The notes below the pieces were generated by a model. The model saw only the letters and a program-made list of their open reading frames with translations, was not told the DNA's origin and did not search any database. Shown piece by piece: positions 1 to 64,000 of a stretch of DNA of 64,000 bases (positions within the stretch are counted from its first letter, which is position 1; every line of letters begins with the position of its first letter). The position numbers and the translations under genes are program-made. The DNA lies in NCBI RefSeq assembly GCF_003054245.1, contig NZ_QBKR01000012.1, positions 1 through 64,000 on the forward strand. The letters are read 5' to 3'. Source of the DNA: Melghirimyces profundicolus. GTDB taxonomy: Bacteria > Bacillota > Bacilli > Thermoactinomycetales > DSM-45169.

Positions 1-385
1 TGCACTCACAGAGCACAAGTCTCGCCTGGGGTCGCTTCACTCCCCGGTCTCGCTATGCACTCACAGAGCACAAGTCTCGCCTGGGGTCGCTTCACTCCCC
101 GGTCTCGCTATGCACTCACAGAGCACAAGTCTCGCCTGGGGTCGCTTCACTCCCCGGTCTCGCTATGCACTCACAGAGCACAAGTCTCGCCTGGGGTCGC
201 TTCACTCCCCGGTCTCGCTATGCACTCACAGAGCACAAGTCTCGCCTGGGGTCGCTTCACTCCCCGGTCTCGCTATGCACTCACAGAGCACAAGTCTCGC
301 CTGGGGTCGCTTCACTCCCCGGTCTCGCTATGCACTCACAGAGCACAAGTCTCGCCTGGGGTCGCTTCACTCCCCGGTCTCGCTA
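1..385. repeat. Seven perfect 55-bp tandem repeats
   Basis: Units start at 1, 56, 111, 166, 221, 276 and 331, each beginning TGCACTCACAGAGCACAAG and ending GGTCTCGCTA. The array runs off the left edge, so the true copy number is unknown. Because 55 is 3n+1, the array is open in all three forward frames and creates spurious repetitive ORFs. The unit matches the internal part of the dispersed element described at 3560-3756, so this is an internal amplification within one copy of that element. Confidence 0.97.
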
Positions 386-587
386 TGCTGTCCTGCAGAG
401 ATGTAGAAACTGTCCGTTCCGAATCATCCTGCTGCGGGCAGGGGCAAACGCCTTCGGATGCAACACAGAGAAGCTTTTGCCCCTGAACGCCCTTGCAGGC
501 TGATCCTCCGCCGGGCAGGACATCAAAGTCGCTATTTTGGGTAAACGCTTCCCCTTTTCTCGAAACGAACATGAAATCACAACGCTT
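386..587. mobile_element. Right part of MITE-like element upstream of polX
   Basis: After the tandem array the sequence continues as a dispersed element. It ends with TCACAACGCTT (577-587), the inverted-repeat terminus seen at other copies. The interior holds long self-complementary segments (for example GGGGCAAACGCCTTCGG at 440-456 against GCTTTTGCCCC at 473-483). The next four bases, CCAG (588-591), are the presumed target duplication; the left end is outside the window. The polX ribosome binding site starts inside those four bases. No transposase is encoded. Confidence 0.8.
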
Positions 588-601
588 CCAGGAGGATGAG
601 C

Positions 602-2332
602 ATGAACAACAAACAGATCTCCTCCCTTTTGAATCAACTGGCGGACCTGATGGAGCTCAAGGGAGAAAATCCGTTCAAAGCCAATGCATACCGACGTGCG
701 GCACGGGCGGTGGAGAACAGCCGCAAGCCCTTGGACGAACTGGAGAAAGGCCCGGAGGAGCTGCCGGGTGTGGGAAAAGGGACCGCTCAAGCGATCCGGG
801 AGATCATGGAGACGGGCAGGCTGGAAACCCTGGACCGACTGTTGAAGGAGTTGCCTGCCGGCCTTCCCGGTTTGATGAGTATTCCGGGGCTCGGACCCAA
901 ATCGATCCACCTTCTGTATCACAAACTGGGAATCACCGATATCGGGAACTTGGAAGAAGCTTTGAAACAGGGACGCGTCCGGGGATTGCCCGGATTCGGG
1001 GAAAAGAAGGAAAAAAACATCCTGGAGGGGATCCGGCGGATGAAAGAACGTCCCCGGAGGTACCTTTTGATCCATGTCCTCCCCGTGGCGGAAACGCTGA
1101 AGGAACGGCTCGCCAAACACCCCGATGTGGAGAGGGTGGAGGCCGCAGGGAGTCTCCGGCGGATGACGGAAACGGTGAAAGACATCGACCTGGTGGTTGC
1201 CACGGAGAAACCGTCATCGGTGGCTGAAAGCATCGTTTCGATGCCGGAGGTCACCGAGGTGATCAATCACGGAGAAACCAAAGTGAGTGTGATGATTCAC
1301 CGGGGCTTCGACATCCAGGTGGATGTCCGACTGGTCCCTCCCGACCGGTTTATCACCGCCCTTCATCATTTCACCGGTTCCAAGGAACATAACGTCCGGA
1401 TCCGTCAACGCGCCAAGGAACGAGGTTGGAGGGTGAGTGAATACGGGATCCATGATCCGGAGAGGGGGGAAGTGTTTACATTCAGCGGGGAAGAGGAGAT
1501 GTACCGAAAACTTGACCTCCCCTTCATCGCTCCGGAAATGAGGGAAGACCGCGGGGAGATGGACAAAAAGCCTGATGAACTTCCCCGTCTTCTGAAAACC
1601 GGTGATTACCGGGGGGACCTCCATATGCATACCCGCTGGTCTGACGGGACGGCTTCCGTCCGCGATATGGCTCTGGCTGCGCGGGAACGGGGGTATGAAT
1701 ACATCGCCATCACCGATCATTCCCATTCCCTCAAAGTGGCCTCCGGTTTGACACCCGATGATCTGAAGCGCCAGCGGGAAGAGATTGACGCAGTCAATGA
1801 AGAGTTGGACGGAATCACGGTTTTGGCCGGTACCGAGATGGATATCCTTCCGGATGGGAGTCTCGATTTTCCCGATGAGGTTCTGGAGGAATTGGATCTG
1901 GTGATCGCTTCCGTTCACAGCGGGTTCCGACAGGACGGAAAAACCCTGACCCGTCGCATCCTGAATGCCCTTGAAAATCCTCATGTCCATATCCTCGCCC
2001 ATCCCACCGGAAGGCTGATCAACCGCCGGGATCCGTATGAAGTGGACCTGGACCGGATTTTTGAAGCAGCCCGGAAGACCAAGACGATTCTGGAGCTCAA
2101 TTCCAACCCCAACCGACTGGATCTGAAGGATCTCCATCTGAAACGGGCCAAAGAGGAATACGGGCTCCATTTCTCCATCAATACCGATGCCCATTCCCCT
2201 GAAATGTTGGATTTCATCCGTTTGGGCATTGCCACGGCCCGCCGCGGATGGCTGGAAGCCGACGATGTTATTAACACGTTCTCCCTGGATCGGTTGAGAA
2301 AGCGGCTGGACGAAATCAAACAACACAAGTGA
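602..2332 (+). CDS. polX: DNA polymerase/3'-5' exonuclease PolX
   Basis: Family X repair polymerase (gap filling in base excision repair) fused to a PHP domain that supplies 3'-5' exonuclease activity. The 576-residue protein is of family length. An N-terminal 8-kDa-like region carries two helix-hairpin-helix motifs (LPGVGKGTA and IPGLGPKS), followed by the catalytic DIDLVVA strand near residue 195. The C-terminal PHP domain begins near residue 338 with DLHMHTRWSDGT and has ITDHSHS and NTDAHS metal ligands. AGGAGG at 590-595 is 6 nt from ATG 602; an ATG at 596 touches it and is rejected. As in B. subtilis it lies close to mutS2, but here sleB intervenes. Its RBS abuts the end of a repeat element, so its promoter must lie in or beyond that element. 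Confidence 0.95.
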   Translation: MNNKQISSLLNQLADLMELKGENPFKANAYRRAARAVENSRKPLDELEKGPEELPGVGKGTAQAIREIMETGRLETLDRLLKELPAGLPGLMSIPGLGPKSIHLLYHKLGITDIGNLEEALKQGRVRGLPGFGEKKEKNILEGIRRMKERPRRYLLIHVLPVAETLKERLAKHPDVERVEAAGSLRRMTETVKDIDLVVATEKPSSVAESIVSMPEVTEVINHGETKVSVMIHRGFDIQVDVRLVPPDRFITALHHFTGSKEHNVRIRQRAKERGWRVSEYGIHDPERGEVFTFSGEEEMYRKLDLPFIAPEMREDRGEMDKKPDELPRLLKTGDYRGDLHMHTRWSDGTASVRDMALAARERGYEYIAITDHSHSLKVASGLTPDDLKRQREEIDAVNEELDGITVLAGTEMDILPDGSLDFPDEVLEELDLVIASVHSGFRQDGKTLTRRILNALENPHVHILAHPTGRLINRRDPYEVDLDRIFEAARKTKTILELNSNPNRLDLKDLHLKRAKEEYGLHFSINTDAHSPEMLDFIRLGIATARRGWLEADDVINTFSLDRLRKRLDEIKQHK

Positions 2333-2387
2333 ACGGAACCTCCTTCCCCCTTCGGGAGGTACGCCACTTCCTTTTGTCCATAACCTG

Positions 2388-2409
2388 AACCCCCTTCGGG
2401 GGTTTTTTG
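2388..2409 (+). terminator. Rho-independent terminator of polX
   Basis: Stem ACCCCC/GGGGGT with a TTC loop is followed by TTTTTTG. It separates polX from sleB. Confidence 0.85.
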
Positions 2410-2437
2410 TATAGGTGGAACGAATCTCGGGATACTA
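2408..2437 (+). promoter_or_regulatory. Candidate sigma-G promoter of sleB
   Basis: TGTATA (2408-2413), 17 bp, then GATACTA (2431-2437). This fits the forespore sigma-G pattern (TGnATA / CATnnTA) with one mismatch in the -10. B. subtilis sleB is also sigma-G dependent. The call rests on motif similarity and gene identity. Confidence 0.55.
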
Positions 2438-2481
2438 ACAGCAGAAGAAACCAACCTCACCAGTGAAAGGTTGACTTGGCC

Positions 2482-3468
2482 ATGACAAAGCGAATGTTGC
2501 TGTTATTCTGTGCCTGTCTGCTCCTCGTGGCCGGTCTGGTCACCACCGCCGCCAGGGCGGAACCCGCCTTCGGAAAACAAACGCTGAAGGTGGGGGCCAC
2601 CGGGGGCGATGTTTACGAGCTCCAGGGTCGGTTGAAGTATCTCGGTTTCTATACCGGAAAGATTGACGGCCAGTTCCGGCAGCGGACCTACCGTGCGGTC
2701 CGTCTCTTCCAATACCAGTTCGGGTTGAAAGTGGACGGAGTGGTCGGGCCCAAGACGAAGAGGCAACTGGTGGATGCGTCCAAGGAATGGGCCCCGGGAG
2801 TAAGCCCCCGGATCTACAAAAAGGGTGACCGCGGACGATACGTATGGGAACTTCAGCGAAGACTTCAGTATATCGGCTTCTACGCCGGCAAAATCGACGG
2901 CAAGTTCGGTTCCCAGACCGACCGGGCCGTACGGGACTTCCAATATGAGTTCGCCCTGAAGGTGGACGGGAGAGTCGGTCCCAAGACCAAACTGAAGTTG
3001 TGGAAGGCGACACGCGGGTGGAAACCCGGAGCGAAGGGCAAAGAAAGAGGAAAGCCGCCGGCCATGACCCGCATCAAACCGATGAACCGAGTGCCGAGAA
3101 ACACCAACGGGTTATCCAGGGGAGATATCCGCGTCATGTCACAGGCGGTACACGCCGAAGCCCGGGGCGAGCCCTATGTGGGTCAGGTCGCCGTGGCCGC
3201 GGTGATCCTGAATCGATTGGAAAGTGAAAAGTTCCCTGATTCCCCCGCCGCGATTATCTACCAACCTTTGGCTTTCGAAGCGGTCTCCGACGGTCAGATT
3301 AATATGGAACCCAACCAGCAAGCCAAAAAAGCGGTCAACGACGCTCTGAACGGTTGGGATCCCAGCGGAGGTGCCCTGTATTACTTCAACCCGGCCACCG
3401 CCACTTCCGACTGGATCTGGAGCCGGCCGCAGATCAAACGGATCGGAAAACACATCTTTACGAAGTAA
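2482..3468 (+). CDS. sleB: Spore cortex-lytic enzyme SleB-like hydrolase
   Basis: Cortex peptidoglycan hydrolase acting in germination (SleB is a lytic transglycosylase). A signal peptide covers about residues 1-27. Two PG_binding_1 repeats follow (about 35-95 and 115-170, both containing YxGKIDGxF and VDGxVGPKTK). A basic linker leads to a C-terminal Hydrolase_2/SleB domain (about 220-328; hallmarks HAEARGEPYVGQVAVAAVILNR and the FEAV region). B. subtilis SleB has one binding repeat; the second is an elaboration. The ATG at 2482 sits 11 nt from GAAAGG, and an in-frame TTG at 2476 (5 nt spacing) is an equally possible start. No ypeB follows. It has its own terminator and a sigma-G-like promoter. 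Confidence 0.85.
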   Translation: MTKRMLLLFCACLLLVAGLVTTAARAEPAFGKQTLKVGATGGDVYELQGRLKYLGFYTGKIDGQFRQRTYRAVRLFQYQFGLKVDGVVGPKTKRQLVDASKEWAPGVSPRIYKKGDRGRYVWELQRRLQYIGFYAGKIDGKFGSQTDRAVRDFQYEFALKVDGRVGPKTKLKLWKATRGWKPGAKGKERGKPPAMTRIKPMNRVPRNTNGLSRGDIRVMSQAVHAEARGEPYVGQVAVAAVILNRLESEKFPDSPAAIIYQPLAFEAVSDGQINMEPNQQAKKAVNDALNGWDPSGGALYYFNPATATSDWIWSRPQIKRIGKHIFTK

Positions 3469-3481
3469 GCTTCTGAAGCTC

Positions 3482-3513
3482 ACCGGCTCCCCTGTGGAAA
3501 GCCGGTTTTTTTT
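3482..3513 (+). terminator. Terminator of sleB
   Basis: ACCGGCT ... AGCCGGT stem followed by seven T residues. Confidence 0.9.
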
Positions 3514-3537
3514 GCACCGCCCCGGGTTGATCCGACA

Positions 3538-3546
3538 TGCTATAAT
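3538..3546 (+). promoter_or_regulatory. Extended -10 promoter upstream of mutS2
   Basis: TGCTATAAT is an extended -10 with no good -35 at 17 bp. It is followed by GGAGGATTAG, and then the left end of the repeat element at 3560. The GGAGG looks like a former mutS2 leader or RBS cut off by the insertion. Confidence 0.5.
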
Positions 3547-3559
3547 ATTGGAGGATTAG

Positions 3560-3756
3560 AAGCGTTGTGAAAAAGTGAGCGGCAACATTTACCCCAAGCC
3601 GCTCCGGCTGCACTCACAGAGCACAAGTCGCGCCTGGGGTCGCTTGCGCTCCCCGGTTGCGCTATGCTGTCCTGCAGAGAAGGGCAGGACAACAAAGTCG
3701 CTATTTTGGGTAAACGCTTTCCCTTTTTTGAAACGAACACTTAAATAACAACGCTT
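3560..3756. mobile_element. Complete MITE-like element between promoter and mutS2
   Basis: A 197-bp element bounded by AAGCGTTGTGA (3560-3570) and TAACAACGCTT (3746-3756), inverted repeats matching at 10 of 11 positions. It is flanked by a perfect 4-bp direct repeat TTAG (3556-3559 and 3757-3760). Inside are one copy of the 55-bp unit (about 3609-3663) and a GGGTAAACGCTTTCCC segment shared with the other copies. No coding capacity. Confidence 0.85.
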
Positions 3757-3787
3757 TTAGCGAACGGGAAAGAGGAGGGAGCCTTCA

Positions 3788-6148
3788 ATGGACTCACATA
3801 TGCTTCATACCTTGGAATACGATCGCATCATTCGGCAGTTGACCGATGAAGCCTCCTCGGAAACGGGAAAAAAGAGAGCGGAAGAAATCCGGCCCTCCTT
3901 TCGTGAGGATGAAGTGCGACAAATGCTTCAGTCCACGGCGGAAGCCATGGATTTTCTGCGTCTGAAGGGGGACCTTTCCCTGCAAGGGGTCCGGGATATC
4001 CGTTCCGCTCTCCGCCGGGCGAGGCTCGGAAGCGTGCTCTCATCCTCGGAACTTCTGCATGTGGCGGGAACTGCGGAGGCCGAAAAAACCGTGCGTGCTG
4101 CTTTGAGCGGAATCGATGAGGAAGACGTTTCCCTTCCGATTCTCTTGGAAATGACGGGACGTCTGGCGGAAACCCGGCAATTGGCCCAATCCATCTCGTC
4201 GGCGATCAATGAGGACGGACGGGTCATGGACGATGCCAGTCCGGAGCTGGGCAGGATCCGCCGAAACATGATTCAGCTTCAGGGAAGTATCCGGAGTACG
4301 TTGAACGAAATACTGAGGAGCTCGAAGTATCAGAAAATGTTGCAAGAGCCAATCGTGACCCAGCGGAACGACCGCTACGTCATCCCGGTGAAACAGGAGT
4401 ATCGGGGTGCATTCAGCGGGATCGTCCATGATCAGTCGGCTTCGGGACAAACCTTGTTCATCGAACCGCAATCCGTGGTCAACCAGAATAACCGGCTGCG
4501 GGAATTGGAGATGGCGGAAGAGCGCGAAGTGGAGCGTATTTTGGGTGAACTGACCGTTCAGGTGAGTGAATTGGGGGAAGAGCTGGAGCACAACCTGGAA
4601 ATTTTGACAGAACTGGATTTGCTACTGGCGAAAGCACGTCTGGGCCGCCGCTTGAAGGGAGTGACTCCCCGGGTGAACACCGATGGCGTTATTTTTTTCC
4701 GGAAGGCTCGCCATCCGTTGATTCCGGAAGAGGAAGCGGTCCCGATCGACGTGGAGCTGGGTCGCGAATACCGGGCCATTGTCATTACGGGACCCAACAC
4801 CGGGGGGAAAACCGTCTCCCTGAAAACGGTCGGTTTGCTTACCCTGATGGCCCAGTCGGGGCTGCCCATCCCCGTTGAAGAGGAAAGCAGTGTGGCTGTT
4901 TTCAGCGGGGTGTTTGCGGATATCGGGGATGAGCAGAGCATCGAGCAGAACCTGAGCACGTTTTCCGCTCACATGACCAACATCATCCGAATCCTGGATC
5001 AAATCGATGAACGGAGCCTGGTTCTCTTTGACGAGTTGGGTGCGGGGACGGATCCCACGGAAGGGGCCGCGCTGGCCATCGCCATTCTGGAACAGGTATT
5101 GAACAAGGGATGCCGGATCGTGGCCACCACCCACTATAACGAATTGAAGCTGTTTGCCCACGCCCGCGAAGGGGTGATCAACGCCAGCGTGGAATTCGAC
5201 GTGGAAACGCTGAGTCCCACTTACCGCTTGCTGATCGGGGTACCGGGGCGCAGCAACGCCTTTGAAATCGCGGAACGTCTTGGACTTTCCCGGGAGATCA
5301 TCGGGATTGCCCGGTCCCAGCTTTCCAGCGAAGAAAACCGGTTGGAGGATATGATTGGAGCCCTCACCGCCGATTACCGCAAAGCCGAGGAGGAGCGGGA
5401 AGAGGCGGAAGCCCTGCGCCGGGAAGCGGAGGATTTGCACCGGGAGCTGAAGAGACAACTGGAAACCTGGGAGAACGAAAAAGAACGGCTTCGGGAATCA
5501 GCCCGCCGGGAAGCGAAAACCATCGTCACCCGTGCCAGGCGGGAAGCGGAGGAAGTGTTGGAACAACTCCGTGAATGGGCGCGGGAACGGCCCGGGGAAT
5601 TGAAGGAGCACCAATTGATCGAAGCCAAAAAACGGCTGAAGGAAGCAGAACCGGAGACCTCGTTGCGCGTGTGCTCCCGGGAAGAATCGGGGCCGACCAG
5701 AAAAATCGAGGTCGGCGACGAAGTTTTGATCAAGAGTCTCGGTCAGAAGGGTCAAGTGATCGACGAGCTGGGAGAAGACGAATTTCAGGTGCAGGCGGGG
5801 TTCATGAAAATGAAGGTCCGCGCCGGGGACCTGGAATGGAAATCCTCTCCCCGACCGGAGCAGACCGACCGCGGAAGCACCTCATACCGGCGCTCTTCCA
5901 ACAGCGTCCGGCATGAGCTGGACCTTCGGGGGAAGATGGTGGACGAGGCATTGCCTGAGATCGACAAATATCTGGATGACGCGTTATTGGCCGGTTTTGA
6001 TCAAGTTTCCCTGATCCATGGGAAAGGAACGGGGGCTCTCCGGACGGGAGTCCAGAAATACTTGGACCGGCATCCGAGAGTGAAGAAATACCGTCCGGGC
6101 GGCCAGGGAGAAGGTGGTCTCGGAGTGACCGTGGTCGAGCTGAAATGA
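3788..6148 (+). CDS. mutS2: Endonuclease/ATPase MutS2
   Basis: MutS2-family ATPase; in Gram-positives it limits homologous recombination and acts on collided, stalled ribosomes. It is not a mismatch repair protein. At 786 residues it matches B. subtilis MutS2 (785). It lacks the MutS mismatch-recognition domain. The core contains Walker A GPNTGGKT (about residues 335-342) and a Walker B-type LFDELGAGTDP. A long charged coiled coil spans about 510-620. The C-terminal Smr nuclease domain (about 708-786) has ELDLRGK and LIHGKGTGALR. AGAGGAGGG lies about 8 nt before the ATG. An inserted repeat element separates it from its apparent promoter. Confidence 0.96.
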   Translation: MDSHMLHTLEYDRIIRQLTDEASSETGKKRAEEIRPSFREDEVRQMLQSTAEAMDFLRLKGDLSLQGVRDIRSALRRARLGSVLSSSELLHVAGTAEAEKTVRAALSGIDEEDVSLPILLEMTGRLAETRQLAQSISSAINEDGRVMDDASPELGRIRRNMIQLQGSIRSTLNEILRSSKYQKMLQEPIVTQRNDRYVIPVKQEYRGAFSGIVHDQSASGQTLFIEPQSVVNQNNRLRELEMAEEREVERILGELTVQVSELGEELEHNLEILTELDLLLAKARLGRRLKGVTPRVNTDGVIFFRKARHPLIPEEEAVPIDVELGREYRAIVITGPNTGGKTVSLKTVGLLTLMAQSGLPIPVEEESSVAVFSGVFADIGDEQSIEQNLSTFSAHMTNIIRILDQIDERSLVLFDELGAGTDPTEGAALAIAILEQVLNKGCRIVATTHYNELKLFAHAREGVINASVEFDVETLSPTYRLLIGVPGRSNAFEIAERLGLSREIIGIARSQLSSEENRLEDMIGALTADYRKAEEEREEAEALRREAEDLHRELKRQLETWENEKERLRESARREAKTIVTRARREAEEVLEQLREWARERPGELKEHQLIEAKKRLKEAEPETSLRVCSREESGPTRKIEVGDEVLIKSLGQKGQVIDELGEDEFQVQAGFMKMKVRAGDLEWKSSPRPEQTDRGSTSYRRSSNSVRHELDLRGKMVDEALPEIDKYLDDALLAGFDQVSLIHGKGTGALRTGVQKYLDRHPRVKKYRPGGQGEGGLGVTVVELK

Positions 6149-6174
6149 ATAAGGATGGGTAAGGGGGAATCGGG

Positions 6175-6264
6175 ATGTTGGCGCGATTGGCCCTGATTCT
6201 GGCTTTGATCGCACTGCTCTTTTTTATCATCGGCGCCGTCTGGTTCGCCCTAAACGCGATGTGA
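6175..6264 (+). CDS. Small membrane protein, 29 aa (hypothetical)
   Basis: A short ORF encodes 29 residues that are almost entirely one hydrophobic helix (MLARLALILALIALLFFIIG...). It begins 26 nt after the mutS2 stop, with AAGGGGG about 8 nt upstream of the ATG, and ends 32 nt before the NfeD-like gene. Position between two co-directional genes and a usable RBS support translation. The function is unknown. Confidence 0.5.
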   Translation: MLARLALILALIALLFFIIGAVWFALNAM

Positions 6265-6296
6265 TCGGGAAAGGTTAAGCGGATGGAGGGAACGCC

Positions 6297-6968
6297 ATGG
6301 AATGGATGCAGGGAGCCTGGGGTGCCGCTTTGGCTGTTTTTCTGACCGGAATGCTCCTGGTGACGGAGTTTCTGGTCAAAGCCCGTGGATTGGCCGGCCT
6401 GGCCGGAGTCGCTCTGTTGGGGTGGTATGCTTATGCGCAAAATCCGGGCCTTCACTCTTGGTCCGCGGGGCTCTTGTTAGTGGGACTGGTGCTGATGATC
6501 CTGGACGGAAAAGTGATCCAGGACGGGACCTTGGCCGGGTGCGGGGTCTTGTTGATGTTGATCGGGCTGGTGCTTCCCACGGGAGACTTCCTGAAAGGAA
6601 GCCTGGTGGCGGTCATGTGGATCCTGGGACTCCTGGCGGGATTGTTATCCCTGAAAGTGCTGCCCCGACGGGAACTCTGGGACAAGATCGTGTTGAAGAG
6701 TGCGCTTACCCGGGAGACGGGATACAGTTCCCTCAATGAAAAGTACCGGGAGTTGGTGAACCAAAAGGGAACAGCCGTCTCTGACCTCCGTCCCGCCGGA
6801 ACCATCAAAATCGGGGGAGCCCGTTACAGCGGGATCAGCCAGGGGGTTTGGATCAAAAAAGGAACACCGGTGACGGTGATTTCCGTGGACGGAACCCGGA
6901 TCCTGGTGCAAGCCCTGGAAGAAACCGGGGAGAAAACGGATCCGGCGGACGGAGAAAAGAAAGAATAA
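6297..6968 (+). CDS. NfeD-like membrane protein
   Basis: A 223-residue protein with four or five hydrophobic helices in residues 1-125. A soluble C-terminal OB-fold of the NfeD type follows (about 158-210: GTAVSDLRPAGTIKIGG ... GTPVTVISVDGTRILV). NfeD proteins usually partner with flotillin/SPFH proteins in membrane microdomains; no SPFH gene is visible in the window. Unlike long NfeD1b proteins it has no ClpP-like protease domain. GGAGGGA lies 6 nt before the ATG. It probably forms an operon with mutS2 and the 29-aa ORF. Confidence 0.75.
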   Translation: MEWMQGAWGAALAVFLTGMLLVTEFLVKARGLAGLAGVALLGWYAYAQNPGLHSWSAGLLLVGLVLMILDGKVIQDGTLAGCGVLLMLIGLVLPTGDFLKGSLVAVMWILGLLAGLLSLKVLPRRELWDKIVLKSALTRETGYSSLNEKYRELVNQKGTAVSDLRPAGTIKIGGARYSGISQGVWIKKGTPVTVISVDGTRILVQALEETGEKTDPADGEKKE

Positions 6969-6974
6969 AGGAGA

Positions 6975-7004
6975 AAAGCACCGCATTTTTTCGCGGTGCT
7001 TTTT
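6975..7004 (+). terminator. Terminator of the mutS2-nfeD unit
   Basis: AAAGCACCGC / GCGGTGCTTT stem with following T residues. The A-rich 5' side also makes it usable from the minus strand. A second hairpin, ACGCACCGC/GCGGTGCGT, follows at about 7032-7053. Confidence 0.9.
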
Positions 7005-7071
7005 ACTGACGACCGAGGGGTGTAATCCATACGCACCGCAACAGCGGTGCGTGTTCTTGTCGGTCTCCTGC

Positions 7072-7350
7072 TCATCGGCCGGGGGAAGATCGGTCTGTCC
7101 TGTGATGGATGGCGCCGGCTTTGGCGGTTGTGGCGGGGTTTCGTCTCCTCGGCCGGATGTTGATCCGGATGTTCGCGGATTCCGTCTTTTCACCTTCGGA
7201 AATTTTTCCCGAAAGTTCCGCTTCCCGCTCCTCCTTCAGATGGTGATACATATACAGCCACTCCGGCTGGATCAATCCCATGGCCAGGGCGGGATAAAAG
7301 GAAAAGCGGGGCCGCCGTTTTTCCGTGGAATACAGAAACAGGGGATACAT
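7072..7350 (-). CDS. Hypothetical protein, 92 aa (doubtful)
   Basis: A minus-strand ORF begins MYPLFLYSTEKRRPRFSFYP and contains a plausible amphipathic stretch (HHLKEEREAEL). It ends in a low-complexity Arg/Thr-rich tail. An in-frame GTG at 7380 could extend it. The only RBS-like sequence is a weak GGGAGC. Nothing recognisable; its codon use looks gene-like in the first 60 codons. It could be a small real gene or a decayed one. Confidence 0.3.
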   Translation of the reverse strand: MYPLFLYSTEKRRPRFSFYPALAMGLIQPEWLYMYHHLKEEREAELSGKISEGEKTESANIRINIRPRRRNPATTAKAGAIHHRTDRSSPGR

Positions 7351-7510
7351 GGAGACACGCTCCCGGATGGAATTTGCCACAGTATATGGGGTGACGGGGT
7401 TGACTTATGCACGAAAGGGGATCCCGACGTGGTTTCCATGAAAAAGATGGCCGCGGCAGAACTTCTTTCGGTATACTCAATTTAAGCGTTCCACATGCCC
7501 CGGAACCGAA

Positions 7511-7668
7511 GTGCATAGCGAGACCGGGGAGCGAGCGACCCCGGCGAGACTTGTGCTCCGTGAGTGCATAGCGAGACCGGGGAGCGAGCGACCCCGGCGA
7601 GACTTGTGCTCCGTGAGTGCATAGCGAGACCGGGGAGCGAGCGACCCGGCGGGACTTGTGCTCCGTGA
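7511..7668. repeat. Three ~53-bp tandem repeats, related to the 55-bp unit
   Basis: Units at 7511-7563, 7564-7616 and 7617-7668 begin GTGCATAGCGAGACCGGGG and are the reverse complement of the 55-bp unit at 1-385 with two bases fewer (53, 53, 52 bp). They mark another, amplified fragment of the dispersed element, in opposite orientation, directly upstream of the MFS gene. Confidence 0.92.
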
Positions 7669-7691
7669 ATAGAAGAAGAGGGGGAGGTTGG

Positions 7692-8891
7692 TTGAAAGAA
7701 CGACTTTGGACCAGGGATTTTATTCTGCTGGGATGGGTTAATTTACTGATGTTCGGCAGCTTTTTCTTTCTGTTGCCCACCTTGCCCCTCTATGTGACGG
7801 AGGAATTGGGCGGGAGAGAGAATCAGGTGGGCTTGATCATCGGGGTGTTCGCCATCGCGGCGATCATCGCCCGTCCCTGGACGGGGATGCTCCTCGATCA
7901 ATGGGGCCGCCGGAAGTTGATGCTGGTGTCTCTCGTTCTGTTCGTTTTCGCCACCGCCGGTTACTTCGGCGCGGTCACACTGATCCTGTTGCTGATCCTC
8001 CGCCTGGTGCACGGCGCTATTTTCGGGATGGCCTCCACCGCTTCGGGGACGGTGGCCGCTGATCTGGTGCCGGCTTCCCGTCGCGGGGAAGGATTGGGCT
8101 ATTTCGGAACCTTCATAATCCTGGCGATGGTGGCGGGTCCTTCCGTCGGGTTGAAACTGGCTGACTTCGGATATGGTTACCTCTTTGCCGGAAGTTTGAC
8201 GACCGCCCTTTTGGGGCTTGTCCTGGCCCTTTTCATCCGTTATCCGGGAAACAGCGGCACGGGGAGAGTTGATTTCCGGATCTCCCCAAATCAGTGGAAG
8301 CAGCTGATCGATAAGGGCTCCATTCCCTTCGCCGCCTCCCTGGTCGGATTGGCGGTGATTTTTGGAGGCATCACCTCTTTCATCTCTCTCTACGCCGCGG
8401 AACTGGGAGATCCCGGTTTGGCGGGCGGATATTTCTTCGTCTATGCCCTGGCTCTTGTTTTGGCCCGGGTCGTCGCCGGCAGGGTTCACGACCGTTGGGG
8501 TCCGGATACCGTGGTTTATCCGGGATTGGTTTTTTACGCCGTCGGATTGATCTTTCTCGGTCTGGCGGAGGGGATGTTCCTCTTTTACACCGCTGCCGCA
8601 TTCATCGGTTTGGGCTACGGCAGTATCCAGCCTTCCGTTCAAGCGATCATCATCCAACAGGCGCCGGAAAACCGCAGAGGGGCAGCGACGGCCACCTTCT
8701 TCATGGCGTTGGATCTGGGGATCGGGGCCGGTTCGTTCCTGCTCGGATTCGTCTCCCAATGGCTGGGTTACCGGGGCATGTACCTCTTTTGCCTGTTGTT
8801 CGCCCTTCTCTCTGCAACCCAATATTGGCGGGCGAGAAAGGGCTCTCTGAGAGAGGAAAGGGGAGGCGGGCTGCAGCGGACGGGATCATAA
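7692..8891 (+). CDS. MFS transporter
   Basis: A 399-residue major facilitator superfamily permease with about 12 membrane helices. A motif-A-like loop, DQWGRRKL, lies between helices 2 and 3, with a counterpart VHDRWGPDTV in the second half. The substrate cannot be told; drug/proton antiport is the common role of such stand-alone proteins. The TTG at 7692 is chosen because GAGGGGGAGG (7678-7687) lies 4 nt upstream; extending to an ATG at 7617 would begin inside a tandem repeat unit. It has its own strong terminator and no operon partner. Confidence 0.85.
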   Translation: MKERLWTRDFILLGWVNLLMFGSFFFLLPTLPLYVTEELGGRENQVGLIIGVFAIAAIIARPWTGMLLDQWGRRKLMLVSLVLFVFATAGYFGAVTLILLLILRLVHGAIFGMASTASGTVAADLVPASRRGEGLGYFGTFIILAMVAGPSVGLKLADFGYGYLFAGSLTTALLGLVLALFIRYPGNSGTGRVDFRISPNQWKQLIDKGSIPFAASLVGLAVIFGGITSFISLYAAELGDPGLAGGYFFVYALALVLARVVAGRVHDRWGPDTVVYPGLVFYAVGLIFLGLAEGMFLFYTAAAFIGLGYGSIQPSVQAIIIQQAPENRRGAATATFFMALDLGIGAGSFLLGFVSQWLGYRGMYLFCLLFALLSATQYWRARKGSLREERGGGLQRTGS

Positions 8892-8930
8892 ACGAACGTC
8901 CGGCCAACGAAGGCCGGACGTTCGTTTTTT
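8891..8930 (+). terminator. Terminator of the MFS gene
   Basis: A 15-bp stem, AACGAACGTCCGGCC with its complement, ends in TTTTTT and overlaps the stop codon. Confidence 0.95.
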
Positions 8931-9309
8931 GAAAACCGTAAAGCGGGATTCCGTGGATTCTTTGCGTGTCCATCTTTGGATTCCTTCATCGGAGGAAAGA
9001 AAGCAATCTTCCGCCATGTGGAAGAAACCGCTCCGTTCCCACCACCCGGGAATTCGGATCCGTTGATGTTCCAAGTGTTCGGGATCCTGAATGCTTTCAA
9101 AACGGCAATCTTACACGAAGGGATTTCCAACCAAGCTGATCGATGGTGTCAACGATCTGGGGAAGCGTTTACCCAAAATAACGATTTGCTGTCCTGCCCA
9201 GTGGAGAATCAGTCTGCAAGGGCGTTCAGGGGCAAAAGCTTCTCTGTGTTGCATCCGAAGGCGTTTTGCCCCTGCCCGCAGCAGGTCCGGAAGGATGGTG
9301 GAGTTTACG
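8931..9309. other. Intergenic region with a repeat fragment
   Basis: Between the MFS terminator and the terminator of the opposing methyltransferase gene. The only recognisable content is the internal repeat fragment at 9159-9285; nothing is seen in 8931-9158. Confidence 0.6.
9159..9285. repeat. Internal fragment of the dispersed element
   Basis: GGGAAGCGTTTACCCAAAAT through CCCGCAGCAGG matches, in reverse orientation, the 430-555 interior of the element before polX. It includes the paired GGGGCAAAAGC / GCGTTTTGCCCC hairpin. Both terminal inverted repeats are missing, so this is a decayed copy. Confidence 0.85.
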
Positions 9310-9330
9310 AAAAAAGCCCGCATTGCGGGC
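9310..9330 (-). terminator. Terminator of the rRNA methyltransferase gene
   Basis: On the minus strand GCCCGC AAT GCGGGC is followed by TTTTTT, immediately after the stop codon. Confidence 0.92.
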
Positions 9331-9331
9331 G

Positions 9332-10711
9332 TTACTTGGGCTCCCACCGGAGCCGCTTGGGATAATGGTTTTTGAGCAATCCGCCGGAGACTTTGCCCCA
9401 GCCGAGGGAAAAGCCGTCGACGGTGACCAGGGTCCACCCTTTTTCCCCATCGGTGGGCAGAGCTTCCCCCCGGAGGTAGCGGTAGAGGTTTTCCTCGCCG
9501 GGGGTGAAGTCGATCCTCCGCCGGACCTGGTCGGGGGTGAGGGCCAGGGCGAGGGCGTGGGAAGGGGCGAAGTGTTTCCGTTTGGCCTGGCCCAGATAAA
9601 GGCCCGGCCGTTCCACCACCAGGCCCTTCAGAGAAGGGAGATTTTCCGGGACCTGATAGAGGTGGTCACCGAAGAGGGTGAAGGGCCCGTGGAAAAAGTC
9701 GCCGGTCAGGGTGTCATCGACGAAGGAGCGGAACACTCTTTGGGCGTCCCCGTGAACCGGAGGAAGCTTTCCCGGCTTCTGCCGGGCGCCTTCCTCCCCT
9801 TCGGTTTTTTCCAGAACCGCGACGAAGTGGCCTTCCCCCCGGAGGTGATGGGGCCATAAGCGGGCCGCTTTTTTCAGGGAGGGATCGGCTTCGGCCCACT
9901 CCGGGCGGGCGGGGGTGAAATGGCCGGAACCGGGGACCTCCCGGGGAACGAAGTGGGGGTGCCGCTCCAAAAACCGGTGGAGCACCCCTTCGTTTTCCCT
10001 GGGATTGAACGTGCAGGTGGAGTAGACCAGCCGACCGCCGGGGCGGAGCATCGGAGCCGCCTCTTCCAGGATGGAGAGCTGTAGATCGGCGGCCGCCTCC
10101 GTCGACCGGGGGCTCCAGCGGTCCCGGGTTTCCGGATCTTTGCGGAACATGCCTTCCCCGGAGCAGGGGGCATCGATCAGAATCCGGTCGAACCAGCCTG
10201 CAAACCGGGTGGAAAGATGCCGGGGATCTTCCCCCAGGATCACGGCGTTTTGGACGCCGCACCGCTCCAGGTTTTCCACCAACGCCTTTCTCCGGTCCCG
10301 GCTGATCTCGTTGGCCACGAGGACGCCCCTCCCTTTCATTTTGGCCGCGATCTGGGTACTCTTGCCGCCGGGAGCGGCACACAAGTCCAACACCGTTTCC
10401 CCCGGTTGCGGATCGAGGGCTTCCGCCGGAGCCATGGCGCTGGGATCCTGGATATAGTAGAGCCCGGCGGCGTGGTAAACGTGTTTTCCCGGACGGTCCG
10501 GTCCGTGTTCGTAGATAAAACCGGTGGGGCACCACGGGATCGGTTCCAGACGAAAAGGAAAACGCCTTCGCCCTTCCTCCAACGGGAGTTTCAGGGTATT
10601 GACGCGAAGTCCCCGGAGGGGTTCCTCCTCGTACGTTCGGATAAAAGCGGGGTATTCTTCCCCGAGAAGGTCTTCCATTTGATTGCGGTATGCTTCGGGA
10701 AGCCGGTCCAT
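9332..10711 (-). CDS. RsmF-type 16S rRNA (cytosine-C5)-methyltransferase
   Basis: SAM-dependent RNA m5C methyltransferase of the NOL1/NOP2/Sun (RsmF/YebU-like) family, 459 residues. It has SAM-binding motif I DLCAAPGGKSTQ, motif IV DAPCSGEGMF with one catalytic Cys, and motif VI YSTCTFNPRENEG with the second Cys. A C-terminal region of about 150 residues resembles the RsmF/PUA-type tail. ATG 10711 is preceded by AAAGGAG with 8 nt spacing; a longer reading from 10798 lacks an RBS. The exact target cytosine (1407 in E. coli RsmF) is not assignable. It is divergent from the selW-like gene, with TGCTACAAT as a likely extended -10. Confidence 0.88.
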   Translation of the reverse strand: MDRLPEAYRNQMEDLLGEEYPAFIRTYEEEPLRGLRVNTLKLPLEEGRRRFPFRLEPIPWCPTGFIYEHGPDRPGKHVYHAAGLYYIQDPSAMAPAEALDPQPGETVLDLCAAPGGKSTQIAAKMKGRGVLVANEISRDRRKALVENLERCGVQNAVILGEDPRHLSTRFAGWFDRILIDAPCSGEGMFRKDPETRDRWSPRSTEAAADLQLSILEEAAPMLRPGGRLVYSTCTFNPRENEGVLHRFLERHPHFVPREVPGSGHFTPARPEWAEADPSLKKAARLWPHHLRGEGHFVAVLEKTEGEEGARQKPGKLPPVHGDAQRVFRSFVDDTLTGDFFHGPFTLFGDHLYQVPENLPSLKGLVVERPGLYLGQAKRKHFAPSHALALALTPDQVRRRIDFTPGEENLYRYLRGEALPTDGEKGWTLVTVDGFSLGWGKVSGGLLKNHYPKRLRWEPK

Positions 10712-10790
10712 CGGTTCACTCCTTTCAATCCGTTCCGGTTGCGGTTCTCCCATTGTAGCAAAAAAGGACCGGCGGGGAAAAAGAGGGTTT

Positions 10791-10820
10791 TTGAACATTT
10801 GGCCCGCGGTTGTTTATAAT
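10791..10820 (+). promoter_or_regulatory. Sigma-A-like promoter of the selW-like gene
   Basis: TTGAAC, 18 bp, TATAAT. Transcription would start near 10827, on top of the AAGGAGG at 10821-10827. If this promoter is the real one, translation is more likely to start at a downstream TTG (10854). Confidence 0.5.
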
Positions 10821-10832
10821 AAGGAGGAAAAA

Positions 10833-11105
10833 TTGGATCAAAGGGTGATTCTTTTGGAAAAGAACTACAAAGTCAGCATCGAATTTTGCATGGCCTGAAA
10901 CTACGCACCGCGAGCTGCCCGTGCGGCAGAGGAACTGTTTGGCGAGTACCGCCATCAAATCAGCGAGATGACCCTGATCCCGTCCGGTGGAGGGGTCTTT
11001 GAAGTCACCGTGGACGGAAAGAAGATCTACTCCAAGAAAGAAACCGGGCGTCACGTGGAAGAAGGCGAGTTGCTCCGGTTGATGAAGAAGGTGACGGATG
11101 GATAA
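10833..11105 (+). CDS. SelW/SelT/SelH (Rdx) family protein, probable selenoprotein with in-frame UGA
   Basis: Thioredoxin-fold Rdx-family redox protein. Read through the TGA at 10896-10898 it gives 90 residues with the motif Cys-Met-Ala-Sec after a first beta strand (KVSIEF). NYAPRAARAAEEL and the family signature VFEVTVDGKKIYSKKETGR follow. The UGA falls exactly on the second redox residue of the CxxU/CxxC motif, and the frame stays open with normal codon use to TAA 11103-11105. Directly after the UGA, CUGCC-CGUGC-GGCAG (10914-10928) forms a stem-loop with G in its loop about 22 nt from the UGA, as in bacterial SECIS elements. AAGGAGG precedes TTG 10833 by 5 nt; TTG 10854 is an alternative start. 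selA/selB/selC are not in the window. A nonsense mutation is the alternative. Confidence 0.85.
10899..10932 (+). promoter_or_regulatory. Candidate bacterial SECIS element
   Basis: The hairpin CUGCC / GGCAG with loop CGUGC begins 15 nt 3' of the UGA, inside the coding sequence. A G sits at the second position of the apical loop. This meets the general bacterial SECIS pattern (UGA-to-loop spacing and a loop guanine); the fold is judged by eye. Confidence 0.5.
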
Positions 11106-11144
11106 CCCCTCCGATCCGGGGGAAGACCCCCTCCGGGCATGAAG

Positions 11145-11178
11145 AACCCGGCAGACCACGAAGGTGGGCTGCCGGGTT
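11145..11178 (+). terminator. Terminator of the selW-like gene
   Basis: AACCCGGCAG ... CTGCCGGGTT stem followed by TGTTC; the T-run is short. Confidence 0.75.
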
Positions 11179-11330
11179 TGTTCATATCAGGAGGGGCTTG
11201 TTCCCCGCATGTCAGCCCGCCGTTTGAGACGCCACAAGCCCGAAGGCGTGAGCAGTCTCAACGCACCCACCCACTCATGCTTTTCCGCCTGTCCGGCAAT
11301 ACTGTGACAGACAGGAAGGTGGTGCCATCG

Positions 11331-12818
11331 ATGGCAGACAAGAAGCAAAAACAGGATTGGAAAAACCTCAAATTGGATAAATCCCTGGAGAAAAACACCG
11401 AGATCCTGGATGAAGTGCTCGGAGTGAAAAAGAGTTTTGACATCGTCAAAAGGGATTTGAATTACGCCGGCAAAAAGTTTGCCCTGTATTTTGTGGACGG
11501 GTTTGCAAAAGACGACATCCTGAACCGGATCATGGAGTATCTCGGCCGGTTGGATCGCGGGGATTTGGCCCCCCAGCCCATCAAAAAGCTCCTGGAAACC
11601 TATGTGGGTTATCTCGAAGTGGAAACGGCGGACAAATTGGAAACGATCGTCACCGGCGTTCTGTCCGGTCCCCTTGCCTTGTTGGTGGACGGGGAACAAG
11701 AGGCTGTCATGATCGATGCCCGGACGTACCCCGCCCGCAACCCGGAGGAACCGGATACGGAGCGGGTGGTCCGCGGCTCACGCGACGGGTTTGTGGAAAC
11801 CTTTATCTTCAATACGGCCCTTACCCGGCGTCGGTTGCGGGACCCCTCCCTGCGGATGGAGTATCATCAGGTGGGGAAACGGTCGAAAACCGACATCGCC
11901 ATCGCTTATCTGGAGGATGTGGCCGATCCGGAACTGGTGGAAACGCTCCGGACTTCCATCAAGAAAATTCAGGCGGACGGACTTCCCATGGCGGAAAAGA
12001 GCCTGGAAGAATACGTGTTCCGAAAAAACTGGAACCCTTACCCCATGGTCCGTTACACGGAACGGCCCGATGTGGCCTCGGTTCATCTCTTGGAGGGACA
12101 TGTCCTGATTTATGTGGATACGTCCCCCAGCGTGATGATCACACCCACCACCTTTTTTCACCATGTACAACATGCCGAAGAGTACCGGCAAAAGCCGGCG
12201 GTGGGGGCGGTGTTGCGCTGGGTGCGGTTTATCGCCATGTTTGTGTCCCTGTTTCTGGTTCCCCTGTGGTATCTGGCGGTGGTCCAGCCCGAGTTGTTGC
12301 CGAAGGCGCTGGAATTCATCGGGCCGAAAAAACCGGGTGAGATTCCTCTTTTCCTGGAGATGGTCATCGCGGAAGTCGGAGTGGAGATTCTCCGGATGGC
12401 CTCCATTCATACACCTTCCCCGCTGGCCACGGCCCTGGGTTTGATCGCCGCCATCCTGCTCGGGGAGATGGCGGTCCAGGCGGGGCTGTTCACTCCCGAG
12501 GTGATTCTCTATGTCGCGACCGCGGCGATCGGAACCTATGCCACCCCCAGCTATGAACTGGGGTTGGCCAATCGGATCACAAGGATGATTCTGCTGACGT
12601 TGACCGCCCTGTTCCAGGTTTGGGGATTGGTGTTGGGCGTGATCGCCTGGTTCATCCTGCTCGCCACCACGCGCTCCCTGAACGTTCCCTATCTGTGGCC
12701 TTTGATCCCCTTCAACGCCAAAGCGTTGCTGGACGTTCTTGTGCGCTCTCCCATGCCGATCAAAAGCAAACGTCCCCAGGTTTTGTCCCCGGGGGATCCC
12801 GACCGGCAACAGGGGTGA
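11331..12818 (+). CDS. spoVAF: SpoVAF-like GerA-family spore membrane protein
   Basis: A 495-residue GerA-family protein. The soluble N-terminal half (1-300) has the conserved LDKSLEKNTEILDEVLG and FVDGFAKDDIL region. The C-terminal half has four to six membrane helices (about 305-475) and the TPSPLATALGLIAAILLGEMAV segment. Length, the N-terminal signature and the tail resemble SpoVAF rather than GerAA. SpoVAF acts in the inner spore membrane during germination. In B. subtilis it belongs to the spoVA operon; here it stands alone. AGGAAGGTGG lies 8 nt before ATG 11331; a longer reading from 11139 starts inside the preceding terminator. An inverted repeat (TTGAGACGCC / GGCG...GTCTCAA, about 11224-11261) lies in its leader. 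Confidence 0.8.
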   Translation: MADKKQKQDWKNLKLDKSLEKNTEILDEVLGVKKSFDIVKRDLNYAGKKFALYFVDGFAKDDILNRIMEYLGRLDRGDLAPQPIKKLLETYVGYLEVETADKLETIVTGVLSGPLALLVDGEQEAVMIDARTYPARNPEEPDTERVVRGSRDGFVETFIFNTALTRRRLRDPSLRMEYHQVGKRSKTDIAIAYLEDVADPELVETLRTSIKKIQADGLPMAEKSLEEYVFRKNWNPYPMVRYTERPDVASVHLLEGHVLIYVDTSPSVMITPTTFFHHVQHAEEYRQKPAVGAVLRWVRFIAMFVSLFLVPLWYLAVVQPELLPKALEFIGPKKPGEIPLFLEMVIAEVGVEILRMASIHTPSPLATALGLIAAILLGEMAVQAGLFTPEVILYVATAAIGTYATPSYELGLANRITRMILLTLTALFQVWGLVLGVIAWFILLATTRSLNVPYLWPLIPFNAKALLDVLVRSPMPIKSKRPQVLSPGDPDRQQG

Positions 12819-12838
12819 AAGGAAACCTCGTAAGTCGA

Positions 12839-12875
12839 TTGCGTCGGTCCAACCAAAGGCCGACGCAATTTTTTC
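12839..12875 (+). terminator. Terminator of spoVAF
   Basis: TTGCGTCGG ... CCGACGCAA stem followed by TTTTTT. Confidence 0.93.
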
Positions 12876-12961
12876 GGCAACAAGGTTCAAAAGCCGACGA
12901 AAGTTCGGTAAAATGAAAAAAAGTCAAACTGACCTGAAATTATATTTTTTCGCGCTGATTA

Positions 12962-12979
12962 TGAATGACCATTCATTCA
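12962..12979. promoter_or_regulatory. FadR operator upstream of lcfA
   Basis: TGAATGACCATTCATTCA is an 18-bp inverted repeat TGAATGA-N4-TCATTCA. It matches the known B. subtilis FadR box (TGAATGAnTAnTCATTCA) in both arms. It lies 22 bp before the lcfA start, where the TetR-type FadR would repress until long-chain acyl-CoA binds. Confidence 0.88.
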
Positions 12980-13000
12980 TGACAGGGAGGGGACGAAGTC

Positions 13001-14704
13001 ATGACTGTGAAGGAGAAAGTTTGGAAGCGCTTTTATCCCGATGAAATTCCGCAAACATTGGAGTACCCGGACAAGCCCCTGCCGCATTTTTTGGAGGAAG
13101 CGGCGAAGGATTATCCGGACCGGGAAGCGGTCCATTTCATGGGAAAACGGTTGTCCTACCGGCAACTGTTGAAGGATGTGTACCGGTTGGCCCGGGCACT
13201 GAAAAAGCGGGGCGTCCGCCGGGGGGACCGGGTTTCCCTGATGCTGGCCAATTCGCCCCAGTCGGTGATCTCGTACTATGCTGTCCTGATGATCGGGGGA
13301 GTGGTGGTCCAGACCAACCCGATGTACAAAGATCGGGAGTTGGAACATCAGTTACGGGATTCCGGGGCGGAGACGGTGATCTGTTTGGATTTGGTCTATC
13401 CCCAGCTGGAGAAAGTCCGTTCCCGGACTCCGGTCAAGCGGGTGATTGTCACGGGCATCAAGGATTACCTGCCGTTCCCCAAAAACTGGCTCTACCCGTT
13501 GAAGCTGAAAAAAGAAGGGGTTCAGGTGGAGGTCCCTTACGGGGAAGGCATTGACGCCTTTTCCGAGTTGCTGAAAAAATCAAGTCCCCAACCGGTCGAA
13601 ACTGAAATCGCTTCCATGGATGACCTCGCCCTGCTGCAATATACCGGCGGTACGACGGGCTTGGCCAAAGGAGCGATGCTGACCCACCGCAACACGGTGG
13701 TCAATGTGGTTCAGTGCAGCGCCTGGCTCCATAAGGCGGAACGGGGGAAGGAAAAGGTCCTGGGCCTGGTGCCGTTTTTTCATGTGTACGGCATGACGGT
13801 GGTCATGAACTTCTCCATATACATGGGGGCCACCATGATTCTGCTCCCCCGTTTCAATGCCGAAGACACCCTGAAGGCGATCGACAAAGAGCGACCCACG
13901 CTGTTTCCGGGGGCCCCCACGATCTATGTCGCCCTGATCAACCATCCTGACACGGCGAAATACGATCTCTCTTCCATCGAAGCCTGCATCAGCGGCTCGG
14001 CTCCGTTGCCCCTGATGGTCCAGGAGAAATTCGAAAAAATGACCGGGGGCCGGCTGGTGGAGGGGTATGGCCTGACGGAGAGCTCTCCGGTCACGCACGC
14101 CAACCCCATCTGGGGAAAGCGGAAAAACGGCAGTATCGGTTTGCCGTGGCCGGACACTGACTGCCGGATCGTCAACCCCGACACCGGGGAAGAACAGCCC
14201 CCGGGGGAGCCGGGGTTGCTGCAGGTCCGGGGTCCCCAGGTGATGAAGGGATACTGGAACCGGGATGAGGAAACCGCCAAGGCCCTGAAGGACGGGTGGC
14301 TCAACACCGGTGACATCGCCACGACGGATGACGAGGGTTATTTCTATATCATGGACCGGCAAAAGGACATGATTATCGCCGGCGGTTTCAACATTTACCC
14401 CCGGGAGGTGGAAGAGGTCCTCTACGATCACCCCCGGGTGCAGGAAGCGGCGGTGATCGGTGTCCCGGATCCCTACCGGGGGGAGAACGTCAAGGCCTTC
14501 ATCGTTCCGAAGCCGGGAGAATCCCTCACAGAAAAGGAAATGGACCGGTATTGCCGGGAGAAACTGGCCAACTACAAGGTACCCCGGTTGTATGAGTTTC
14601 GGGAAGAGTTACCGAAAACCACCGTGGGGAAAATCCTGAAGCGGGTTCTGGCGGAAGAGGAGAAAAAGGGGAAAGCGGAGGCGAAAGTCCCCTTGGAGGG
14701 GTGA
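13001..14704 (+). CDS. lcfA: Long-chain-fatty-acid--CoA ligase
   Basis: Activates long-chain fatty acids with ATP and CoA at the membrane, the first step of beta-oxidation. The 567-residue ANL-superfamily enzyme has the P-loop-like YTGGTTGLAKGAML (about residues 210-223), VEGYGLTESSP, the LNTGDIA and YFYIMDRQKDMI motifs, and the C-terminal lysine in PKTTVGKILKR. GGGAGGGG lies 8 nt before the ATG. The gene heads the lcfA-fadR-etfB-etfA cluster, in B. subtilis order, and carries a FadR operator in its promoter region. Confidence 0.95.
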   Translation: MTVKEKVWKRFYPDEIPQTLEYPDKPLPHFLEEAAKDYPDREAVHFMGKRLSYRQLLKDVYRLARALKKRGVRRGDRVSLMLANSPQSVISYYAVLMIGGVVVQTNPMYKDRELEHQLRDSGAETVICLDLVYPQLEKVRSRTPVKRVIVTGIKDYLPFPKNWLYPLKLKKEGVQVEVPYGEGIDAFSELLKKSSPQPVETEIASMDDLALLQYTGGTTGLAKGAMLTHRNTVVNVVQCSAWLHKAERGKEKVLGLVPFFHVYGMTVVMNFSIYMGATMILLPRFNAEDTLKAIDKERPTLFPGAPTIYVALINHPDTAKYDLSSIEACISGSAPLPLMVQEKFEKMTGGRLVEGYGLTESSPVTHANPIWGKRKNGSIGLPWPDTDCRIVNPDTGEEQPPGEPGLLQVRGPQVMKGYWNRDEETAKALKDGWLNTGDIATTDDEGYFYIMDRQKDMIIAGGFNIYPREVEEVLYDHPRVQEAAVIGVPDPYRGENVKAFIVPKPGESLTEKEMDRYCREKLANYKVPRLYEFREELPKTTVGKILKRVLAEEEKKGKAEAKVPLEG

Positions 14705-14712
14705 ACCTGATC

Positions 14713-14742
14713 CGGAACGCGGCCCTTCCGGTCGCGTTTCCT
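14713..14742 (+). terminator. Probable terminator of lcfA
   Basis: GGAACGCG-GCC / GGT-CGCGTTTCC stem followed by TTGATTTT; a modest T-run. It separates lcfA from fadR, which has its own promoter. Confidence 0.6.
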
Positions 14743-14839
14743 TGATTTTCTCCTTTTGTTTTGTCCAAGTGGGATCGATCCTTTATAATGGTGAATGGAT
14801 GCGTTTTCAAATCCTTGGCCTTTTCTACGGGACGGAAAG

Positions 14840-14869
14840 TTGACAGGATGGGGAACGATCGAATACACT
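14840..14869 (+). promoter_or_regulatory. Promoter of fadR-etfBA
   Basis: TTGACA (14840-14845), 18 bp, TACACT (14864-14869). The predicted start falls next to the FadR operator at 14876. A second possible promoter, TTGTCC-17-TATAAT, lies upstream at 14761-14789. Confidence 0.65.
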
Positions 14870-14875
14870 GATTAT

Positions 14876-14893
14876 TGAATGAACAGTCATTCA
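14876..14893. promoter_or_regulatory. FadR operator upstream of fadR
   Basis: TGAATGAACAGTCATTCA has the same TGAATGA-N4-TCATTCA arms as the lcfA operator. It covers the predicted transcription start and predicts autorepression of fadR-etfB-etfA. Confidence 0.88.
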
Positions 14894-14926
14894 TTCGGGT
14901 ATCTGATCAGAGAAGGGAAGCAGACC

Positions 14927-15511
14927 ATGGCAAAGCGTACCGGAGAGAAATATGAAGCGATCATCGATGCGGCCATCCGGGTTATCGCCCAATACGGTTA
15001 CCATCAGGCTCAGGTGTCCAAGATCGCCCGTGAGGCCAATGTGGCTGACGGCACCATCTACCTGTATTTTGAGAATAAAGACGATGTGCTCATATCGCTT
15101 TTCAATGAAAAGATGGGTGCCTTTATCTCGGATGTGGAGAAAACCCTGTCGGAAGTCCCGTCTCCGGTTGACCAGCTGCGGGAACTGATCCGCCTTCACT
15201 TTGAATACCTGGAAGCCGACCATCAGCTGGCGATTGTCACCCAGATCGAGTTGCGCCAATCCAATCCGGTGGTCCGCAAGGAGATCGGACTGATCCTGAA
15301 GCGCTATCTGAAGGTCATCGACCGGGTGATCCAGGCGGGAGTCGAGCAGGGAGTGTTCCGGGAGGATTTCGATGTAATCACCGCCCGGAGGATGATTTTC
15401 GGGACCATCGACGAAACGGTGACATCCTGGATCATGAAAGACTGCAAATACAGCCTGATGGACCAGGTGAACCCCATCCTGGACCTGTTCCTGAAAGGAT
15501 TCCGCCGCTGA
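14927..15511 (+). CDS. fadR: TetR-family fatty acid degradation regulator FadR
   Basis: A 194-residue TetR repressor, the same length as B. subtilis FadR (YsiA). The N-terminal helix-turn-helix (residues about 25-45) contains VSKIAREANVADGTIYLYF. The C-terminal ligand-binding domain would accept long-chain acyl-CoA. It sits between lcfA and etfBA, and two TGAATGA-N4-TCATTCA operators flank its locus. The start at ATG 14927 follows GAAGGGAAG; an upstream GTG at 14879 would place translation over the operator and is rejected. Confidence 0.95.
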   Translation: MAKRTGEKYEAIIDAAIRVIAQYGYHQAQVSKIAREANVADGTIYLYFENKDDVLISLFNEKMGAFISDVEKTLSEVPSPVDQLRELIRLHFEYLEADHQLAIVTQIELRQSNPVVRKEIGLILKRYLKVIDRVIQAGVEQGVFREDFDVITARRMIFGTIDETVTSWIMKDCKYSLMDQVNPILDLFLKGFRR

Positions 15512-15585
15512 CCCGGGGCCCGCGGGGCCTTTCATCGGCCGGAGCCCGGGGCGAGATAGACGAAGGATGAAGGAGGAACCGGTAA

Positions 15586-16356
15586 ATGAACATTCTGGTG
15601 TGCCTGAAACAGACGTTTGACACCGAAGAGCGAATTGTCATCGAAGACGGACAGATCAGCGAAGACGGAGTCGAGTTCGTCATCAACCCTTATGACGAAT
15701 ACGCGGTGGAGGAGGCGATCCGTCTCCGGGACGAACACGGCGGGGAGGTGACCGTCATCACCGTGGGCCCGGAACGGGCGGAACAGGCCCTCCGCACAGC
15801 GATGGCCATGGGTGCCGATAAAGGCATCATCGTGGACGATGAAGATTTGGAAAACGCTGACGAATATTCCATCGCCAAAGTGCTGGCGGCCGTCATTGAA
15901 GACTTGGATTATGACATCATTCTGGGCGGATACATGGCGGTGGACGACGGTTCGGCTCAAGTGGGGCCCCGGCTGGCTGAATTGCTCGAAATTCCGCACA
16001 TCTCCACCATTACCAAACTGACCATCGACGGGGAAACGGTGGAGGTGGAAAAGGACGTCGAGGGGGATGTGGAATACATCCAATCCAAACTGCCGATCCT
16101 GGTCACCGCCCAGCAAGGCCTGAACGATCCCCGCTACCCCTCCCTTCCCGGGATTATGAAGGCAAAGAAAAAGCCGCTGGAACGGCTGGACATCGATGAC
16201 CTGGATCTGGACGAAGACGAACTGGAAGGAAAGACGGAAACCTTGGAAGTCTTCCTGCCCCCGGAAAAAGAAGCGGGTCGAATTCTGGAGGGGGAACTGG
16301 AAGACCAGGTGAAAGAACTGGTGGATCTGTTGAGAAACGAAGCCAAGGTCATTTGA
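15586..16356 (+). CDS. etfB: Electron transfer flavoprotein beta subunit
   Basis: The small subunit of the ETF heterodimer that takes electrons from acyl-CoA dehydrogenases; it binds AMP. The 256-residue protein begins MNILVCLKQTFDTEERI and contains the ETF-beta signature region (VEYIQSKLPILVTAQQGLNDPRYPSLPGIMKAKKKPL, cited only as residues about 165-201). GGAGGAA lies 6 nt before the ATG. It lies 75 bp after fadR and is transcribed with etfA. Confidence 0.96.
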   Translation: MNILVCLKQTFDTEERIVIEDGQISEDGVEFVINPYDEYAVEEAIRLRDEHGGEVTVITVGPERAEQALRTAMAMGADKGIIVDDEDLENADEYSIAKVLAAVIEDLDYDIILGGYMAVDDGSAQVGPRLAELLEIPHISTITKLTIDGETVEVEKDVEGDVEYIQSKLPILVTAQQGLNDPRYPSLPGIMKAKKKPLERLDIDDLDLDEDELEGKTETLEVFLPPEKEAGRILEGELEDQVKELVDLLRNEAKVI

Positions 16357-16379
16357 GCGGAAGAGGGGGAACGGAATCG

Positions 16380-17366
16380 ATGAGCAAAAACGTACTCGTA
16401 CTGGCGGATATCCGTGACGGTGAACTGAGGAATGTGACGCTGGAAAGCCTGGCCGCTGCAACCCGGGTTGCGGACGGGGGCGCAGTGACGGCCGCCGTCT
16501 TCGGAAGCAAAGGAAAGGAAACCGTGGAGAAGCTCTCTCACCACGGTGCTGATAAAGTCGTGCTGGTTCCCAACCCGAAACTGGACCAATACACGACGGA
16601 TGCCTACTTCCAGACGTTCAAACAAGTGATTGAAAAAGTGTCGCCCGAGGTCATCCTGACAGGCCATACCGCCGTCGGCCGGGATGTCAGCCCCCGGATC
16701 GCGGCCCGGCTCGGTCTGGGACTGGTGTCGGACTGCACCGAAGTCGAACGGAAGGAAGGAAAGATCGTCTTCACCCGTCCGATTTACGCGGGGAAAGCAT
16801 TCGTCAAAAAAGCGGTCCGGGAAGGGACGGTCTTCGCCACCTTGCGGCCCAACAACATCCCGGCCCTGGAAGCCGACACTTCCCGCTCCGCGGTGGTCGA
16901 GGAGCTGGAGGTCGAGTTTGCGGAGGATTCCATCCGGACATTGGTCAAGGAAGTGGTCCGCAAAGCTTCCGAAGGCGTCGACCTGTCCGAAGCCCGGGTG
17001 GTGGTGTCCGGAGGCCGCGGGGTGAAGAGCGCGGAAGGCTTTCAGCCGTTGGAGGAGCTGGCGGGGGTGCTCGGCGGGGCCGTCGGTGCTTCCCGGGGGG
17101 CCTGTGATGCCGACTACTGCGATTACTCCCTTCAAATCGGTCAGACGGGCAAAGTGGTGACGCCCGACCTTTACATCGCATGCGGCATTTCCGGGGCGAT
17201 CCAGCACCTGGCCGGTATGTCCAATTCCAAGGTGATCGTCGCCATCAACAAAGACCCGGAGGCCAACATCTTCAACGTGGCGGATTACGGAATCGTCGGC
17301 GACCTGTTTGAAGTGGTTCCGATGCTGACGGAGGAATTCAAAAAAGTGCTGGTTGAAAATAAATAA
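16380..17366 (+). CDS. etfA: Electron transfer flavoprotein alpha subunit
   Basis: The large ETF subunit, which binds FAD and passes electrons on to the quinone pool. The 328-residue protein has an N-terminal adenine-nucleotide-alpha-hydrolase-like domain. Its C-terminal FAD domain contains [46 protein letters not shown] and [16 protein letters not shown] 16380 is preferred over the GTG at 16353, which would overlap the etfB stop region without an RBS. The sequence ends at a strong terminator. Confidence 0.96.
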
Positions 17367-17375
17367 CAGCTGACA

Positions 17376-17416
17376 AGGGCGGGCGGATGAAAAATTATTT
17401 TCGCCGCCCGTTTTTT
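17376..17416 (+). terminator. Terminator of fadR-etfBA
   Basis: GGGCGGGCG ... CGCCGCCC stem followed by GTTTTTTGG. Confidence 0.88.
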
Positions 17417-17454
17417 GGTTTACACTATACATATACCGGGTATCCTATCATTGG

Positions 17455-17481
17455 CAAGTGTTTCGATTTCCGAAACACTTG
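17455..17481. promoter_or_regulatory. Perfect 27-bp palindrome at the trxA promoter
   Basis: Arms CAAGTGTTTCG (17455-17465) and CGAAACACTTG (17471-17481) are perfectly complementary around a 5-bp centre. The right arm overlaps the -35 (TTGTGA, 17479-17484). There is no T-run, so it is an operator candidate rather than a terminator. It is not a CtsR, CIRCE or PerR box that I recognise. Confidence 0.6.
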
Positions 17482-17508
17482 TGACGCTCCGGTTTCCAGT
17501 GGTATACT
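17479..17508 (+). promoter_or_regulatory. Promoter of trxA
   Basis: TTGTGA, 18 bp, TATACT, about 40 bp before the trxA start. A second weaker match (TTTACA-16-TATCCT) lies at 17419-17446. Confidence 0.6.
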
Positions 17509-17547
17509 GTGACTATGTGTAAAGGATCTTGTTAAGGAGGAAGTTGT

Positions 17548-17862
17548 ATGGCGATTAAAGAAGTAACCGATCAAACGTTCAACAATGAAGTGGCCTCCGG
17601 AACCGTTCTCGTGGACTTTTGGGCCCCTTGGTGCGGACCCTGCAAAATGATCGCGCCGGTGCTTGAGGAAATAGATCAGGAAGTGGGCGACAAGCTGACC
17701 ATCGCCAAAGTGAACGTGGATGACAATCCGGATACGGCCGGCCGTTACGGTGTGATGAGCATCCCCACCCTGATGGTGTTCAAAGATGGCGAGATGGTGG
17801 ATAAACTCCACGGCTTCCAACCGAAAGAGCAACTGCTGGAGTGGCTGAATCCCCACTTCTGA
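17548..17862 (+). CDS. trxA: Thioredoxin
   Basis: A 104-residue cytosolic disulfide reductase with the classical WCGPC active site (residues about 28-32), conserved [10 protein letters not shown], and cis-Pro in MSIPTL. It reduces ribonucleotide reductase, methionine sulfoxide reductases and others, itself recycled by thioredoxin reductase. AAGGAGG lies 7-8 nt before the ATG. The position between etfA and uvrC matches B. subtilis. Monocistronic, with its own promoter and terminator. Confidence 0.97.
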
Positions 17863-17876
17863 TCTTCATTTCACCG

Positions 17877-17906
17877 ATCCGCACCCCTTGGGTGCGGTTT
17901 TTTTGT
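17877..17906 (+). terminator. Terminator of trxA
   Basis: CCGCACCC CTT GGGTGCGG followed by TTTTTTT. Confidence 0.95.
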
Positions 17907-17908
17907 GC

Positions 17909-18195
17909 AGTGAAACCGATCGCGGAACGTCAACCTGGACCAAGGGACCCCCAACACCTGGCACGCTGCCCGGCACGAGCTTTCTCCCAACCACGGCCTC
18001 AGTCACGGCCCAGGGAAGCGGCATCGTCCGCATCATGAATGACGATGACTCGTACCCAGTCCATTACTGGCCTCAGGCGCATGACGCTCCGATCGAAGCG
18101 GATGGTGGGATGAAGTGGGTCCGGCAGGTGACTGAATGGAATCCCTCAAAGAAAACCGTAATGGATCGACCTGCAGATTCTCCCGGGTCTGCGAT
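17909..18195 (+). pseudogene. Possible coding remnant of unknown origin
   Basis: The plus-strand frame starting at 17909 reads without stops and looks protein-like (GTSTWTKGPPTPGTLPGTS, then RIMNDDDSYPVHYWPQ, then KWVRQVTEWNP). It has no start codon or RBS and begins directly behind the trxA terminator. I do not recognise the family; a truncated gene fragment is the simplest reading. Apart from this the 387-bp gap after trxA holds only the palindromic terminator at 18196-18226. Confidence 0.3.
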
Positions 18196-18226
18196 CAAAA
18201 GAAGGTCAGCCTGCAGGCTGACCTTC
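18196..18226 (-). terminator. Terminator of the 18.2-19.4 kb membrane protein gene
   Basis: A 26-bp palindrome, GAAGGTCAGCCTG/CAGGCTGACCTTC, is followed on the minus strand by TTTT. Confidence 0.85.
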
Positions 18227-18249
18227 AACATTTGCCCTTTATTTTCTCT

Positions 18250-19365
18250 TCATCTGTCAATGGTCCCGCTCCATCCAGGGTCTTCGGAGTTCTTGTCAGG
18301 GGAAAGGCCGGACTCTTTCCTTTTTCCTTTATCCACTTCAGAATTTTCTTCCGGGGGAAGAAAGGGGTCCGTGAACGGATCGTCCGGGGGGGTGTTTTCC
18401 CTGTTGATTCCGTCATACGGATCAAAGCCTTTCCCGTAGTGGAAAGCGTTGGCCTCTCCGGCGTCGTTTCCATATTCCCCGGGGACTACGAGTTGCCGGA
18501 GATGGCGTTGATAACGGTGGGTGGTCAGGAGCAACCCAGCGGCCTGGGCCAGAGGAATGGTCAGGAACAGGAGCAGTATCAGGAACAGGCCGCCGGCGAT
18601 CGCAGTCAGCGGGTCTTCCGATCCCTCCGGCAGGATCAAGGCCGACAGTCCTCCGATCAGGAGAACAAAGGGAAGTATGATGGCGATGTTCAAAAGGCCG
18701 GTTATCAACACTTTGCCGAAGGAGCGGAACAAAAGGCGCAGGGAAAAACGGAGAGACTGCCACGGTCCTTTGTTTTCCGTTGTGAGGATGACCGGAGCGA
18801 ACATGACGCCAAAACTGTAGAGAAGGATGGCGACCAGAAGGAGCACCCAGAAAAGAAGGGCGATCCCGAAAGCGATCCCATTTCCGCTTTCCCGGGCAAA
18901 CAGCATTCCCAGGTCGGAGAGGACGAATGGGATCAGGAGGGGAAGCGAAAACAGAAAAATCAACACCAGTTGGAGAAACATCCGCCCGAAAAACCGGAAG
19001 GCCGCCTGAAAGTATGTACCGAAGGAGGAACTCCCGTCCAGGACGGCTTCACTCGCCATGCCGCAGCTCCCGGCCATGTGAAAAGAGGCAATGAAAAGCT
19101 GAACCACCAGCATGAGGAGGTAGAGCACGATCAGGACGAGAAGGGCTCCGGGGTTAAAGGCGGAACTGAAGATATCCTCCGGGGGAGTGCCCGGTTGAAT
19201 ATGGTTCAGGTCGATGCCCGCGGAGGCGAGAAAAACGGCAGCGCCGACAAAGTAAAAAAGCACACCGACAAAAAAGGTGAGAATTTGGGTGATCAGCAAA
19301 CCGACCAAAAAGGTGCCCCACATTTTCAGGCCATGTTTACCGAACACTTGAAAAAACGTTCCCAT
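18250..19365 (-). CDS. Multi-pass membrane protein (hypothetical)
   Basis: A 371-residue protein with about six long hydrophobic segments and a hydrophilic, Pro/Asp/Glu-rich C-terminal tail of about 70 residues (VPGEYGNDAGEANAFHYGKG onward). GGGAGG lies 8 nt before ATG 19365. Its architecture resembles the neighbouring minus-strand protein at 19887-20885: similar length, an N-terminal amphipathic segment followed by KxW/G and a helix, six helices, a charged tail. The two look like diverged paralogs. No catalytic motif seen; function unknown. Confidence 0.7.
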   Translation of the reverse strand: MGTFFQVFGKHGLKMWGTFLVGLLITQILTFFVGVLFYFVGAAVFLASAGIDLNHIQPGTPPEDIFSSAFNPGALLVLIVLYLLMLVVQLFIASFHMAGSCGMASEAVLDGSSSFGTYFQAAFRFFGRMFLQLVLIFLFSLPLLIPFVLSDLGMLFARESGNGIAFGIALLFWVLLLVAILLYSFGVMFAPVILTTENKGPWQSLRFSLRLLFRSFGKVLITGLLNIAIILPFVLLIGGLSALILPEGSEDPLTAIAGGLFLILLLFLTIPLAQAAGLLLTTHRYQRHLRQLVVPGEYGNDAGEANAFHYGKGFDPYDGINRENTPPDDPFTDPFLPPEENSEVDKGKRKESGLSPDKNSEDPGWSGTIDR

Positions 19366-19695
19366 CTGAACAACCTCCCGAGATGCAGAATAAGGGCTTT
19401 CCACCATTCAATCATACGATTGAAAGGAACGGCGGTTTCGCATACAACTGCTTTCGGAACTGTTTGAATATATGTCGGCCGGTCACAAAAAACAATCCCC
19501 TTACGAAAGATTTAAATAGAAGAATTTGAGGCTGTGGACAAGCGGCTTTGGGTAAATGCTGCCTGCACTTTATCACAACGTTTTTAGAGTGTGTCTGATA
19601 ATGAACAGCCCGGAGCAGATTTGCTGGGTGGTGCGGAAATCGAACCCCAACCACCTTTGTCAGTCATCTCAACCATTTCAGGGGGGAGCGTATTG
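19366..19695. other. 330-bp intergenic region
   Basis: Contains the repeat fragment at 19541-19583 and the leader of the small ORF at 19696. No promoter or gene is otherwise convincing. Confidence 0.5.
19541..19583. repeat. Right-end fragment of the dispersed element
   Basis: AGCGGCTTTGGGTAAATGCT through TCACAACGTTT matches the right end of the element before lonA (61096-61136). It is followed by TTAG (19584-19587), the same tetranucleotide that flanks the mutS2 copy. The left end is missing. Confidence 0.75.
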
Positions 19696-19851
19696 ATGCG
19701 AACGTTGCTGCTTTTTTTGACGGTGGGGATGTTGGCGTTTGGAGCCGGTTTTCTGTGGGTGACCGAAACCATGCAGGACTTCAAGATCGAAAAGTCACAA
19801 AAACCACCTGCTGAATTGGATCAGGTGAAAAAAGAGAAGGCCGGAGGTTGA
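19696..19851 (+). CDS. Small single-span membrane protein, 51 aa (hypothetical)
   Basis: One N-terminal transmembrane helix (MRTLLLFLTVGMLAFGAGFL) is followed by a charged tail rich in Lys and Glu. GGGGGGAG lies 7 nt upstream of ATG 19696; an in-frame upstream start at 19591 lies at the repeat fragment and lacks an RBS. It is convergent with the minus-strand membrane gene and shares a bidirectional terminator. Function unknown. Confidence 0.6.
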   Translation: MRTLLLFLTVGMLAFGAGFLWVTETMQDFKIEKSQKPPAELDQVKKEKAGG

Positions 19852-19866
19852 ACTCCTCCGGCCTTC
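19836..19866. terminator. Bidirectional terminator
   Basis: GAAGGCCGGAGG / CCTCCGGCCTTC stem. On the minus strand it is followed by TCTCTTTTTTC, which suits the membrane gene ending at 19887. Confidence 0.75.
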
Positions 19867-19886
19867 ACATGATGAACTCTTTTTTC

Positions 19887-20885
19887 TCAACTGATGGATT
19901 CCCGTTTCATCCGGTTGTCCTCCTCATCGAAAGCGGAGGGTTTCAACATCACCGGCTCCAGGTGATCCTCCGGAAAGAGCCTGTCCTGAATATGAAGGGC
20001 ATATTGGCGGAAAAGTACACCATAAAAGAGGATGATGGGGAAGACTCCGAGGATCCCGAGGAGGAAAACGCCGAAAGCGCTCCCCACGATGTTGGCGATG
20101 GTACCATCCTTGAAGAATTGAAGGACAAGCCAGGGAAACGCCGCCACCAGGGAGATGACCAGCCAGCTCAACCCCCCGCTCAAAAGACCCACCAGCAAAG
20201 AGAGAAAGGCCCGACCGAATTTTACAACGGCGATGCGCAGGCCGTAACCGAAGGAACGAAACATTCCCATACTCTCCGCGAACATGACCACGGGAGAAAA
20301 GGTAATGGCGAAGAGAAGGAGCAGTCCCAAAATTCCCCCGATCCCCGCCCAGGCCATGAAATAGAGGTCGTCCCGGGAAGCCCATGGATAGAGGCCCCCC
20401 CAACCGGCGAAAAAGGCCGAGACCAAGAAGGTGTTCAGGATTCCCAGGCCAACGAGCGGGAAGAGAAAGCGAAATCCGTAGGTGTAAAAATTACCGACAC
20501 TGACCCTGTCTTCCAGAGCGGCTTCCCGTACGGCCCCGATCAGGCCCGCTGAATAAAAGGCGGATGCCAGGAGGGTCAGAAAGAGCAAGCCCCCAGTGTA
20601 GGCCAGCACCAAGTTTCCGTTTTGTGTCAACGTTCCGAAAAGATGGTGGATAAAAGCTCCCGCTGTTTCCGGGGAAGCGGCCAGGTTTTTCAAATCCTCC
20701 TTCATTGAAGCCAATTCCGTTTTCAGCATCATTCCGATGAATAATTGCGGCAACAACAGAATGGCAAAGATACATAACCCCGCCACCAGGGAGCCGAACC
20801 AAATCTTGGCCCCGTGCCGGTTGACCAGGTGGAATGATTCCCCCAATCGAATCCCTCCCCCGTTTTCGTTTTTTCGCAAAACCAT
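19887..20885 (-). CDS. Multi-pass membrane protein (hypothetical)
   Basis: A 332-residue protein with six or seven hydrophobic segments and a hydrophilic tail after residue 295 (QDRLFPEDHLEPV). It shares its overall plan with the protein at 18250-19365, and both precede uvrC on the opposite strand. ATG 20885 follows a weak GGAAAAG; a TTG at 20912 is possible. The family is not recognised; it resembles uncharacterised glycerophosphoryl-diester-phosphodiesterase-type or DUF membrane domains only in hydropathy. Confidence 0.65.
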   Translation of the reverse strand: MVLRKNENGGGIRLGESFHLVNRHGAKIWFGSLVAGLCIFAILLLPQLFIGMMLKTELASMKEDLKNLAASPETAGAFIHHLFGTLTQNGNLVLAYTGGLLFLTLLASAFYSAGLIGAVREAALEDRVSVGNFYTYGFRFLFPLVGLGILNTFLVSAFFAGWGGLYPWASRDDLYFMAWAGIGGILGLLLLFAITFSPVVMFAESMGMFRSFGYGLRIAVVKFGRAFLSLLVGLLSGGLSWLVISLVAAFPWLVLQFFKDGTIANIVGSAFGVFLLGILGVFPIILFYGVLFRQYALHIQDRLFPEDHLEPVMLKPSAFDEEDNRMKRESIS

Positions 20886-21063
20886 CGTATCTTTTCCAGG
20901 ATAGCAGGACAAGCGGCAGGAATGAAAGAAAAATCTTCTTTCACTCTTTATAACGAAAGTTTCATCCGTCGGTTTCCGTCAGACGCCACTTTCAGTGAAA
21001 GGCTCCACCGCACAACGGTTTGGATCGTGTGTTATGATAAGGATCAGGAGGGAATCGGGAACC

Positions 21064-22869
21064 ATGAAAGAGAAAATACGAGAGAAGCTCTCGCTCCTCC
21101 CCGATCTGCCCGGTTGCTACCTGATGAAAAACGACCGTGGCGATATTCTGTACGTGGGGAAGGCGAAGAGCCTCCGAAACCGGGTGCGCTCCTACTTCAC
21201 CGGCAGCCATGACGGCAAGACGCAACGGTTGGTCTCCCAAATCGAGGATTTTGAATACATCGTGACGGAAAGCGCAACGGAGGCCCTCATCCTGGAAGCC
21301 AATCTGATCAAGCGTCACCGTCCCCGTTACAATGTCTTGATGAAGGACGACAAGTCCTATCCCTATATCCGCCTGACCAAAGAGACTCATCCCCGGTTGG
21401 AAGTCACCCGGAATATCAAAAAGGACGGATCGCGGTACTTCGGTCCTTACCCCAACGCGCAGGCTGCACAAGAGACGAAGAAGTTGTTGGATAAGCTGTA
21501 TCCCCTGAGAAAATGCCGGACGTTGCCCAAGCGGGTCTGCCTTTATTATCATCTGGGACAGTGTCTGGCTCCCTGCGAATTCGACGTGGATCCGACCCAG
21601 TATGAAGAGATGACCCGGAACATCGTCCGTTTTTTGAACGGAGGGTACAAGGATGTTCAAAGGGATCTGGAACAAAAGATGCAGAAGGCCGCGGAAGAAC
21701 TCAACTTCGAACGAGCCAAAGAACTCAGGGATCTGATCCGCCATATCGAAGCGGTGATGGTGAAACAGAACATCACGCTCAATGACGACTCCGACCGTGA
21801 CGTATTTGGCTATGCCGCGGACAAGGGGACGATGTGTGTCCAGGTCTTTTTTGTCCGCCGGGGAAAACTGATGGAACGGGATGTGGCCATTTTTCCCCAT
21901 TACGGGAAGGAGGAAGAGGATTTTCTTTCCTACATCACTCAGTTCTACCATGAGAAGCCCGCTTTGCCGAAGGAGATCAACCTGCCTGAAGCGGTGGACG
22001 CCCAGCTGTTGGATGACTGGCTGACCGGAGTTCACGTCCACATCCCCCGGCGGGGGATGAAGAGGCGACTCGTTCAGATGGCGAATGAAAACGCGCGGAT
22101 TGCTCTGGAAGAACGGTTCAAACTGATCGAAAGAGACAAAGGTCGAACCGTGGAAGCCGCCCACAAACTGGGGGAAGCGATGGGGATCGGTTATCCCAAA
22201 CGAATCGAAGCCTTTGACAACTCCAACATCCAGGGAACGGATCCCGTTTCCGCCATGGTGGTCTTTACCGACGGCGCCCCCGACAAAAAAGAGTACCGCA
22301 AATACAAAATCCGTTCGGTCCAGGGAGCAGATGATTATGAAACCATGCGGGAAGTGGTCCGGAGGCGTTATACCCGGGTGCTGAAGGAGGACCATCCCCT
22401 TCCCGACCTCGTCGTGGTTGACGGAGGCCGGGGGCAGATGTCGGCGGCCCGGGATGTCCTGGAAAACGAACTGGGGCTGTTCATCCCCGTCGCCGGACTG
22501 GTGAAAGACGAGCGGCACAAGACGGCGCGTCTGTTGGCCGGCGATCCTCCCGTGGAAGTGGATCTGCCCCGGGGAAGCCGGGAGTTTTATCTCCTCCAAC
22601 GCATTCAGGAAGAAGTGCACCGCTTTGCCATCACCTTTCACCGGCAGACTCGTGGGAAATCCATGATCCGCTCGGTCCTGGACGAGATCCCGGGGGTCGG
22701 AAAAAAACGGAAACAGCTTCTCTACAAGCATTTCGGTTCCTTGGAACGGATGCGGGAGGCCAGTGTCGAGGAATATCGGAAGGCCGGAATCGGGGACAAG
22801 TTGGCCCGTGAAATTCAGTCCCACCTCCGGAAAAAGGAAAAGACGGGTGAAAGAGAGGAAAAACGGTGA
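21064..22869 (+). CDS. uvrC: Excinuclease ABC subunit C
   Basis: Makes the 3' and 5' incisions in UvrABC nucleotide excision repair. The 601-residue protein has an N-terminal GIY-YIG domain ([20 protein letters not shown]), a UvrB-interacting UVR motif near residue 205 ([20 protein letters not shown]), a RNase H-like endonuclease domain ([25 protein letters not shown]) and C-terminal helix-hairpin-helix ([20 protein letters not shown]). ATG 21064 is preceded by AGGAGGGA. Its stop overlaps the mobA start. Confidence 0.97.
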
Positions 22870-23489
22870 TGGAAGAAAAAGCGGGGTTGATCATTCTGGC
22901 CGGGGGCCGGTCCCGCCGGATGGGGCGTGACAAGGCCCTCTTGACCGTGGCCGGGGAAACCATGATCCGGCGTTTGCTGAAACAGTTCGGAGACAGGGAA
23001 GCCTGGACCCCGCTGATCAGTTCCAACCGCCCGGCTCTGCACGGGGAGGCGGGAGTCCCCGTGGTGACCGACCGGTATTGGAGAAGAGGGCCCTTGGCAG
23101 GGATTCATGCCGGGCTTCTCCGTTCTCCCCATGCCCTCAACCTGGTGATCGCTTGCGATCTGCCCTACGCTTGTCCCGAGGTGGGAGGGCGGCTTTTGAA
23201 GTTGGCGGCGGAGGGCGGTTCCGGCGCCGTGGTGCCGGTGGTCCATGGCCGGATGCAACCGCTCTTTGCGGTTTACCACCGCCAACTGGCCGGGCCCATG
23301 GGGGCCTTTCTGGAATCGGAAGACGGACAGGTGCAAAGCTTTCTGAAAACCGTGCCGACCCGTTATGTGAAGGAACCGTTTCCGGAAAACGTTTTTTTCA
23401 ACATGAACCGCCCGGAAGACCATCATCGGGTGGAAGAATGGGAACGCGCCACCGACGGGGATCCGGGAGAAGGATTCACGAAAAGCTGA
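22869..23489 (+). CDS. mobA: Molybdenum cofactor guanylyltransferase
   Basis: Transfers GMP from GTP to molybdopterin to form Mo-bis-MGD, used by DMSO-reductase-family enzymes such as formate dehydrogenase and nitrate reductase. The 206-residue nucleotidyltransferase has LAGGRSRRMGRDKALL at residues 10-25 and the metal-binding ACDLPYACP motif. Its ATG overlaps the uvrC stop (TGATG), so the genes are translationally coupled; GAGAGG is the RBS. A GTG at 22866 is an alternative start. No other moco gene is present here. Confidence 0.9.
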   Translation: MEEKAGLIILAGGRSRRMGRDKALLTVAGETMIRRLLKQFGDREAWTPLISSNRPALHGEAGVPVVTDRYWRRGPLAGIHAGLLRSPHALNLVIACDLPYACPEVGGRLLKLAAEGGSGAVVPVVHGRMQPLFAVYHRQLAGPMGAFLESEDGQVQSFLKTVPTRYVKEPFPENVFFNMNRPEDHHRVEEWERATDGDPGEGFTKS

Positions 23490-23490
23490 C

Positions 23491-23534
23491 GAAAAATGGA
23501 ACCCCCTGCAGGTCTGGCAGGGGGTCCCGTTTTC
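23491..23534. terminator. Bidirectional terminator of mobA and tatA
   Basis: GGAACCCCCTGC ... GCAGGGGGTCCC with GTTTT on the plus side and ATTTTT on the minus side, between two convergent genes. Confidence 0.85.
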
Positions 23535-23536
23535 CG

Positions 23537-23725
23537 TCATTTCCGGTCGGCGTCCTTGGCGCCGTCGGAATCCTTTTTGTCGTCGGCCAAACCGGAGACG
23601 CTGTCTTTAAACTCCTTCAGGGTCCGTCCCGCGGCCCGTCCCAGTTCGGGCAGCTTGCTCGGTCCGAACAGCAGGAGTGCGGCCAGGATGATCAGAATCA
23701 ATCCGGGAACACCAATGGTACTCAC
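23537..23725 (-). CDS. tatA: Sec-independent translocase protein TatA
   Basis: A 62-residue single-span pore component of the twin-arginine translocase. The N-terminal helix ([20 protein letters not shown]) is followed by the family-typical [21 protein letters not shown] and a charged tail. The start is GTG 23725 with AAGGAG 9 nt upstream. tatC is not adjacent. TatA could also be TatE-like; both share this signature. Confidence 0.92.
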
Positions 23726-23813
23726 AGAGCTCAACTCCTTGTGCACCGGTCTGCGGGACCGGCATGTATCATCAACCGAAACGTGGTTATTCACCCGCAT
23801 CTTCCTACCCCGT

Positions 23814-23842
23814 ATTATACTTTCCCGATTCCCGGATGCCAA
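23814..23842 (-). promoter_or_regulatory. Promoter of tatA
   Basis: On the minus strand TTGGCA (23842-23837), 17 bp, TATAAT (23819-23814), about 90 bp upstream of the GTG. Confidence 0.75.
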
Positions 23843-24133
23843 GTTAACGTTTCATGTCAGGCGTGTTGATGATCCATTAATCGAAAGGAAGTCGTGTTGC
23901 CATAGCGAGCCACCCCGCGAGACTTGTGCTCTCTTGAGTGCATAGCGCTCTTTACCATCCTGCCTGGCGGAGAGCTGCAGGGAAGGCGTTTAAGGGGAAC
24001 CCGTCTTTTTTGTGAAGCGTTAAACGGCTTTTCTCCTGCCCTTGCCGGTGATTCGGAGGGGAAAGGTCGCACTTCGATGCCGGATGGCCGGGATCTGAAG
24101 GGATGAATGGGAGTCGGGAGGAGTCCCGAGTCA
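23843..24133. other. Intergenic region before the lysC promoter
   Basis: Apart from the repeat fragment at 23901-23950 I see no gene, RNA or promoter in this stretch. Confidence 0.5.
23901..23950. repeat. Fragment of the 55-bp repeat unit
   Basis: CATAGCGAGCCACCCCGCGAGACTTGTGCTC and then GAGTGCATAGCG match one unit of the 53/55-bp repeats, with deletions. The following 23960-24040 (GTGAAGCGTTAAACGGCTTT region) resembles 32625-32662. A decayed element copy. Confidence 0.65.
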
Positions 24134-24162
24134 TTGACAAATCGGGAGTGAAACCTTAGAAT
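24134..24162 (+). promoter_or_regulatory. Promoter of the lysC leader
   Basis: TTGACA, 17 bp, TAGAAT: a near-consensus sigma-A promoter. Transcription should start near 24169, giving a leader of about 550 nt that includes the lysine riboswitch. Confidence 0.75.
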
Positions 24163-24404
24163 CATTCAAAAACGAATGTGGCTGTGCCCCTCACAGACCC
24201 GCTGTGGTGTCCGATTTTTTTCACAGGACGAAGGAGCGCAACGAGAAGGAGGATTTCTTATACAGAGCACTTCATCATCCGTTGTTCTCCGCTTGTGGGG
24301 TCGGGAGAGACTGTGTTAACATCAGTAGCAACAACGGGAGAGACTCGAATTTGACGTTTTCATTTTGCTCCCAAAAGGAATTGAATAAAGGAATCCTCAC
24401 GTTC

Positions 24405-24590
24405 GTGTGAACTAGAGGAGCGGTTGTCATCAGTACCTGCCGTGAGGTGCGGCGCCTGTGACCGGCAGGGAAAGGGACGTCCGCCGAAGTTTTCTCCCTG
24501 TGCCGCCGGGAGGGAAGACTGGGACCGGATCCGAACAGGGACGGGACTGTCACGTTGCGCCATAAGGGCGTTCGTGGAGCACTACGTGTC
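24405..24590 (+). ncRNA. Lysine riboswitch (L-box)
   Basis: The conserved landmarks appear in order: AGAGGAGCGGUUGUCAUCAG (24414-24433), GCAGGGAAAGGGACGU and CCGCCGAAG (about 24468-24492), then GGGACUGUCACGUUG (about 24543-24557). They match the L-box aptamer that binds lysine. It precedes lysC by about 125 nt and is followed by a hairpin terminator, so lysine should reduce aspartokinase expression. The outer P1 boundaries are approximate. Confidence 0.9.
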
Positions 24591-24626
24591 ACAGGGAGCG
24601 AGCGAGGCTGTTTTTTGCCGTCAGTT

Positions 24627-24665
24627 AAGGCGACAGCTGGACCTTCCTGCTGTCGCCTTTGCTGT
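24627..24665 (+). terminator. Riboswitch-controlled terminator of lysC
   Basis: AGGCGACAGC ... GCTGTCGCCTTT stem just downstream of the lysine aptamer; its T-run is short. Confidence 0.75.
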
Positions 24666-24715
24666 TCAGCGGGTCGAAAACCATTTTAATTAAGGAGAGG
24701 AGCTCTCAAACCGAC

Positions 24716-25957
24716 ATGGGACTTGTGGTGCAAAAGTTTGGCGGAACATCCGTCGGAAGTGTGGAACGAATCAAACATGTCGCGGAACGGGTGGCCCGCA
24801 CCCGGGCGGAAGGTCATCAGGTGGTGGTGACCGTCTCCGCGATGGGAAAGACCACCGATGAGCTGACCGCCCTGGCGGGAAAGGTCTGCGACCGTCCGCC
24901 CAAGCGGGAGATGGATGTTCTGTTGACGACCGGGGAACAGGTCAGTATTTCACTCCTGTCCATGGCCCTCATGGAGAAAGGAGTGAAAGCCCGGCCCATG
25001 ACCGGCTGGCAGGCCGGAATCCAGACCGACCCGATCCACGGCAAGGCGCGGATTGAACATATTGACACCGGGAACATACGCGAATCCTTGGAACGGGGAG
25101 AGGTCGTCGTCGTGGCGGGCTTCCAGGGCGTCTCCCCCGAGGGAGCCATCACCACCCTGGGACGCGGAGGTTCCGATACGACTGCGGTGGCTCTCGCAGC
25201 GGCCCTCGATGCCGACCGTTGCGAAATTTACACCGATGTGACCGGAGTCTTTACCACCGATCCCCGGATGGCTCCCAAGGCGAGAAAGTTGTCCGAGATC
25301 TGCTATGAAGAGATGCTGGAACTGGCCAATTTGGGGGCGGGTGTGTTGCACCCCCGTTCCGTGGAGTGTGCCATGTCCCACCGGGTCCCGCTGGTGGTCC
25401 GGTCCAGCTTTGAGGATGAAGAAGGAACCTGGGTGAAGGAGGCCGATCGGATGGAAGAAGAATTGAACGTACGGGGGATTGCCCACGATTCGGAAGTGGC
25501 GCGGGTGAAAGTGATGGGACTTCCCAATCGCACCGAGATGTTGACGCTGTTGTTCAACAAACTGGCGGACGCCCACATCAACGTCGACATGATTGTCACC
25601 AGCGAGCACGATGACGAACGGATCGATGTGGCTTTCAGCGTCCATGAGGATGAGTTGGAACAAGCCGGACAAGTCATCGAATCCCACCGGGAGGAACTGG
25701 ATTACCTGAAGCTTCTCTCGGAGACGGGGCTCGCCAAAGTGTCCGCCGTGGGAGCCGGCATGGTGACCAACCCGGGGGTGGCCGCCAAAATGTTTACCTC
25801 CCTCTCGGATGCCGGCATCCGGATCAAGATGGTCTCTACCTCCGAGATCAAAATCTCCTGTGTGATCGCCAAAGACCAGGCGGCCAAGGCGGTGCAGGAA
25901 TTGCACACCGTCTTCGGACTCGATGTCGAGGAAGCGCTGGCGACGGTCAGCTCCTGA
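24716..25957 (+). CDS. lysC: Aspartokinase (lysine-sensitive type)
   Basis: Phosphorylates aspartate, the first step to lysine, diaminopimelate, methionine and threonine. The 413-residue protein begins MGLVVQKFGGTSVGSV (kinase signature KFGGTSVGS) and has GRGGSDTTAVALAAAL in the kinase domain. Two C-terminal ACT domains follow (about 265-335 and 345-405). Similar in length to B. subtilis LysC (408). RBS AAGGAGAGG at 24692-24700 is 15 nt from ATG 24716, a long spacing; no better start is visible. An internal start for a separate beta subunit, as in Bacillus, is possible. Control by the lysine riboswitch upstream is strongly indicated. Confidence 0.95.
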   Translation: MGLVVQKFGGTSVGSVERIKHVAERVARTRAEGHQVVVTVSAMGKTTDELTALAGKVCDRPPKREMDVLLTTGEQVSISLLSMALMEKGVKARPMTGWQAGIQTDPIHGKARIEHIDTGNIRESLERGEVVVVAGFQGVSPEGAITTLGRGGSDTTAVALAAALDADRCEIYTDVTGVFTTDPRMAPKARKLSEICYEEMLELANLGAGVLHPRSVECAMSHRVPLVVRSSFEDEEGTWVKEADRMEEELNVRGIAHDSEVARVKVMGLPNRTEMLTLLFNKLADAHINVDMIVTSEHDDERIDVAFSVHEDELEQAGQVIESHREELDYLKLLSETGLAKVSAVGAGMVTNPGVAAKMFTSLSDAGIRIKMVSTSEIKISCVIAKDQAAKAVQELHTVFGLDVEEALATVSS

Positions 25958-25988
25958 GGCCGCTGCGTACGCTCACGGATTGTTTCAG

Positions 25989-26017
25989 AAGGCGCCGGAA
26001 CCACCGGCGCTTCTTTT
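25989..26017 (+). terminator. Terminator of lysC
   Basis: AAGCGCCGG-type stem (AAGGCGCCGG / CCGGCGCTT) followed by CTTTTC. Confidence 0.8.
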
Positions 26018-26360
26018 CTGTTCGGGGATGACGGTTTGATCGAAAGCCCATGACGGAGAAGAAATTTTCACCTCCCGCTTCTGTCCGTCGTCGGAAAGAG
26101 ATCGACCTTGTTTTCTGCAACGGGAAGCGTGAAATTTAAATTGAAAAATGGAACCGGGTCTCGATGGTTCCCGATCCCGGAAAGGACGGGGAACCGGAAT
26201 CGATGTGTTTAAAGCAGGAAAACAGACCGATGCGAAACGGAAGCCTGAGCGTTCTCTGTTTTTTTGTTTTTATAACATAATTCATGAAGAAAAAATAAAA
26301 GAAAAATTGAAACAACACAGCAGGATTTTTTCGGGGGAAGACGAATATAGATTAATGGGA
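26018..26360. other. Upstream region of the opp operon
   Basis: About 340 bp without a supported gene. An AT-rich island (26258-26310, TTTTTTTGTTTTTATAACATAATTC) is a plausible promoter zone, but no clean -35/-10 pair stands out. A tandem of short inverted repeats (GAACCGGGTCTC...GGTTCCCGATCCCGG) lies at about 26150-26180. Confidence 0.45.
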
Positions 26361-26454
26361 CGGGTGAAGCAGTCCAACTTTCGGGGACATCATCCCTTCG
26401 TCCTAACGGACGTCACCCGGTAACGGCAGTCGGAGTGACCGAGCTTCGAGCCGT
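26361..26454 (+). ncRNA. Structured oppA leader: three-way junction plus hairpin
   Basis: P1 CGGGUGA (26361-26367) pairs with UCACCCG (26413-26419). P2 GUCC (26372-26375) pairs with GGAC (26385-26388). P3 CGUCC (26399-26403) pairs with GGACG (26408-26412), closed by a UAAC tetraloop. A further hairpin ACGGC/GCCGU (26423-26427, 26450-26454) encloses UCGG-AGUGA-CCGA. It ends 24 nt before the oppA ATG, close to the RBS. I do not recognise a known riboswitch class; found by hand pairing only. Confidence 0.5.
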
Positions 26455-26478
26455 CACATTACTCAAGGGGGTTTTGAC

Positions 26479-28116
26479 ATGTCAAAGCATCTGACGAAGA
26501 TGGTCGCACTTCTGGCCATCCTCAGCATGACCTTCCTGGCCGCCTGCGGCGGCGGGAGCGACGCCGGTGGCACGGAAGAAGCGAAACAGGTACTGAACGC
26601 CGGTTATGCGCCATCCGAGCCGCCGGATCTGAACCCGAACACGGCGACGGATTCCACGTCCGGTTTTGTTCTGCGTCACACGATGGAAGGGCTGACCCGG
26701 ATGAGCGAGGACGGGCAACCGATTCCCGGGGTCGCCGATAAATGGGAGCCCAACGAGGACGGAACCAAGATCACATTCCACCTCCGGGACGACGCCAAGT
26801 GGTCCAACGGCGATCCGGTGAAGGCGGAAGACTTCGAATACGCCTGGAAACGGGTGCTGGATCCGGAGACCGCCGCGGATTACGCCTACCAGCTCTTCTA
26901 CCTGAAAAACGGGGAGAAGTACAACGCCGGCAAGGCCGACAAGGATGAAGTCGGGGTGAAAGCCGTCGACGACAAGACGCTGGAAGTCGAGCTGGAAAAG
27001 CCGACCCCGTACTTCATGAGCCTGACCTCCTTCTACACCCTGTTCCCCGTGAACAAGAGCGTGGCGGAGGAGAACAAGGACTGGGCCGCCGACGCCAAAA
27101 CCTTCGTCGGCAACGGTCCCTTCAAGCTGAAGGAATGGAAGCACGACGAAAAACTGACTTTGGTGAAAAACGAGAATTACTGGAACAAGGGCAAAGTGAA
27201 ACTGGATCAGATCAACCTCCCGATCATCACGGATGCGAAGACGGGCTACCAGCAGTACAAGTCCGGGGAATTGGATGTGGGCGACAGCACCATCCTGCCG
27301 ACCGAGCTGGTCGCCTCGGCGCTGGAAAAGGGAGAGGCGAAGTCCGACAAGATCCCGGCTTCCTACTTCTACATGTTCAACACGAAAGAGAAGCCCTTCA
27401 ACAACGCGAAGATCCGCAAAGCCTTCGCCTTGGCCATCGACCGCAAGTCGATCGTGGAAAACGTGTCCCAGGGCGGACAGGGCCCGGCCACCGGTTTCGT
27501 GCCGTGGCAGATGCCGGACCACGCCGAGGAGAAACCCTGGGTGGAAACCCGCGAGGATTACCTCCAACCCACCGCCCAAGCCGATGAAGCCAAGAAGCTG
27601 CTGGAAGAAGGCATGAAAGAAGAGGGCATCGACAAGCTGCCGGAGATCGCCATCAGCTACAACACCGACGAAGGGCACAAGAAGATCGCCGAAGCGATTC
27701 AGCAGATGTGGAAAAAGAACTTGGACGTCGATGTCAAACTGAACAACATGGAATGGAAAGTCTATCTGGATAAAACCAAGTCCGGCGACTACCAGATCGG
27801 ACGCCTCGGCTGGCTGCCCGACTACATCGACCCGATGACCTTCATGGACATGTGGGTGACCGGCGGCGGCAACAACGACACCAAGTGGAGCAACAAAAAA
27901 TACGACAAGCTGATCAAGGAAGCCAAGTCCACCGATGATCAGAAGGTGCGGATGGAGAAGATGCATGAGGCGGAAGAGCTCCTGATGGAGGAAATGCCGA
28001 TCATGCCGATCTACTTCTACACCCAGAATTATATGCAGCAGGATTACGTCAAAGGGGTCAAGCGCCTGCCTGATACCAGCACCGACTTCAGTGAGGCCTA
28101 CCTGACCGGGAAGTAA
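26479..28116 (+). CDS. oppA: Oligopeptide ABC transporter substrate-binding lipoprotein
   Basis: A 545-residue solute-binding family 5 (SBP_bac_5) protein anchored by the lipobox LAAC (Cys about residue 22) after a signal peptide. It has family features (NAGYAPSEPPDLNPNTATDS; YAWKRVLDPETAADYAYQLF; FKLKEWKHDEKLTLVKN), consistent with a peptide binder such as OppA/MppA. AAGGGGG precedes the ATG. It leads oppABCD and is separated from oppB by a stable hairpin, which could make oppA mRNA more abundant than that of the permease genes. Confidence 0.92.
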   Translation: MSKHLTKMVALLAILSMTFLAACGGGSDAGGTEEAKQVLNAGYAPSEPPDLNPNTATDSTSGFVLRHTMEGLTRMSEDGQPIPGVADKWEPNEDGTKITFHLRDDAKWSNGDPVKAEDFEYAWKRVLDPETAADYAYQLFYLKNGEKYNAGKADKDEVGVKAVDDKTLEVELEKPTPYFMSLTSFYTLFPVNKSVAEENKDWAADAKTFVGNGPFKLKEWKHDEKLTLVKNENYWNKGKVKLDQINLPIITDAKTGYQQYKSGELDVGDSTILPTELVASALEKGEAKSDKIPASYFYMFNTKEKPFNNAKIRKAFALAIDRKSIVENVSQGGQGPATGFVPWQMPDHAEEKPWVETREDYLQPTAQADEAKKLLEEGMKEEGIDKLPEIAISYNTDEGHKKIAEAIQQMWKKNLDVDVKLNNMEWKVYLDKTKSGDYQIGRLGWLPDYIDPMTFMDMWVTGGGNNDTKWSNKKYDKLIKEAKSTDDQKVRMEKMHEAEELLMEEMPIMPIYFYTQNYMQQDYVKGVKRLPDTSTDFSEAYLTGK

Positions 28117-28141
28117 GGTTGAAACTGAACATAAGGGCTTA

Positions 28142-28173
28142 GGCAAGGTCACCCCGTCCGGGGTGACTTTGCC
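28142..28173 (+). promoter_or_regulatory. Intercistronic hairpin between oppA and oppB
   Basis: GGCAAGGTCACCCC / GGGGTGACTTTGCC with a short loop and no T-run. Likely an mRNA 3'-stabilising or attenuating structure, as is common after binding-protein genes. Confidence 0.7.
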
Positions 28174-28211
28174 GTGCCCGATTCTTTCTGACAGCCGGAG
28201 GTGATGGACGG

Positions 28212-29138
28212 ATGTCTCGATATATTGGGAAACGCTTGGTTTTGATGCTGGTGACGCTGTGGGTGATTTCCACTCTCACCTTTGTCCTGATGCACTCCAT
28301 TCCCGGAGACCCCTTTTCATCGGAGAAGAAACTGCCCAAGCAAACCTTGGAGAACCTGAAGGCGAAATACCATCTGGACGAGCCGTTGCCGGTTCAGTAT
28401 GTCCTCTATATGAAAAACCTGGTGATGTTTGACTTGGGGGTCTCGATCAAAAGTGAGACCCGGACCGTCAATGAATATATCTCGGACGGTTTCCCGGTAT
28501 CGGCGGAATTGGGCGCCTATTCCATGATCCTGGCCTTGGTGCTCGGAATCGGCATGGGCGTTCTGGCGGCATTCCGGCAGAACAAGCTGGCCGATTACAA
28601 CGTGATGGTATTGGCCGTTCTCGGCCTCTCCGTCCCCAGTTTTGTGATCGCTCCATTTTTTCAAAAATGGTTCGGAGGAGACTGGCTTCCCCTGATGGGG
28701 TGGGGGGATTTTAAACATGCGATCTTGCCGGCGGTCGCCTTGAGCTTTTTGCCTTTGGCGCTGGTCACCCGACTGATGCGTTCCAGCATGTTGGAAGTGA
28801 TGGGCCAGGATTACATCCGGACCGCCCGGTCCAAGGGACTGCCGCCCTGGCGGGTGATCACCCGGCACACCCTGCGGAACGCGATCATGCCCGTGGTCAC
28901 CATCATCGGCCCGCTGGCGGTGGGGATTCTCACGGGAAGTTTTGTGATTGAGCACATCTTTTCCATTCCCGGCATCGGAAAATACTTTGTCGACAGCGTT
29001 TTAAATCGGGACTACTCATTGATCATGGGGATCACCATCTTTTACTCCGCTTTGCTGATTTTAGTGAATTTTCTGGTGGACCTGGCCTACGGGCTGATCG
29101 ACCCCCGGATCAAGGTCGGCGGAAAGGAGGCGAATTGA
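28212..29138 (+). CDS. oppB: Oligopeptide ABC transporter permease OppB
   Basis: A 308-residue inner-membrane permease of the binding-protein-dependent type with six predicted helices. The N-terminus is MSRYIGKRLVLMLVTLW. The EAA loop that contacts the ATPase is visible around residues 190-215 (EVMGQDYIRTARSKGLPPWR). GGAGGTG lies 8 nt upstream of the ATG. It is followed by oppC after 1 nt. Confidence 0.93.
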   Translation: MSRYIGKRLVLMLVTLWVISTLTFVLMHSIPGDPFSSEKKLPKQTLENLKAKYHLDEPLPVQYVLYMKNLVMFDLGVSIKSETRTVNEYISDGFPVSAELGAYSMILALVLGIGMGVLAAFRQNKLADYNVMVLAVLGLSVPSFVIAPFFQKWFGGDWLPLMGWGDFKHAILPAVALSFLPLALVTRLMRSSMLEVMGQDYIRTARSKGLPPWRVITRHTLRNAIMPVVTIIGPLAVGILTGSFVIEHIFSIPGIGKYFVDSVLNRDYSLIMGITIFYSALLILVNFLVDLAYGLIDPRIKVGGKEAN

Positions 29139-29139
29139 C

Positions 29140-30060
29140 ATGGCGATTCCCGCGGAAAAATTTCGACGGGTGGAACGCAGGCAGACGGAAGCGGAATCCA
29201 TCCGCCGGCCCAGTGTTTCTTTCTGGCAGGATGCGTGGCGCCGTCTGAAGAAAAACTGGGCGGCCATGATGGGGCTGTACATGATCATTTTTCTGGTGGT
29301 CATGGCCATCATCGGTCCGTGGATGACGGAACACAATTATTATGAAACGAATCTGGCGGAGGGCAAGAACCTGGAACCTTCCGGTGAGCATTGGTTCGGG
29401 ACGGATGAGCTGGGCCGGGATGTGTTTGTGCGGACTTGGTGGGGAGCCCGTATTTCCCTCACCATCGGGATCACCGCCGCGCTGATCGACCTGGTGATCG
29501 GTGTGATATACGGCGGAATTTCCGGATATAAGGGGGGACGCACGGACGAGATCATGATGCGGATCGTTGATGTGCTTTGGGGTCTTCCTTACCTTGTGCT
29601 GGTCATTCTGCTGTTGGTGGTGATGGAACCCGGGGTGTTCACCATCATCGTTGCCTTGAGCATCACGGGGTGGCTCAACATGGCCCGCGTGGTTCGCGGG
29701 CAGGTCCTGCAGTTGAAAAGCCAGGAATTCGTCATGGCCGCCCGGACTCTCGGGGCCGATACGAAACGGCTGATGATGAAACACCTGATTCCCAATACGA
29801 TGGGACCGATTCTTGTCATCCTGACGTTGACGATCCCCACAGCCATTCTTTCCGAGGCGTTTCTCAGTTTCCTCGGGCTGGGCGTGCAGGCGCCGGTGGC
29901 CAGCTGGGGGACGATGATCACCGATTCCACCGTGGTCATCCTTACCGATGAATGGTGGCGCCTGTTCTTTCCCGCATTTTTCCTCAGCATGACGCTTTTG
30001 TCTTTCAACTTATTCGGGGACGGATTGCGGGACGCGCTGGACCCGAAAATGCGGAAGTGA
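29140..30060 (+). CDS. oppC: Oligopeptide ABC transporter permease OppC
   Basis: A 306-residue second permease subunit with an N-terminal OppC_N segment (SFWQDAWRRLKKNWAAMMGL) and the periplasmic FGTDELGRDVFVRTWWGARISL loop region characteristic of OppC/DppC (residues about 85-105). The EAA loop is around residues 200-220 (QEFVMAARTLGADTKRLMMK). AAGGAGG precedes ATG 29140. Part of oppABCD. Confidence 0.94.
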   Translation: MAIPAEKFRRVERRQTEAESIRRPSVSFWQDAWRRLKKNWAAMMGLYMIIFLVVMAIIGPWMTEHNYYETNLAEGKNLEPSGEHWFGTDELGRDVFVRTWWGARISLTIGITAALIDLVIGVIYGGISGYKGGRTDEIMMRIVDVLWGLPYLVLVILLLVVMEPGVFTIIVALSITGWLNMARVVRGQVLQLKSQEFVMAARTLGADTKRLMMKHLIPNTMGPILVILTLTIPTAILSEAFLSFLGLGVQAPVASWGTMITDSTVVILTDEWWRLFFPAFFLSMTLLSFNLFGDGLRDALDPKMRK

Positions 30061-30072
30061 GGAGGGAACTAG

Positions 30073-31095
30073 ATGAAGCCACTGTTGGAAATCAACAACC
30101 TGCATGTGTCCTTTAATACTTATAACGGGGAGGTCCAAGCGGTCCGGGGGGTGAATCTTCACCTGAACAAAGGGGAAGCCCTGGCCATTGTGGGGGAATC
30201 CGGAAGCGGGAAAAGCGTAACCGCTCAATCCCTCGTCCGCCTGATTCCTTCGCCGCCGGGGCTCATCAAACAAGGGGAAGTCCTCTTTGATGGAAGAGAT
30301 CTGACCCAGGTCAGTGAAAAAGAGATGTTCAAGATCCGGGGATCGGAGATCGGAATGATCTTCCAGGATCCGATGACCTCCCTCAACCCGACGATGACCG
30401 TGGGCAAGCAAATCATGGAGGGGTTGATGTGGCACCAGGGTTACGGGAAAGCCCAGGCCCTTCAAAAAGCGGTGGACATGCTCCGGCTGGTGGGGATCCC
30501 CAATCCGGAGAAGCGGGTTCACCAGTATCCCCACCAATACAGCGGGGGAATGCGGCAACGGGCCATGATCGCCATCGCACTGGCCTGCAATCCCAAAATC
30601 CTGATCGCCGATGAGCCGACCACCGCCTTGGATGTGACGATCCAGGCCCAGATCCTGGAGCTGATGAAGGAGCTGCAGGAAAAGATGGAGACCGCCATCA
30701 TCCTGATCACCCATGACCTGGGTGTGGTGGCGGAGATGGCTCAGCGGGTGGCGGTGATGTACGGGGGCAAAGTGGTGGAGACGGGGACGGTGGAGGACAT
30801 CTTTTACCGTCCGCGTCATCCCTACACCTGGGGATTGATCCAATCGATGCCCCGGCTGGACCAGAAGCGGGAGGAAGACCTCATCCCGATTCCGGGTTCA
30901 CCGCCGGATCTGTTGGATCCCCCCAAGGGGTGCCCCTTCGCCGACCGGTGTCCTCATGCAATGCAGATTTGCCACGAGGAAATGCCGGAATGGACGAACG
31001 TGTCCGATGTGCACCGGGTCACCTGCTGGTTGGAGCACCCTGACGCCCCTCCGGTGGAACGGGAGGAACCCAGGGTGAACATCGTCTCCAGATAA
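30073..31095 (+). CDS. oppD: Oligopeptide ABC transporter ATP-binding protein OppD
   Basis: A 340-residue ABC ATPase with Walker A GESGSGKSVT, signature YSGGMRQR and Walker B ILIADEPTTALD. The C-terminal oligo_HPY region carries the Cys cluster CPFADRCPHAMQIC typical of OppD/F and DppD/F (an Fe-S or structural cluster). GAGGAGGG lies 8 nt upstream. No oppF follows, though this importer class normally uses an OppD-OppF heterodimer; either OppD homodimerises or an OppF is encoded elsewhere. Confidence 0.93.
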   Translation: MKPLLEINNLHVSFNTYNGEVQAVRGVNLHLNKGEALAIVGESGSGKSVTAQSLVRLIPSPPGLIKQGEVLFDGRDLTQVSEKEMFKIRGSEIGMIFQDPMTSLNPTMTVGKQIMEGLMWHQGYGKAQALQKAVDMLRLVGIPNPEKRVHQYPHQYSGGMRQRAMIAIALACNPKILIADEPTTALDVTIQAQILELMKELQEKMETAIILITHDLGVVAEMAQRVAVMYGGKVVETGTVEDIFYRPRHPYTWGLIQSMPRLDQKREEDLIPIPGSPPDLLDPPKGCPFADRCPHAMQICHEEMPEWTNVSDVHRVTCWLEHPDAPPVEREEPRVNIVSR

Positions 31096-31109
31096 AGTGG
31101 CTTTTCACC

Positions 31110-31138
31110 TTGACATTTGAGCTGAATCGTCTTATGAT
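31110..31138 (+). promoter_or_regulatory. Promoter of metX leader
   Basis: TTGACA, 17 bp, TATGAT, about 28 bp before the SAM-I aptamer. Confidence 0.8.
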
Positions 31139-31165
31139 AAACCCAATTCCATATTGCGATTCACT

Positions 31166-31280
31166 TCTTCTTATCCAGAGCGGTGGAGGGACTGGCCCCA
31201 TGAAACCGCGGCAACCACCCTGTCAAGGGAAAGGTGCCAACTCCTGCGGGGGTAACCCCGGAAGATGAGAAGAGGTTGGT
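31166..31280 (+). ncRNA. SAM-I riboswitch (S-box)
   Basis: Contains the conserved S-box segments CUUAUCCAGAGCGGUGGAGG, GACUGGCCCCAUGAAACC, CGGCAACCACC, AAGGUGCCAACUCC and GAAGAUGAGAAG in the expected order. A terminator follows at 31300. SAM binding would terminate transcription before metX. Confidence 0.96.
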
Positions 31281-31299
31281 GAGGTTGCCGTTTGATCAC

Positions 31300-31333
31300 A
31301 CCGCCCTCTTCCTTCCGGAAGAGGGCGTTTTTA
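31300..31333 (+). terminator. SAM-controlled terminator of metX
   Basis: CGCCCTCTTCC / GGAAGAGGGCG stem followed by TTTTTATT: the expression platform of the SAM-I riboswitch. Confidence 0.93.
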
Positions 31334-31396
31334 TTCGAAAGGCTTAAGTCGGGATCCGGTCGCCATTGATGCGTAACATCGTCAGGAAGGAAGGGG

Positions 31397-32536
31397 ATGC
31401 TCATGCCGGTCACTGCCCGGATCTTCGAAAGACGAACCGTATCCGTGGGATCCGTTCGCCTGGAAGGCGGCGGGACCCTCCCGGAAGTGGAAGTTGCTAT
31501 GGAAACCGCTGGGCGGGCACCAGAACCGGACGGAAGCAATGTGGTGGTGGTGTGCCATGCTCTTACCGGTGATGCCCACGCGGTGGGGGACGAAGAGGAT
31601 CCCGGCTGGTGGGACGGTCTGGTCGGCTCCGGCAAAGCGGTCGACACAGACCGCTTCCACGTTGTGACCATGAACGTATTGGCCGGTTGCAACGGAACGA
31701 CGGGTCCTTCCTCCGTCAATCCGGATACAGGGCGCCCCTACGGTTCCTCCTTTCCCTTTGTCAGTATCCGGGATATGGTGCATGTCCAAAAACGTGTCCT
31801 GGAGCAGCTGGGAATCGACCGGGTCAACATGCTGATCGGAGGCTCCATGGGAGGAATGATGGTCCTGGAATGGGGAGTGATGTTTCCCCGGTTCGCCCGC
31901 AAGCTGGTCCCCATCGCCACGGCCTCTTCCCTCACACCCACCGCCATCGCCTACAACGACATCGGGAGACAGGCGATCCTGTCGGATCCCGATTACCAAG
32001 GGGGTCATTACTATCCCGGGCAGGGACCGGTCAACGGGATGGCGTTGGCCCGGATGACGGCAATGGTGACCTACCGGACCCCGCAGCTCTTTGAGAAGCG
32101 CTTCAGCCGGAAGCTGCAGGCGGAAGGGCCTGTAACCCGGATGAATTCCCTGTTTCAGGTGGAGAGTTATCTTCGTTATCAGGGGAAGAAGCTGGTGGAC
32201 CGGTTTGACGCCAACAGTTATCTCTATCTGCTGAAGGCCATGGACACCCACGATCTGGGACGCGGACGGGGCGGCGTGGAGAAGGCCCTTTCCCGGGTCG
32301 AAGCCGAGGTGCTGGTGATCGGGATCCGGGAGGACCAGCTGTTTCCCATCCACCAGCAACGGGAGCTCCATCAGACGTTGAGCCGGCTGGGTAAAAGCTG
32401 TGATCTTCTGGAGATCTCTTCGGATTACGGTCATGACGCCTTCTTGGTCGACTTCGAAGAAACGGGGGAGCGGATCCGTTCCTTTCTGGAAACATACGAG
32501 GTGCAAAGCGGGAGTCCGAAAGACCGGGTCGGTTGA
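31397..32536 (+). CDS. metX: Homoserine O-acetyltransferase
   Basis: Acylates homoserine with acetyl-CoA in methionine biosynthesis. The 379-residue alpha/beta-hydrolase enzyme has CHALTGDAHA, the MNVLAGCNGTTGPSS oxyanion region, the nucleophile elbow GGSMGGMMVLEW (Ser about residue 153) and the C-terminal YGHDAFL catalytic His. Some MetX proteins prefer succinyl-CoA and act as MetA; substrate cannot be told by eye. ATG 31397 is 6 nt from AGGAAGG; ATG 31403 is 6 nt from AAGGGG and equally possible. Under a SAM-I riboswitch. Confidence 0.93.
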   Translation: MLMPVTARIFERRTVSVGSVRLEGGGTLPEVEVAMETAGRAPEPDGSNVVVVCHALTGDAHAVGDEEDPGWWDGLVGSGKAVDTDRFHVVTMNVLAGCNGTTGPSSVNPDTGRPYGSSFPFVSIRDMVHVQKRVLEQLGIDRVNMLIGGSMGGMMVLEWGVMFPRFARKLVPIATASSLTPTAIAYNDIGRQAILSDPDYQGGHYYPGQGPVNGMALARMTAMVTYRTPQLFEKRFSRKLQAEGPVTRMNSLFQVESYLRYQGKKLVDRFDANSYLYLLKAMDTHDLGRGRGGVEKALSRVEAEVLVIGIREDQLFPIHQQRELHQTLSRLGKSCDLLEISSDYGHDAFLVDFEETGERIRSFLETYEVQSGSPKDRVG

Positions 32537-32838
32537 CGGACCTCCCTCTTTTATTGTTTGAGCCGGGAGTTGCTGCCGGTGCGGAGTCGGTATTTTTCGG
32601 TTGGCCGAGAGAAGTTTCACCAGCGGGTCCTTCTTTGTGAAGCTTTCCGAAGGGCTTTCTCCATGAGCTGAACGCTTCCCCTTTTTCTCGAAACGAACAT
32701 GAATTCACAACGCTTCCAGGGTTGCGTGGCAGAAGCCCATCTCCCTGCCCGGTAAAATGGGTCATCGGCAACCTTGAAATTTGATGTGTTCTTTGTCCCT
32801 GCCAGGGGTATTTTACCAAGTGAGCCGGTAAGCACAAC
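32537..32838. other. Intergenic region after metX
   Basis: Contains the repeat fragment at 32671-32715 and, around 32625-32662, sequence resembling 24006-24040. No clear terminator for metX and no gene. Confidence 0.5.
32671..32715. repeat. Right-end fragment of the dispersed element
   Basis: AACGCTTCCCC through TTCACAACGCTT matches 547-587 almost exactly and is followed by CCAG (32716-32719), as in the copy before polX. Only about 45 bp remains. Confidence 0.85.
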
Positions 32839-32868
32839 TTGACGCTCTGTCAAAATTGGGAGTACAAT
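32839..32868 (+). promoter_or_regulatory. Promoter of sdhCAB
   Basis: TTGACG, 18 bp, TACAAT, giving a 5' leader of about 145 nt. Confidence 0.65.
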
Positions 32869-33020
32869 GAAATTGTCATTGGCATGAAACTGTTCTTCCT
32901 GTCAACTGAAGATTTATTCAACCATACCGGCGGATCGCCGGTCGCATTTTTGAAGGGGAGAAGGTTTCCGTACCAAGTAACCGTTATACTTACCAATAGG
33001 GGCAAATGGGGGGCAGATGA

Positions 33021-33662
33021 ATGAAGCACCGCAGTTTTTTTCACAGACGGTTGCACTCCCTGCTGGGTGTCATCCCAGTCGGCTTTTTTTTGGTTGAGCA
33101 TTTGATTACGAACCATGAAGCAACCAAAGGTGCCGCGGCTTATGTTGAGCAGGTGGAGTGGATCTGGGGCATCCCGTTCCTGCCGGTATTGGAGATCTTT
33201 TTTATCTTTCTTCCTCTCCTGTACCATGGTGTCTACGGGTTATACATCGCTTTCACGGCGGAGAACAATCTCTCGAACTTCAGTACTTTTCGGAACATCA
33301 TGTTTATGCTCCAGCGCGTAACCGGTGTCATCACGTTGATCTTCGTCACCACGCACGTATGGGAGACCCGGTTGAAAGTGGCGTTGTACGATTACAATGC
33401 CGAGCAGTTGACCAGCCTGACCGCGAACCTGTTGTCCGATCCATTGACCCAAGTATGGTATGCGATCGGGATCGTGGCGGCCGTGTTCCATTTCTCCAAC
33501 GGCATGTGGTCTTTCCTGGTATCCTGGGGGGTCACCGTCGGTCCCCGGGCCCAGCGGATTTCCTCCTATGTGTGGGCGGTCGTGTTTGTCCTGGTCAGCT
33601 ATGTCGGACTCCGGGCACTTTTCGCGTTCAGTGAACTTGCCAATCAATTGGCTCAGCGTTAG
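33021..33662 (+). CDS. sdhC: Succinate dehydrogenase cytochrome b558 subunit
   Basis: The membrane anchor of complex II. A 213-residue protein with five hydrophobic helices and His residues placed to bind two b-type haems (H near residues 28, 71, 115 and 158), as in the single-anchor B. subtilis SdhC (202 aa). It passes electrons to menaquinone. The RBS is poor (GGGGGGCAG). A 313-bp structured gap separates it from sdhA, much larger than in Bacillus. Confidence 0.93.
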   Translation: MKHRSFFHRRLHSLLGVIPVGFFLVEHLITNHEATKGAAAYVEQVEWIWGIPFLPVLEIFFIFLPLLYHGVYGLYIAFTAENNLSNFSTFRNIMFMLQRVTGVITLIFVTTHVWETRLKVALYDYNAEQLTSLTANLLSDPLTQVWYAIGIVAAVFHFSNGMWSFLVSWGVTVGPRAQRISSYVWAVVFVLVSYVGLRALFAFSELANQLAQR

Positions 33663-33975
33663 AAAGGGGCATTGCCATTGGGGGCTTGCAGAGCCACAAG
33701 CCCGGATCGGACCAACCTGAGCCCTGCGAGGGTTGCGTCAGGAGCGAATGGATCGGTACCATGGGATGCTTCCCCCGTCCCATGCTCTGCGTCGGGTGGT
33801 AAGGGTTCAGCCAATGCTGCCTGCACTTAAAACCGCTCCATCACCTTGGTGAGGGGATCTTTATCCCGCGAAAGCGGAGTGCGGTGAAAACCGCAAAGAA
33901 TGGGGGGCTGACGCCCCCGCCCATATTTCCTCCCCATGTCTCAAGACAGGGGTTTCCATATGGAGGTAGCGTGCG
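33663..33975 (+). other. Structured 313-bp gap between sdhC and sdhA
   Basis: Three consecutive hairpins can be drawn: GGGCTTG/CAAGCCC (33682-33703), CCTGA...CCCT-GCG-AGGG...TCAGG (about 33715-33741) and CATGGGA/TCCCATG (33759-33783). The 16-mer AATGCTGCCTGCACTT at 33813 also occurs in the repeat fragment at 19557. No ORF of note. It could be an RNA element or an old insertion. Confidence 0.45.
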
Positions 33976-35751
33976 ATGAAGAAAGAAAAAGTTATCATCG
34001 TCGGCGGCGGCCTCGCCGGTTTGATGGCCACCGTCAAAGTGGCCGAAGCGGGAGCCGACGTCGACCTGTTTTCGATCGTACCTGTCCGCCGTTCCCACTC
34101 CGTCTGTGCCCAGGGAGGTATTAACGGAGCAGTGAACACCAAAGGGGAAGGGGATTCCCCCTGGGAACACTTCGACGATACCATCTACGGCGGCGATTTT
34201 CTTGCCAATCAGCCCCCGGTTAAAGCGATGACGGAAGCGGCTCCGGGGATCATCTACCTGATGGACCGGATGGGCGTTCCCTTTAACCGGACGCCCGAGG
34301 GACTGTTGGATTTCCGCCGTTTTGGGGGAACCCGACATCACCGGACGGCCTTCGCCGGCGCCACAACGGGTCAGCAACTGCTGTATGCCCTCGATGAACA
34401 GGTGCGTCGCTGGGAAGTGGCGGGAAACGTTACTAAATACGAACACTGGGAGTTTTTGTCCATCGTTCAGGATGATGAAGGGCGCTGCCGCGGGATCGTC
34501 GCCCAGGACCGGCGCAGCATGGAGATTCGGGCGTTCCGCGCCGATGCGGTGATCATGGCTTCCGGCGGCCCGGGGATCATCTTCGGAAAATCGACCAACT
34601 CCATGATCAACACGGGAACGGCGGCCAGCGCCGTCTACCAGCAGGGCGCTTATTACGCCAACGGGGAATTCATCCAGGTGCACCCCACCGCCATCCCGGG
34701 GGATGACAAGCTGCGGCTGATGTCGGAATCTGCCCGGGGGGAAGGCGGACGCGTCTGGACCTATAAAGACGGAAAACCCTGGTACTTCCTGGAGGAAATG
34801 TACCCCGCCTACGGAAACCTGGTGCCGCGGGACATCGCCACCCGGGCCATCTTCAAGGTTTGTGTGGACATGAAACTGGGGATCAACGGGGAAAACATGG
34901 TATACCTCGACCTTTCCCACAAAGATCCCAAAGAGCTGGACATCAAACTGGGCGGCATCATCGAGATCTACGAGAAGTTCATGGGAGAAGATCCCCGCAA
35001 GGTTCCCATGAAGATCTTCCCGGCGGTTCACTACTCCATGGGCGGTCTCTGGGTGGACTTCAATCAGATGACCAACATCCCGGGACTGTTCGCCGCAGGC
35101 GAGTGTGAATACCAATACCACGGTGCCAACCGTCTGGGTGCCAACTCCCTTCTCTCCTGCATCTTCGGCGGAATGGTGGCCGGCCCCAACGCCCTGGAGT
35201 ACATCCGAGGGTTGGACAAGTCGGCGGAAGATCTCTCTTCCACCCTCTTTGAGGCCCAACAGAAGAAGGAGCAGGAAAAATACGACAACATCCTCAAGAT
35301 GGACGGGGACGAAAACCCGTATAAGCTGCACAAAGAGCTGGGTGAATGGATGACGGACAACGTGACCGTGGTCCGTTACAACGACCGTCTGAAGAAAACC
35401 GACGACAAGATCCAGGAATTGATGGAACGCTGGAAACGGATCAACGTCGGCGACACCAGCACTTGGAGCAACCAATCGGCCTCCTTCGTCCGCCAGTTGT
35501 GGAACATGCTGGAGCTGGCCCGGGTGATCACCCTCGGCGCCTACAATCGGAACGAAAGCCGCGGGGCCCATTACAAACCGGAATTCCCCGAACGGAACGA
35601 CGAAGAATGGTTGAAGACAACGAAGGCCAAATACACGGAAAACGGGCCGGCCTTCGAATACGAGGAAGTGGACACCTCCCTCATCAAGCCGCGCCCGCGC
35701 CGTTATGACGTGGCCAAACAAGCTGAAGAGAAGGGGGCGGAGAGCCAATGA
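33976..35751 (+). CDS. sdhA: Succinate dehydrogenase flavoprotein subunit
   Basis: Oxidises succinate to fumarate with covalently bound FAD. The 591-residue protein begins with the dinucleotide-binding GGGLAGL motif. It has RRSHSVCAQGGINGAVN (His that carries FAD), HPTAIPGDDKLRLMSESARGEGG (substrate site) and a C-terminal catalytic region LARVITLGAYNRNESRGAHYK. GGAGGTAG precedes the ATG. Its stop overlaps the sdhB start (ATGA). Confidence 0.97.
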   Translation: MKKEKVIIVGGGLAGLMATVKVAEAGADVDLFSIVPVRRSHSVCAQGGINGAVNTKGEGDSPWEHFDDTIYGGDFLANQPPVKAMTEAAPGIIYLMDRMGVPFNRTPEGLLDFRRFGGTRHHRTAFAGATTGQQLLYALDEQVRRWEVAGNVTKYEHWEFLSIVQDDEGRCRGIVAQDRRSMEIRAFRADAVIMASGGPGIIFGKSTNSMINTGTAASAVYQQGAYYANGEFIQVHPTAIPGDDKLRLMSESARGEGGRVWTYKDGKPWYFLEEMYPAYGNLVPRDIATRAIFKVCVDMKLGINGENMVYLDLSHKDPKELDIKLGGIIEIYEKFMGEDPRKVPMKIFPAVHYSMGGLWVDFNQMTNIPGLFAAGECEYQYHGANRLGANSLLSCIFGGMVAGPNALEYIRGLDKSAEDLSSTLFEAQQKKEQEKYDNILKMDGDENPYKLHKELGEWMTDNVTVVRYNDRLKKTDDKIQELMERWKRINVGDTSTWSNQSASFVRQLWNMLELARVITLGAYNRNESRGAHYKPEFPERNDEEWLKTTKAKYTENGPAFEYEEVDTSLIKPRPRRYDVAKQAEEKGAESQ

Positions 35752-36524
35752 GCGAACAGCAGACGATGACGGCGGACGAGAAAAAAACCGTTCGCTTCAT
35801 TATCACGCGTCAGGATTCTCCGGAGAGCGAACCTTATGAGGAAGAGTTCGAGCTGGAGTACCGCCCCAACATGACCGTGAACTCTTCCTTGATGGAGATT
35901 CAGCGCAATCCGGTCAATGCCAAGGGAGAACGGGTGTCTCCCGTCGCCTGGGAGGCCAACTGCCTGGAGGAGGTCTGCGGGGCCTGTTCCATGGTGATCA
36001 ACGGCACACCCCGTCAGGCTTGCTCCACCTTGGTCGATGAGCTGGAACAGCCGATCCGGGTACAGCCGATGAATACGTTCCCGGTGATGCGGGACATGGT
36101 GGTGGACCGGAACCGGATGTTTGATACGCTGAAACGGGTCAAGGCCTGGATTCCCATCGACGGGACCTATGATCTCGGTCCGGGGCCGCGGATGCCGGAA
36201 GTGGAACGGCAATGGCGGTACGAGTTGTCCAAGTGCATGACCTGCGGGGTTTGTGTGCAGGCTTGTCCGAATGTCAACTCCCGATCCAACTTTATCGGTC
36301 CTTTTGCCGTGGCACAGGTCGACCTTTTCAATTCCCATCCCACCGGGGCGATGAACAAGCACGAACGGACCGATGCCCTCTTGGAGGACGGCGGTCTGCA
36401 GGAGTGCGGGAACTCCCAGAACTGCGTGCAGGCTTGCCCCAAAGGAATCCCCTTGACAACGGCCATCGCCCGGATGAACCGGGAAGGAACCAAGCACATG
36501 TTCCGCAAATGGCTTTCCCGTTAA
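35748..36524 (+). CDS. sdhB: Succinate dehydrogenase iron-sulfur subunit
   Basis: A 258-residue Fe-S subunit that carries electrons from FAD to the membrane anchor. The N-terminal 2Fe-2S ferredoxin domain has the CLEEVCGACSM and RQAC ligands. The C-terminal domain has CMTCGVCVQACP and CGNSQNCVQACPKG for the 4Fe-4S and 3Fe-4S clusters. Translationally coupled to sdhA and followed by a strong terminator. Confidence 0.97.
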   Translation: MSEQQTMTADEKKTVRFIITRQDSPESEPYEEEFELEYRPNMTVNSSLMEIQRNPVNAKGERVSPVAWEANCLEEVCGACSMVINGTPRQACSTLVDELEQPIRVQPMNTFPVMRDMVVDRNRMFDTLKRVKAWIPIDGTYDLGPGPRMPEVERQWRYELSKCMTCGVCVQACPNVNSRSNFIGPFAVAQVDLFNSHPTGAMNKHERTDALLEDGGLQECGNSQNCVQACPKGIPLTTAIARMNREGTKHMFRKWLSR

Positions 36525-36544
36525 CGGCCGAAACAGCGAATACC

Positions 36545-36575
36545 AAGCACCCTCCGAAAGGAAGGGTGCTTTTTG
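36545..36575 (+). terminator. Terminator of sdhCAB
   Basis: AAGCACCCT / AGGGTGCTT stem followed by TTTG. Confidence 0.92.
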
Positions 36576-36613
36576 TTTTGTCTTTGGGCTCAAGGATGGA
36601 TCAGGGAGGTGGT

Positions 36614-36700
36614 ATGGTTGCAACCACCGGGCTGGATCCCAAAAGAACGATCATCCGGGAGTATGCCCGCTGCAGGACCGGGGAAAAAGAGAAGCCGTAG
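36614..36700 (+). CDS. Micro-protein, 28 aa (hypothetical)
   Basis: A 28-residue ORF (begins MVATTGLDPKRTIIREYARC) is preceded by GGGAGGTGGT, a good RBS, directly after the sdhB terminator. The peptide is hydrophilic with one Cys. It ends before the terminator of the convergent ypuA-like gene. It may be a chance ORF, but RBS, codon choice and position are favourable. Confidence 0.4.
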   Translation: MVATTGLDPKRTIIREYARCRTGEKEKP

Positions 36701-36727
36701 CAGGCAGTGATGACTCCGATCTTCATG

Positions 36728-36761
36728 AAAAAAACCGGCCGAAAGTTCCTTCGCCCGGTTT
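36728..36761 (-). terminator. Terminator of the ypuA-like gene
   Basis: On the minus strand AAACCGGGC ... GGCCGGTTT is followed by TTTTTC. Confidence 0.8.
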
Positions 36762-36773
36762 CATCTCATTTCC

Positions 36774-37658
36774 TCAGGATGAGAAGGCTTTTTTCAGTGA
36801 ATCAATCAGTTCGGCCAGCCAAGTAAACAGCTTGTCGAGGAAGCTTTTCGCCTCTTCGGAGTTGACCACCTGATCCAGGTTTCTCTTCAGCTGGTCCAAC
36901 TGGCTGCTCAGGCTGTCCCAGTCGATGTTCAGCTCCGAAAATTTGACCATCAGATTGGTGATCCGTTCGATGTCTTGGTCGTTCAGGTTGATGTTCATGT
37001 CTCCGGCCACGTTGACAATGATGTCGCGCACTTCTTTCGCGGATTGAGGTTGTTCCTGGGCGATTTCATCCTTGACCCGGTTCATGAATTCGACAGCCTT
37101 CTCTTTGTCTCCGATGGATTGACCCAGCTCGGAGGTCCGGACCATCTCTTCATTGGCGACCTGTTTTTGTTCTTCTGTGATGTTCTTGCCGGCGGCCGCT
37201 TCAAAAGCTTTCAGGATTCCCGTCAATCCCGCGGTTCCGGAGACTTCCATCGGTGCCGTGACATACACCTCTGCATCTTTCACCCCGGCCGTGACCAGGG
37301 CGTTGGCATACATCTGATCGGTGATGGTGCTGATATTGTTGGTTTCGACCTGAATGCCGGACCCTTTTTCCGTCAGGGTGATTTTTGCGGAGGAAAGGGC
37401 GCGGCTACCGATGGTGGCCTCATCCAGGTATTGGCCCAGGTAGCGGTGCTCCTCTTCGTTGGTGACCGTGATCTGTTTCACGTTGTTGTCGACATTCATC
37501 TCTTGAAGGATCTGTTCCTTTTGCTGGGGGGTCAGATCCTGCCCGAGCGTCACCACCGTCTCACCCGTCACAGCATCGGCGAAGGCGGTGCTTGGAACGG
37601 CAACGGCAAAAAGGAAAAGGCCGATGAGTGCCCACAGGGATTTGTTTTTCTTTTTCAT
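36774..37658 (-). CDS. ypuA: DUF1002 (YpuA-like) secreted protein
   Basis: A 294-residue protein of uncharacterised family DUF1002, similar in length to B. subtilis YpuA. A signal peptide is present (MKKKNKSLWALIGLFLFAVA, cleavage near AFADA, residues 26-28). The family opening GETVVTLGQDLTPQQKEQIL is followed by the conserved ITVTNEEEHRYLG and KITLTEKGSGIQVETNNI. The C-terminus is helical. ATG 37658 is preceded by AAAGGGGG; the reading from 37772 starts in a terminator. The export signal places it outside the membrane. Role unknown. Confidence 0.85.
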   Translation of the reverse strand: MKKKNKSLWALIGLFLFAVAVPSTAFADAVTGETVVTLGQDLTPQQKEQILQEMNVDNNVKQITVTNEEEHRYLGQYLDEATIGSRALSSAKITLTEKGSGIQVETNNISTITDQMYANALVTAGVKDAEVYVTAPMEVSGTAGLTGILKAFEAAAGKNITEEQKQVANEEMVRTSELGQSIGDKEKAVEFMNRVKDEIAQEQPQSAKEVRDIIVNVAGDMNINLNDQDIERITNLMVKFSELNIDWDSLSSQLDQLKRNLDQVVNSEEAKSFLDKLFTWLAELIDSLKKAFSS

Positions 37659-37730
37659 TTCCGAAAACCCCCTTTCACCCATATATAGACGATGATAAGG
37701 ATCGGAATGTTTCATCGGATGAGCTGGATG

Positions 37731-37770
37731 AAAAAGGGGCTGCTGACGATCCATCATTGTCAGCAGCCCC
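37731..37770 (-). terminator. Terminator of the fumarase gene
   Basis: On the minus strand GGGGCTGCTGAC ... GTCAGCAGCCCC is followed by TTTTT. Confidence 0.95.
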
Positions 37771-37778
37771 AAACCGCT

Positions 37779-39317
37779 TCAGGCGAAGACTTTTTCCCTG
37801 AATTGGGCCAGCCGTTCCAGGGAATCCAGTTCGACATCCTTGTGAAGGCTGTTGCCGTGTGCGTCCATGGTGACGATGGCGGCGAAGTTCTTCACCCTGA
37901 GGTGCCACATCGCTTCCGGAACCCCGAATTCCATGAAGTGAACGCCTTCGACCCCTGTGATGCAATCGGCGTAGTACTGGGCGGCGCCGCCGATGGCATT
38001 CAGATAGACGGCGCCGTGTTCCTTCAGGCCTTCCAGGGTGCGGGCGCCCATGCCGCCTTTACCGATCACGGCACGGATGCCGAACTTTTTGATGATATCG
38101 GCCTGGTAGGGTTCTTCCCGAATGCTGGTGGTGGGGCCCGCCGCCTTGACCTCCCAGTTTCCATCCTTGTCTTTCAGCATCACCGGGCCGCAGTGATAGA
38201 TGACACCGCCTTCCAGATCGACGGGAGCATCGTGGTCGATCAGGTATTTGTGGAGCGCGTCCCGGCCGGTGTGAATCAGCCCGTCCAGAATCACCACATC
38301 CCCGACCGAGAGGTTTCGGATGTCTTCTTCGGAGATGGGGGGCGTCAACCGGACTTCCCGCGTGGACGAGGCGGGAGCTTCCTGTTTCGGCTCGGACACC
38401 GTGACGGATTCAAACTTGGGTTCGTCCTTATAGAGCCAACGGTTGATGTTTCCCGTTTTCGGGTCGATGCTCACTCCTTGACGGCGAAACGCCCAGCAGT
38501 TGTATGCCACCGAGACGTAGAAGCTGGCCGGAATCCGGTGCATGGATCCGATTTTGCAGCCGAGGAGGGTGGTGTTTCCGCCGAAGCCCATGGTGCCGAT
38601 GCTGAGCTTGTTGGCGTTTTCCATGATGTAGTCCTCCAGGCGGGCCAGATCCGGATGGGGATTGGTGTCATCCGCTTTGCGGAAGAGTTGCTTTTTCGCC
38701 AATTCATAACCGGTGGTCCGGTCGCCTCCGATTCCCACACCGATGAAACCGGCGCTGCACCCCTGACCTTGGGCCTGATAAACGCTGTGGATGATGCACT
38801 TTCGGATGCCGTCGAGATCCCGTCCGGCCCGGCCCAGTCCTTCCAGTTCACAGGGGAGGCTGTATTGGATGTTTTTGTTTTCACAGCCGCCCCCTTTTAA
38901 GATCAGACGGACATCGATCTCGTCTTTGTCCCACTGTTCATAGTGGATGACCGGAACGCCTTCGCCCAAGTTGTCTCCGCTGTTCTCGCCGGTCAGGGAA
39001 TCGACGGAGTTGGGGCGGAGTTTTCCGGTGCGGGTCGCTTCCACGACGGCTTCCCGGATCGCCTGCGTCATCTTCAGTTGGTTGACGCCGACGGGAACAT
39101 GAATATAGAAGGTGGGCATGCCCGTATCCTGGCAGATGGGGGAGACATTCTCCTCCGCCATTTGGATGTTGTCGGAGATGGTGGACAGGGCCAACGCAGC
39201 CCGTGTCCCGGCATTCTCCCGTTCTTTCGCATTCCGGATGGCTGCGCGGACATCCGGGGGGAGGTTGGTGGAGGTTTCCGTGATTAACTCCAGGATCGAT
39301 TCTTTTAATGATTCCAT
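37779..39317 (-). CDS. Class I (iron-sulfur) fumarate hydratase
   Basis: Converts fumarate to malate in the TCA cycle with an oxygen-sensitive [4Fe-4S] cluster. The 512-residue single chain fuses the alpha (about 1-285: ICQDTGMPTFYIHVPVG, GGGCENKN, GQGCSAGFIGVGIGG) and beta (about 325-505: GDVVILDGLIHTGRDALHKYL, HCGPVM, GKGGMG, HFMEFGVPEAMW) domains. Three Cys (QDTG-adjacent Cys, GGGCEN, QGCSAG) match cluster ligands. AAAGGAG lies 11 nt upstream. It lies just after sdhCAB on the other strand. B. subtilis uses class II FumC; no fumC is visible here. Confidence 0.93.
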   Translation of the reverse strand: MESLKESILELITETSTNLPPDVRAAIRNAKERENAGTRAALALSTISDNIQMAEENVSPICQDTGMPTFYIHVPVGVNQLKMTQAIREAVVEATRTGKLRPNSVDSLTGENSGDNLGEGVPVIHYEQWDKDEIDVRLILKGGGCENKNIQYSLPCELEGLGRAGRDLDGIRKCIIHSVYQAQGQGCSAGFIGVGIGGDRTTGYELAKKQLFRKADDTNPHPDLARLEDYIMENANKLSIGTMGFGGNTTLLGCKIGSMHRIPASFYVSVAYNCWAFRRQGVSIDPKTGNINRWLYKDEPKFESVTVSEPKQEAPASSTREVRLTPPISEEDIRNLSVGDVVILDGLIHTGRDALHKYLIDHDAPVDLEGGVIYHCGPVMLKDKDGNWEVKAAGPTTSIREEPYQADIIKKFGIRAVIGKGGMGARTLEGLKEHGAVYLNAIGGAAQYYADCITGVEGVHFMEFGVPEAMWHLRVKNFAAIVTMDAHGNSLHKDVELDSLERLAQFREKVFA

Positions 39318-39375
39318 GGGACCAACAAACTCCTTTGTGTCAGGTTCCTCTCACCTCCCATTATACAGAAAGAAT

Positions 39376-39402
39376 GAGCCCGGGAACACGGGGTTCCCGG
39401 GC
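39376..39402 (-). terminator. Terminator of the zinc-ribbon gene
   Basis: GCCCGGGAAC / GTTCCCGGGC stem; on the minus strand it is followed by TCATTCTTTCTG, a modest T-run. Confidence 0.75.
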
Positions 39403-39429
39403 ATCGATCGACGGACGGAAAATCGGGGA

Positions 39430-39684
39430 TCAAAGGCAGGGCTCCCCGGTCCCCCGGCGGGCCGTTTTGATAAAGCGTTCCTCCGGGTCGATGACACCGC
39501 AAACCCCGCATTGGACCCGGCGGCTTTCTCCCCGGTAAGGGGCCTGGAGGGGGTCGCTATCGTCCACTTCTTCCACAATCTCTCCGGTTCGCGGATCTTT
39601 TTTCACGGGGTGGACCACCTGTTCAATCAGATTGAAGCGGCTTCGGTTGGTTCCGCAGGCGGGGCACAGATAGGGGTTATCCAT
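39430..39684 (-). CDS. Zinc-ribbon-like small protein (hypothetical)
   Basis: An 84-residue protein with two CxxC knuckles, CPAC near residue 7 and CGVC near residue 60, that could bind one zinc ion. An acidic middle separates them (KKDPRTGEIVEEVDDSDPL). AGGAGGTG lies 6 nt upstream of ATG 39684. No DNA- or RNA-binding fold is identifiable beyond the knuckles. It lies upstream of, and co-directional with, the fumarase gene, with a terminator between. Confidence 0.7.
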   Translation of the reverse strand: MDNPYLCPACGTNRSRFNLIEQVVHPVKKDPRTGEIVEEVDDSDPLQAPYRGESRRVQCGVCGVIDPEERFIKTARRGTGEPCL

Positions 39685-39822
39685 GGCTGACACCTCCTGG
39701 GCACAGTTTTCCCCCTATCAGCGATCTCATGTGCACCCTGTCTCACAAAAGGAGAAAACGCTGACGGGGAAGAAGAACAGGAGGGGAATCCAGTGAAATA
39801 CAAATAGAAAGGGGACAGGGAG

Positions 39823-41469
39823 TTGGAGAACGGAGCACGATCCTTTCTGCAAGAAACGCTGCCCGCCATCCGCGAAATGGAACAGAAGCTGGCCGAAACC
39901 CACTGGAAGGCGTCGACCACGGGAAACCGGGAATTTGAGGCGGAATACGCCCGGCTCCTCAAGGAGAAAAGGGAGTTTCTGGCCGACGCGGAGCGCCTCA
40001 AGAGGTTGGAAGAGATCCGGAAGGAACCGCCGGAAGATCCCCTCTTGGCACGGCAGCTCGACCTTTTGTACCGGGAATTCGCCGCCTGTCGGATGGAACC
40101 GGATGAGATCGAAAAGCTGGTGGAGATGGAAACGGAGATCGAAAGCACCTTCGTCCATTTCAGAGCCGATTACGGGGGAAAGAAAGTTTCCGACAATGAG
40201 CTGAAGAACCTCCTTCGGACGGAATGGGACCCCTACAAACGGAAAGCCGCATGGAAGGCCGGCAAACAGGTGGGGGAAGTGGTCGCCGGGAACATCCGTG
40301 AGCTGGCCAAGCTCCGAAACCGGATCGCCCGAAAGAGCGGGTATCCCAATTTTTACGATATGCTCCTTCAATTCAACGAGATCGATCAGGGAGAACTTTT
40401 TCGGGTGTTGGAACGGTTGAAGGAAGAGACCGATCTTCCTTTTTCCCAAGTGAAGGCGGAACTGGACAAGGCCGTGGCACGGCCGTATGATTTTCTGCGT
40501 CCGGAAGGGGTCCGCCCCTGGCACTATACCGACCCTTTTTTCCAACACGCCGATCCCATATTCGGGGTGGACACGGACGAGTGGTTACGGGAGTGGAAGC
40601 TGGAGGAGTTGGCGAACCGGACCTTCCGGGAGATGGGGCTGGAAACCGAAGAGGTCCTACGCCGGAGCGACCTATACGAGCGGGAGGGAAAATCCCGGCA
40701 TGCCTTCTGCCTCGATATCGACCGGGAGGGGGACACCCGGATCCTGTGCAATCTTCGGCCCGATGCTTCCGGGTTGGAGACGTTGCTCCATGAGCTGGGT
40801 CACGCCGTTTACGATCAGTACCACGATCCGGATCTTCCCTGGCTGTTGAGACAACCGGCCCATATCGCCGCCACCGAGGCGATTGCCATGCTGACGGGCC
40901 GCATGACGAAGGTGCCGGCTTGGTGGGAACGGGTGGTGGGGGTGTCCTCCGACGAACTGGACAAGATGAGGGGGGAACTGGAAAAACAGGCGGTGCTGGA
41001 CAGGCTGGTCTTCATCCGGTGGAGTCTGGTGATGGTTTATTTTGAACGGGATCTGTATGCTGACCCTGACCGGGACTTGGATACGCTCTGGTGGGATTAT
41101 GTGGAACAGTTTCAGTTCGTGCCGCGGCCTGAAGGACGAAAAGCCCCTGACTGGGCGGCCGAGATTCATCTCGGAACCGCGCCGGTCCACTATCAGAACG
41201 ATCTCTTGGGGGAATTGATCGCCTCACAAATTCTGGAGGCGATGAAGAAAACCTTTCCCGGGGCGGAACATCCGCTGGTGAACAACCCGGAAGCGGGCGA
41301 ATATCTGAAAAAACGGATCTTCCAACCGGGAGCAAGGGAATCCTGGCAATCGATCCTGGAGAAGGCGACGGGGGAAAAGCTGAATCCGGGCCCTTTCCTC
41401 CGGCACTGCGTACTGGAAGTGAAGGAAGAAAAAAGGCCCGGGAAACCCTCCCGTCCCGCCAAAAAATGA
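39823..41469 (+). CDS. M2/M3-type zinc metallopeptidase
   Basis: A 548-residue all-helical gluzincin with the active site HELGHAVYD (HELGH about residues 323-327) and a downstream Glu zinc ligand in the PAHIAATEAIAMLTG segment. The fold and size fit the M2 (peptidyl-dipeptidase/ACE-like) and M3 oligopeptidase group of bacteria. No signal peptide, so it is probably a cytosolic oligopeptidase. The TTG at 39823, 8 nt after GAAAGGGG, is the start used. It shares a bidirectional terminator with the next gene. Confidence 0.85.
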   Translation: MENGARSFLQETLPAIREMEQKLAETHWKASTTGNREFEAEYARLLKEKREFLADAERLKRLEEIRKEPPEDPLLARQLDLLYREFAACRMEPDEIEKLVEMETEIESTFVHFRADYGGKKVSDNELKNLLRTEWDPYKRKAAWKAGKQVGEVVAGNIRELAKLRNRIARKSGYPNFYDMLLQFNEIDQGELFRVLERLKEETDLPFSQVKAELDKAVARPYDFLRPEGVRPWHYTDPFFQHADPIFGVDTDEWLREWKLEELANRTFREMGLETEEVLRRSDLYEREGKSRHAFCLDIDREGDTRILCNLRPDASGLETLLHELGHAVYDQYHDPDLPWLLRQPAHIAATEAIAMLTGRMTKVPAWWERVVGVSSDELDKMRGELEKQAVLDRLVFIRWSLVMVYFERDLYADPDRDLDTLWWDYVEQFQFVPRPEGRKAPDWAAEIHLGTAPVHYQNDLLGELIASQILEAMKKTFPGAEHPLVNNPEAGEYLKKRIFQPGARESWQSILEKATGEKLNPGPFLRHCVLEVKEEKRPGKPSRPAKK

Positions 41470-41471
41470 AC

Positions 41472-41506
41472 AGAATGACCCCCGCCGTCGGGCGGGGGTC
41501 ATTCTT
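41472..41506. terminator. Bidirectional terminator
   Basis: GAATGACCCCCGCC / GGCGGGGGTCATTC stem with TTTCTC on the plus side, between two convergent genes. It overlaps the last codons of the minus-strand gene. Confidence 0.8.
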
Positions 41507-42344
41507 TCTCTTCTTCTTCCGGCGGGGGAGCGATCAGGGCTTCAAACCGGTCGTTTAACTGACGGAAATGCTCCCGGATTCTGGATTTGCTCCACCCCTT
41601 TTCCGTCAAGAGGAGCAGGTGGTCCAACCAGAGCGGGGACCAGGAGAGCTCCATCGTTTCCTGGGTGAAGGAGTGGGCGGCGATTTCCCTGAGGCGGTAA
41701 ACCCGCTGCCGGAAAACAAAGGGCCCCCAACGTTTTTTTCGGACTTTGGGCAGCCGGTGATCGGCCCGCCCGAAGCGCGTGGATTCCAGGTGATGGAACC
41801 ATTCGTGGTACAGGTGAAGGGCGATCAAATCATCTTCCGCCACCCGGTGGACCGATTGTTCAAAGAACGTTCTCAGCTGATCCATGGAGGAACGGTAGAT
41901 TTCGATGGTGGGCGGTTTGGGCCGGTATTGGGCTCGTACCCACCCTCCCGGATCCGTGACTTTCCGTCGGACGAAGTCAACCCGAACGCCGGAACGGAGG
42001 ATCCGGTTGATCAGGCGGGTAAGATCTCCCCCGCAGGATTCACCCTTGGCAGCCTCACGGCCGAATGCCATCGCTTCCTCCAAATATCGGGGAATCAGGC
42101 GCGTGGGGAGAAAGGGATACATTTCATCCTGTTCCAATTCGGTAAAAGCGAGGGCGTCAGCTGGAAGGGTCGGCCAAAACTTCTCCAGAGGAATGGTTTT
42201 CAAGCGGTGTTCACGGGGGGGAGTCACCGTCCCCGTGCCGCGGATGTCGGTTCGGCCCGTCTTCCATCCCCCCTCTGTTCGTGGTGATGAGCGGAAGCAC
42301 GCCCTTCCCGTGAAGGCGGTGTCTTCCACTTCCGTCTTTCCCAT
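41499..42344 (-). CDS. HExxH-containing hypothetical protein
   Basis: A minus-strand ORF of 281 codons. The region from residue about 48 (LKTIPLEKFWPTLPADALAF) onward looks like real protein. It contains LYHEWFHHLE, an HExxH zincin-type motif, and a conserved-looking YRLREIAAHSF segment after it (possible third ligand Glu). The start is uncertain: ATG 42344 has no RBS and the first ~39 residues are low-complexity, so translation may begin at GTG 42227. The C-terminus is Pro/Glu-rich. The family is not recognised; a minimal metalloprotease-like fold is a guess. Confidence 0.6.
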   Translation of the reverse strand: MGKTEVEDTAFTGRACFRSSPRTEGGWKTGRTDIRGTGTVTPPREHRLKTIPLEKFWPTLPADALAFTELEQDEMYPFLPTRLIPRYLEEAMAFGREAAKGESCGGDLTRLINRILRSGVRVDFVRRKVTDPGGWVRAQYRPKPPTIEIYRSSMDQLRTFFEQSVHRVAEDDLIALHLYHEWFHHLESTRFGRADHRLPKVRKKRWGPFVFRQRVYRLREIAAHSFTQETMELSWSPLWLDHLLLLTEKGWSKSRIREHFRQLNDRFEALIAPPPEEEEKE

Positions 42345-42492
42345 GCTATGTGATCGGCGGCTTGACCTATCACCGCAAAACGTTCCGAAGGACCGGGGAG
42401 TGGTTTCTTGATCCCGACGGTCGTCGGCTTCATACCGCAGGTCGATGGGGCCTTATGAAGAGTTGGCCGGGAACTGGGTCAAGAGAAACCAC

Positions 42493-42523
42493 TGCATAAA
42501 TCTACCACCGGATTGGCAAATTA
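42493..42523 (+). promoter_or_regulatory. Candidate sigma-G promoter of gerACB
   Basis: TGCATA (42493-42498), 18 bp, CAAATTA (42517-42523), about 24 bp before gerA. It fits the forespore pattern of germinant receptor operons with one or two mismatches in the -10. Confidence 0.45.
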
Positions 42524-42546
42524 CAACAGAAGACGAGGTGAGCCGT

Positions 42547-44130
42547 ATGCGGAAGAAGAGAAGCGCCAGGAAGGGTTCCAAAAGCCTGCCCAAGCAGTTG
42601 CAGTACCGGGATCAGGATCGGCTGTTTTCCTCCTTGGAAGAGAATCTGTCAAAAATCCAGCAGGAGATGGGCCACAGCTCCGACCTGGTCATTCGGCGGA
42701 TCGAAGCGGGAACAGATCCGAAGCATTCCGTTGCCTTGGTGCAGATCGAAGGGCTGGTCGATGACCGACGGGCCGACGAGTTTTTGACCAAGTCGATCAT
42801 GGTGGACTCCGCCCCGATGGATGTGGAGACCCCCTTTTATGATTTTGTCAAGGAAAATGCCCTCAGCATGAGTAACGTGCAGCTCGTCTCAAGGTGGGAG
42901 GAACTGTTTCACGCCTTGTTGGACGGAAAGACCCTGGTGCTGGGAGAGGGATGGCCCGAAGCCCTGTGCGCCGACACAGCCGGTGGCGACAAGCGGCCCG
43001 TCACCGAGCCCGCCCTCCAGACCGTGATCCGGGGTCCCCGGGACAGTTTCACGGAGACCTTATCCACCAATCTGGCCCTGGTGCGCCGACGGATCAAGAG
43101 TTCGAAACTGTGGGTCCAATCGCAGCAAGTGGGAAAAATGACCCGGACCGAGGTCGCGGTGCTGCACCTGGAGGGGATCGCCGATCCGGACACGGTGAAG
43201 GAAGTCATCCGGAAGATCCGGCAAATCAACATTGACGGGGTCTTGGAGTCGGGCTATCTGGAAGGCTTCATCCAAGACAAAACCCGCACTCCCTTCCCCA
43301 CGGTCTACAACACGGAACGGCCGGATGTGATTGCCGGCGGGCTCCTGGAGGGGCGGGTCGCCATCCTCATGGACAATACCCCGGTGGCTCTCATTGTACC
43401 CACCACGTTTTTTCAGTTTTTAACTTCGGTGGAGGAGTACTACCAGCGTTGGGACATCGCCACCGCCACCCGGATTTTGCGGTTTCTCATCTTCACCATT
43501 TCCCTGATGGGGCCGTCCATCTATGTGGCGTTTAAGGCCTTTCATCCCACGTTGATCCCCACGGAGCTGATGGTCAACCTGATGGCCCAACGGGAGGGAG
43601 TCCCGTTCCCCGCCATCGTCGAGGCGTTCCTGATGGAAATCACCTTCGAGATTTTACGGGAGGCGGGGATCCGGACGCCCCGTCCCCTGAGTACGGCGGT
43701 CACCATTGTGGGGGCGATCATCATCGGGGAAACGGCCATCCGGGCGGGCCTCGTCACCCCGAGCATGGTGATCGTGGTCTCGATCACCGCCATCGCCAGC
43801 TTTGCCACCCCGTCCTATTCCCTCGCCAACTCCGCCCGGCTGATCCGTTTCGGCCTGATGCTCAGCGCCGGGCTCTTCGGTCTGTTGGGGCTGACGTTGG
43901 CCCTGATCGTGTTGGTGGCCCACATGAATTCCCTGCGTTCCTTCGGGACCCCGTATCTCATCCCGGTCGCTCCCTTCGTTCCGAGGGACCAGAAGGACTT
44001 GTTCATCCGTATGCCTTGGGAGGCTCTGAGCACCCGGCCCCGTACAGCCCGTCCCTTGGACGATCAACGCATACCCGAGGGGCAGGATCCGGAGCCGACC
44101 CGGGATCCCAAGGAGGACGACCCCTCATGA
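42547..44130 (+). CDS. gerAA: GerA-family germinant receptor subunit A
   Basis: A 527-residue A subunit of a spore germinant receptor in the inner spore membrane. The hydrophilic N-terminal part (about 1-310) has GerA landmarks (RVAILMDNTPVALIVPTTFFQF near its end). Five or six helices and a basic, Pro-rich tail follow. GAGGTGA precedes ATG 42547; the reading from 42445 has no RBS. It overlaps gerC (ATGA), defining a gerA-gerC-gerB operon. The germinant (amino acid or sugar) cannot be predicted. Confidence 0.92.
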   Translation: MRKKRSARKGSKSLPKQLQYRDQDRLFSSLEENLSKIQQEMGHSSDLVIRRIEAGTDPKHSVALVQIEGLVDDRRADEFLTKSIMVDSAPMDVETPFYDFVKENALSMSNVQLVSRWEELFHALLDGKTLVLGEGWPEALCADTAGGDKRPVTEPALQTVIRGPRDSFTETLSTNLALVRRRIKSSKLWVQSQQVGKMTRTEVAVLHLEGIADPDTVKEVIRKIRQINIDGVLESGYLEGFIQDKTRTPFPTVYNTERPDVIAGGLLEGRVAILMDNTPVALIVPTTFFQFLTSVEEYYQRWDIATATRILRFLIFTISLMGPSIYVAFKAFHPTLIPTELMVNLMAQREGVPFPAIVEAFLMEITFEILREAGIRTPRPLSTAVTIVGAIIIGETAIRAGLVTPSMVIVVSITAIASFATPSYSLANSARLIRFGLMLSAGLFGLLGLTLALIVLVAHMNSLRSFGTPYLIPVAPFVPRDQKDLFIRMPWEALSTRPRTARPLDDQRIPEGQDPEPTRDPKEDDPS

Positions 44131-45338
44131 AGCGGCTCCTGTCCGTCTTTCTACCCCTCTGTCTTTTAACGACGGGGTGCTGGGATTACAGAGAATTGGA
44201 TAATCGGGCAGTGGTGATGGGGATGGGAATCGACAAAGCGGAAGACGGGCGCTACCGGATCTCATTCCAGATTGCCAACCCGAACCGGGTTGCCCAGCAA
44301 GCCGGCGGCCAATCCGGCGGCGGGGGTCCCGCCGGTTCCCCGGTCACCACCTATGCGGTGACGGGTTCCAACATCACCGAGGCGATCCGCAAAGCGACGG
44401 AGAATGTGCCGAGGCAAATCTTTTTAGCCCACCAGCGGTTGGAGGTGATCAGCGAGGCGGTGGCGCGGGAAGGAATCGGGCCGCTGTTGGACGTGATGGA
44501 ACGGGACCCCCAGGGGTCGATCCATATCCCCGTTTTGGTGGTCCGGGGAGGAACGACGGCGGAAGCCGTGTTGAGCACCCTGCCCCCCCTGGAGGAGATC
44601 CCGGCGACAAAGATTTATGACCAACTGAAGACCCATGAAGAGATGTCCGGGGAAACCTACGCCGTGGATGTGACGGAAGTGTTGCGGGCGTTGACCCAAA
44701 AGGGAAGACAGCCGGTGTTGCCCGGAGTGCGGCTGATCGGGGATCCCGCGGTCGCCGAAAACATGGAGACCATGGAACACGCCCTGCCCCTGGCCAAAGT
44801 GAAGTTGGACGGCATGGCCATGTTCAACCGGGACGGGAAGCTCGTCGGATGGATGAACGGCGCCGCCGCCCGGGGATTGGCCTTTATCAACAACAAAATC
44901 CAAAACACCGTGGTCCATTTGGATTGCAAGGGACGGAAAAAGGAAGTCTCCGTGGAAATCCAGCGGGTGAAAACCTCCATCCGTCCCCGGTGGAATCACG
45001 GGAAGTGGACCTTTCACATTCACCTCACCGGGGAAGGGAATGTGCACGAAGTCAACTGCCCGTTAAATCTGGAAGATCCCCGGATCCTCGACCGGTTGGA
45101 AACCCAATTATCCCGGGAGGTGAGCCGGGAAGTCCGAGAGGCGGTCCGTGCCGCCCAAGGGGCGGGAACCGACGTGCTGGGGCTGGGAGAGGCGCTGCAC
45201 AGAGAACGGCCCGACCTGTGGAAACGGTGGGAAAAAGACTGGCACCGACGCTTTCCCAAGGTGAAGGTGCAAGTCTCTTCCACCTTTGTCCTCCGAAGGA
45301 CGGGAATGCGGTTCAATCCCCATCAGAAAGAGCAGTGA
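44127..45338 (+). CDS. gerAC: Ger(x)C-family germinant receptor lipoprotein
   Basis: A 403-residue lipoprotein C subunit. The lipobox LTTGC (Cys about residue 19) is followed by WDYRELDNRAVVMGMGID, the classical Ger(x)C opening. Three domains of the GerBC type fill the rest (GTTAEAVLSTLPPLEEIPA in the first third). It is anchored on the outer face of the inner spore membrane and needed for receptor function. The start overlaps the gerA stop; gerB follows 13 nt after its stop. Confidence 0.93.
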   Translation: MKRLLSVFLPLCLLTTGCWDYRELDNRAVVMGMGIDKAEDGRYRISFQIANPNRVAQQAGGQSGGGGPAGSPVTTYAVTGSNITEAIRKATENVPRQIFLAHQRLEVISEAVAREGIGPLLDVMERDPQGSIHIPVLVVRGGTTAEAVLSTLPPLEEIPATKIYDQLKTHEEMSGETYAVDVTEVLRALTQKGRQPVLPGVRLIGDPAVAENMETMEHALPLAKVKLDGMAMFNRDGKLVGWMNGAAARGLAFINNKIQNTVVHLDCKGRKKEVSVEIQRVKTSIRPRWNHGKWTFHIHLTGEGNVHEVNCPLNLEDPRILDRLETQLSREVSREVREAVRAAQGAGTDVLGLGEALHRERPDLWKRWEKDWHRRFPKVKVQVSSTFVLRRTGMRFNPHQKEQ

Positions 45339-45351
45339 GGAGGGAAGGGAA

Positions 45352-46452
45352 ATGGAACGGGAAAGCATCAGCCCATTCCAACTGTTTCTGCTGGTGATGC
45401 TTTTTGAATTGGGAAGCGCGGTCGTGGTTCCCCTGGGTCTGGACGCGAAACAGGACGCGTGGATCGCGATCCTGTTGGCGCTGGTTCCGGCCGTGGGTCT
45501 GATATGGCTATACAGCTTCCTGCATCGCCGGTATCCGAATCGGACCCTGATCGGCACCCTGCAAACGTTGTTGGGAAAACCCACCGGGTGGACGGTCGGA
45601 CTGTTGTACGTCACCTATTTTATGTACATCGCCACCCGGGTGTTGCGCGATTTCGCCGAGCTGTTGGACGCCTCCTTCTTTCCGCAGACCCCCATGATGA
45701 TCGAGACGGTGCTGATGGTCTTTTCCATTGCTTATGTTGTCTCATTGGGGATCGATGTGATCGCCAAAACAGGGCAGATCTTTGCGTGTTTGTATCTGTT
45801 GTCCCTCCTGGTGGCTGTGTTGTTGTTGCTCTTTTCCGGTGCCGTCGAAATGGAATCCCTTCAGCCGGTCGCCGAGGACTGGAAGCGGATCTTCGAGGCG
45901 GCGTTTCCGGTGGTTTATACGTTTCCCTTCGGGGAAATGATCGTGTTCACCATGTTGTTTCCCTACGTACGGCCAAAGAGTAACGTGATGGGAACCGCGA
46001 TCGGGGCAATGGTGCTGAGCGGTTTGGTGATCAGCTTGGTGGTTGCGACGGAAATTGCGGCATTGGGGGCGAACATCGTGAGTCGGGGTTCTTTCCCTCT
46101 GTTGACCACCATCGCGAAGGTCAACATCGCCGACTTTATCCAGCGGGTGGAGGTCTTGGCCCTTTTGATCCTGATCGTCGGGTTGTTCTTCAAAATCGCC
46201 CTTTTCTTTTACGCCGCCCTGATCGGGGCGGCGGAGCTGTTCCGCCGGAAATCCCACCAACCCTTGGTCCTCCCTTTCTCCATCATTCTGATCCTGCTTT
46301 CCATGATGATCGCCGGCAATCTTCCGGAACACATCCAGGAGGGGCTGAAGGCGGTGCCTTGGTATCTGCATCTGCCGATGCAGACCGGGCTGCCGGTCTT
46401 GCTCTCCATCATTGCTTTGATTCGGGGCCGTTCCCGGAAAGCCGGTGTCTGA
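45352..46452 (+). CDS. gerAB: GerB-type spore germination permease subunit
   Basis: A 366-residue protein of the APC-superfamily GerAB type with 10 predicted helices. It starts MERESISPFQLFLLVMLFE with the family motif in helix 1 (FELGSAVVVPLG). In B. subtilis the B subunit binds the germinant. GGAGGGAAGGG lies 5 nt upstream of ATG 45352. The order A-C-B differs from B. subtilis gerA (A-B-C) but is known in other Bacillales receptors. No terminator is obvious directly after it. Confidence 0.93.
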   Translation: MERESISPFQLFLLVMLFELGSAVVVPLGLDAKQDAWIAILLALVPAVGLIWLYSFLHRRYPNRTLIGTLQTLLGKPTGWTVGLLYVTYFMYIATRVLRDFAELLDASFFPQTPMMIETVLMVFSIAYVVSLGIDVIAKTGQIFACLYLLSLLVAVLLLLFSGAVEMESLQPVAEDWKRIFEAAFPVVYTFPFGEMIVFTMLFPYVRPKSNVMGTAIGAMVLSGLVISLVVATEIAALGANIVSRGSFPLLTTIAKVNIADFIQRVEVLALLILIVGLFFKIALFFYAALIGAAELFRRKSHQPLVLPFSIILILLSMMIAGNLPEHIQEGLKAVPWYLHLPMQTGLPVLLSIIALIRGRSRKAGV

Positions 46453-46504
46453 ACACCGTCCCTTCTGAAACGCGAACATGGTGGGAAAGGGGATCCGGTT
46501 TTTC

Positions 46505-46741
46505 TCACTCCCATGTGCGCGCTTTCCCGTTGCCTTTTTTGAATCGATTCCAAACCAACCGAATGACGGGGAGTGCCAGGAGTCCGATGGTCGTGAGGAA
46601 TTCGACAGGATCCATGACCCAGAAGGGATTCCGAAGGCGGAAGAGCATTTCTTGGACCGGTAAACCCTGGATCCAATCCATCCAGAGGGTGACGGCTACC
46701 AGGAGAAGAAACATCAAGAGGGAAACCAAGAGCACCTTCAT
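46505..46741 (-). CDS. Small membrane protein, 78 aa (hypothetical)
   Basis: Two hydrophobic segments (residues 1-22, MKVLLVSLLMFLLLVAVTLW, and about 45-65) are separated by a short loop; the tail is basic. GAGGAGG lies 6 nt upstream of ATG 46741. It is convergent with gerAB, 52 bp apart. Small two-span proteins of about this size (GerXD-type) are encoded beside some germinant receptors, but I cannot claim homology. Confidence 0.65.
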   Translation of the reverse strand: MKVLLVSLLMFLLLVAVTLWMDWIQGLPVQEMLFRLRNPFWVMDPVEFLTTIGLLALPVIRLVWNRFKKGNGKARTWE

Positions 46742-46881
46742 AACCAACCTCCTCTCTCTACGTTGTGATGGGTTCGTTCCATTCTTATGCTCTACAATCC
46801 GGCCCTTCCTCAACCGAAAAGGAAGCGGGATGAAACACCCGCAATGTTGGCGGACCCAAACATGAAGGAGCGTGGCGGATC

Positions 46882-47367
46882 ATGTTTTTGCACGGCATTC
46901 CCTATGTCCATTTGGTCAAGCAGTTTCCGGTTTTGGAAGCCGACGGAAAAAAAGACCGGAAAAGCGCAAGCCAAAAATCCGACGCCCGGCATTTGGTCCG
47001 GCAGATGGGGTTTGAACCGATCCATCTGCTCCGTACTGGCCCGGGGTATGCCCTGGTGGAATGTGTCCGGGAGTGCCTCCGATACGGAGACACGGTTCTG
47101 GCTTTTTCCGGTCTTCCTTATCCGCGGATTCAACTGAGCCGGCACGAATGGGGCGTCCCCCGCCTGGAGATGGGATGCGCTTCCTGGATCCTGACCACCC
47201 GGGATTCCGCCGCCGGTTGGCTCAAACGGCATCTGCCCCGGGTTCCCGTGCTGATGTGGGAAGAAGCGGGGAGAGAGGGGAGTCGCCGGGACGTCGGCGG
47301 TTCCGGTCGCAAGAGGGACAGGCTGTCAGGTGATCCCGACCGAAGCGGGCCGTGTTGGATTTCCTGA
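46882..47367 (+). CDS. Hypothetical protein, 161 aa
   Basis: Begins MFLHGIPYVHLVKQFPVLEA and continues with globular-looking sequence to about residue 130 (ALVECVRECLRYGDTVLAF, LEMGCASWILTTRDSAAGWL), then a basic Gly/Arg tail. AAGGAGCG lies about 10 nt upstream. Codon choice matches neighbouring genes. The family is not recognised. It precedes gerE, where B. subtilis has ysmA after gerE. Confidence 0.5.
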   Translation: MFLHGIPYVHLVKQFPVLEADGKKDRKSASQKSDARHLVRQMGFEPIHLLRTGPGYALVECVRECLRYGDTVLAFSGLPYPRIQLSRHEWGVPRLEMGCASWILTTRDSAAGWLKRHLPRVPVLMWEEAGREGSRRDVGGSGRKRDRLSGDPDRSGPCWIS

Positions 47368-47409
47368 AACCGCCCAAGGCTTCCGGCGTCACCCCTTCTC
47401 CTCAGGTGA

Positions 47410-47418
47410 CATAGGATA
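47410..47418 (+). promoter_or_regulatory. Sigma-K/E-like -10, distal
   Basis: CATAGGATA fits CATAnnnTA. The sequence GATAAC follows, as in the proximal copy at 47507. It is about 165 bp upstream of gerE. Confidence 0.35.
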
Positions 47419-47506
47419 ACATTGTCCCCTTGGATTTTACGAGCCGGTGCCGAAGCAGAAAGAATGCCCAATTTTCAACGTCTTCGCACCACGACCAGAG
47501 CCTGTT

Positions 47507-47515
47507 CATAAGATA
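47507..47515 (+). promoter_or_regulatory. Sigma-K-like promoter of gerE
   Basis: CATAAGATA is a perfect match to the mother-cell -10 CATAnnnTA, with an ACC at 47488-47490 at the expected -35 distance. B. subtilis gerE is sigma-K dependent, so gene identity supports the call. Confidence 0.6.
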
Positions 47516-47575
47516 ACGTGACCTGAGTCCCTGACCCTCGTGTTCTAAGAGTCCGAACAAGGAGGGGTGACGCAC

Positions 47576-47797
47576 TTGGCGAGCAACCAGAAAGGGAAAC
47601 CCTTGATGACCAACAGGGAAAGGGAAGTATTCGAGCTGTTGGTGCAGGACAAGACAACCAAAGAAATCGCTCAGCAACTGTTCATCAGCGAAAAAACCGT
47701 CCGCAATCATATTTCGAACGTGATGCAGAAACTCAACGTAAAAGGACGGTCCCAGGCAGTCGTGGAATTGGTCCGGCTCGGTGAACTGAAGATCTAG
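47576..47797 (+). CDS. gerE: Late mother-cell transcription factor GerE
   Basis: A 73-residue LuxR-type DNA-binding protein. It is essentially a stand-alone helix-turn-helix (EREVFELLVQDKTTKEIAQQ followed by LFISEKTVRNHISNVMQKL and GRSQAVVELVRLGEL). It is nearly identical in plan to B. subtilis GerE (74 aa), which with sigma-K controls late coat genes. TTG 47576 is taken because AAGGAGG (47559-47565) lies 10 nt upstream; a GTG at 47567 is too close. Confidence 0.96.
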   Translation: MASNQKGKPLMTNREREVFELLVQDKTTKEIAQQLFISEKTVRNHISNVMQKLNVKGRSQAVVELVRLGELKI

Positions 47798-47810
47798 TTT
47801 CCCCCTTTGG

Positions 47811-47838
47811 CCCTACCGTCCGCGTAGGGTTTCTTTAC
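47811..47838 (+). terminator. Terminator of gerE
   Basis: CCCTAC / GTAGGG stem followed by TTTCTTT. Confidence 0.8.
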
Positions 47839-47854
47839 TTTCCACCAGGGATAC

Positions 47855-47883
47855 TTGTCTGAACCTTCATCATCCGTTACGAT
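47855..47883 (+). promoter_or_regulatory. Promoter of the marR gene
   Basis: TTGTCT, 17 bp, TACGAT. Downstream, ACCGGTTACC (47929-47938) and GGTAACCGGT (47972-47981) form a perfect 10-bp inverted repeat that may be an autoregulatory operator. Confidence 0.5.
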
Positions 47884-48008
47884 TAAAGCAAGTCTTGGTT
47901 GATGTTTCCGGCGGGTCCCGGAAAATGGACCGGTTACCCGGTTGAAAACGGATTCATGTGGAAAAACTGGCAGGTAACCGGTACGAAGACCGTGAAGGAG
48001 TTACCGCA

Positions 48009-48455
48009 ATGAGTGCACAAACGGATTTATCAAAAGAGTTGGTGGCGGAGATCGAACGTCTGGTAAGGGAAATCAGCGTGGTGGTGAAACGGAAGGGAAG
48101 GGAGATTCTCAACGAATTTCCCATTACGCCTCCCCAGTTCACCGCCCTTTTGTGGTTGAACGAAGAAGGGGACATGACCATCGGCGACCTGAGCCAGAAG
48201 ATGTATCTGGCATGCAGCACCATGACCGATCTGATCGACCGGATGGAAAAGAACGGATTGGTGGAACGGGTGCGGGATGAACGGGACCGGCGCGTGGTCC
48301 GGATCCATCTCCTCGAAAAGGGGAGGTCGATCATCTATGATGTGATGGAAGCCCGGCTGGCGTATCTGAGCGATGTCCTGTCCCGTTTTTCGAAAGAAGA
48401 AGTGAAGGAGATGTCCAAACACCTCTCCCTGCTTCACCGGGAAATGAATAGATGA
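48009..48455 (+). CDS. ysmB: MarR-family transcriptional regulator (YsmB-like)
   Basis: A 148-residue winged-helix repressor with DNA-recognition region MTIGDLSQKMYLACSTMTDL and wing RVRDERDRRVVRIHLLEKGR. It lies between gerE and racE, exactly as ysmB in B. subtilis. The ligand and targets are unknown. ATG 48009 has AAGGAG 9 nt upstream. A terminator follows, so it is probably monocistronic. Confidence 0.92.
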   Translation: MSAQTDLSKELVAEIERLVREISVVVKRKGREILNEFPITPPQFTALLWLNEEGDMTIGDLSQKMYLACSTMTDLIDRMEKNGLVERVRDERDRRVVRIHLLEKGRSIIYDVMEARLAYLSDVLSRFSKEEVKEMSKHLSLLHREMNR

Positions 48456-48478
48456 TCCCCGGCAGGGGGATTTTTTCC
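48454..48478 (+). terminator. Terminator of ysmB
   Basis: ATCCCC / GGGGGAT stem followed by TTTTTT. Confidence 0.9.
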
Positions 48479-48628
48479 TCCGTGAAACCATTCCCGTCTT
48501 CAGGGTCGTTTGGTACAATAACGGAAATGCCGGGAGACCGGCATATACCGGAGTCGTCGGACCGTCATATGCTAAACATGTGAAGGAAAACGACCGAGCC
48601 ATTTATTGTATACTGGAGGATGGAAGGT

Positions 48629-49471
48629 TTGACGGATCAGATCTCATCCCAAAGTGCCGTCGGCATCTTGGACTCCGGAGTCGGTGGCCTGACAGTGGTC
48701 AAAGAAGTTTTTCGCCAATTGCCCAAGGAAAGAGTTCTGTATTTCGGTGACACCCTTCGTTGCCCTTATGGACCGCGGACTCCGGAAGAAGTGCGCAGGT
48801 TCACCCTGGAAATAGTCCGTTATTTATCGTTATATCCTCTGAAAGCTTTGGTCATCGCTTGCAACACCGCCACTGCTGCGGCCCTCGAGGAGGTCCGTCG
48901 CAACGTGTCCGTTCCCGTGCTGGGAGTGATCGAGCCGGGGGCCCGTGCCGCGATCACCCTGTCCAGCCACGGCCGGGTCGGGGTCATCGGCACCGAAGGA
49001 ACCATCCGGAGTTCGGCATACGAACGGGCACTGAAACAAATCGATCCCGATCTCTATGTCGTCAGCCACTCCTGTCCCACCCTGGTTCCTTTGGTGGAGA
49101 GCGGAGGAGAGGATACTCCACAGGCGAGGCAGATCGTTCGGCTGGCCCTCTCTCCGTTGAAAAAACACCGCCTGGATTCGCTCATCCTGGGTTGCACCCA
49201 CTACCCTTTGATCTCCGGTCTCATCGGACGGGAGATGGGGAGCGGGGTGACCCTGATCAGCTCCGCCGAAGAGACGGCGAGGGAACTGAGTGCGGTTCTT
49301 CATCACAAAGGGCTGCTTTACGAAGGCCCCGCCCGGCAGCCCCATGATCATCTCTTCTTTACCAGCGGAAGGCCGGAAGCTTTCCGATCCATCGCGGAAA
49401 ATTGGCTCGCCCAGCGGGTGTCGGTGGAGCCGGTGGTCCTGCCGGCGCTGGAGGAAAGTCCGGTGGGCTGA
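48629..49471 (+). CDS. racE: Glutamate racemase
   Basis: Cofactor-independent racemase making D-glutamate for peptidoglycan. The 280-residue protein has GILDSGVGGLTVV at the N-terminus and the two catalytic Cys in ACNTATA and LGCTHYPL. GGAGG (48615-48619) lies 9 nt before TTG 48629; the ATG at 48620 touches it and is less likely. Location next to gerM matches B. subtilis racE. Confidence 0.95.
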   Translation: MTDQISSQSAVGILDSGVGGLTVVKEVFRQLPKERVLYFGDTLRCPYGPRTPEEVRRFTLEIVRYLSLYPLKALVIACNTATAAALEEVRRNVSVPVLGVIEPGARAAITLSSHGRVGVIGTEGTIRSSAYERALKQIDPDLYVVSHSCPTLVPLVESGGEDTPQARQIVRLALSPLKKHRLDSLILGCTHYPLISGLIGREMGSGVTLISSAEETARELSAVLHHKGLLYEGPARQPHDHLFFTSGRPEAFRSIAENWLAQRVSVEPVVLPALEESPVG

Positions 49472-49479
49472 AGCTTACG

Positions 49480-49510
49480 AAAAAAGATTCCCCATAGGGA
49501 TCTTTTTTCT
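49480..49510 (+). terminator. Terminator of racE
   Basis: AAAAAAGAT(T)CCC / GGGATCTTTTTT stem with T-rich tail. Confidence 0.88.
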
Positions 49511-49611
49511 TTTTTTGTACGACGATTTCCGGGCGGGGACAAACAGTAGTGATAATTTGCCGGGGGGCCCGTATACATGTACTAGAACATTGTCCCAGGA
49601 GGGAAGCGCCT

Positions 49612-50649
49612 ATGCGGAGCAAATGGTTCAAGGGAATCGGGCCCCTGTTGATTCTTCCGTTGGTTCTGACGGGATGCCTCTTCGGTCCCGAAAAAGAATC
49701 GGCCCCCATCGACCCGCCCCCCAAGGAAATGGAAAACAAACAAAAAGATCCGAAGCCTTCCGATGACGAGTCCGCCACCGGGAAAAAGGACGAGCTGGAA
49801 CTGTACTTTCTGACCGATTCGGGATACGTGGTTCCCTATTCTCTGAACGTCCCCAAAGTGGAGGGGATCGCCAAAGAGGCCATCGAGTACATGGTGAAAG
49901 GAGGACCGGCGGAGTCCCAGCTTCCGGAAGGGTTCAGCGGTATTCTGCCCCAAAACACCCAGGTCAAGGGACTGGATATCCGAAAGGGCACTGCCACCGT
50001 CGACTTTTCCAAGGAATTCCTGGATTACGATGCCAAGATGGAAGAAAAGATTCTCAGTGCCGTGACCTGGATGCTCACGGGGTTCGACTCCGTGAAAGCC
50101 GTCGACATCCGGGTGGACGGACGTCCGCTGGAAGCCATGCCCAAGAGAAAAACCCCGGCTCAAGATCTGACCCGGCTGAACGGCATCAACCTGGAACTGG
50201 CCCAAGGAGTCAACGTGGGGGAAAGTATGCCGGTGACACTCTACTTCATGGGACAGACCCCGGATAACACGGTGTACTATGTTCCCATTACCCGGATGAT
50301 CCACCGCCAGAAAAACGTGGCGGAAGCGGCGATGAAGGAATTGGTCAAAGGGCCCCAGCACGGTTCCGAATTGGTCGGCGCCCTGGCGGAGACCACACAG
50401 GTGAATGGGGTGAAGATAAAAGGAGATACCGCGGTGGCCGATTTCGGAAAGGAACTTCTCCAATACAGCGACGAGCGGAAAGCCTCCCGGAACGCACTGA
50501 ACACCATCGTGCTTTCTCTCACAGAAAACACGTCTGCAAAAAAAGTGCAAATCACCGTGGATGGAAAGTCGGATGTCAGCACCGACGGAGGCGGCCATTT
50601 CGACAAGCCGGTGACCCGTCCCAAGCGTGTCAACCCCACGGGACTTTGA
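49612..50649 (+). CDS. gerM: GerM sporulation lipoprotein
   Basis: A 345-residue lipoprotein required in B. subtilis for spore cortex formation and germination, and part of the SpoIIIA-SpoIIQ basal platform. Lipobox LTGC near residue 22. Two GerMN domains follow (about 80-190 and 205-320; repeated EAIEYMVKGGP / AAMKELVKGPQ and TVDFSKEFL / VADFGKELL). AGGAGGGA lies 7 nt before ATG 49612. TATACATG at about 49572 resembles a sigma-E -10 (CATACAnT), with weak support. Confidence 0.93.
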   Translation: MRSKWFKGIGPLLILPLVLTGCLFGPEKESAPIDPPPKEMENKQKDPKPSDDESATGKKDELELYFLTDSGYVVPYSLNVPKVEGIAKEAIEYMVKGGPAESQLPEGFSGILPQNTQVKGLDIRKGTATVDFSKEFLDYDAKMEEKILSAVTWMLTGFDSVKAVDIRVDGRPLEAMPKRKTPAQDLTRLNGINLELAQGVNVGESMPVTLYFMGQTPDNTVYYVPITRMIHRQKNVAEAAMKELVKGPQHGSELVGALAETTQVNGVKIKGDTAVADFGKELLQYSDERKASRNALNTIVLSLTENTSAKKVQITVDGKSDVSTDGGGHFDKPVTRPKRVNPTGL

Positions 50650-50687
50650 ACGAATTCGAAGACAAGAAAGCGAATCAGACCCAGCGA

Positions 50688-50718
50688 AAGAGGTGACCGG
50701 GCACCTCTTTTTTTTATC
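50688..50718 (+). terminator. Terminator of gerM
   Basis: AAGAGGTG / CACCTCTT stem followed by T7. Confidence 0.92.
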
Positions 50719-50788
50719 GAACGGGGTTCTCGATCCACCTTAAGGCCCTGTGTTATAATAATGAAACTACATATTGGAGGGGTATGAT

Positions 50789-51562
50789 TTGAGGGTAGAC
50801 GGACGTCAGTACAACGAAATTCGACCAGTGGAAATGACGCTTGGCTATATCAAACACGCGGAAGGGTCCGTCTATATCTGTGTCGGGGACACCAAGGTCA
50901 TCTGCACGGCCTCGGTGGAGGAGCGTGTGCCGCCTTTTCTCCGGGGCGCGGGAAAGGGATGGGTCACGGCGGAATATTCGATGCTGCCCCGCGCAACCCA
51001 GTCACGGACGATCCGGGAATCCAGCAAAGGAAAAGTGGGCGGGCGGACCATGGAGATCCAGCGGTTGATCGGGCGGAGTCTGCGTTCCGTCATTCAGCTG
51101 GAACAACTCGGCGAGCGCACGCTTTGGCTGGATTGCGATGTGATCCAGGCGGACGGGGGAACCCGCACGGCTTCCATCACCGGGGCTTTCGTGGCCGCAA
51201 CGCAGGCTCTTCATAAACTGATCCGGTCCGGGATGCTGGACACGATGCCGATCACGGATTATCTGGCTGCCACCAGTGTGGGAATCGTGAACGGACAGCC
51301 CAGTCTGGATCTTTGTTACCAGGAAGATTCCCAGGCCAAAGTCGATATGAATGTGGTGATGACCGGGTCCGGAAAGTATGTGGAGGTGCAGGGAACGGGG
51401 GAAGAGTCCCCCTTTTCCCCCGAGGAACTGAATCTTCTTTTGGAATTGGCCAAGCACGGGACGGAACAATTGATCGCTCAACAACGGGCGGTGCTGAAGG
51501 AAGCCGGCGAATGGATCGGGGGAGGCAAACGGGATGGCGACAACACCGTGGCGATGGACTGA
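50789..51562 (+). CDS. rph: Ribonuclease PH
   Basis: Phosphorolytic 3'-5' exoribonuclease trimming tRNA 3' ends. The 257-residue protein has [12 protein letters not shown] at the start, the phosphate site [14 protein letters not shown] and the C-terminal [19 protein letters not shown] region. TTG 50789 is 6 nt after TGGAGGGG; the TTG at 50774 lies upstream of that RBS and is rejected. A TGTTATAAT extended -10 is at 50749-50757. Its 3' end overlaps xtp by 29 bp. Confidence 0.96.
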
Positions 51563-52187
51563 GCTCATTTTCGCCACCCGCAACCGGCACAAGGTGAAAG
51601 AGCTGGATGCCATGTTCCGCGAAGCGCTCGGGATCCGGGTGAAGGGGTTGGAAGGGATGGAAAACCTCCCGCACATTGTCGAGGACCGGGAAACATTTGA
51701 GGGAAACGCCGTGAAAAAGGCCGAAACCATCGCCGGGGTCCTCGGCCGCCCCGTGGCCGCTGACGATTCCGGGCTGGCAGTCGATGCGTTGCAAGGGGCC
51801 CCCGGTGTGTACTCCGCCCGGTATGCGGGCCCGGATGCGACGGATGCCGAGAACAACAGGAAACTTCTGATGGAATTGGAGGGCTTGCCCGAAGCGGAAA
51901 GGAAAGCCGCTTTCGTTTGCGCTCTTGCCCTGGCGGTTCCCGGGGATGAGACCCGGGTGGTCCGGGGGGAGTGTCCGGGTCGGATCGCACTCCGACCCCG
52001 TGGGGAGAACGGGTTCGGCTATGACCCTCTGTTTTTCCTTCCGGAACGGGGATGTACCATGGCAGAGCTTCCGCCTGAGGTGAAGAACCAAATCAGCCAC
52101 CGGGCGCGGGCGACGGAACGTTTGATCCGCTTGTTGAAGGAAACCTTCGATTTCGGGAGGTTCAAGGGGCGTAAACGGAAGGAGTGA
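51534..52187 (+). CDS. xtp: XTP/dITP diphosphatase
   Basis: House-cleaning NTPase of the RdgB/HAM1 family that hydrolyses XTP, ITP and dITP. The 217-residue protein has [41 protein letters not shown] (positions about 75-100), [11 protein letters not shown] and SHRARA signatures. The start overlaps the end of rph, with GGGGGAGG upstream, so the two are coupled. Equivalent of B. subtilis YsnA. Confidence 0.95.
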
Positions 52188-52194
52188 TTTTCCC

Positions 52195-52707
52195 GTGCGT
52201 GTGCTCATCGTGAGCGATTCCCATGGCGACGCTGGCCTCGTGAAGTCCGTGGTGGAACGGGAGCGGGCCGATCACCTCATCCACTGCGGGGACTTCTGTA
52301 CCGGACGGGACCGGCTGCCAAGCGGCCCCTTGACGGTGGTAAGGGGAAACTGCGATTGGGAAGAGGTTCCCGAAGAAGCTTGGTGGGACGGGGGCGGTCA
52401 TCGGTTCTACGTCACCCACGGACACCGCCGCCAGGTTCAGTCGTCGCTGTTACCGATCCGGTACCGGGCCGAAGAAAACGGGGCCGGGATCGTCTGTTTC
52501 GGTCACACCCATTTTCCGGTGTGTGAGCAATCGGAGCGTGTCCTCTTGATCAACCCCGGGAGTTTGGTGGCTCCCCGCGGGTTTCCGTCACCGTCTTACG
52601 CTGTTCTGGAAACCGGGAGAGGAGCGGAAGTGACAGTCACGTTTCATACCCCCCGGGGGGAGGTCATCCCGGAAAGGGGCGGCACCTATCGGGTCCGTGA
52701 CCGTTGA
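52195..52707 (+). CDS. ysnB: YfcE/MJ0936-family metallophosphoesterase
   Basis: A 170-residue calcineurin-like phosphodiesterase with metal-site motifs SDSHGD, HCGDF, GNCD, THGH and GHTH. It starts at GTG 52195, 7 nt after xtp. The physiological substrate is unknown in B. subtilis YsnB as well. Last gene of the rph-xtp-ysnB operon. Confidence 0.92.
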   Translation: MRVLIVSDSHGDAGLVKSVVERERADHLIHCGDFCTGRDRLPSGPLTVVRGNCDWEEVPEEAWWDGGGHRFYVTHGHRRQVQSSLLPIRYRAEENGAGIVCFGHTHFPVCEQSERVLLINPGSLVAPRGFPSPSYAVLETGRGAEVTVTFHTPRGEVIPERGGTYRVRDR

Positions 52708-52718
52708 AGGGGTCTGTC

Positions 52719-52746
52719 TTGACGGAGAAACCATCCGTGGTATAAT
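52719..52746 (+). promoter_or_regulatory. Promoter of tRNA-Arg
   Basis: TTGACG, 16 bp, TATAAT, 37 bp before the tRNA 5' end. Confidence 0.8.
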
Positions 52747-52782
52747 ATAACTTACGCACGGAGCGTGTGACTTCGTCCATGG

Positions 52783-53170
52783 GTCCCAGTAGCTCAGCTG
52801 GATAGAGCAACGGCCTTCAAATCAGGAGCCTCTGTGGGGAAACGGAAACTCACAGAGTGGACGACACTGTATCGGTGAAGCCTTAACGGGTCATGCCGAT
52901 GGTGACACCGAGGAAACTTACGATCTCCCGGAGGGGAGAGGGAGGGGTTTTGAAGGCCCGGGCCGCAGGGCTCGGGGGTAGAAACCCCGAAAGATCTTCC
53001 GTTGCATTTGAATGCGCGAGAAGATCGTGAGGTTCCGTAGAGACTATACGTGTCGCACCTGAAACGGTGAAGATATAGTCCAGACCACAAACAACCGGTC
53101 GGTTGGTGGCGAAAGCCATAGTGGTATGCTAAGCCGTTGGTCGGGGGTTCGAATCCCTCCTGGGACGCCA
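52783..53170 (+). tRNA. tRNA-Arg(UCU), interrupted by a group I intron
   Basis: Exon 1 is 52783-52817 (GTCCCAG acceptor, GCTC...GAGC D-arm, ACGGC anticodon stem, CTT). Exon 2 is 53129-53170 (CTAA, GCCGT, TGGTC, GGGGG-TTCGAAT-CCCTC T-arm, CTGGGAC, G, encoded CCA). Joined, the anticodon loop is CTTCTAA with anticodon UCU, reading AGA/AGG. All four stems pair. The 311-nt insertion lies between U34 and C35. Without splicing the tRNA cannot form. Confidence 0.93.
52818..53128 (+). ncRNA. Group I intron in the tRNA-Arg anticodon loop
   Basis: A 311-nt intron bounded by U (end of exon 1) and a terminal G, as group I splicing requires. P2 is CUCUGUG/CACAGAG (52830-52858). P7 is formed by GACUAUA (53042-53048) and UAUAGUC (53074-53080). 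P8 is CACC/GGUG between them; AGAGACUAUACG and AAGAUAUAGUCC are the conserved R and S elements. No ORF on the sense strand, hence no homing endonuclease. The splice phase has one base of ambiguity (C at both 52818 and 53129), solved by the U/G rule. Confidence 0.9.
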
Positions 53171-53216
53171 TATGTTCCGTTCTTCCGCGGTGAAGAACGG
53201 ATTTGCCTGTATTTTG

Positions 53217-53238
53217 GCCCCGAGCCGGGGCTTTTGTT
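53217..53238 (+). terminator. Terminator of tRNA-Arg
   Basis: GCCCCG AGC CGGGGC followed by TTTTGTT; a second weak hairpin (CCGTTCTTC/GAAGAACGG) precedes it. Confidence 0.75.
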
Positions 53239-53263
53239 ATGCCCGGAACTCCTTGGGGTTCTC

Positions 53264-53291
53264 TTGCAAAGGGCGTTTCATATGGTATAAT
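53264..53291 (+). promoter_or_regulatory. Promoter of tig
   Basis: TTGCAA, 16 bp, TATAAT, about 95 bp before the tig start. Confidence 0.7.
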
Positions 53292-53384
53292 GAAGCAGTT
53301 GCATTGGAGCGGAACCCTTTGGGGGGAGGTGCCCCCCTTCCCCTGCGGTTTCTAATAGAGTTCGTCAGGAGGGTAAGGAAACTG

Positions 53385-54677
53385 ATGAAGGCTAACTGGG
53401 AAAAAACCGAAAACAACCGTGGCGTGCTTACGGTTGAGGTGGATGAAAAACAATTTTCCGATGCCTTGGACCGGGCGTTTCGGAAAGTGGTCAAGAAAGT
53501 GAATGTTCCCGGTTTCCGGAAAGGGAAGGTGCCGCGCCCGATCTTTGAAAAGCGCTTCGGGGTGGAGGCCCTTTACCAGGATGCGGTTGAAATTCTGGTG
53601 CCGGAAGCTTACCAGGCGGCCGTCGAGGAGACGGAAATCGAACCCGTGGACCAGCCCGAGATCGATATTGAACAGCTGGAAAAAGGCAAGCCCTTTATCT
53701 TTAAGGCGACGGTCACGGTGAAACCCGAGGTGAAATTGGGCGAGTACAAAGGCTTGGAAGTACCGGAAAAGGATTTCTCCGTCAAAGAAGAAGACGTGGA
53801 AGCCGAGCTGAAAAAAATGCAGGAACGCCAGGGTGAACTGGTGGCCGTGGAAGAAGGTCAGGTGGAAGAGAAAGACCGCGTCATCATCGACTTTGAAGGG
53901 TTTGTCGACGGAGAAGCCTTCGAAGGCGGAAAAGCGGAGAAATATACGTTGGAAGTGGGCTCCGGCCAGTTTATCCCCGGGTTTGAAGAGCAGCTCATCG
54001 GCATGAAACCGGGGGAGGAAAAAGAGGTCAAAGTGACCTTCCCCGAGGATTATCACGCGGAAGAACTTGCCGGCAAAGAAGCTGTCTTCAAAGTGAAGCT
54101 CCATGAAATCAAACGGATGCAGCTTCCGGAGCTGGACGACGAATTTGCGCAGGACGTCAGCGAGTTTGACACCCTGGATGAATTGAAAGCCGACATCGAG
54201 AATAAACTGAAAGAACAGAAGCGGCAGGAAGAAGAGAATTACAAACGCAACACGCTGGTGGAGAAAGCCGCTGAAAATGCCGAGATCGATTTGCCCGAAG
54301 TGATGATCGAACAGGAAATCGATCACATGCTGCGCCACTTCGAACAACAGTTGCAAATGCAGGGAATCTCGCTGGACCAATACTCCCAGTTCACCGGTCA
54401 GGACAAATCGGCCATCCGCGATCAGTTTAAGGAAGACGCCGAGAAAAAAGTACGGGCCAACCTGGTGTTGGAAGCCATTGCCTCCGAGGAGAATGTGGAA
54501 GTCGCCGATGAGGAAGTGGAAGAAGAACTGAAAAAATTGGCAGAACAGATGGGACGCGAAAAGGAAGAAATCCGCAAACTCCTGCAAGCCCAAGGCGGAG
54601 TGGGTCAAATCAAGGATGAATTGAAGGTTCGAAAAACGATCGACCTACTTGTATCCAACAGTAAAAATGCGGCATAA
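53385..54677 (+). CDS. tig: Trigger factor
   Basis: Ribosome-associated chaperone and peptidyl-prolyl isomerase. The 430-residue protein has an N-terminal ribosome-binding domain with the signature [16 protein letters not shown] (about 44-59), a central FKBP domain (about 160-245, [19 protein letters not shown]) and a C-terminal helical chaperone domain. ATG 53385 follows AGGAGGG and AAGGAA. A strong terminator follows, then the clpP pseudogene and clpX. Confidence 0.97.
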
Positions 54678-54700
54678 TGAAAATAGGACGATGAAAAACG

Positions 54701-54728
54701 AGGCACGTTTGACGCGTGCCTTGTTTTT
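54701..54728 (+). terminator. Terminator of tig
   Basis: AGGCACG / CGTGCCT stem followed by TGTTTTT. Confidence 0.85.
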
Positions 54729-54758
54729 AAACATACAATTGGGAAAGGAGGAACCCGA

Positions 54759-55280
54759 TTGAATTTGATCCCCGCGGTTGTGGATTGGACTCACCGGGGG
54801 GGAGCGTGCCTGTGATGGGTATTCCCGGCTGTTGAAGAACCGAATATGCAACGTCGCCATCGCTTAAGCGCCTGTTTCCGGCGGCGGATGATCCGGATCA
54901 GAATATGACTCTGTACATATCTCCCCATGGGGCTCCATCACGGCGGGGATGGCGATGGATGACACCATACCATACATAAACGGATGTTTCCCCATTTGCA
55001 TAGGGATGGCTGCCAGTATGGGATTATTCCTGCCGGCGGCCGAACCAAAGGGAAACGATTCGCTTTGCCCAACAGCGAGGTGATGATTCACCAACCGCTC
55101 GGAGGTGTGTGCGGCCAAGGCCGCTGATATACACAAAACCCGAAGAAAATCAACCGGATCCTGTCCGAACGAACGGATTAACCGTTTTCCGAAGTGGAAT
55201 GGGATTCGGCCTGCGACTCCTTCAAGGGTGCTCAGGAAGCCAAAGAAACCGGTTGGGTGGACCAAGTGATCACCCGCTAA
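54759..55280 (+). pseudogene. clpP: Degenerate clpP (ATP-dependent Clp protease subunit)
   Basis: AAAGGAGG and a TTG start lead into LNLIPAVVDWTHRGG, matching the ClpP N-terminus. After a stop, other frames continue the protein in order: [53 protein letters not shown] (active-site Ser context); [13 protein letters not shown] (active-site His context); [12 protein letters not shown]; and [15 protein letters not shown] ending at TAA 55278-55280. At least five frameshifts, in-frame stops and an internal deletion of about 15-20 codons are needed. The tig-clpP-clpX order is common elsewhere, so this is an old local copy that has decayed; a functional clpP must lie elsewhere. Confidence 0.92.
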
Positions 55281-55303
55281 AGATTTTGAGAGGGGTGATA
55301 CGG

Positions 55304-56566
55304 ATGTTCAAATTCAACGAAGAAAAAGGGCAGCTGAAATGCTCTTTCTGCGGTAAATCACAGGACCAGGTCCGGAAATTGGTGGCTGGTCCCGGGGTGT
55401 ACATCTGCGATGAGTGCATCGAGCTTTGCAACGAAATCGTGGAGGAGGAGCTCGGCGGCGAAGAGGATATCGACCTCCAGAACCTTCCGAAACCCCAGGA
55501 GATCAATGAAATTCTGGACTCCTATGTCATCGGGCAGGAGGACGCAAAGAAATCCCTCTCCGTTGCCGTTTACAACCATTACAAGCGGATCAACTCTTCG
55601 CAGAAGAATGACGATGTGGAGCTTCAGAAGAGTAACATCGTGATGATCGGGCCGACGGGGAGCGGGAAAACCCTTCTTGCCCAGACGATGGCCAAAATCC
55701 TGAATGTGCCGTTTGCGATTGCCGACGCCACATCCCTGACGGAAGCAGGTTATGTGGGAGAAGATGTGGAGAACATTCTTCTGAAACTGATTCAGGCGGC
55801 CGACTATGACGTGGAGAAGGCGGAACGCGGGATCATTTACATCGACGAGATCGATAAAGTGGCCCGCAAATCGGAAAACCCCTCCATCACCCGGGACGTA
55901 TCCGGCGAGGGGGTTCAACAGGCCCTTCTGAAGATCCTGGAAGGAACCACGGCCAGTGTCCCTCCGCAGGGAGGGCGGAAGCACCCCCATCAGGAATTCA
56001 TCCAGATCGACACCAGCAACATCCTCTTTATCTGCGGCGGTGCTTTTGACGGACTGGAGTCCATCATTAAACGCCGGATCGGGAAAAAGGTGATCGGTTT
56101 CGGTTCCGAAAGCAACGCTGCCGATCTGAAACCGGGCGAATATCTGAAGATGGTGCTGCCCGAGGATCTGTTGCGTTTCGGTCTTATCCCGGAATTCGTG
56201 GGACGTCTTCCGGTCATCTCCACACTGGAGCCCCTGGACCAGGAGGCGTTGGTCAGGATCTTGACCGAACCGAAGAATGCACTTGTCAAGCAGTATCAGA
56301 AGCTGTTGGAGATGGACAATGTCCAGCTTCGTTTTGAGGAGGGCGCTCTGAAAGCCATCGCTGACGAGGCGATCAAACGAAACACAGGAGCCCGCGGCCT
56401 CCGGGCCATCATCGAGTCGATCATGCTGGATGTGATGTTCGACCTTCCGTCGCGGGATGATGTGACGGAATGCGTGGTGACGGAAGCGACGGTTCGGAAC
56501 AAAGTGGCGCCCCGACTGACCACCCGGGAAGGCCGGACGGTCAACAAAAAAGAAGAAAGTGCCTGA
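55304..56566 (+). CDS. clpX: ATP-dependent Clp protease ATP-binding subunit ClpX
   Basis: AAA+ unfoldase feeding substrates to ClpP. The 420-residue protein has the N-terminal C4 zinc domain (CSFCGKSQ ... CDECIELC), Walker A GPTGSGKT, Walker [10 protein letters not shown], sensor motifs, and the GYVGEDVE pore-loop region. The ClpP-docking loop motif appears as IGFGSE. ATG 55304 is preceded by GAGGGGTGA. It sits 24 bp after the clpP pseudogene and probably depends on a promoter in or before that remnant, since tig has its own terminator. Confidence 0.97.
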
Positions 56567-56571
56567 ATGGA

Positions 56572-56604
56572 AACGCACCCTGAAAAGGGTGCGTTATATT
56601 TTTT
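56572..56604 (+). terminator. Terminator of clpX
   Basis: AACGCACCCT GAAA AGGGTGCGTT followed by ATATTTTTT. Confidence 0.92.
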
Positions 56605-56779
56605 GGGTGAAGGCCGGCAGTGCATTCCCTGCCGCACTTGGATCGATTTGTGATAGAATAGCTATTGTGCAATCGGAGATGTTCTTTTGAAATTGGCATA
56701 TTTTCCTCATCGTTTTTTTATTAACCGAAAAACGCTTGAACGAATGGGTCGAAAACTTTAAAACGGAGCTGTGGTTTGC

Positions 56780-57907
56780 ATGAGGCAAGTGGAAGTGGTT
56801 TCACGCGAGGATTATCTTTCATTTATCGAAAAGCAACCTTGGGGCAACTTTATGCAGTATCCGTCTTGGGCTGAAGTGAAAACGGAATGGAAAAACGATC
56901 TTCTCGGTTGGTTTGACGATGAAGGACACATGGTCGGATGCGCTTTGGTTCTGTACCGTAAACTCCCGGGTTTAAATAAATACCTGGCCTACATCCCCCG
57001 GGGACCGGTCATCGATTGGAATACCAAGCAGTTGCAGGAATGGTTTGAACCCTTCTTCGAATACCTTCGGCGTAAAAACGTGTTCAGCGTCAAAATGGAA
57101 CCTCCGGTTGTCCGGGCCAAGTGGAAGACGCCAACGATCAGGAGCTACCTGAAAGAGGTCCGGGCACACGGGTTGAAAGGAAAAACACTCCGGGATTTGG
57201 GCCCCGACGAAGTGGACGGGCATGCCGAATATATCCAGCAGGAGCTGGAACGGATCGGCTGGAAGTTGAAAGAAAGCGAGGGGGGCTTCTCGGCGATTCA
57301 ACCCCAGTTCGTTTTCCGCCTTCCCCTGAAGGGCCGCTCACTGGAGGACGTGTTTGCCGGATTCCATACCAATTGGCGGCGCAATGTGAGGAAAGCGGAG
57401 AAGCAAGGCGTCAAAGTGACGGTAGGCGGGGAAGAGGAGCTGCCGGAATTCTATGAACTGCTGAAAGTAACCGCTCAGCGGGACAACTTTGTGGTGCGTA
57501 ATTATTCCTATTTCGAGACGATGTATCGTTCCCTGAAGCGGGAAGACCCGAATCGCATCCAGCTGTACTTGGCAAGATATGACGGTAAGCTCTTGGCCTC
57601 CACCATCGCCATTCACGCCAACGGCCATACTTGGTATCTCTACGGGGCCAGCGGCAACGAAATGCGCGAGAAGATGCCGAATCATGCCATCCAATGGCGG
57701 ATGATCCAGGATGCGCATGAAATGGGGGCCCACACCTATGATTTCCGCGGAATCAGTCATACGCTGGACGAGTCCAACCCCCTCTACGGTTTGCTCCGCT
57801 TCAAGTTGGGCTTTGGAGGGGAAGCCTGCCAATTGATCGGAGAATGGGACTATCCTCTTCAGCCCCTTCTGCAGTGGGCCTTTGACATGTATATGAAGAA
57901 GCGATAG
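56780..57907 (+). CDS. FemABX-family peptidyltransferase
   Basis: A 375-residue GNAT-fold protein of the FemX/FemAB family that uses aminoacyl-tRNA to add an amino acid to lipid II (Gly, Ala or Ser depending on the enzyme). Features: QYPSWAEVKTEW near the start, the FHTNWRRNVRKAEKQGVKV motif (about residues 195-213), DNFVVRNYSYFETMY, and the C-terminal YDFRGI ... GLLRFKLGFGG signature. ATG 56780 follows CGGAG by 11 nt. It is followed after 12 bp by an alanine-racemase-like gene, probably one operon. Confidence 0.88.
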   Translation: MRQVEVVSREDYLSFIEKQPWGNFMQYPSWAEVKTEWKNDLLGWFDDEGHMVGCALVLYRKLPGLNKYLAYIPRGPVIDWNTKQLQEWFEPFFEYLRRKNVFSVKMEPPVVRAKWKTPTIRSYLKEVRAHGLKGKTLRDLGPDEVDGHAEYIQQELERIGWKLKESEGGFSAIQPQFVFRLPLKGRSLEDVFAGFHTNWRRNVRKAEKQGVKVTVGGEEELPEFYELLKVTAQRDNFVVRNYSYFETMYRSLKREDPNRIQLYLARYDGKLLASTIAIHANGHTWYLYGASGNEMREKMPNHAIQWRMIQDAHEMGAHTYDFRGISHTLDESNPLYGLLRFKLGFGGEACQLIGEWDYPLQPLLQWAFDMYMKKR

Positions 57908-57919
57908 AGGTGTTCAACT

Positions 57920-59107
57920 GTGAGTCTTACCTTATACTTGAACCGTCGGGCGTGGCTTTCTCACATGGAAGAAACTGAAAAGCGGTTCCCCGGGTTTATT
58001 CCCGTGATCAAGGGGAATGGATACGGCTTCGGCAACCGTTATCTGGCAGATGAGGTTCTTCAGGCCGGGAAAGAGGACATTGCGGTGGGTACGGTGGATG
58101 AGGCGCGTCAATTGGAGAAAACCCACTCCTTCCGGGAAATGATCGTCCTTACTCCCCTCTTGACCGAACTGAATGTGGCCGACTTGGTTCCGGGTCGTGT
58201 CTATACGGTGGGGAGCCGGGAACAGCTCCGCCACCTGGCTGCTTCCTTCGAACGCCTGCTGTCGGACGACAGGCGAGCCTGGACCCAAACAGGAGCCCCT
58301 TTCCGGTTGAACATTCTCATCAAATGCCGCTCTGCCATGAAACGCTACGGCTTCGATCTGCAGGAGGCCGGAAAGGTTTTGGACTGGATCCGGGAAGTGG
58401 AATCCGACCGGGTCCGGATCGAAGTCAAGGGATTGTCCATTCACTTTCCAAAGACGGGCATGGATTTTGCGGCGAAGGAACGGGAGATCGGGAATTGGCT
58501 GGAAGCGGCAAGAAAAGTCGGACTCCCCGCCGGGAGGATGTATGTGAGCCATCTTACACCGGATCAATTTCAAAACCTGACCCGGCAATGGCCCGAAGTG
58601 GAGTTTTCCATGCGTCTCGGCACCGACCTGTGGCTTTCCGACAAATCCTTCATTGAAACCAAGAGCACCGTATTGGACGTCAAAGAGGTGAAACGGGGGG
58701 AACGGTTCGGTTACAAGCAGCTCCGATCCTACCGAAACGGCTGGCTGGTGTGTGTCGCCGGGGGAACGGCCAACGGAGTGGGGCTGGAATCTCCCGCCTC
58801 GGCAAGGGGGTTGAAAGAGCGACTCAAACTGACGGTTTTTTGGATCTTTCACCTGTTTAACTTGCACCTCAGTCCTTTCACATACAAGGGAAAGCGTCTC
58901 TGGTTTGCCGAGCCTCCCCACATGCAGACCAGTGTGCTGTTCTTTCCCTCCGGTTCCCCCGTTCCGGAGGTGGGCGAAGAATTACCGGTCCAACTCCGGA
59001 TGACGACGGCGACGTTTGATCGCCTGGTCACCGACCCGGAAGTGGAGGAGCTTTCGGGCCGCGAGGAACAAGAAGAAAAAGGTAAAGCGTTGAACGCCAT
59101 TCCTTAA
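57920..59107 (+). CDS. Alanine racemase-like PLP enzyme
   Basis: A 395-residue fold-type III PLP protein. The PLP lysine lies in PVIKGNGYGFGN (Lys about residue 30), corresponding to the VVKANAYGHG motif of alanine racemase. The TIM-barrel region includes KCRSAMKRYGFD and LSIHFPKTGM. The C-terminal domain has GERFGYKQ (a Tyr in the position of the second catalytic base) but GGTANG in place of GYADG. It starts at GTG 57920, 12 bp after the FemX-like gene. Overall divergence suggests another amino acid substrate or a racemase tied to cross-bridge synthesis. Confidence 0.8.
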   Translation: MSLTLYLNRRAWLSHMEETEKRFPGFIPVIKGNGYGFGNRYLADEVLQAGKEDIAVGTVDEARQLEKTHSFREMIVLTPLLTELNVADLVPGRVYTVGSREQLRHLAASFERLLSDDRRAWTQTGAPFRLNILIKCRSAMKRYGFDLQEAGKVLDWIREVESDRVRIEVKGLSIHFPKTGMDFAAKEREIGNWLEAARKVGLPAGRMYVSHLTPDQFQNLTRQWPEVEFSMRLGTDLWLSDKSFIETKSTVLDVKEVKRGERFGYKQLRSYRNGWLVCVAGGTANGVGLESPASARGLKERLKLTVFWIFHLFNLHLSPFTYKGKRLWFAEPPHMQTSVLFFPSGSPVPEVGEELPVQLRMTTATFDRLVTDPEVEELSGREEQEEKGKALNAIP

Positions 59108-59117
59108 AACATCCGAA

Positions 59118-59166
59118 AACACCCCGCCGGCGCCCGTTTTGGCGTATCGGCGGGGTGTTTGTGTTT
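59118..59166 (+). terminator. Terminator of the femX/racemase-like operon
   Basis: ACACCCCGCCG ... CGGCGGGGTGT stem followed by TTGTGTTTT. Confidence 0.85.
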
Positions 59167-59197
59167 TGACTATCCCTCCCGGACAGCGGTCATACTA
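59167..59197 (+). promoter_or_regulatory. Candidate forespore promoter of lonB
   Basis: TGACTA (59167-59172), 18 bp, CATACTA (59191-59197). CATACTA is the sigma-G/F-type -10. B. subtilis lonB is a forespore gene (sigma-F), which supports the reading. A sigma-A match at the same place has 19 bp spacing and is poor. Confidence 0.5.
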
Positions 59198-59257
59198 ACA
59201 CCCAGAATTGGCGGATACCCCTCGGTGCGAAATGAAAGACGGGGAGGAATGGCAGAT

Positions 59258-60943
59258 ATGAACTGGACAGTCTTGATCATGATGTTGCAGGTTTTCTTTT
59301 CGGTCGTCATCGGCCTGTATTTCTGGAACCTGCTGCGCAACCAACAATCCAACCGGTCGGCGGTGGACCGGGAGTCGCGGAAAGAGATGGACAAATTGCG
59401 GAAAATGCGCAGTGTGTCGCTGACAGAACCGCTTTCCGAAAAAACGAGGCCTTCCTCTTTTGGGGAGATCGTGGGTCAAAAAGAAGGATTGCGGTCACTG
59501 AAAGCGGCTCTGTGCGGGCCCAATCCGCAGCATGTATTGATTTATGGTCCGCCGGGAGTGGGGAAAACCGCCGCAGCTCGCGTCATCCTGGAGGAAGCCA
59601 AGAAAAATCCCCAATCTCCTTTTAACGCGAATTCCACGTTTGTGGAGGTCGACGCCACCACGGCCCGTTTTGACGAGCGAGGGATCGCCGATCCCCTGAT
59701 CGGGTCCGTTCACGATCCCATCTATCAGGGAGCGGGGGCGATGGGAATGGCGGGAATTCCCCAACCCAAACCGGGGGCCGTCACCAAAGCGCACGGAGGT
59801 TTGTTGTTCATCGATGAGATCGGGGAACTGCATCCGATTCAGATGAACAAGCTGTTGAAGGTGCTGGAGGACCGAAAGGTTTACTTTGAAAGCGCCTATT
59901 ACAGCTCCGAGGATACCAACACCCCCTCTCATATCCACGACATTTTCCAAAACGGCCTCCCGGCGGATTTCCGCATGGTCGGGGCAACCACTCGCACTCC
60001 GGAGGAAATTCCTCCCGCGATCCGCTCCCGTTGCATGGAGATTTATTTCCGGCCGCTCCTGTCAACGGAAGTGGAACGAATCACCCGTCAGGCGATCGAT
60101 CGCATCGGCTTTGACTATGAAGAGAAAGCGGTGGAAGTGATCAAAAAATACGCCACCAACGGCCGGGAAGCGGTCAATATCGTACAGACCGCGGGCGGGA
60201 TGGCCCTCACCGAAGGCCGCAAGGAGATCAAGGCTTCCGACGTGGAATGGGTGGTTCACAGCAGTCAGCTCTCTCCCCGACCGGACAAAAAAGTTCCCGA
60301 TCAACCCCAACCGGGATTGGTCAACGGTTTGGCCGTCTATGGGCCCAATATCGGCGCTCTTCTGGAAATCGAAGTCACGGCGACCCCTGCTGCTGAAGGA
60401 GAAGAAGGGTCCATTCGGATCACCGGCATGGTGGATGAAGAGGAGCTGGGGGGACGGCAACGAACCCTCCGGAGAAAAAGCATGGCCCGCAGCTCCGTGG
60501 AAAATGTGCTCACGGTTCTCCGGCGAACGGATATCGACCCTTATGCCTGTCACTTGCACATCAACTTTCCCGGGGGGGTTCCCCTGGATGGGCCGTCAGC
60601 CGGAATTGCGATGGCGTCGGCCATCTACTCGGCTATCAAAGGGATCAAGGTGGACAACCGCCTGGCCATGACAGGAGAACTGAGCATTCACGGAAGGGTG
60701 AAGCCCGTCGGCGGGATCGTGGCCAAAGTGGAAGCGGCCATACAAGCCGGCGCCACGAGGGTCCTGATTCCCGAAGAAAATATGCAGACCATCTTCTCGG
60801 AGATGGAAGGGATTCGGGTCATTCCGGTCCGGCACATGGATGAGGTATTCAAGCTGTTCCCGCTGGAGGCCGCGGAGGAGCAGCAGGAAAGCGCAGTGAC
60901 CGCTGCCACGGTGCTGGCGGCAACTCCCTCGCCTGTAACGTGA
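59258..60943 (+). CDS. lonB: ATP-dependent protease LonB
   Basis: A 561-residue membrane-anchored Lon-type protease, forespore-specific in B. subtilis (552 aa). One N-terminal helix (MNWTVLIMMLQVFFSVVIGL). AAA+ domain with Walker [13 protein letters not shown] and Walker B LLFIDEIGEL. The C-terminal Lon protease domain has the Ser in DGPSAGIAMA and Lys in VGGIVAKVEAA. It lacks the large N-terminal domain of LonA. ATG 59258 lies 10 nt after GGGGAGG; ATG 59249 is too close. Confidence 0.95.
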   Translation: MNWTVLIMMLQVFFSVVIGLYFWNLLRNQQSNRSAVDRESRKEMDKLRKMRSVSLTEPLSEKTRPSSFGEIVGQKEGLRSLKAALCGPNPQHVLIYGPPGVGKTAAARVILEEAKKNPQSPFNANSTFVEVDATTARFDERGIADPLIGSVHDPIYQGAGAMGMAGIPQPKPGAVTKAHGGLLFIDEIGELHPIQMNKLLKVLEDRKVYFESAYYSSEDTNTPSHIHDIFQNGLPADFRMVGATTRTPEEIPPAIRSRCMEIYFRPLLSTEVERITRQAIDRIGFDYEEKAVEVIKKYATNGREAVNIVQTAGGMALTEGRKEIKASDVEWVVHSSQLSPRPDKKVPDQPQPGLVNGLAVYGPNIGALLEIEVTATPAAEGEEGSIRITGMVDEEELGGRQRTLRRKSMARSSVENVLTVLRRTDIDPYACHLHINFPGGVPLDGPSAGIAMASAIYSAIKGIKVDNRLAMTGELSIHGRVKPVGGIVAKVEAAIQAGATRVLIPEENMQTIFSEMEGIRVIPVRHMDEVFKLFPLEAAEEQQESAVTAATVLAATPSPVT

Positions 60944-61001
60944 ACCCCCTTCCGGCCGGCGGCACCCCGTCCGTTCCCGGGAGTCGCCGGTTTCCCCCTT
61001 G

Positions 61002-61136
61002 AAGCGTTGTGATTGAATGTTCGTTTCGAGAAAAGGGGGAAGCGTTTACCCAAAAATAGCGACTTTGCTGTCCTGCCCAAGACAGCAGCCGGAGCGGCTT
61101 TGGGTAAATGCTGCCGCTCACTTTTTCACAACGCTT
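61002..61136. mobile_element. Complete foldback MITE-like element between lonB and lonA
   Basis: A 135-bp element with perfect 11-bp terminal inverted repeats, AAGCGTTGTGA (61002-61012) and TCACAACGCTT (61126-61136), flanked by a perfect 4-bp duplication CTTG (60998-61001 and 61137-61140). A second internal inverted repeat, AGCGTTTACCCAAA / TTTGGGTAAATGCT, and an apical GCTGTC/GACAGC hairpin let the whole element fold back on itself. No coding capacity. Confidence 0.9.
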
Positions 61137-61158
61137 CTTGTCCGGGGTCGGGCTGTCA

Positions 61159-61187
61159 TGGACAAAAGAGAATGAATAAGATAAAAT
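61159..61187 (+). promoter_or_regulatory. Candidate promoter of lonA
   Basis: TGGACA, 17 bp, TAAAAT, about 55 bp before the lonA start and downstream of the inserted element. No CIRCE or CtsR operator is recognisable nearby. Confidence 0.5.
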
Positions 61188-61242
61188 CGTACAAAGCTCG
61201 AGGTTACACGACACCGCTGGAGATGACATCGGAGGTGCATAT

Positions 61243-63585
61243 ATGGCTGTTAAAGAGGAGGGGCGCGTGCTGCCATTGCTTCCCCTTCGCGGCTTATTGG
61301 TTTATCCCAGTATGGTTTTGCACCTGGATGTTGGCCGCGAACGTTCCGTAAAGGCACTGGAACAAGCCATGGTGGATGATGATCTGATTGTCCTTGCGAC
61401 ACAGCACGAGATCCAACTCGAGGAGCCGACACCCGAGGATATTTACCGGATGGGTACCATCGCCCGGGTTCGGCAGATGCTCAAACTGCCCAACGGAACC
61501 ATCCGGGTTCTGGTGGAAGGGCTTTCCCGCGCCAAGATTCTGGAGTATGAGGAAAACGAATCCTTTTACCAAGTGCGCGTCAGCGAGATCATACAGGAAG
61601 ATGTGGACGACATCAACGTGGAAGCGTTGATGCGGTCGGTACTGGACTACTTCGAGCAATACCTTCGTCTCTCGAAAAAGGTGTCCCCCGAAACCTTGTC
61701 GGCGGTGGCGGACATCGACGAACCGGGACGCCTGGCGGATGTGATCGCGTCCCATCTTCCTTTGAAAATCGAAGACAAGCAAACAATCCTGGAAACCTTG
61801 GACGTCCGGGAACGTCTGGAAAAGCTGCTCTCCATCCTGAATGACGAAAGAGAAGTGCTGGAGTTGGAACGAAAGATCTCCCAGCGCGTCAAAAAACAGA
61901 TGGAAAAAACGCAGAAGGAATATTATTTGCGGGAGCAGATGAAGGCAATCCAGCGGGAACTCGGTGAAAAAGAAGGCCGGATGGGCGAAGTGGAAGAACT
62001 CCGGGAGCAGCTGGAACAACTGGAAGCTCCCGACGAAGTCAAAGAAAAAGTGGAAAAAGAGCTTCAGCGACTGGAAAAAATACCCACAACTTCCGCCGAA
62101 GGGGGAGTCATCCGCACCTATGTGGAATGGTTGCTGGCCTTGCCATGGCAAAAAGAAACGGAAGACGATCTCGATCTGAAAAAAGCGGAAAAGATTTTGG
62201 ATGAGGACCACTACGGGCTGGAAAAAGCCAAGGAACGTGTTCTGGAGTACCTGGCCGTCCAGCAAATGGTGAAAAAATTGAAGGGCCCCATCCTCTGTCT
62301 CGTGGGGCCGCCGGGGGTGGGGAAAACGTCTCTGGGCCGTTCCATCGCACGAGCCTTGGGCCGGAAATTTGTTCGCGTTTCCCTCGGCGGGGTTCGGGAT
62401 GAAGCGGAAATCCGGGGTCACCGACGGACTTATGTGGGCGCCATGCCGGGACGGATCATCCAGGGGATTAAAAATGCCGGCACGTCCAATCCGGTGTTCC
62501 TTCTCGACGAGATCGACAAGATGACCATGGACTTTCGGGGGGACCCCGCCTCCGCTTTGCTGGAAGTGCTGGATCCGGAACAAAACCAGAATTTCAGCGA
62601 TCACTACATCGAAATTCCCTACGATCTATCCAAGGTGATGTTCATCACGACCGCCAACACCCTTCACACCATTCCCCAGCCTCTTTTGGACCGGATGGAG
62701 ACCCTCTATATCGCCGGCTACACCGAGATTGAAAAAGAGCAGATCGCCAAAGAGTATCTCATCCCCAAACAACTCGAAGAACACGGGTTGTCGAAGGATA
62801 AGTTTCAGATTCACTCCGATGCGGTACTCAAGGTGATCCGCCATTATACGCGGGAAGCCGGGGTCCGGAATTTGGAGCGGACCATCGGCAAGCTGGCCCG
62901 TAAAGCCGCCAGGCAACTGGTTTCCCAGGACAGGAAACGGGTGGTGGTCACGACGAAAAACCTGCCCAAGTTTCTGGGGCCTGAGAAGTTCCGTTACGGG
63001 AAAGTGGAAGAGACCGATCCGGTGGGGGCGGCCACCGGACTGGCCTGGACCGCGGGTGGCGGGGACACCCTGACCATTGAAGTTTCCGTTTTGCCCGGAA
63101 AAGGAAAGCTGACCCTTACCGGGAAACTGGGCGACGTGATGAAAGAGTCGGCCCAAGCGGCCTTCAGTTACATCCGTTCCCGGGCCGGGAAGTTGAACAT
63201 CGATCCCGAATTCAATGAGAAAAACGATATTCACATCCACGTGCCGGAAGGTGCGATCCCGAAAGACGGCCCCTCTGCGGGGATCACCATGGCGACCGCC
63301 CTCGTGTCGGCGCTGACGGAGGTCCCGGTTTCCCGGTATGTGGGTATGACCGGGGAAATCACGCTTCGGGGGAGAGTACTCCCCATCGGGGGTCTGAAGG
63401 AAAAATCCCTGGCCGCCCACCGGGCGGGACTGACCCACATCCTGGTTCCCAAGGACAACAAAAAGGATCTGGAAGACATCCCGGAGAGCGTGCGCAAGGA
63501 TCTGAAGATCACATGGGTAAGCCACATGGATGAAGTATTGAAGCTGGCACTGGTGAGGGATCCCGATGAAGGTCACAAAAGCTGA
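61243..63585 (+). CDS. lonA: ATP-dependent protease LonA
   Basis: A 780-residue cytosolic AAA+ protease degrading misfolded and regulatory proteins. N-terminal substrate domain (1-200), coiled coil (about 205-285), AAA+ module with [11 protein letters not shown] (about 355-365) and FLLDEIDKM, and C-terminal protease domain with catalytic Ser in DGPSAGITM and Lys in [21 protein letters not shown] lies 7 nt before the ATG. The 3' end overlaps engB by 20 bp. Confidence 0.97.
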
Positions 63586-64000
63586 ATGGGTGATCAGCGC
63601 CGTCAAACCGGCCCAATATCCTGCAGACGCCCTGCCGGAGATCGCTCTGGCCGGGCGTTCCAATGTGGGGAAATCTTCACTGATCAACCGTCTGATCAAC
63701 CGGAAAAACCTGGCGCGCACCAGTTCCAAACCGGGAAAGACCCAGACGATCAACTTTTACCGGATCAATGATATCCTTTATTTCGCGGATATGCCCGGTT
63801 ACGGTTTCGCGAAAGTTCCCAAGTCGGTCAAGGCCGCATGGGGACGGATGATCGAAGGCTATCTCCTTCATCGCCGGGAGCTGTGCGGAGTGATTCAGGT
63901 GATCGATCTGAGACATCCGCCCACCCGCGATGACCAAAACATGTATGCCTGGCTCAAGCATTACGGAATTCCGGCGATTGTGGCCGCCACCAAAGCCGAC
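63566..64000 (+). CDS. engB: Ribosome biogenesis GTPase EngB/YsxC (partial)
   Basis: The first 145 codons of an essential GTPase for 50S subunit assembly (about 195 aa in full); the window ends inside the gene. G1 [10 protein letters not shown]2 region with [10 protein letters not shown]3 DMPGYG, and the start of G4 at the very end (ATKAD). The ATG overlaps the end of lonA, with GAGGGAT as RBS, so the pair is coupled, as in B. subtilis lonA-ysxC. Confidence 0.95.

Follow-up and report, generated by a model that had tools for sequence, protein, structure and literature searches.

The selW-like gene and its surroundings

The window, by which we mean the whole stretch of 64,000 nt from Melghirimyces profundicolus that was analysed, carries on its plus strand a selW-like gene (10854-11105) with a predicted product of 83 amino acids. 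Its frame contains one in-frame TGA (10896-10898, +), a putative selenocysteine (Sec) codon for residue 15, and is otherwise open from 10833, or from 10854, to a TAA at 11103-11105. The read-through product exceeded the curated cut-offs of all three SelW-like (Rdx) family profiles: Pfam PF10262 (E 2.6e-21, 76.0 bits, cut-off 22.6), NCBIfam NF041051 (91.7 bits, cut-off 88) and TIGR02174 (63.0 bits, cut-off 34.2). In the alignment, the TGA occupies the position of the second redox Cys of the homologues. The original prediction had put the TGA at the second redox position of a CxxU motif and had the frame run past it to a normal stop. The family profiles and aligned homologues agree with the former, and the TAA is reached with no second stop in between.

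The same prediction gave the gene as 10833-11105. Its end stands, but its start is probably seven codons too early. A sigma-A-type promoter match, TTGAAC-18-TATAAT, lies at 10791-10820 (+); it is a match to the consensus only, and the search upstream of selW returned two overlapping matches against 0.1 expected. Identical hexamers with identical spacing were found upstream of the SelW gene of a relative (L049). Judged by the position of this match, the transcript would start near 10827, and the Shine-Dalgarno-like AAGGAGG (10821-10827) belonging to the TTG at 10833 would thus fall outside the mRNA. The ATG with which the SelW gene of Melghirimyces thermohalophilus begins (MEKSYK...) stands opposite the TTG at 10854 in the alignment, and this TTG is preceded by a second putative Shine-Dalgarno sequence, AAAGGGTGAT (10840-10849, +). 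Because of the promoter placement and this alignment, the TTG at 10854 is more likely to be the start, with the TTG at 10833 as the alternative.

For context, the divergent neighbour is an RsmF-type rRNA methyltransferase gene (9332-10720, -, in the stretch scanned) and the downstream neighbour encodes a GerA-type spore germination protein (11331-12818, +). The methyltransferase precedes SelW in the window and in four related loci (L049-L052), that is, in five of five. No match to SelD, SelA or SelB was detected in the window (tblastn, E at most 1e-20).

Conservation of the TGA codon and of a downstream hairpin

Conservation was assessed in two sets of relatives. The first comprised 151 genomes, namely the genome of M. 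profundicolus and 150 relatives reaching out to the class. The second, the named set, comprised the best 80 of 298 relatives; these were ranked by their match to Bacilli sequences and are not an unbiased sample. The two sets are not independent, as at least five genomes are shared (L049 is G001, L050 is G004, L051 is G003, L052 is G007 and L057 is G060). In the first set, Rdx/SelW genes were found in 28 of the 151 genomes, in 29 copies. Exactly one TGA, and no other type of stop at this codon, was present in 28 of the 29 copies; the remaining copy, a paralogue, has a Cys codon. One genome (G042) holds both a Sec copy (L046) and a Cys copy (L025) of SelW, and the Cys copy is without the hairpin described below. 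In the named set, the redox codon was TGA in 80 of 80 loci (best 80 of 298), from phyla that include Bacillota, Chloroflexota, Neomarinimicrobiota, Actinomycetota and Gemmatimonadetes. Cys-form members of the family exist outside this set, for example the protein of PDB entry 2fa8. The relatives have thus kept the TGA rather than a sense codon, and the in-frame UGA aligns with the Cys of homologues.

The sequence context of the named loci was examined over about 4 kb on each side, with the SelD, SelA and SelB of M. profundicolus as tblastn queries (E at most 1e-20). Among these best 80 of 298, homologues of SelD were found near 37 loci, of SelA near 34 and of SelB near 13, the SelB matches including other GTPases and unsorted paralogues. 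SelD or SelA was present near 39 of the 80, and any of the three near 43. In 34 named loci a SelD homologue is the divergent neighbour of selW, as in Fictibacillus, Neobacillus and Cytobacillus.

Comparison of the 65 post-UGA codons of the window gene with those of L049 yielded 27 identical, 24 synonymous and 14 nonsynonymous codons, and the differences fell on codon positions one, two and three in 11, 8 and 30 cases, an excess at the third position. Five of the seven invariant columns of the SelW alignment lie past the UGA. These observations bear on the idea that the UGA mostly terminates translation and that the locus is a selenium-sensing leader from which little SelW is produced. UGA is also a stop codon, and the efficiency of its decoding is invisible in sequence, but five invariant columns and mostly third-position changes beyond the UGA argue against a leader, which we consider extremely unlikely.

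The original prediction also described a hairpin with a loop G at SECIS distance past the UGA, and the comparative data bear this out. The putative bacterial SECIS (10915-10929, +) consists of CTGCC (10915-10919), the loop CGTGC (10920-10924) and GGCAG (10925-10929), i.e., a 5-bp stem and a 5-nt loop, with the conserved G (10921) at the second loop position, followed by U, and 21 nt from UGA to loop. The published limits for bacterial SECIS elements, as quoted in PMC13188914, are a loop of 3-9 nt, an upper stem of 4-16 bp, a G at loop position 1 or 2, a UGA-to-loop distance of 16-37 nt and an energy of at most -7.5 kcal/mol. The window hairpin lies within these limits, with -7.6 kcal/mol in a fold of 23 nt and -9.8 kcal/mol in one of 37 nt.

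We aligned the 60 nt from the UGA onward for the 28 TGA genes (27 distinct rows, with the Cys copy left out). A single helix of five pairs was predicted; all 135 of 135 cells were paired and four of the five pairs had changed on both sides. The covariation score was 0.475 against a shuffle mean of 0.205 and was matched by none of 500 shuffles, as were the percentage of paired cells and the number of cells with both-side changes. Two measures were weaker: the count of pairs changed on both sides was reached in 16 of 500 shuffles and the number of further pair types in 299 of 500. Sliding the partner strand by one to three columns reduced the paired cells to 24-63%.

As the hairpin lies inside the coding sequence, synonymous codon shuffling was used as a control; as a simplification, the codon use of all 29 first-set genes was pooled. 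The full 5-bp stem was present in 28 of 28 TGA genes compared with 4.5 on average, and at most 11, in 2000 shuffles, and none of the five pairs could form in the Cys paralogue L025. In the named set (best 80 of 298), the full stem was present in 65 of 80 loci compared with a mean of 11.5 (maximum 21, 500 rounds); in this register the other 15 stems were incomplete, 14 having four pairs and one having three.

Folding of the single sequence was rejected as proof of a SECIS. A 56-nt stretch of the window folded into a different minimum structure (-13.8 kcal/mol, z +1.03), and 177 of 200 shuffles folded at least equally well. Among four shorter stretches, the hairpin was in the minimum structure at 23 nt (-7.6 kcal/mol) and 37 nt (-9.8 kcal/mol) and absent from it at 30 and 42 nt. 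Given this weakness of single-sequence folding, the support for the SECIS is comparative.

The TGA is one base away from TGT or TGC, and the family includes a Cys form (L025), as might be expected if a nonsense mutation or a sequencing error had turned a Cys codon into TGA and left a pseudogene. Against this, 28 of the 29 first-set genes and all 80 named loci (best 80 of 298), which come from several phyla, carry the same TGA; the third-position excess past the TGA, the lack of any other stop and the covarying hairpin point the same way. A pseudogene is therefore exceedingly improbable.

Selenocysteine machinery and its possible uses

That the organism has Sec machinery had been predicted from the window; the absence of its genes would have told against a selenoprotein. 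Profile searches of the M. profundicolus genome (3.77 Mb, 67 contigs) detected selA (600.9 bits), selB (371.4 bits) and selD (392 bits, carrying one TGA), as well as a tRNA-Sec gene, or selC (68.4 bits, above the cut-off), which ARAGORN reported as tRNA-SeC with anticodon tca. All four genes of the pathway are thus present in one genome, and they lie on the same contig (C1). The TGA of selD (L014, G000:C1, TGA at contig position 245268, -) falls within AGUGCK, at what we take to be the catalytic position of SelD, and SelD itself is therefore a predicted selenoprotein.

The accompanying remark that such machinery is uncommon in Bacillales found no support: selA was above the cut-off in 45 of the 151 genomes, in a sample reaching out to the class. 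SelW genes were present in 28 of these 45 genomes and in none of the 106 without selA above the cut-off (Fisher P 4.7e-19, uncorrected for relatedness), so that not even a Cys-form SelW was detected among the 106. The other 17 of the 45 had selA above the cut-off yet no SelW. A selD with one TGA was found in 44 genomes (E at most 1e-60), all within the 45 selA genomes; for the 45th, G082, the search at this E value returned no selD. An uninterrupted full-length selD without selA above the cut-off was present in six genomes.

These distributions also bear on whether the UGA might be decoded as Cys or Trp, or read through by a near-cognate tRNA, rather than as Sec. Selenium-starved cells are known, in principle, to misincorporate other residues at UGA. 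Such readthrough requires neither Sec genes nor a hairpin, and both therefore count against it: SelW occurs only alongside selA above the cut-off (28/45 versus 0/106), tRNA-Sec is present in the same genome, and the hairpin is found in the 28 TGA copies and not in the single Cys copy. We consider decoding as another residue very unlikely. The window gene is almost certainly, as judged from the comparative sequence data, a working SelW-like (Rdx) selenoprotein gene whose UGA is read as selenocysteine.

SelW as the sole user of Sec besides SelD was considered and rejected because three more TGA-interrupted redox genes were found in the same genome (L129, L130 and L131), their families confirmed by Pfam. 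These searches were made with single families (AhpC-TSA and thioredoxin), and the size of the selenoproteome is thus a lower bound. L131 (G000:C9, match 69270-69566, -) is a thioredoxin gene in which TGA takes the place of the first active-site Cys (WUPAC) and is followed by a hairpin with a GGU loop; it probably encodes a second redox selenoprotein. The window also has an uninterrupted thioredoxin gene (17548-17862). L130 (G000:C2, match 240935-241333, +), an AhpC-TSA gene whose TGA lies in AWUPVC and whose 7-bp hairpin has a GGU loop, probably encodes a selenoprotein too. L129 (G000:C21, match 37502-37858, +) is a peroxiredoxin gene; its TGA occupies the peroxidatic position (FTFVUPTE) and is followed by a strong hairpin. 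Its family match stops early and the frame is apparently lost downstream, so this gene may be decaying or may contain a sequence error. In folds of the 54 nt after the TGA, all three genes had a three-base loop with a G, in GGU for L130 and L131 and at the third place for L129. An AhpC-TSA search of ten genomes (G001-G006 and G010-G013) returned one further TGA case (G006:C1:991248-991532); as only G006 shows a TGA among the ten, L129 and L130 are without a TGA counterpart in the same-genus genome (G001). A scan of the window for more TGA genes left 22 filtered candidates, none of which was recognised by eye as a redox protein. The filter drops SelW itself, which is covered by an antisense ORF, and the scan therefore does not speak against further genes of this kind.

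The original prediction regarded mobA in the window as compatible with a Sec- and Mo-dependent formate dehydrogenase elsewhere in the genome; a Sec-dependent formate dehydrogenase was not supported. The only FdhA match above the family cut-off has no stop and reads CSRYCQSP, i.e., it is a Cys form, with Cys presumably at the position where other formate dehydrogenases have Sec; a second match (333 bits) is under the cut-off and likewise has no stop. Judged by the match above the cut-off, a Sec-dependent formate dehydrogenase was rejected as an explanation of why this organism has Sec genes. Across the 151 genomes, a TGA-bearing FdhA was found in at least 14 among the matches listed (E at most 1e-100), all 14 with selA, and six of these 14 were among the 28 SelW genomes. 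The remaining 22 of the 28 SelW genomes had no TGA-bearing FdhA among the matches listed. Nine genomes (G015, G045, G048, G049, G051, G069, G072, G119 and G125) had selA and neither SelW nor, among the matches listed, a TGA-bearing FdhA. In these Bacilli, the Sec machinery may chiefly serve a thiol-redox selenoproteome (SelD and SelW and, in M. profundicolus, a thioredoxin plus one or two members of the peroxiredoxin family) rather than formate dehydrogenase, with SelW dependent on Sec; we see this proposal as evenly balanced between being right and wrong.

Predicted structure, mechanism and known SelW-like proteins

An AlphaFold2 model of the product (36 sequences, Sec modelled as Cys) had a mean pLDDT of 91.9, with a strand at residues 5-12 and a helix at 18-32. 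In this predicted model, positions 12 and 15 lie at the junction of strand 1 and helix 1 of a thioredoxin-like fold. The best structural match was 2fa8 (TM 0.91), followed by MIEN1, mouse SelW and, weakly, thioredoxins. By analogy with established bacterial Sec decoding, SelA would make Sec-tRNA from seryl-tRNA-Sec with selenophosphate supplied by SelD, here a predicted Sec enzyme itself, and SelB with GTP and Sec-tRNA-Sec would bind the hairpin and decode the UGA. Cys12 and Sec15, numbered from the TTG at 10854, would sit in the loop that joins strand 1 to helix 1. After attack of the selenolate on a peroxide or a disulfide, Cys12 and Sec15 would form a selenenylsulfide, which thioredoxin or a cellular thiol would reduce. 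SelW presumably acts in thiol-disulfide or peroxide reduction via the Cys-Sec pair.

Published descriptions of SelW-like selenoproteins go back to 2005. They were the most abundant selenoprotein family in Sargasso Sea data (PMC1088965) and appear in later surveys (PMC1794560; PMC5029168, with 35 organisms). A 2026 review lists the prokaryotic SelW-like family (SELENOW-like, PF10262, CxxU) as 'predicted with high confidence' and not as 'experimentally verified' (PMC13188914); with the family in prokaryotes at that stage, a culturable host could help in a first test. One survey describes very few or no Cys homologues of SelW-like proteins in Sec-containing organisms (PMC1794560), and this part of our results is thus a confirmation. 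The same 2006 survey counted three selenoproteins in Bacillales, in contrast to the 28 of 151 genomes in which selA and a TGA-bearing SelW occur together here. Sec genes in Bacillales are already in print, a selenocysteine synthase having been reported in two species of Aneurinibacillus (PMC7996765). Our search of an open-licence library of papers found nothing joining selenocysteine with Thermoactinomycetaceae or with Melghirimyces and, from 2009 on, nothing joining SelW-like, Bacillus, selenoprotein and TGA. Within those papers, selenoproteins of Thermoactinomycetaceae seem little described. Standard gene calling ends at the UGA and misses the protein, which makes it easy to underestimate how widely spore-forming Bacilli use selenium.

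The bacterial SelW-related proteins of known structure (PDB 2fa8, 3dex, 2p0g, 2oka, 2obk and 2ojl) have the same fold as the model (TM 0.83-0.91, 27-36% identity). The second redox position is Cys in 2fa8 (CTQC), whereas the window gene has UGA, for Sec, there. Mouse SelW (PDB 2npb) belongs to the same family by profile (E 1.4e-08) and is more remote in fold (TM 0.69). Mammalian selenoprotein W also differs in having a eukaryotic SECIS in the 3' UTR, whereas in bacteria the element is part of the coding sequence (PMC1088965). The published bSECIS model has, as its commonest loop pattern, one in which the first and last bases pair (PMC13188914); those of the window hairpin, C and C, do not. With the known bacterial SelW-like selenoproteins, as described in the available text of PMC1088965 and PMC13188914, the window gene shares the Rdx family, the CxxU motif with UGA at U and a small apical G-bearing loop just past the UGA, and we found no feature there that separates it from them. 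The gene is thus of a known kind and adds a member from Thermoactinomycetaceae to the known SelW-like selenoproteins.
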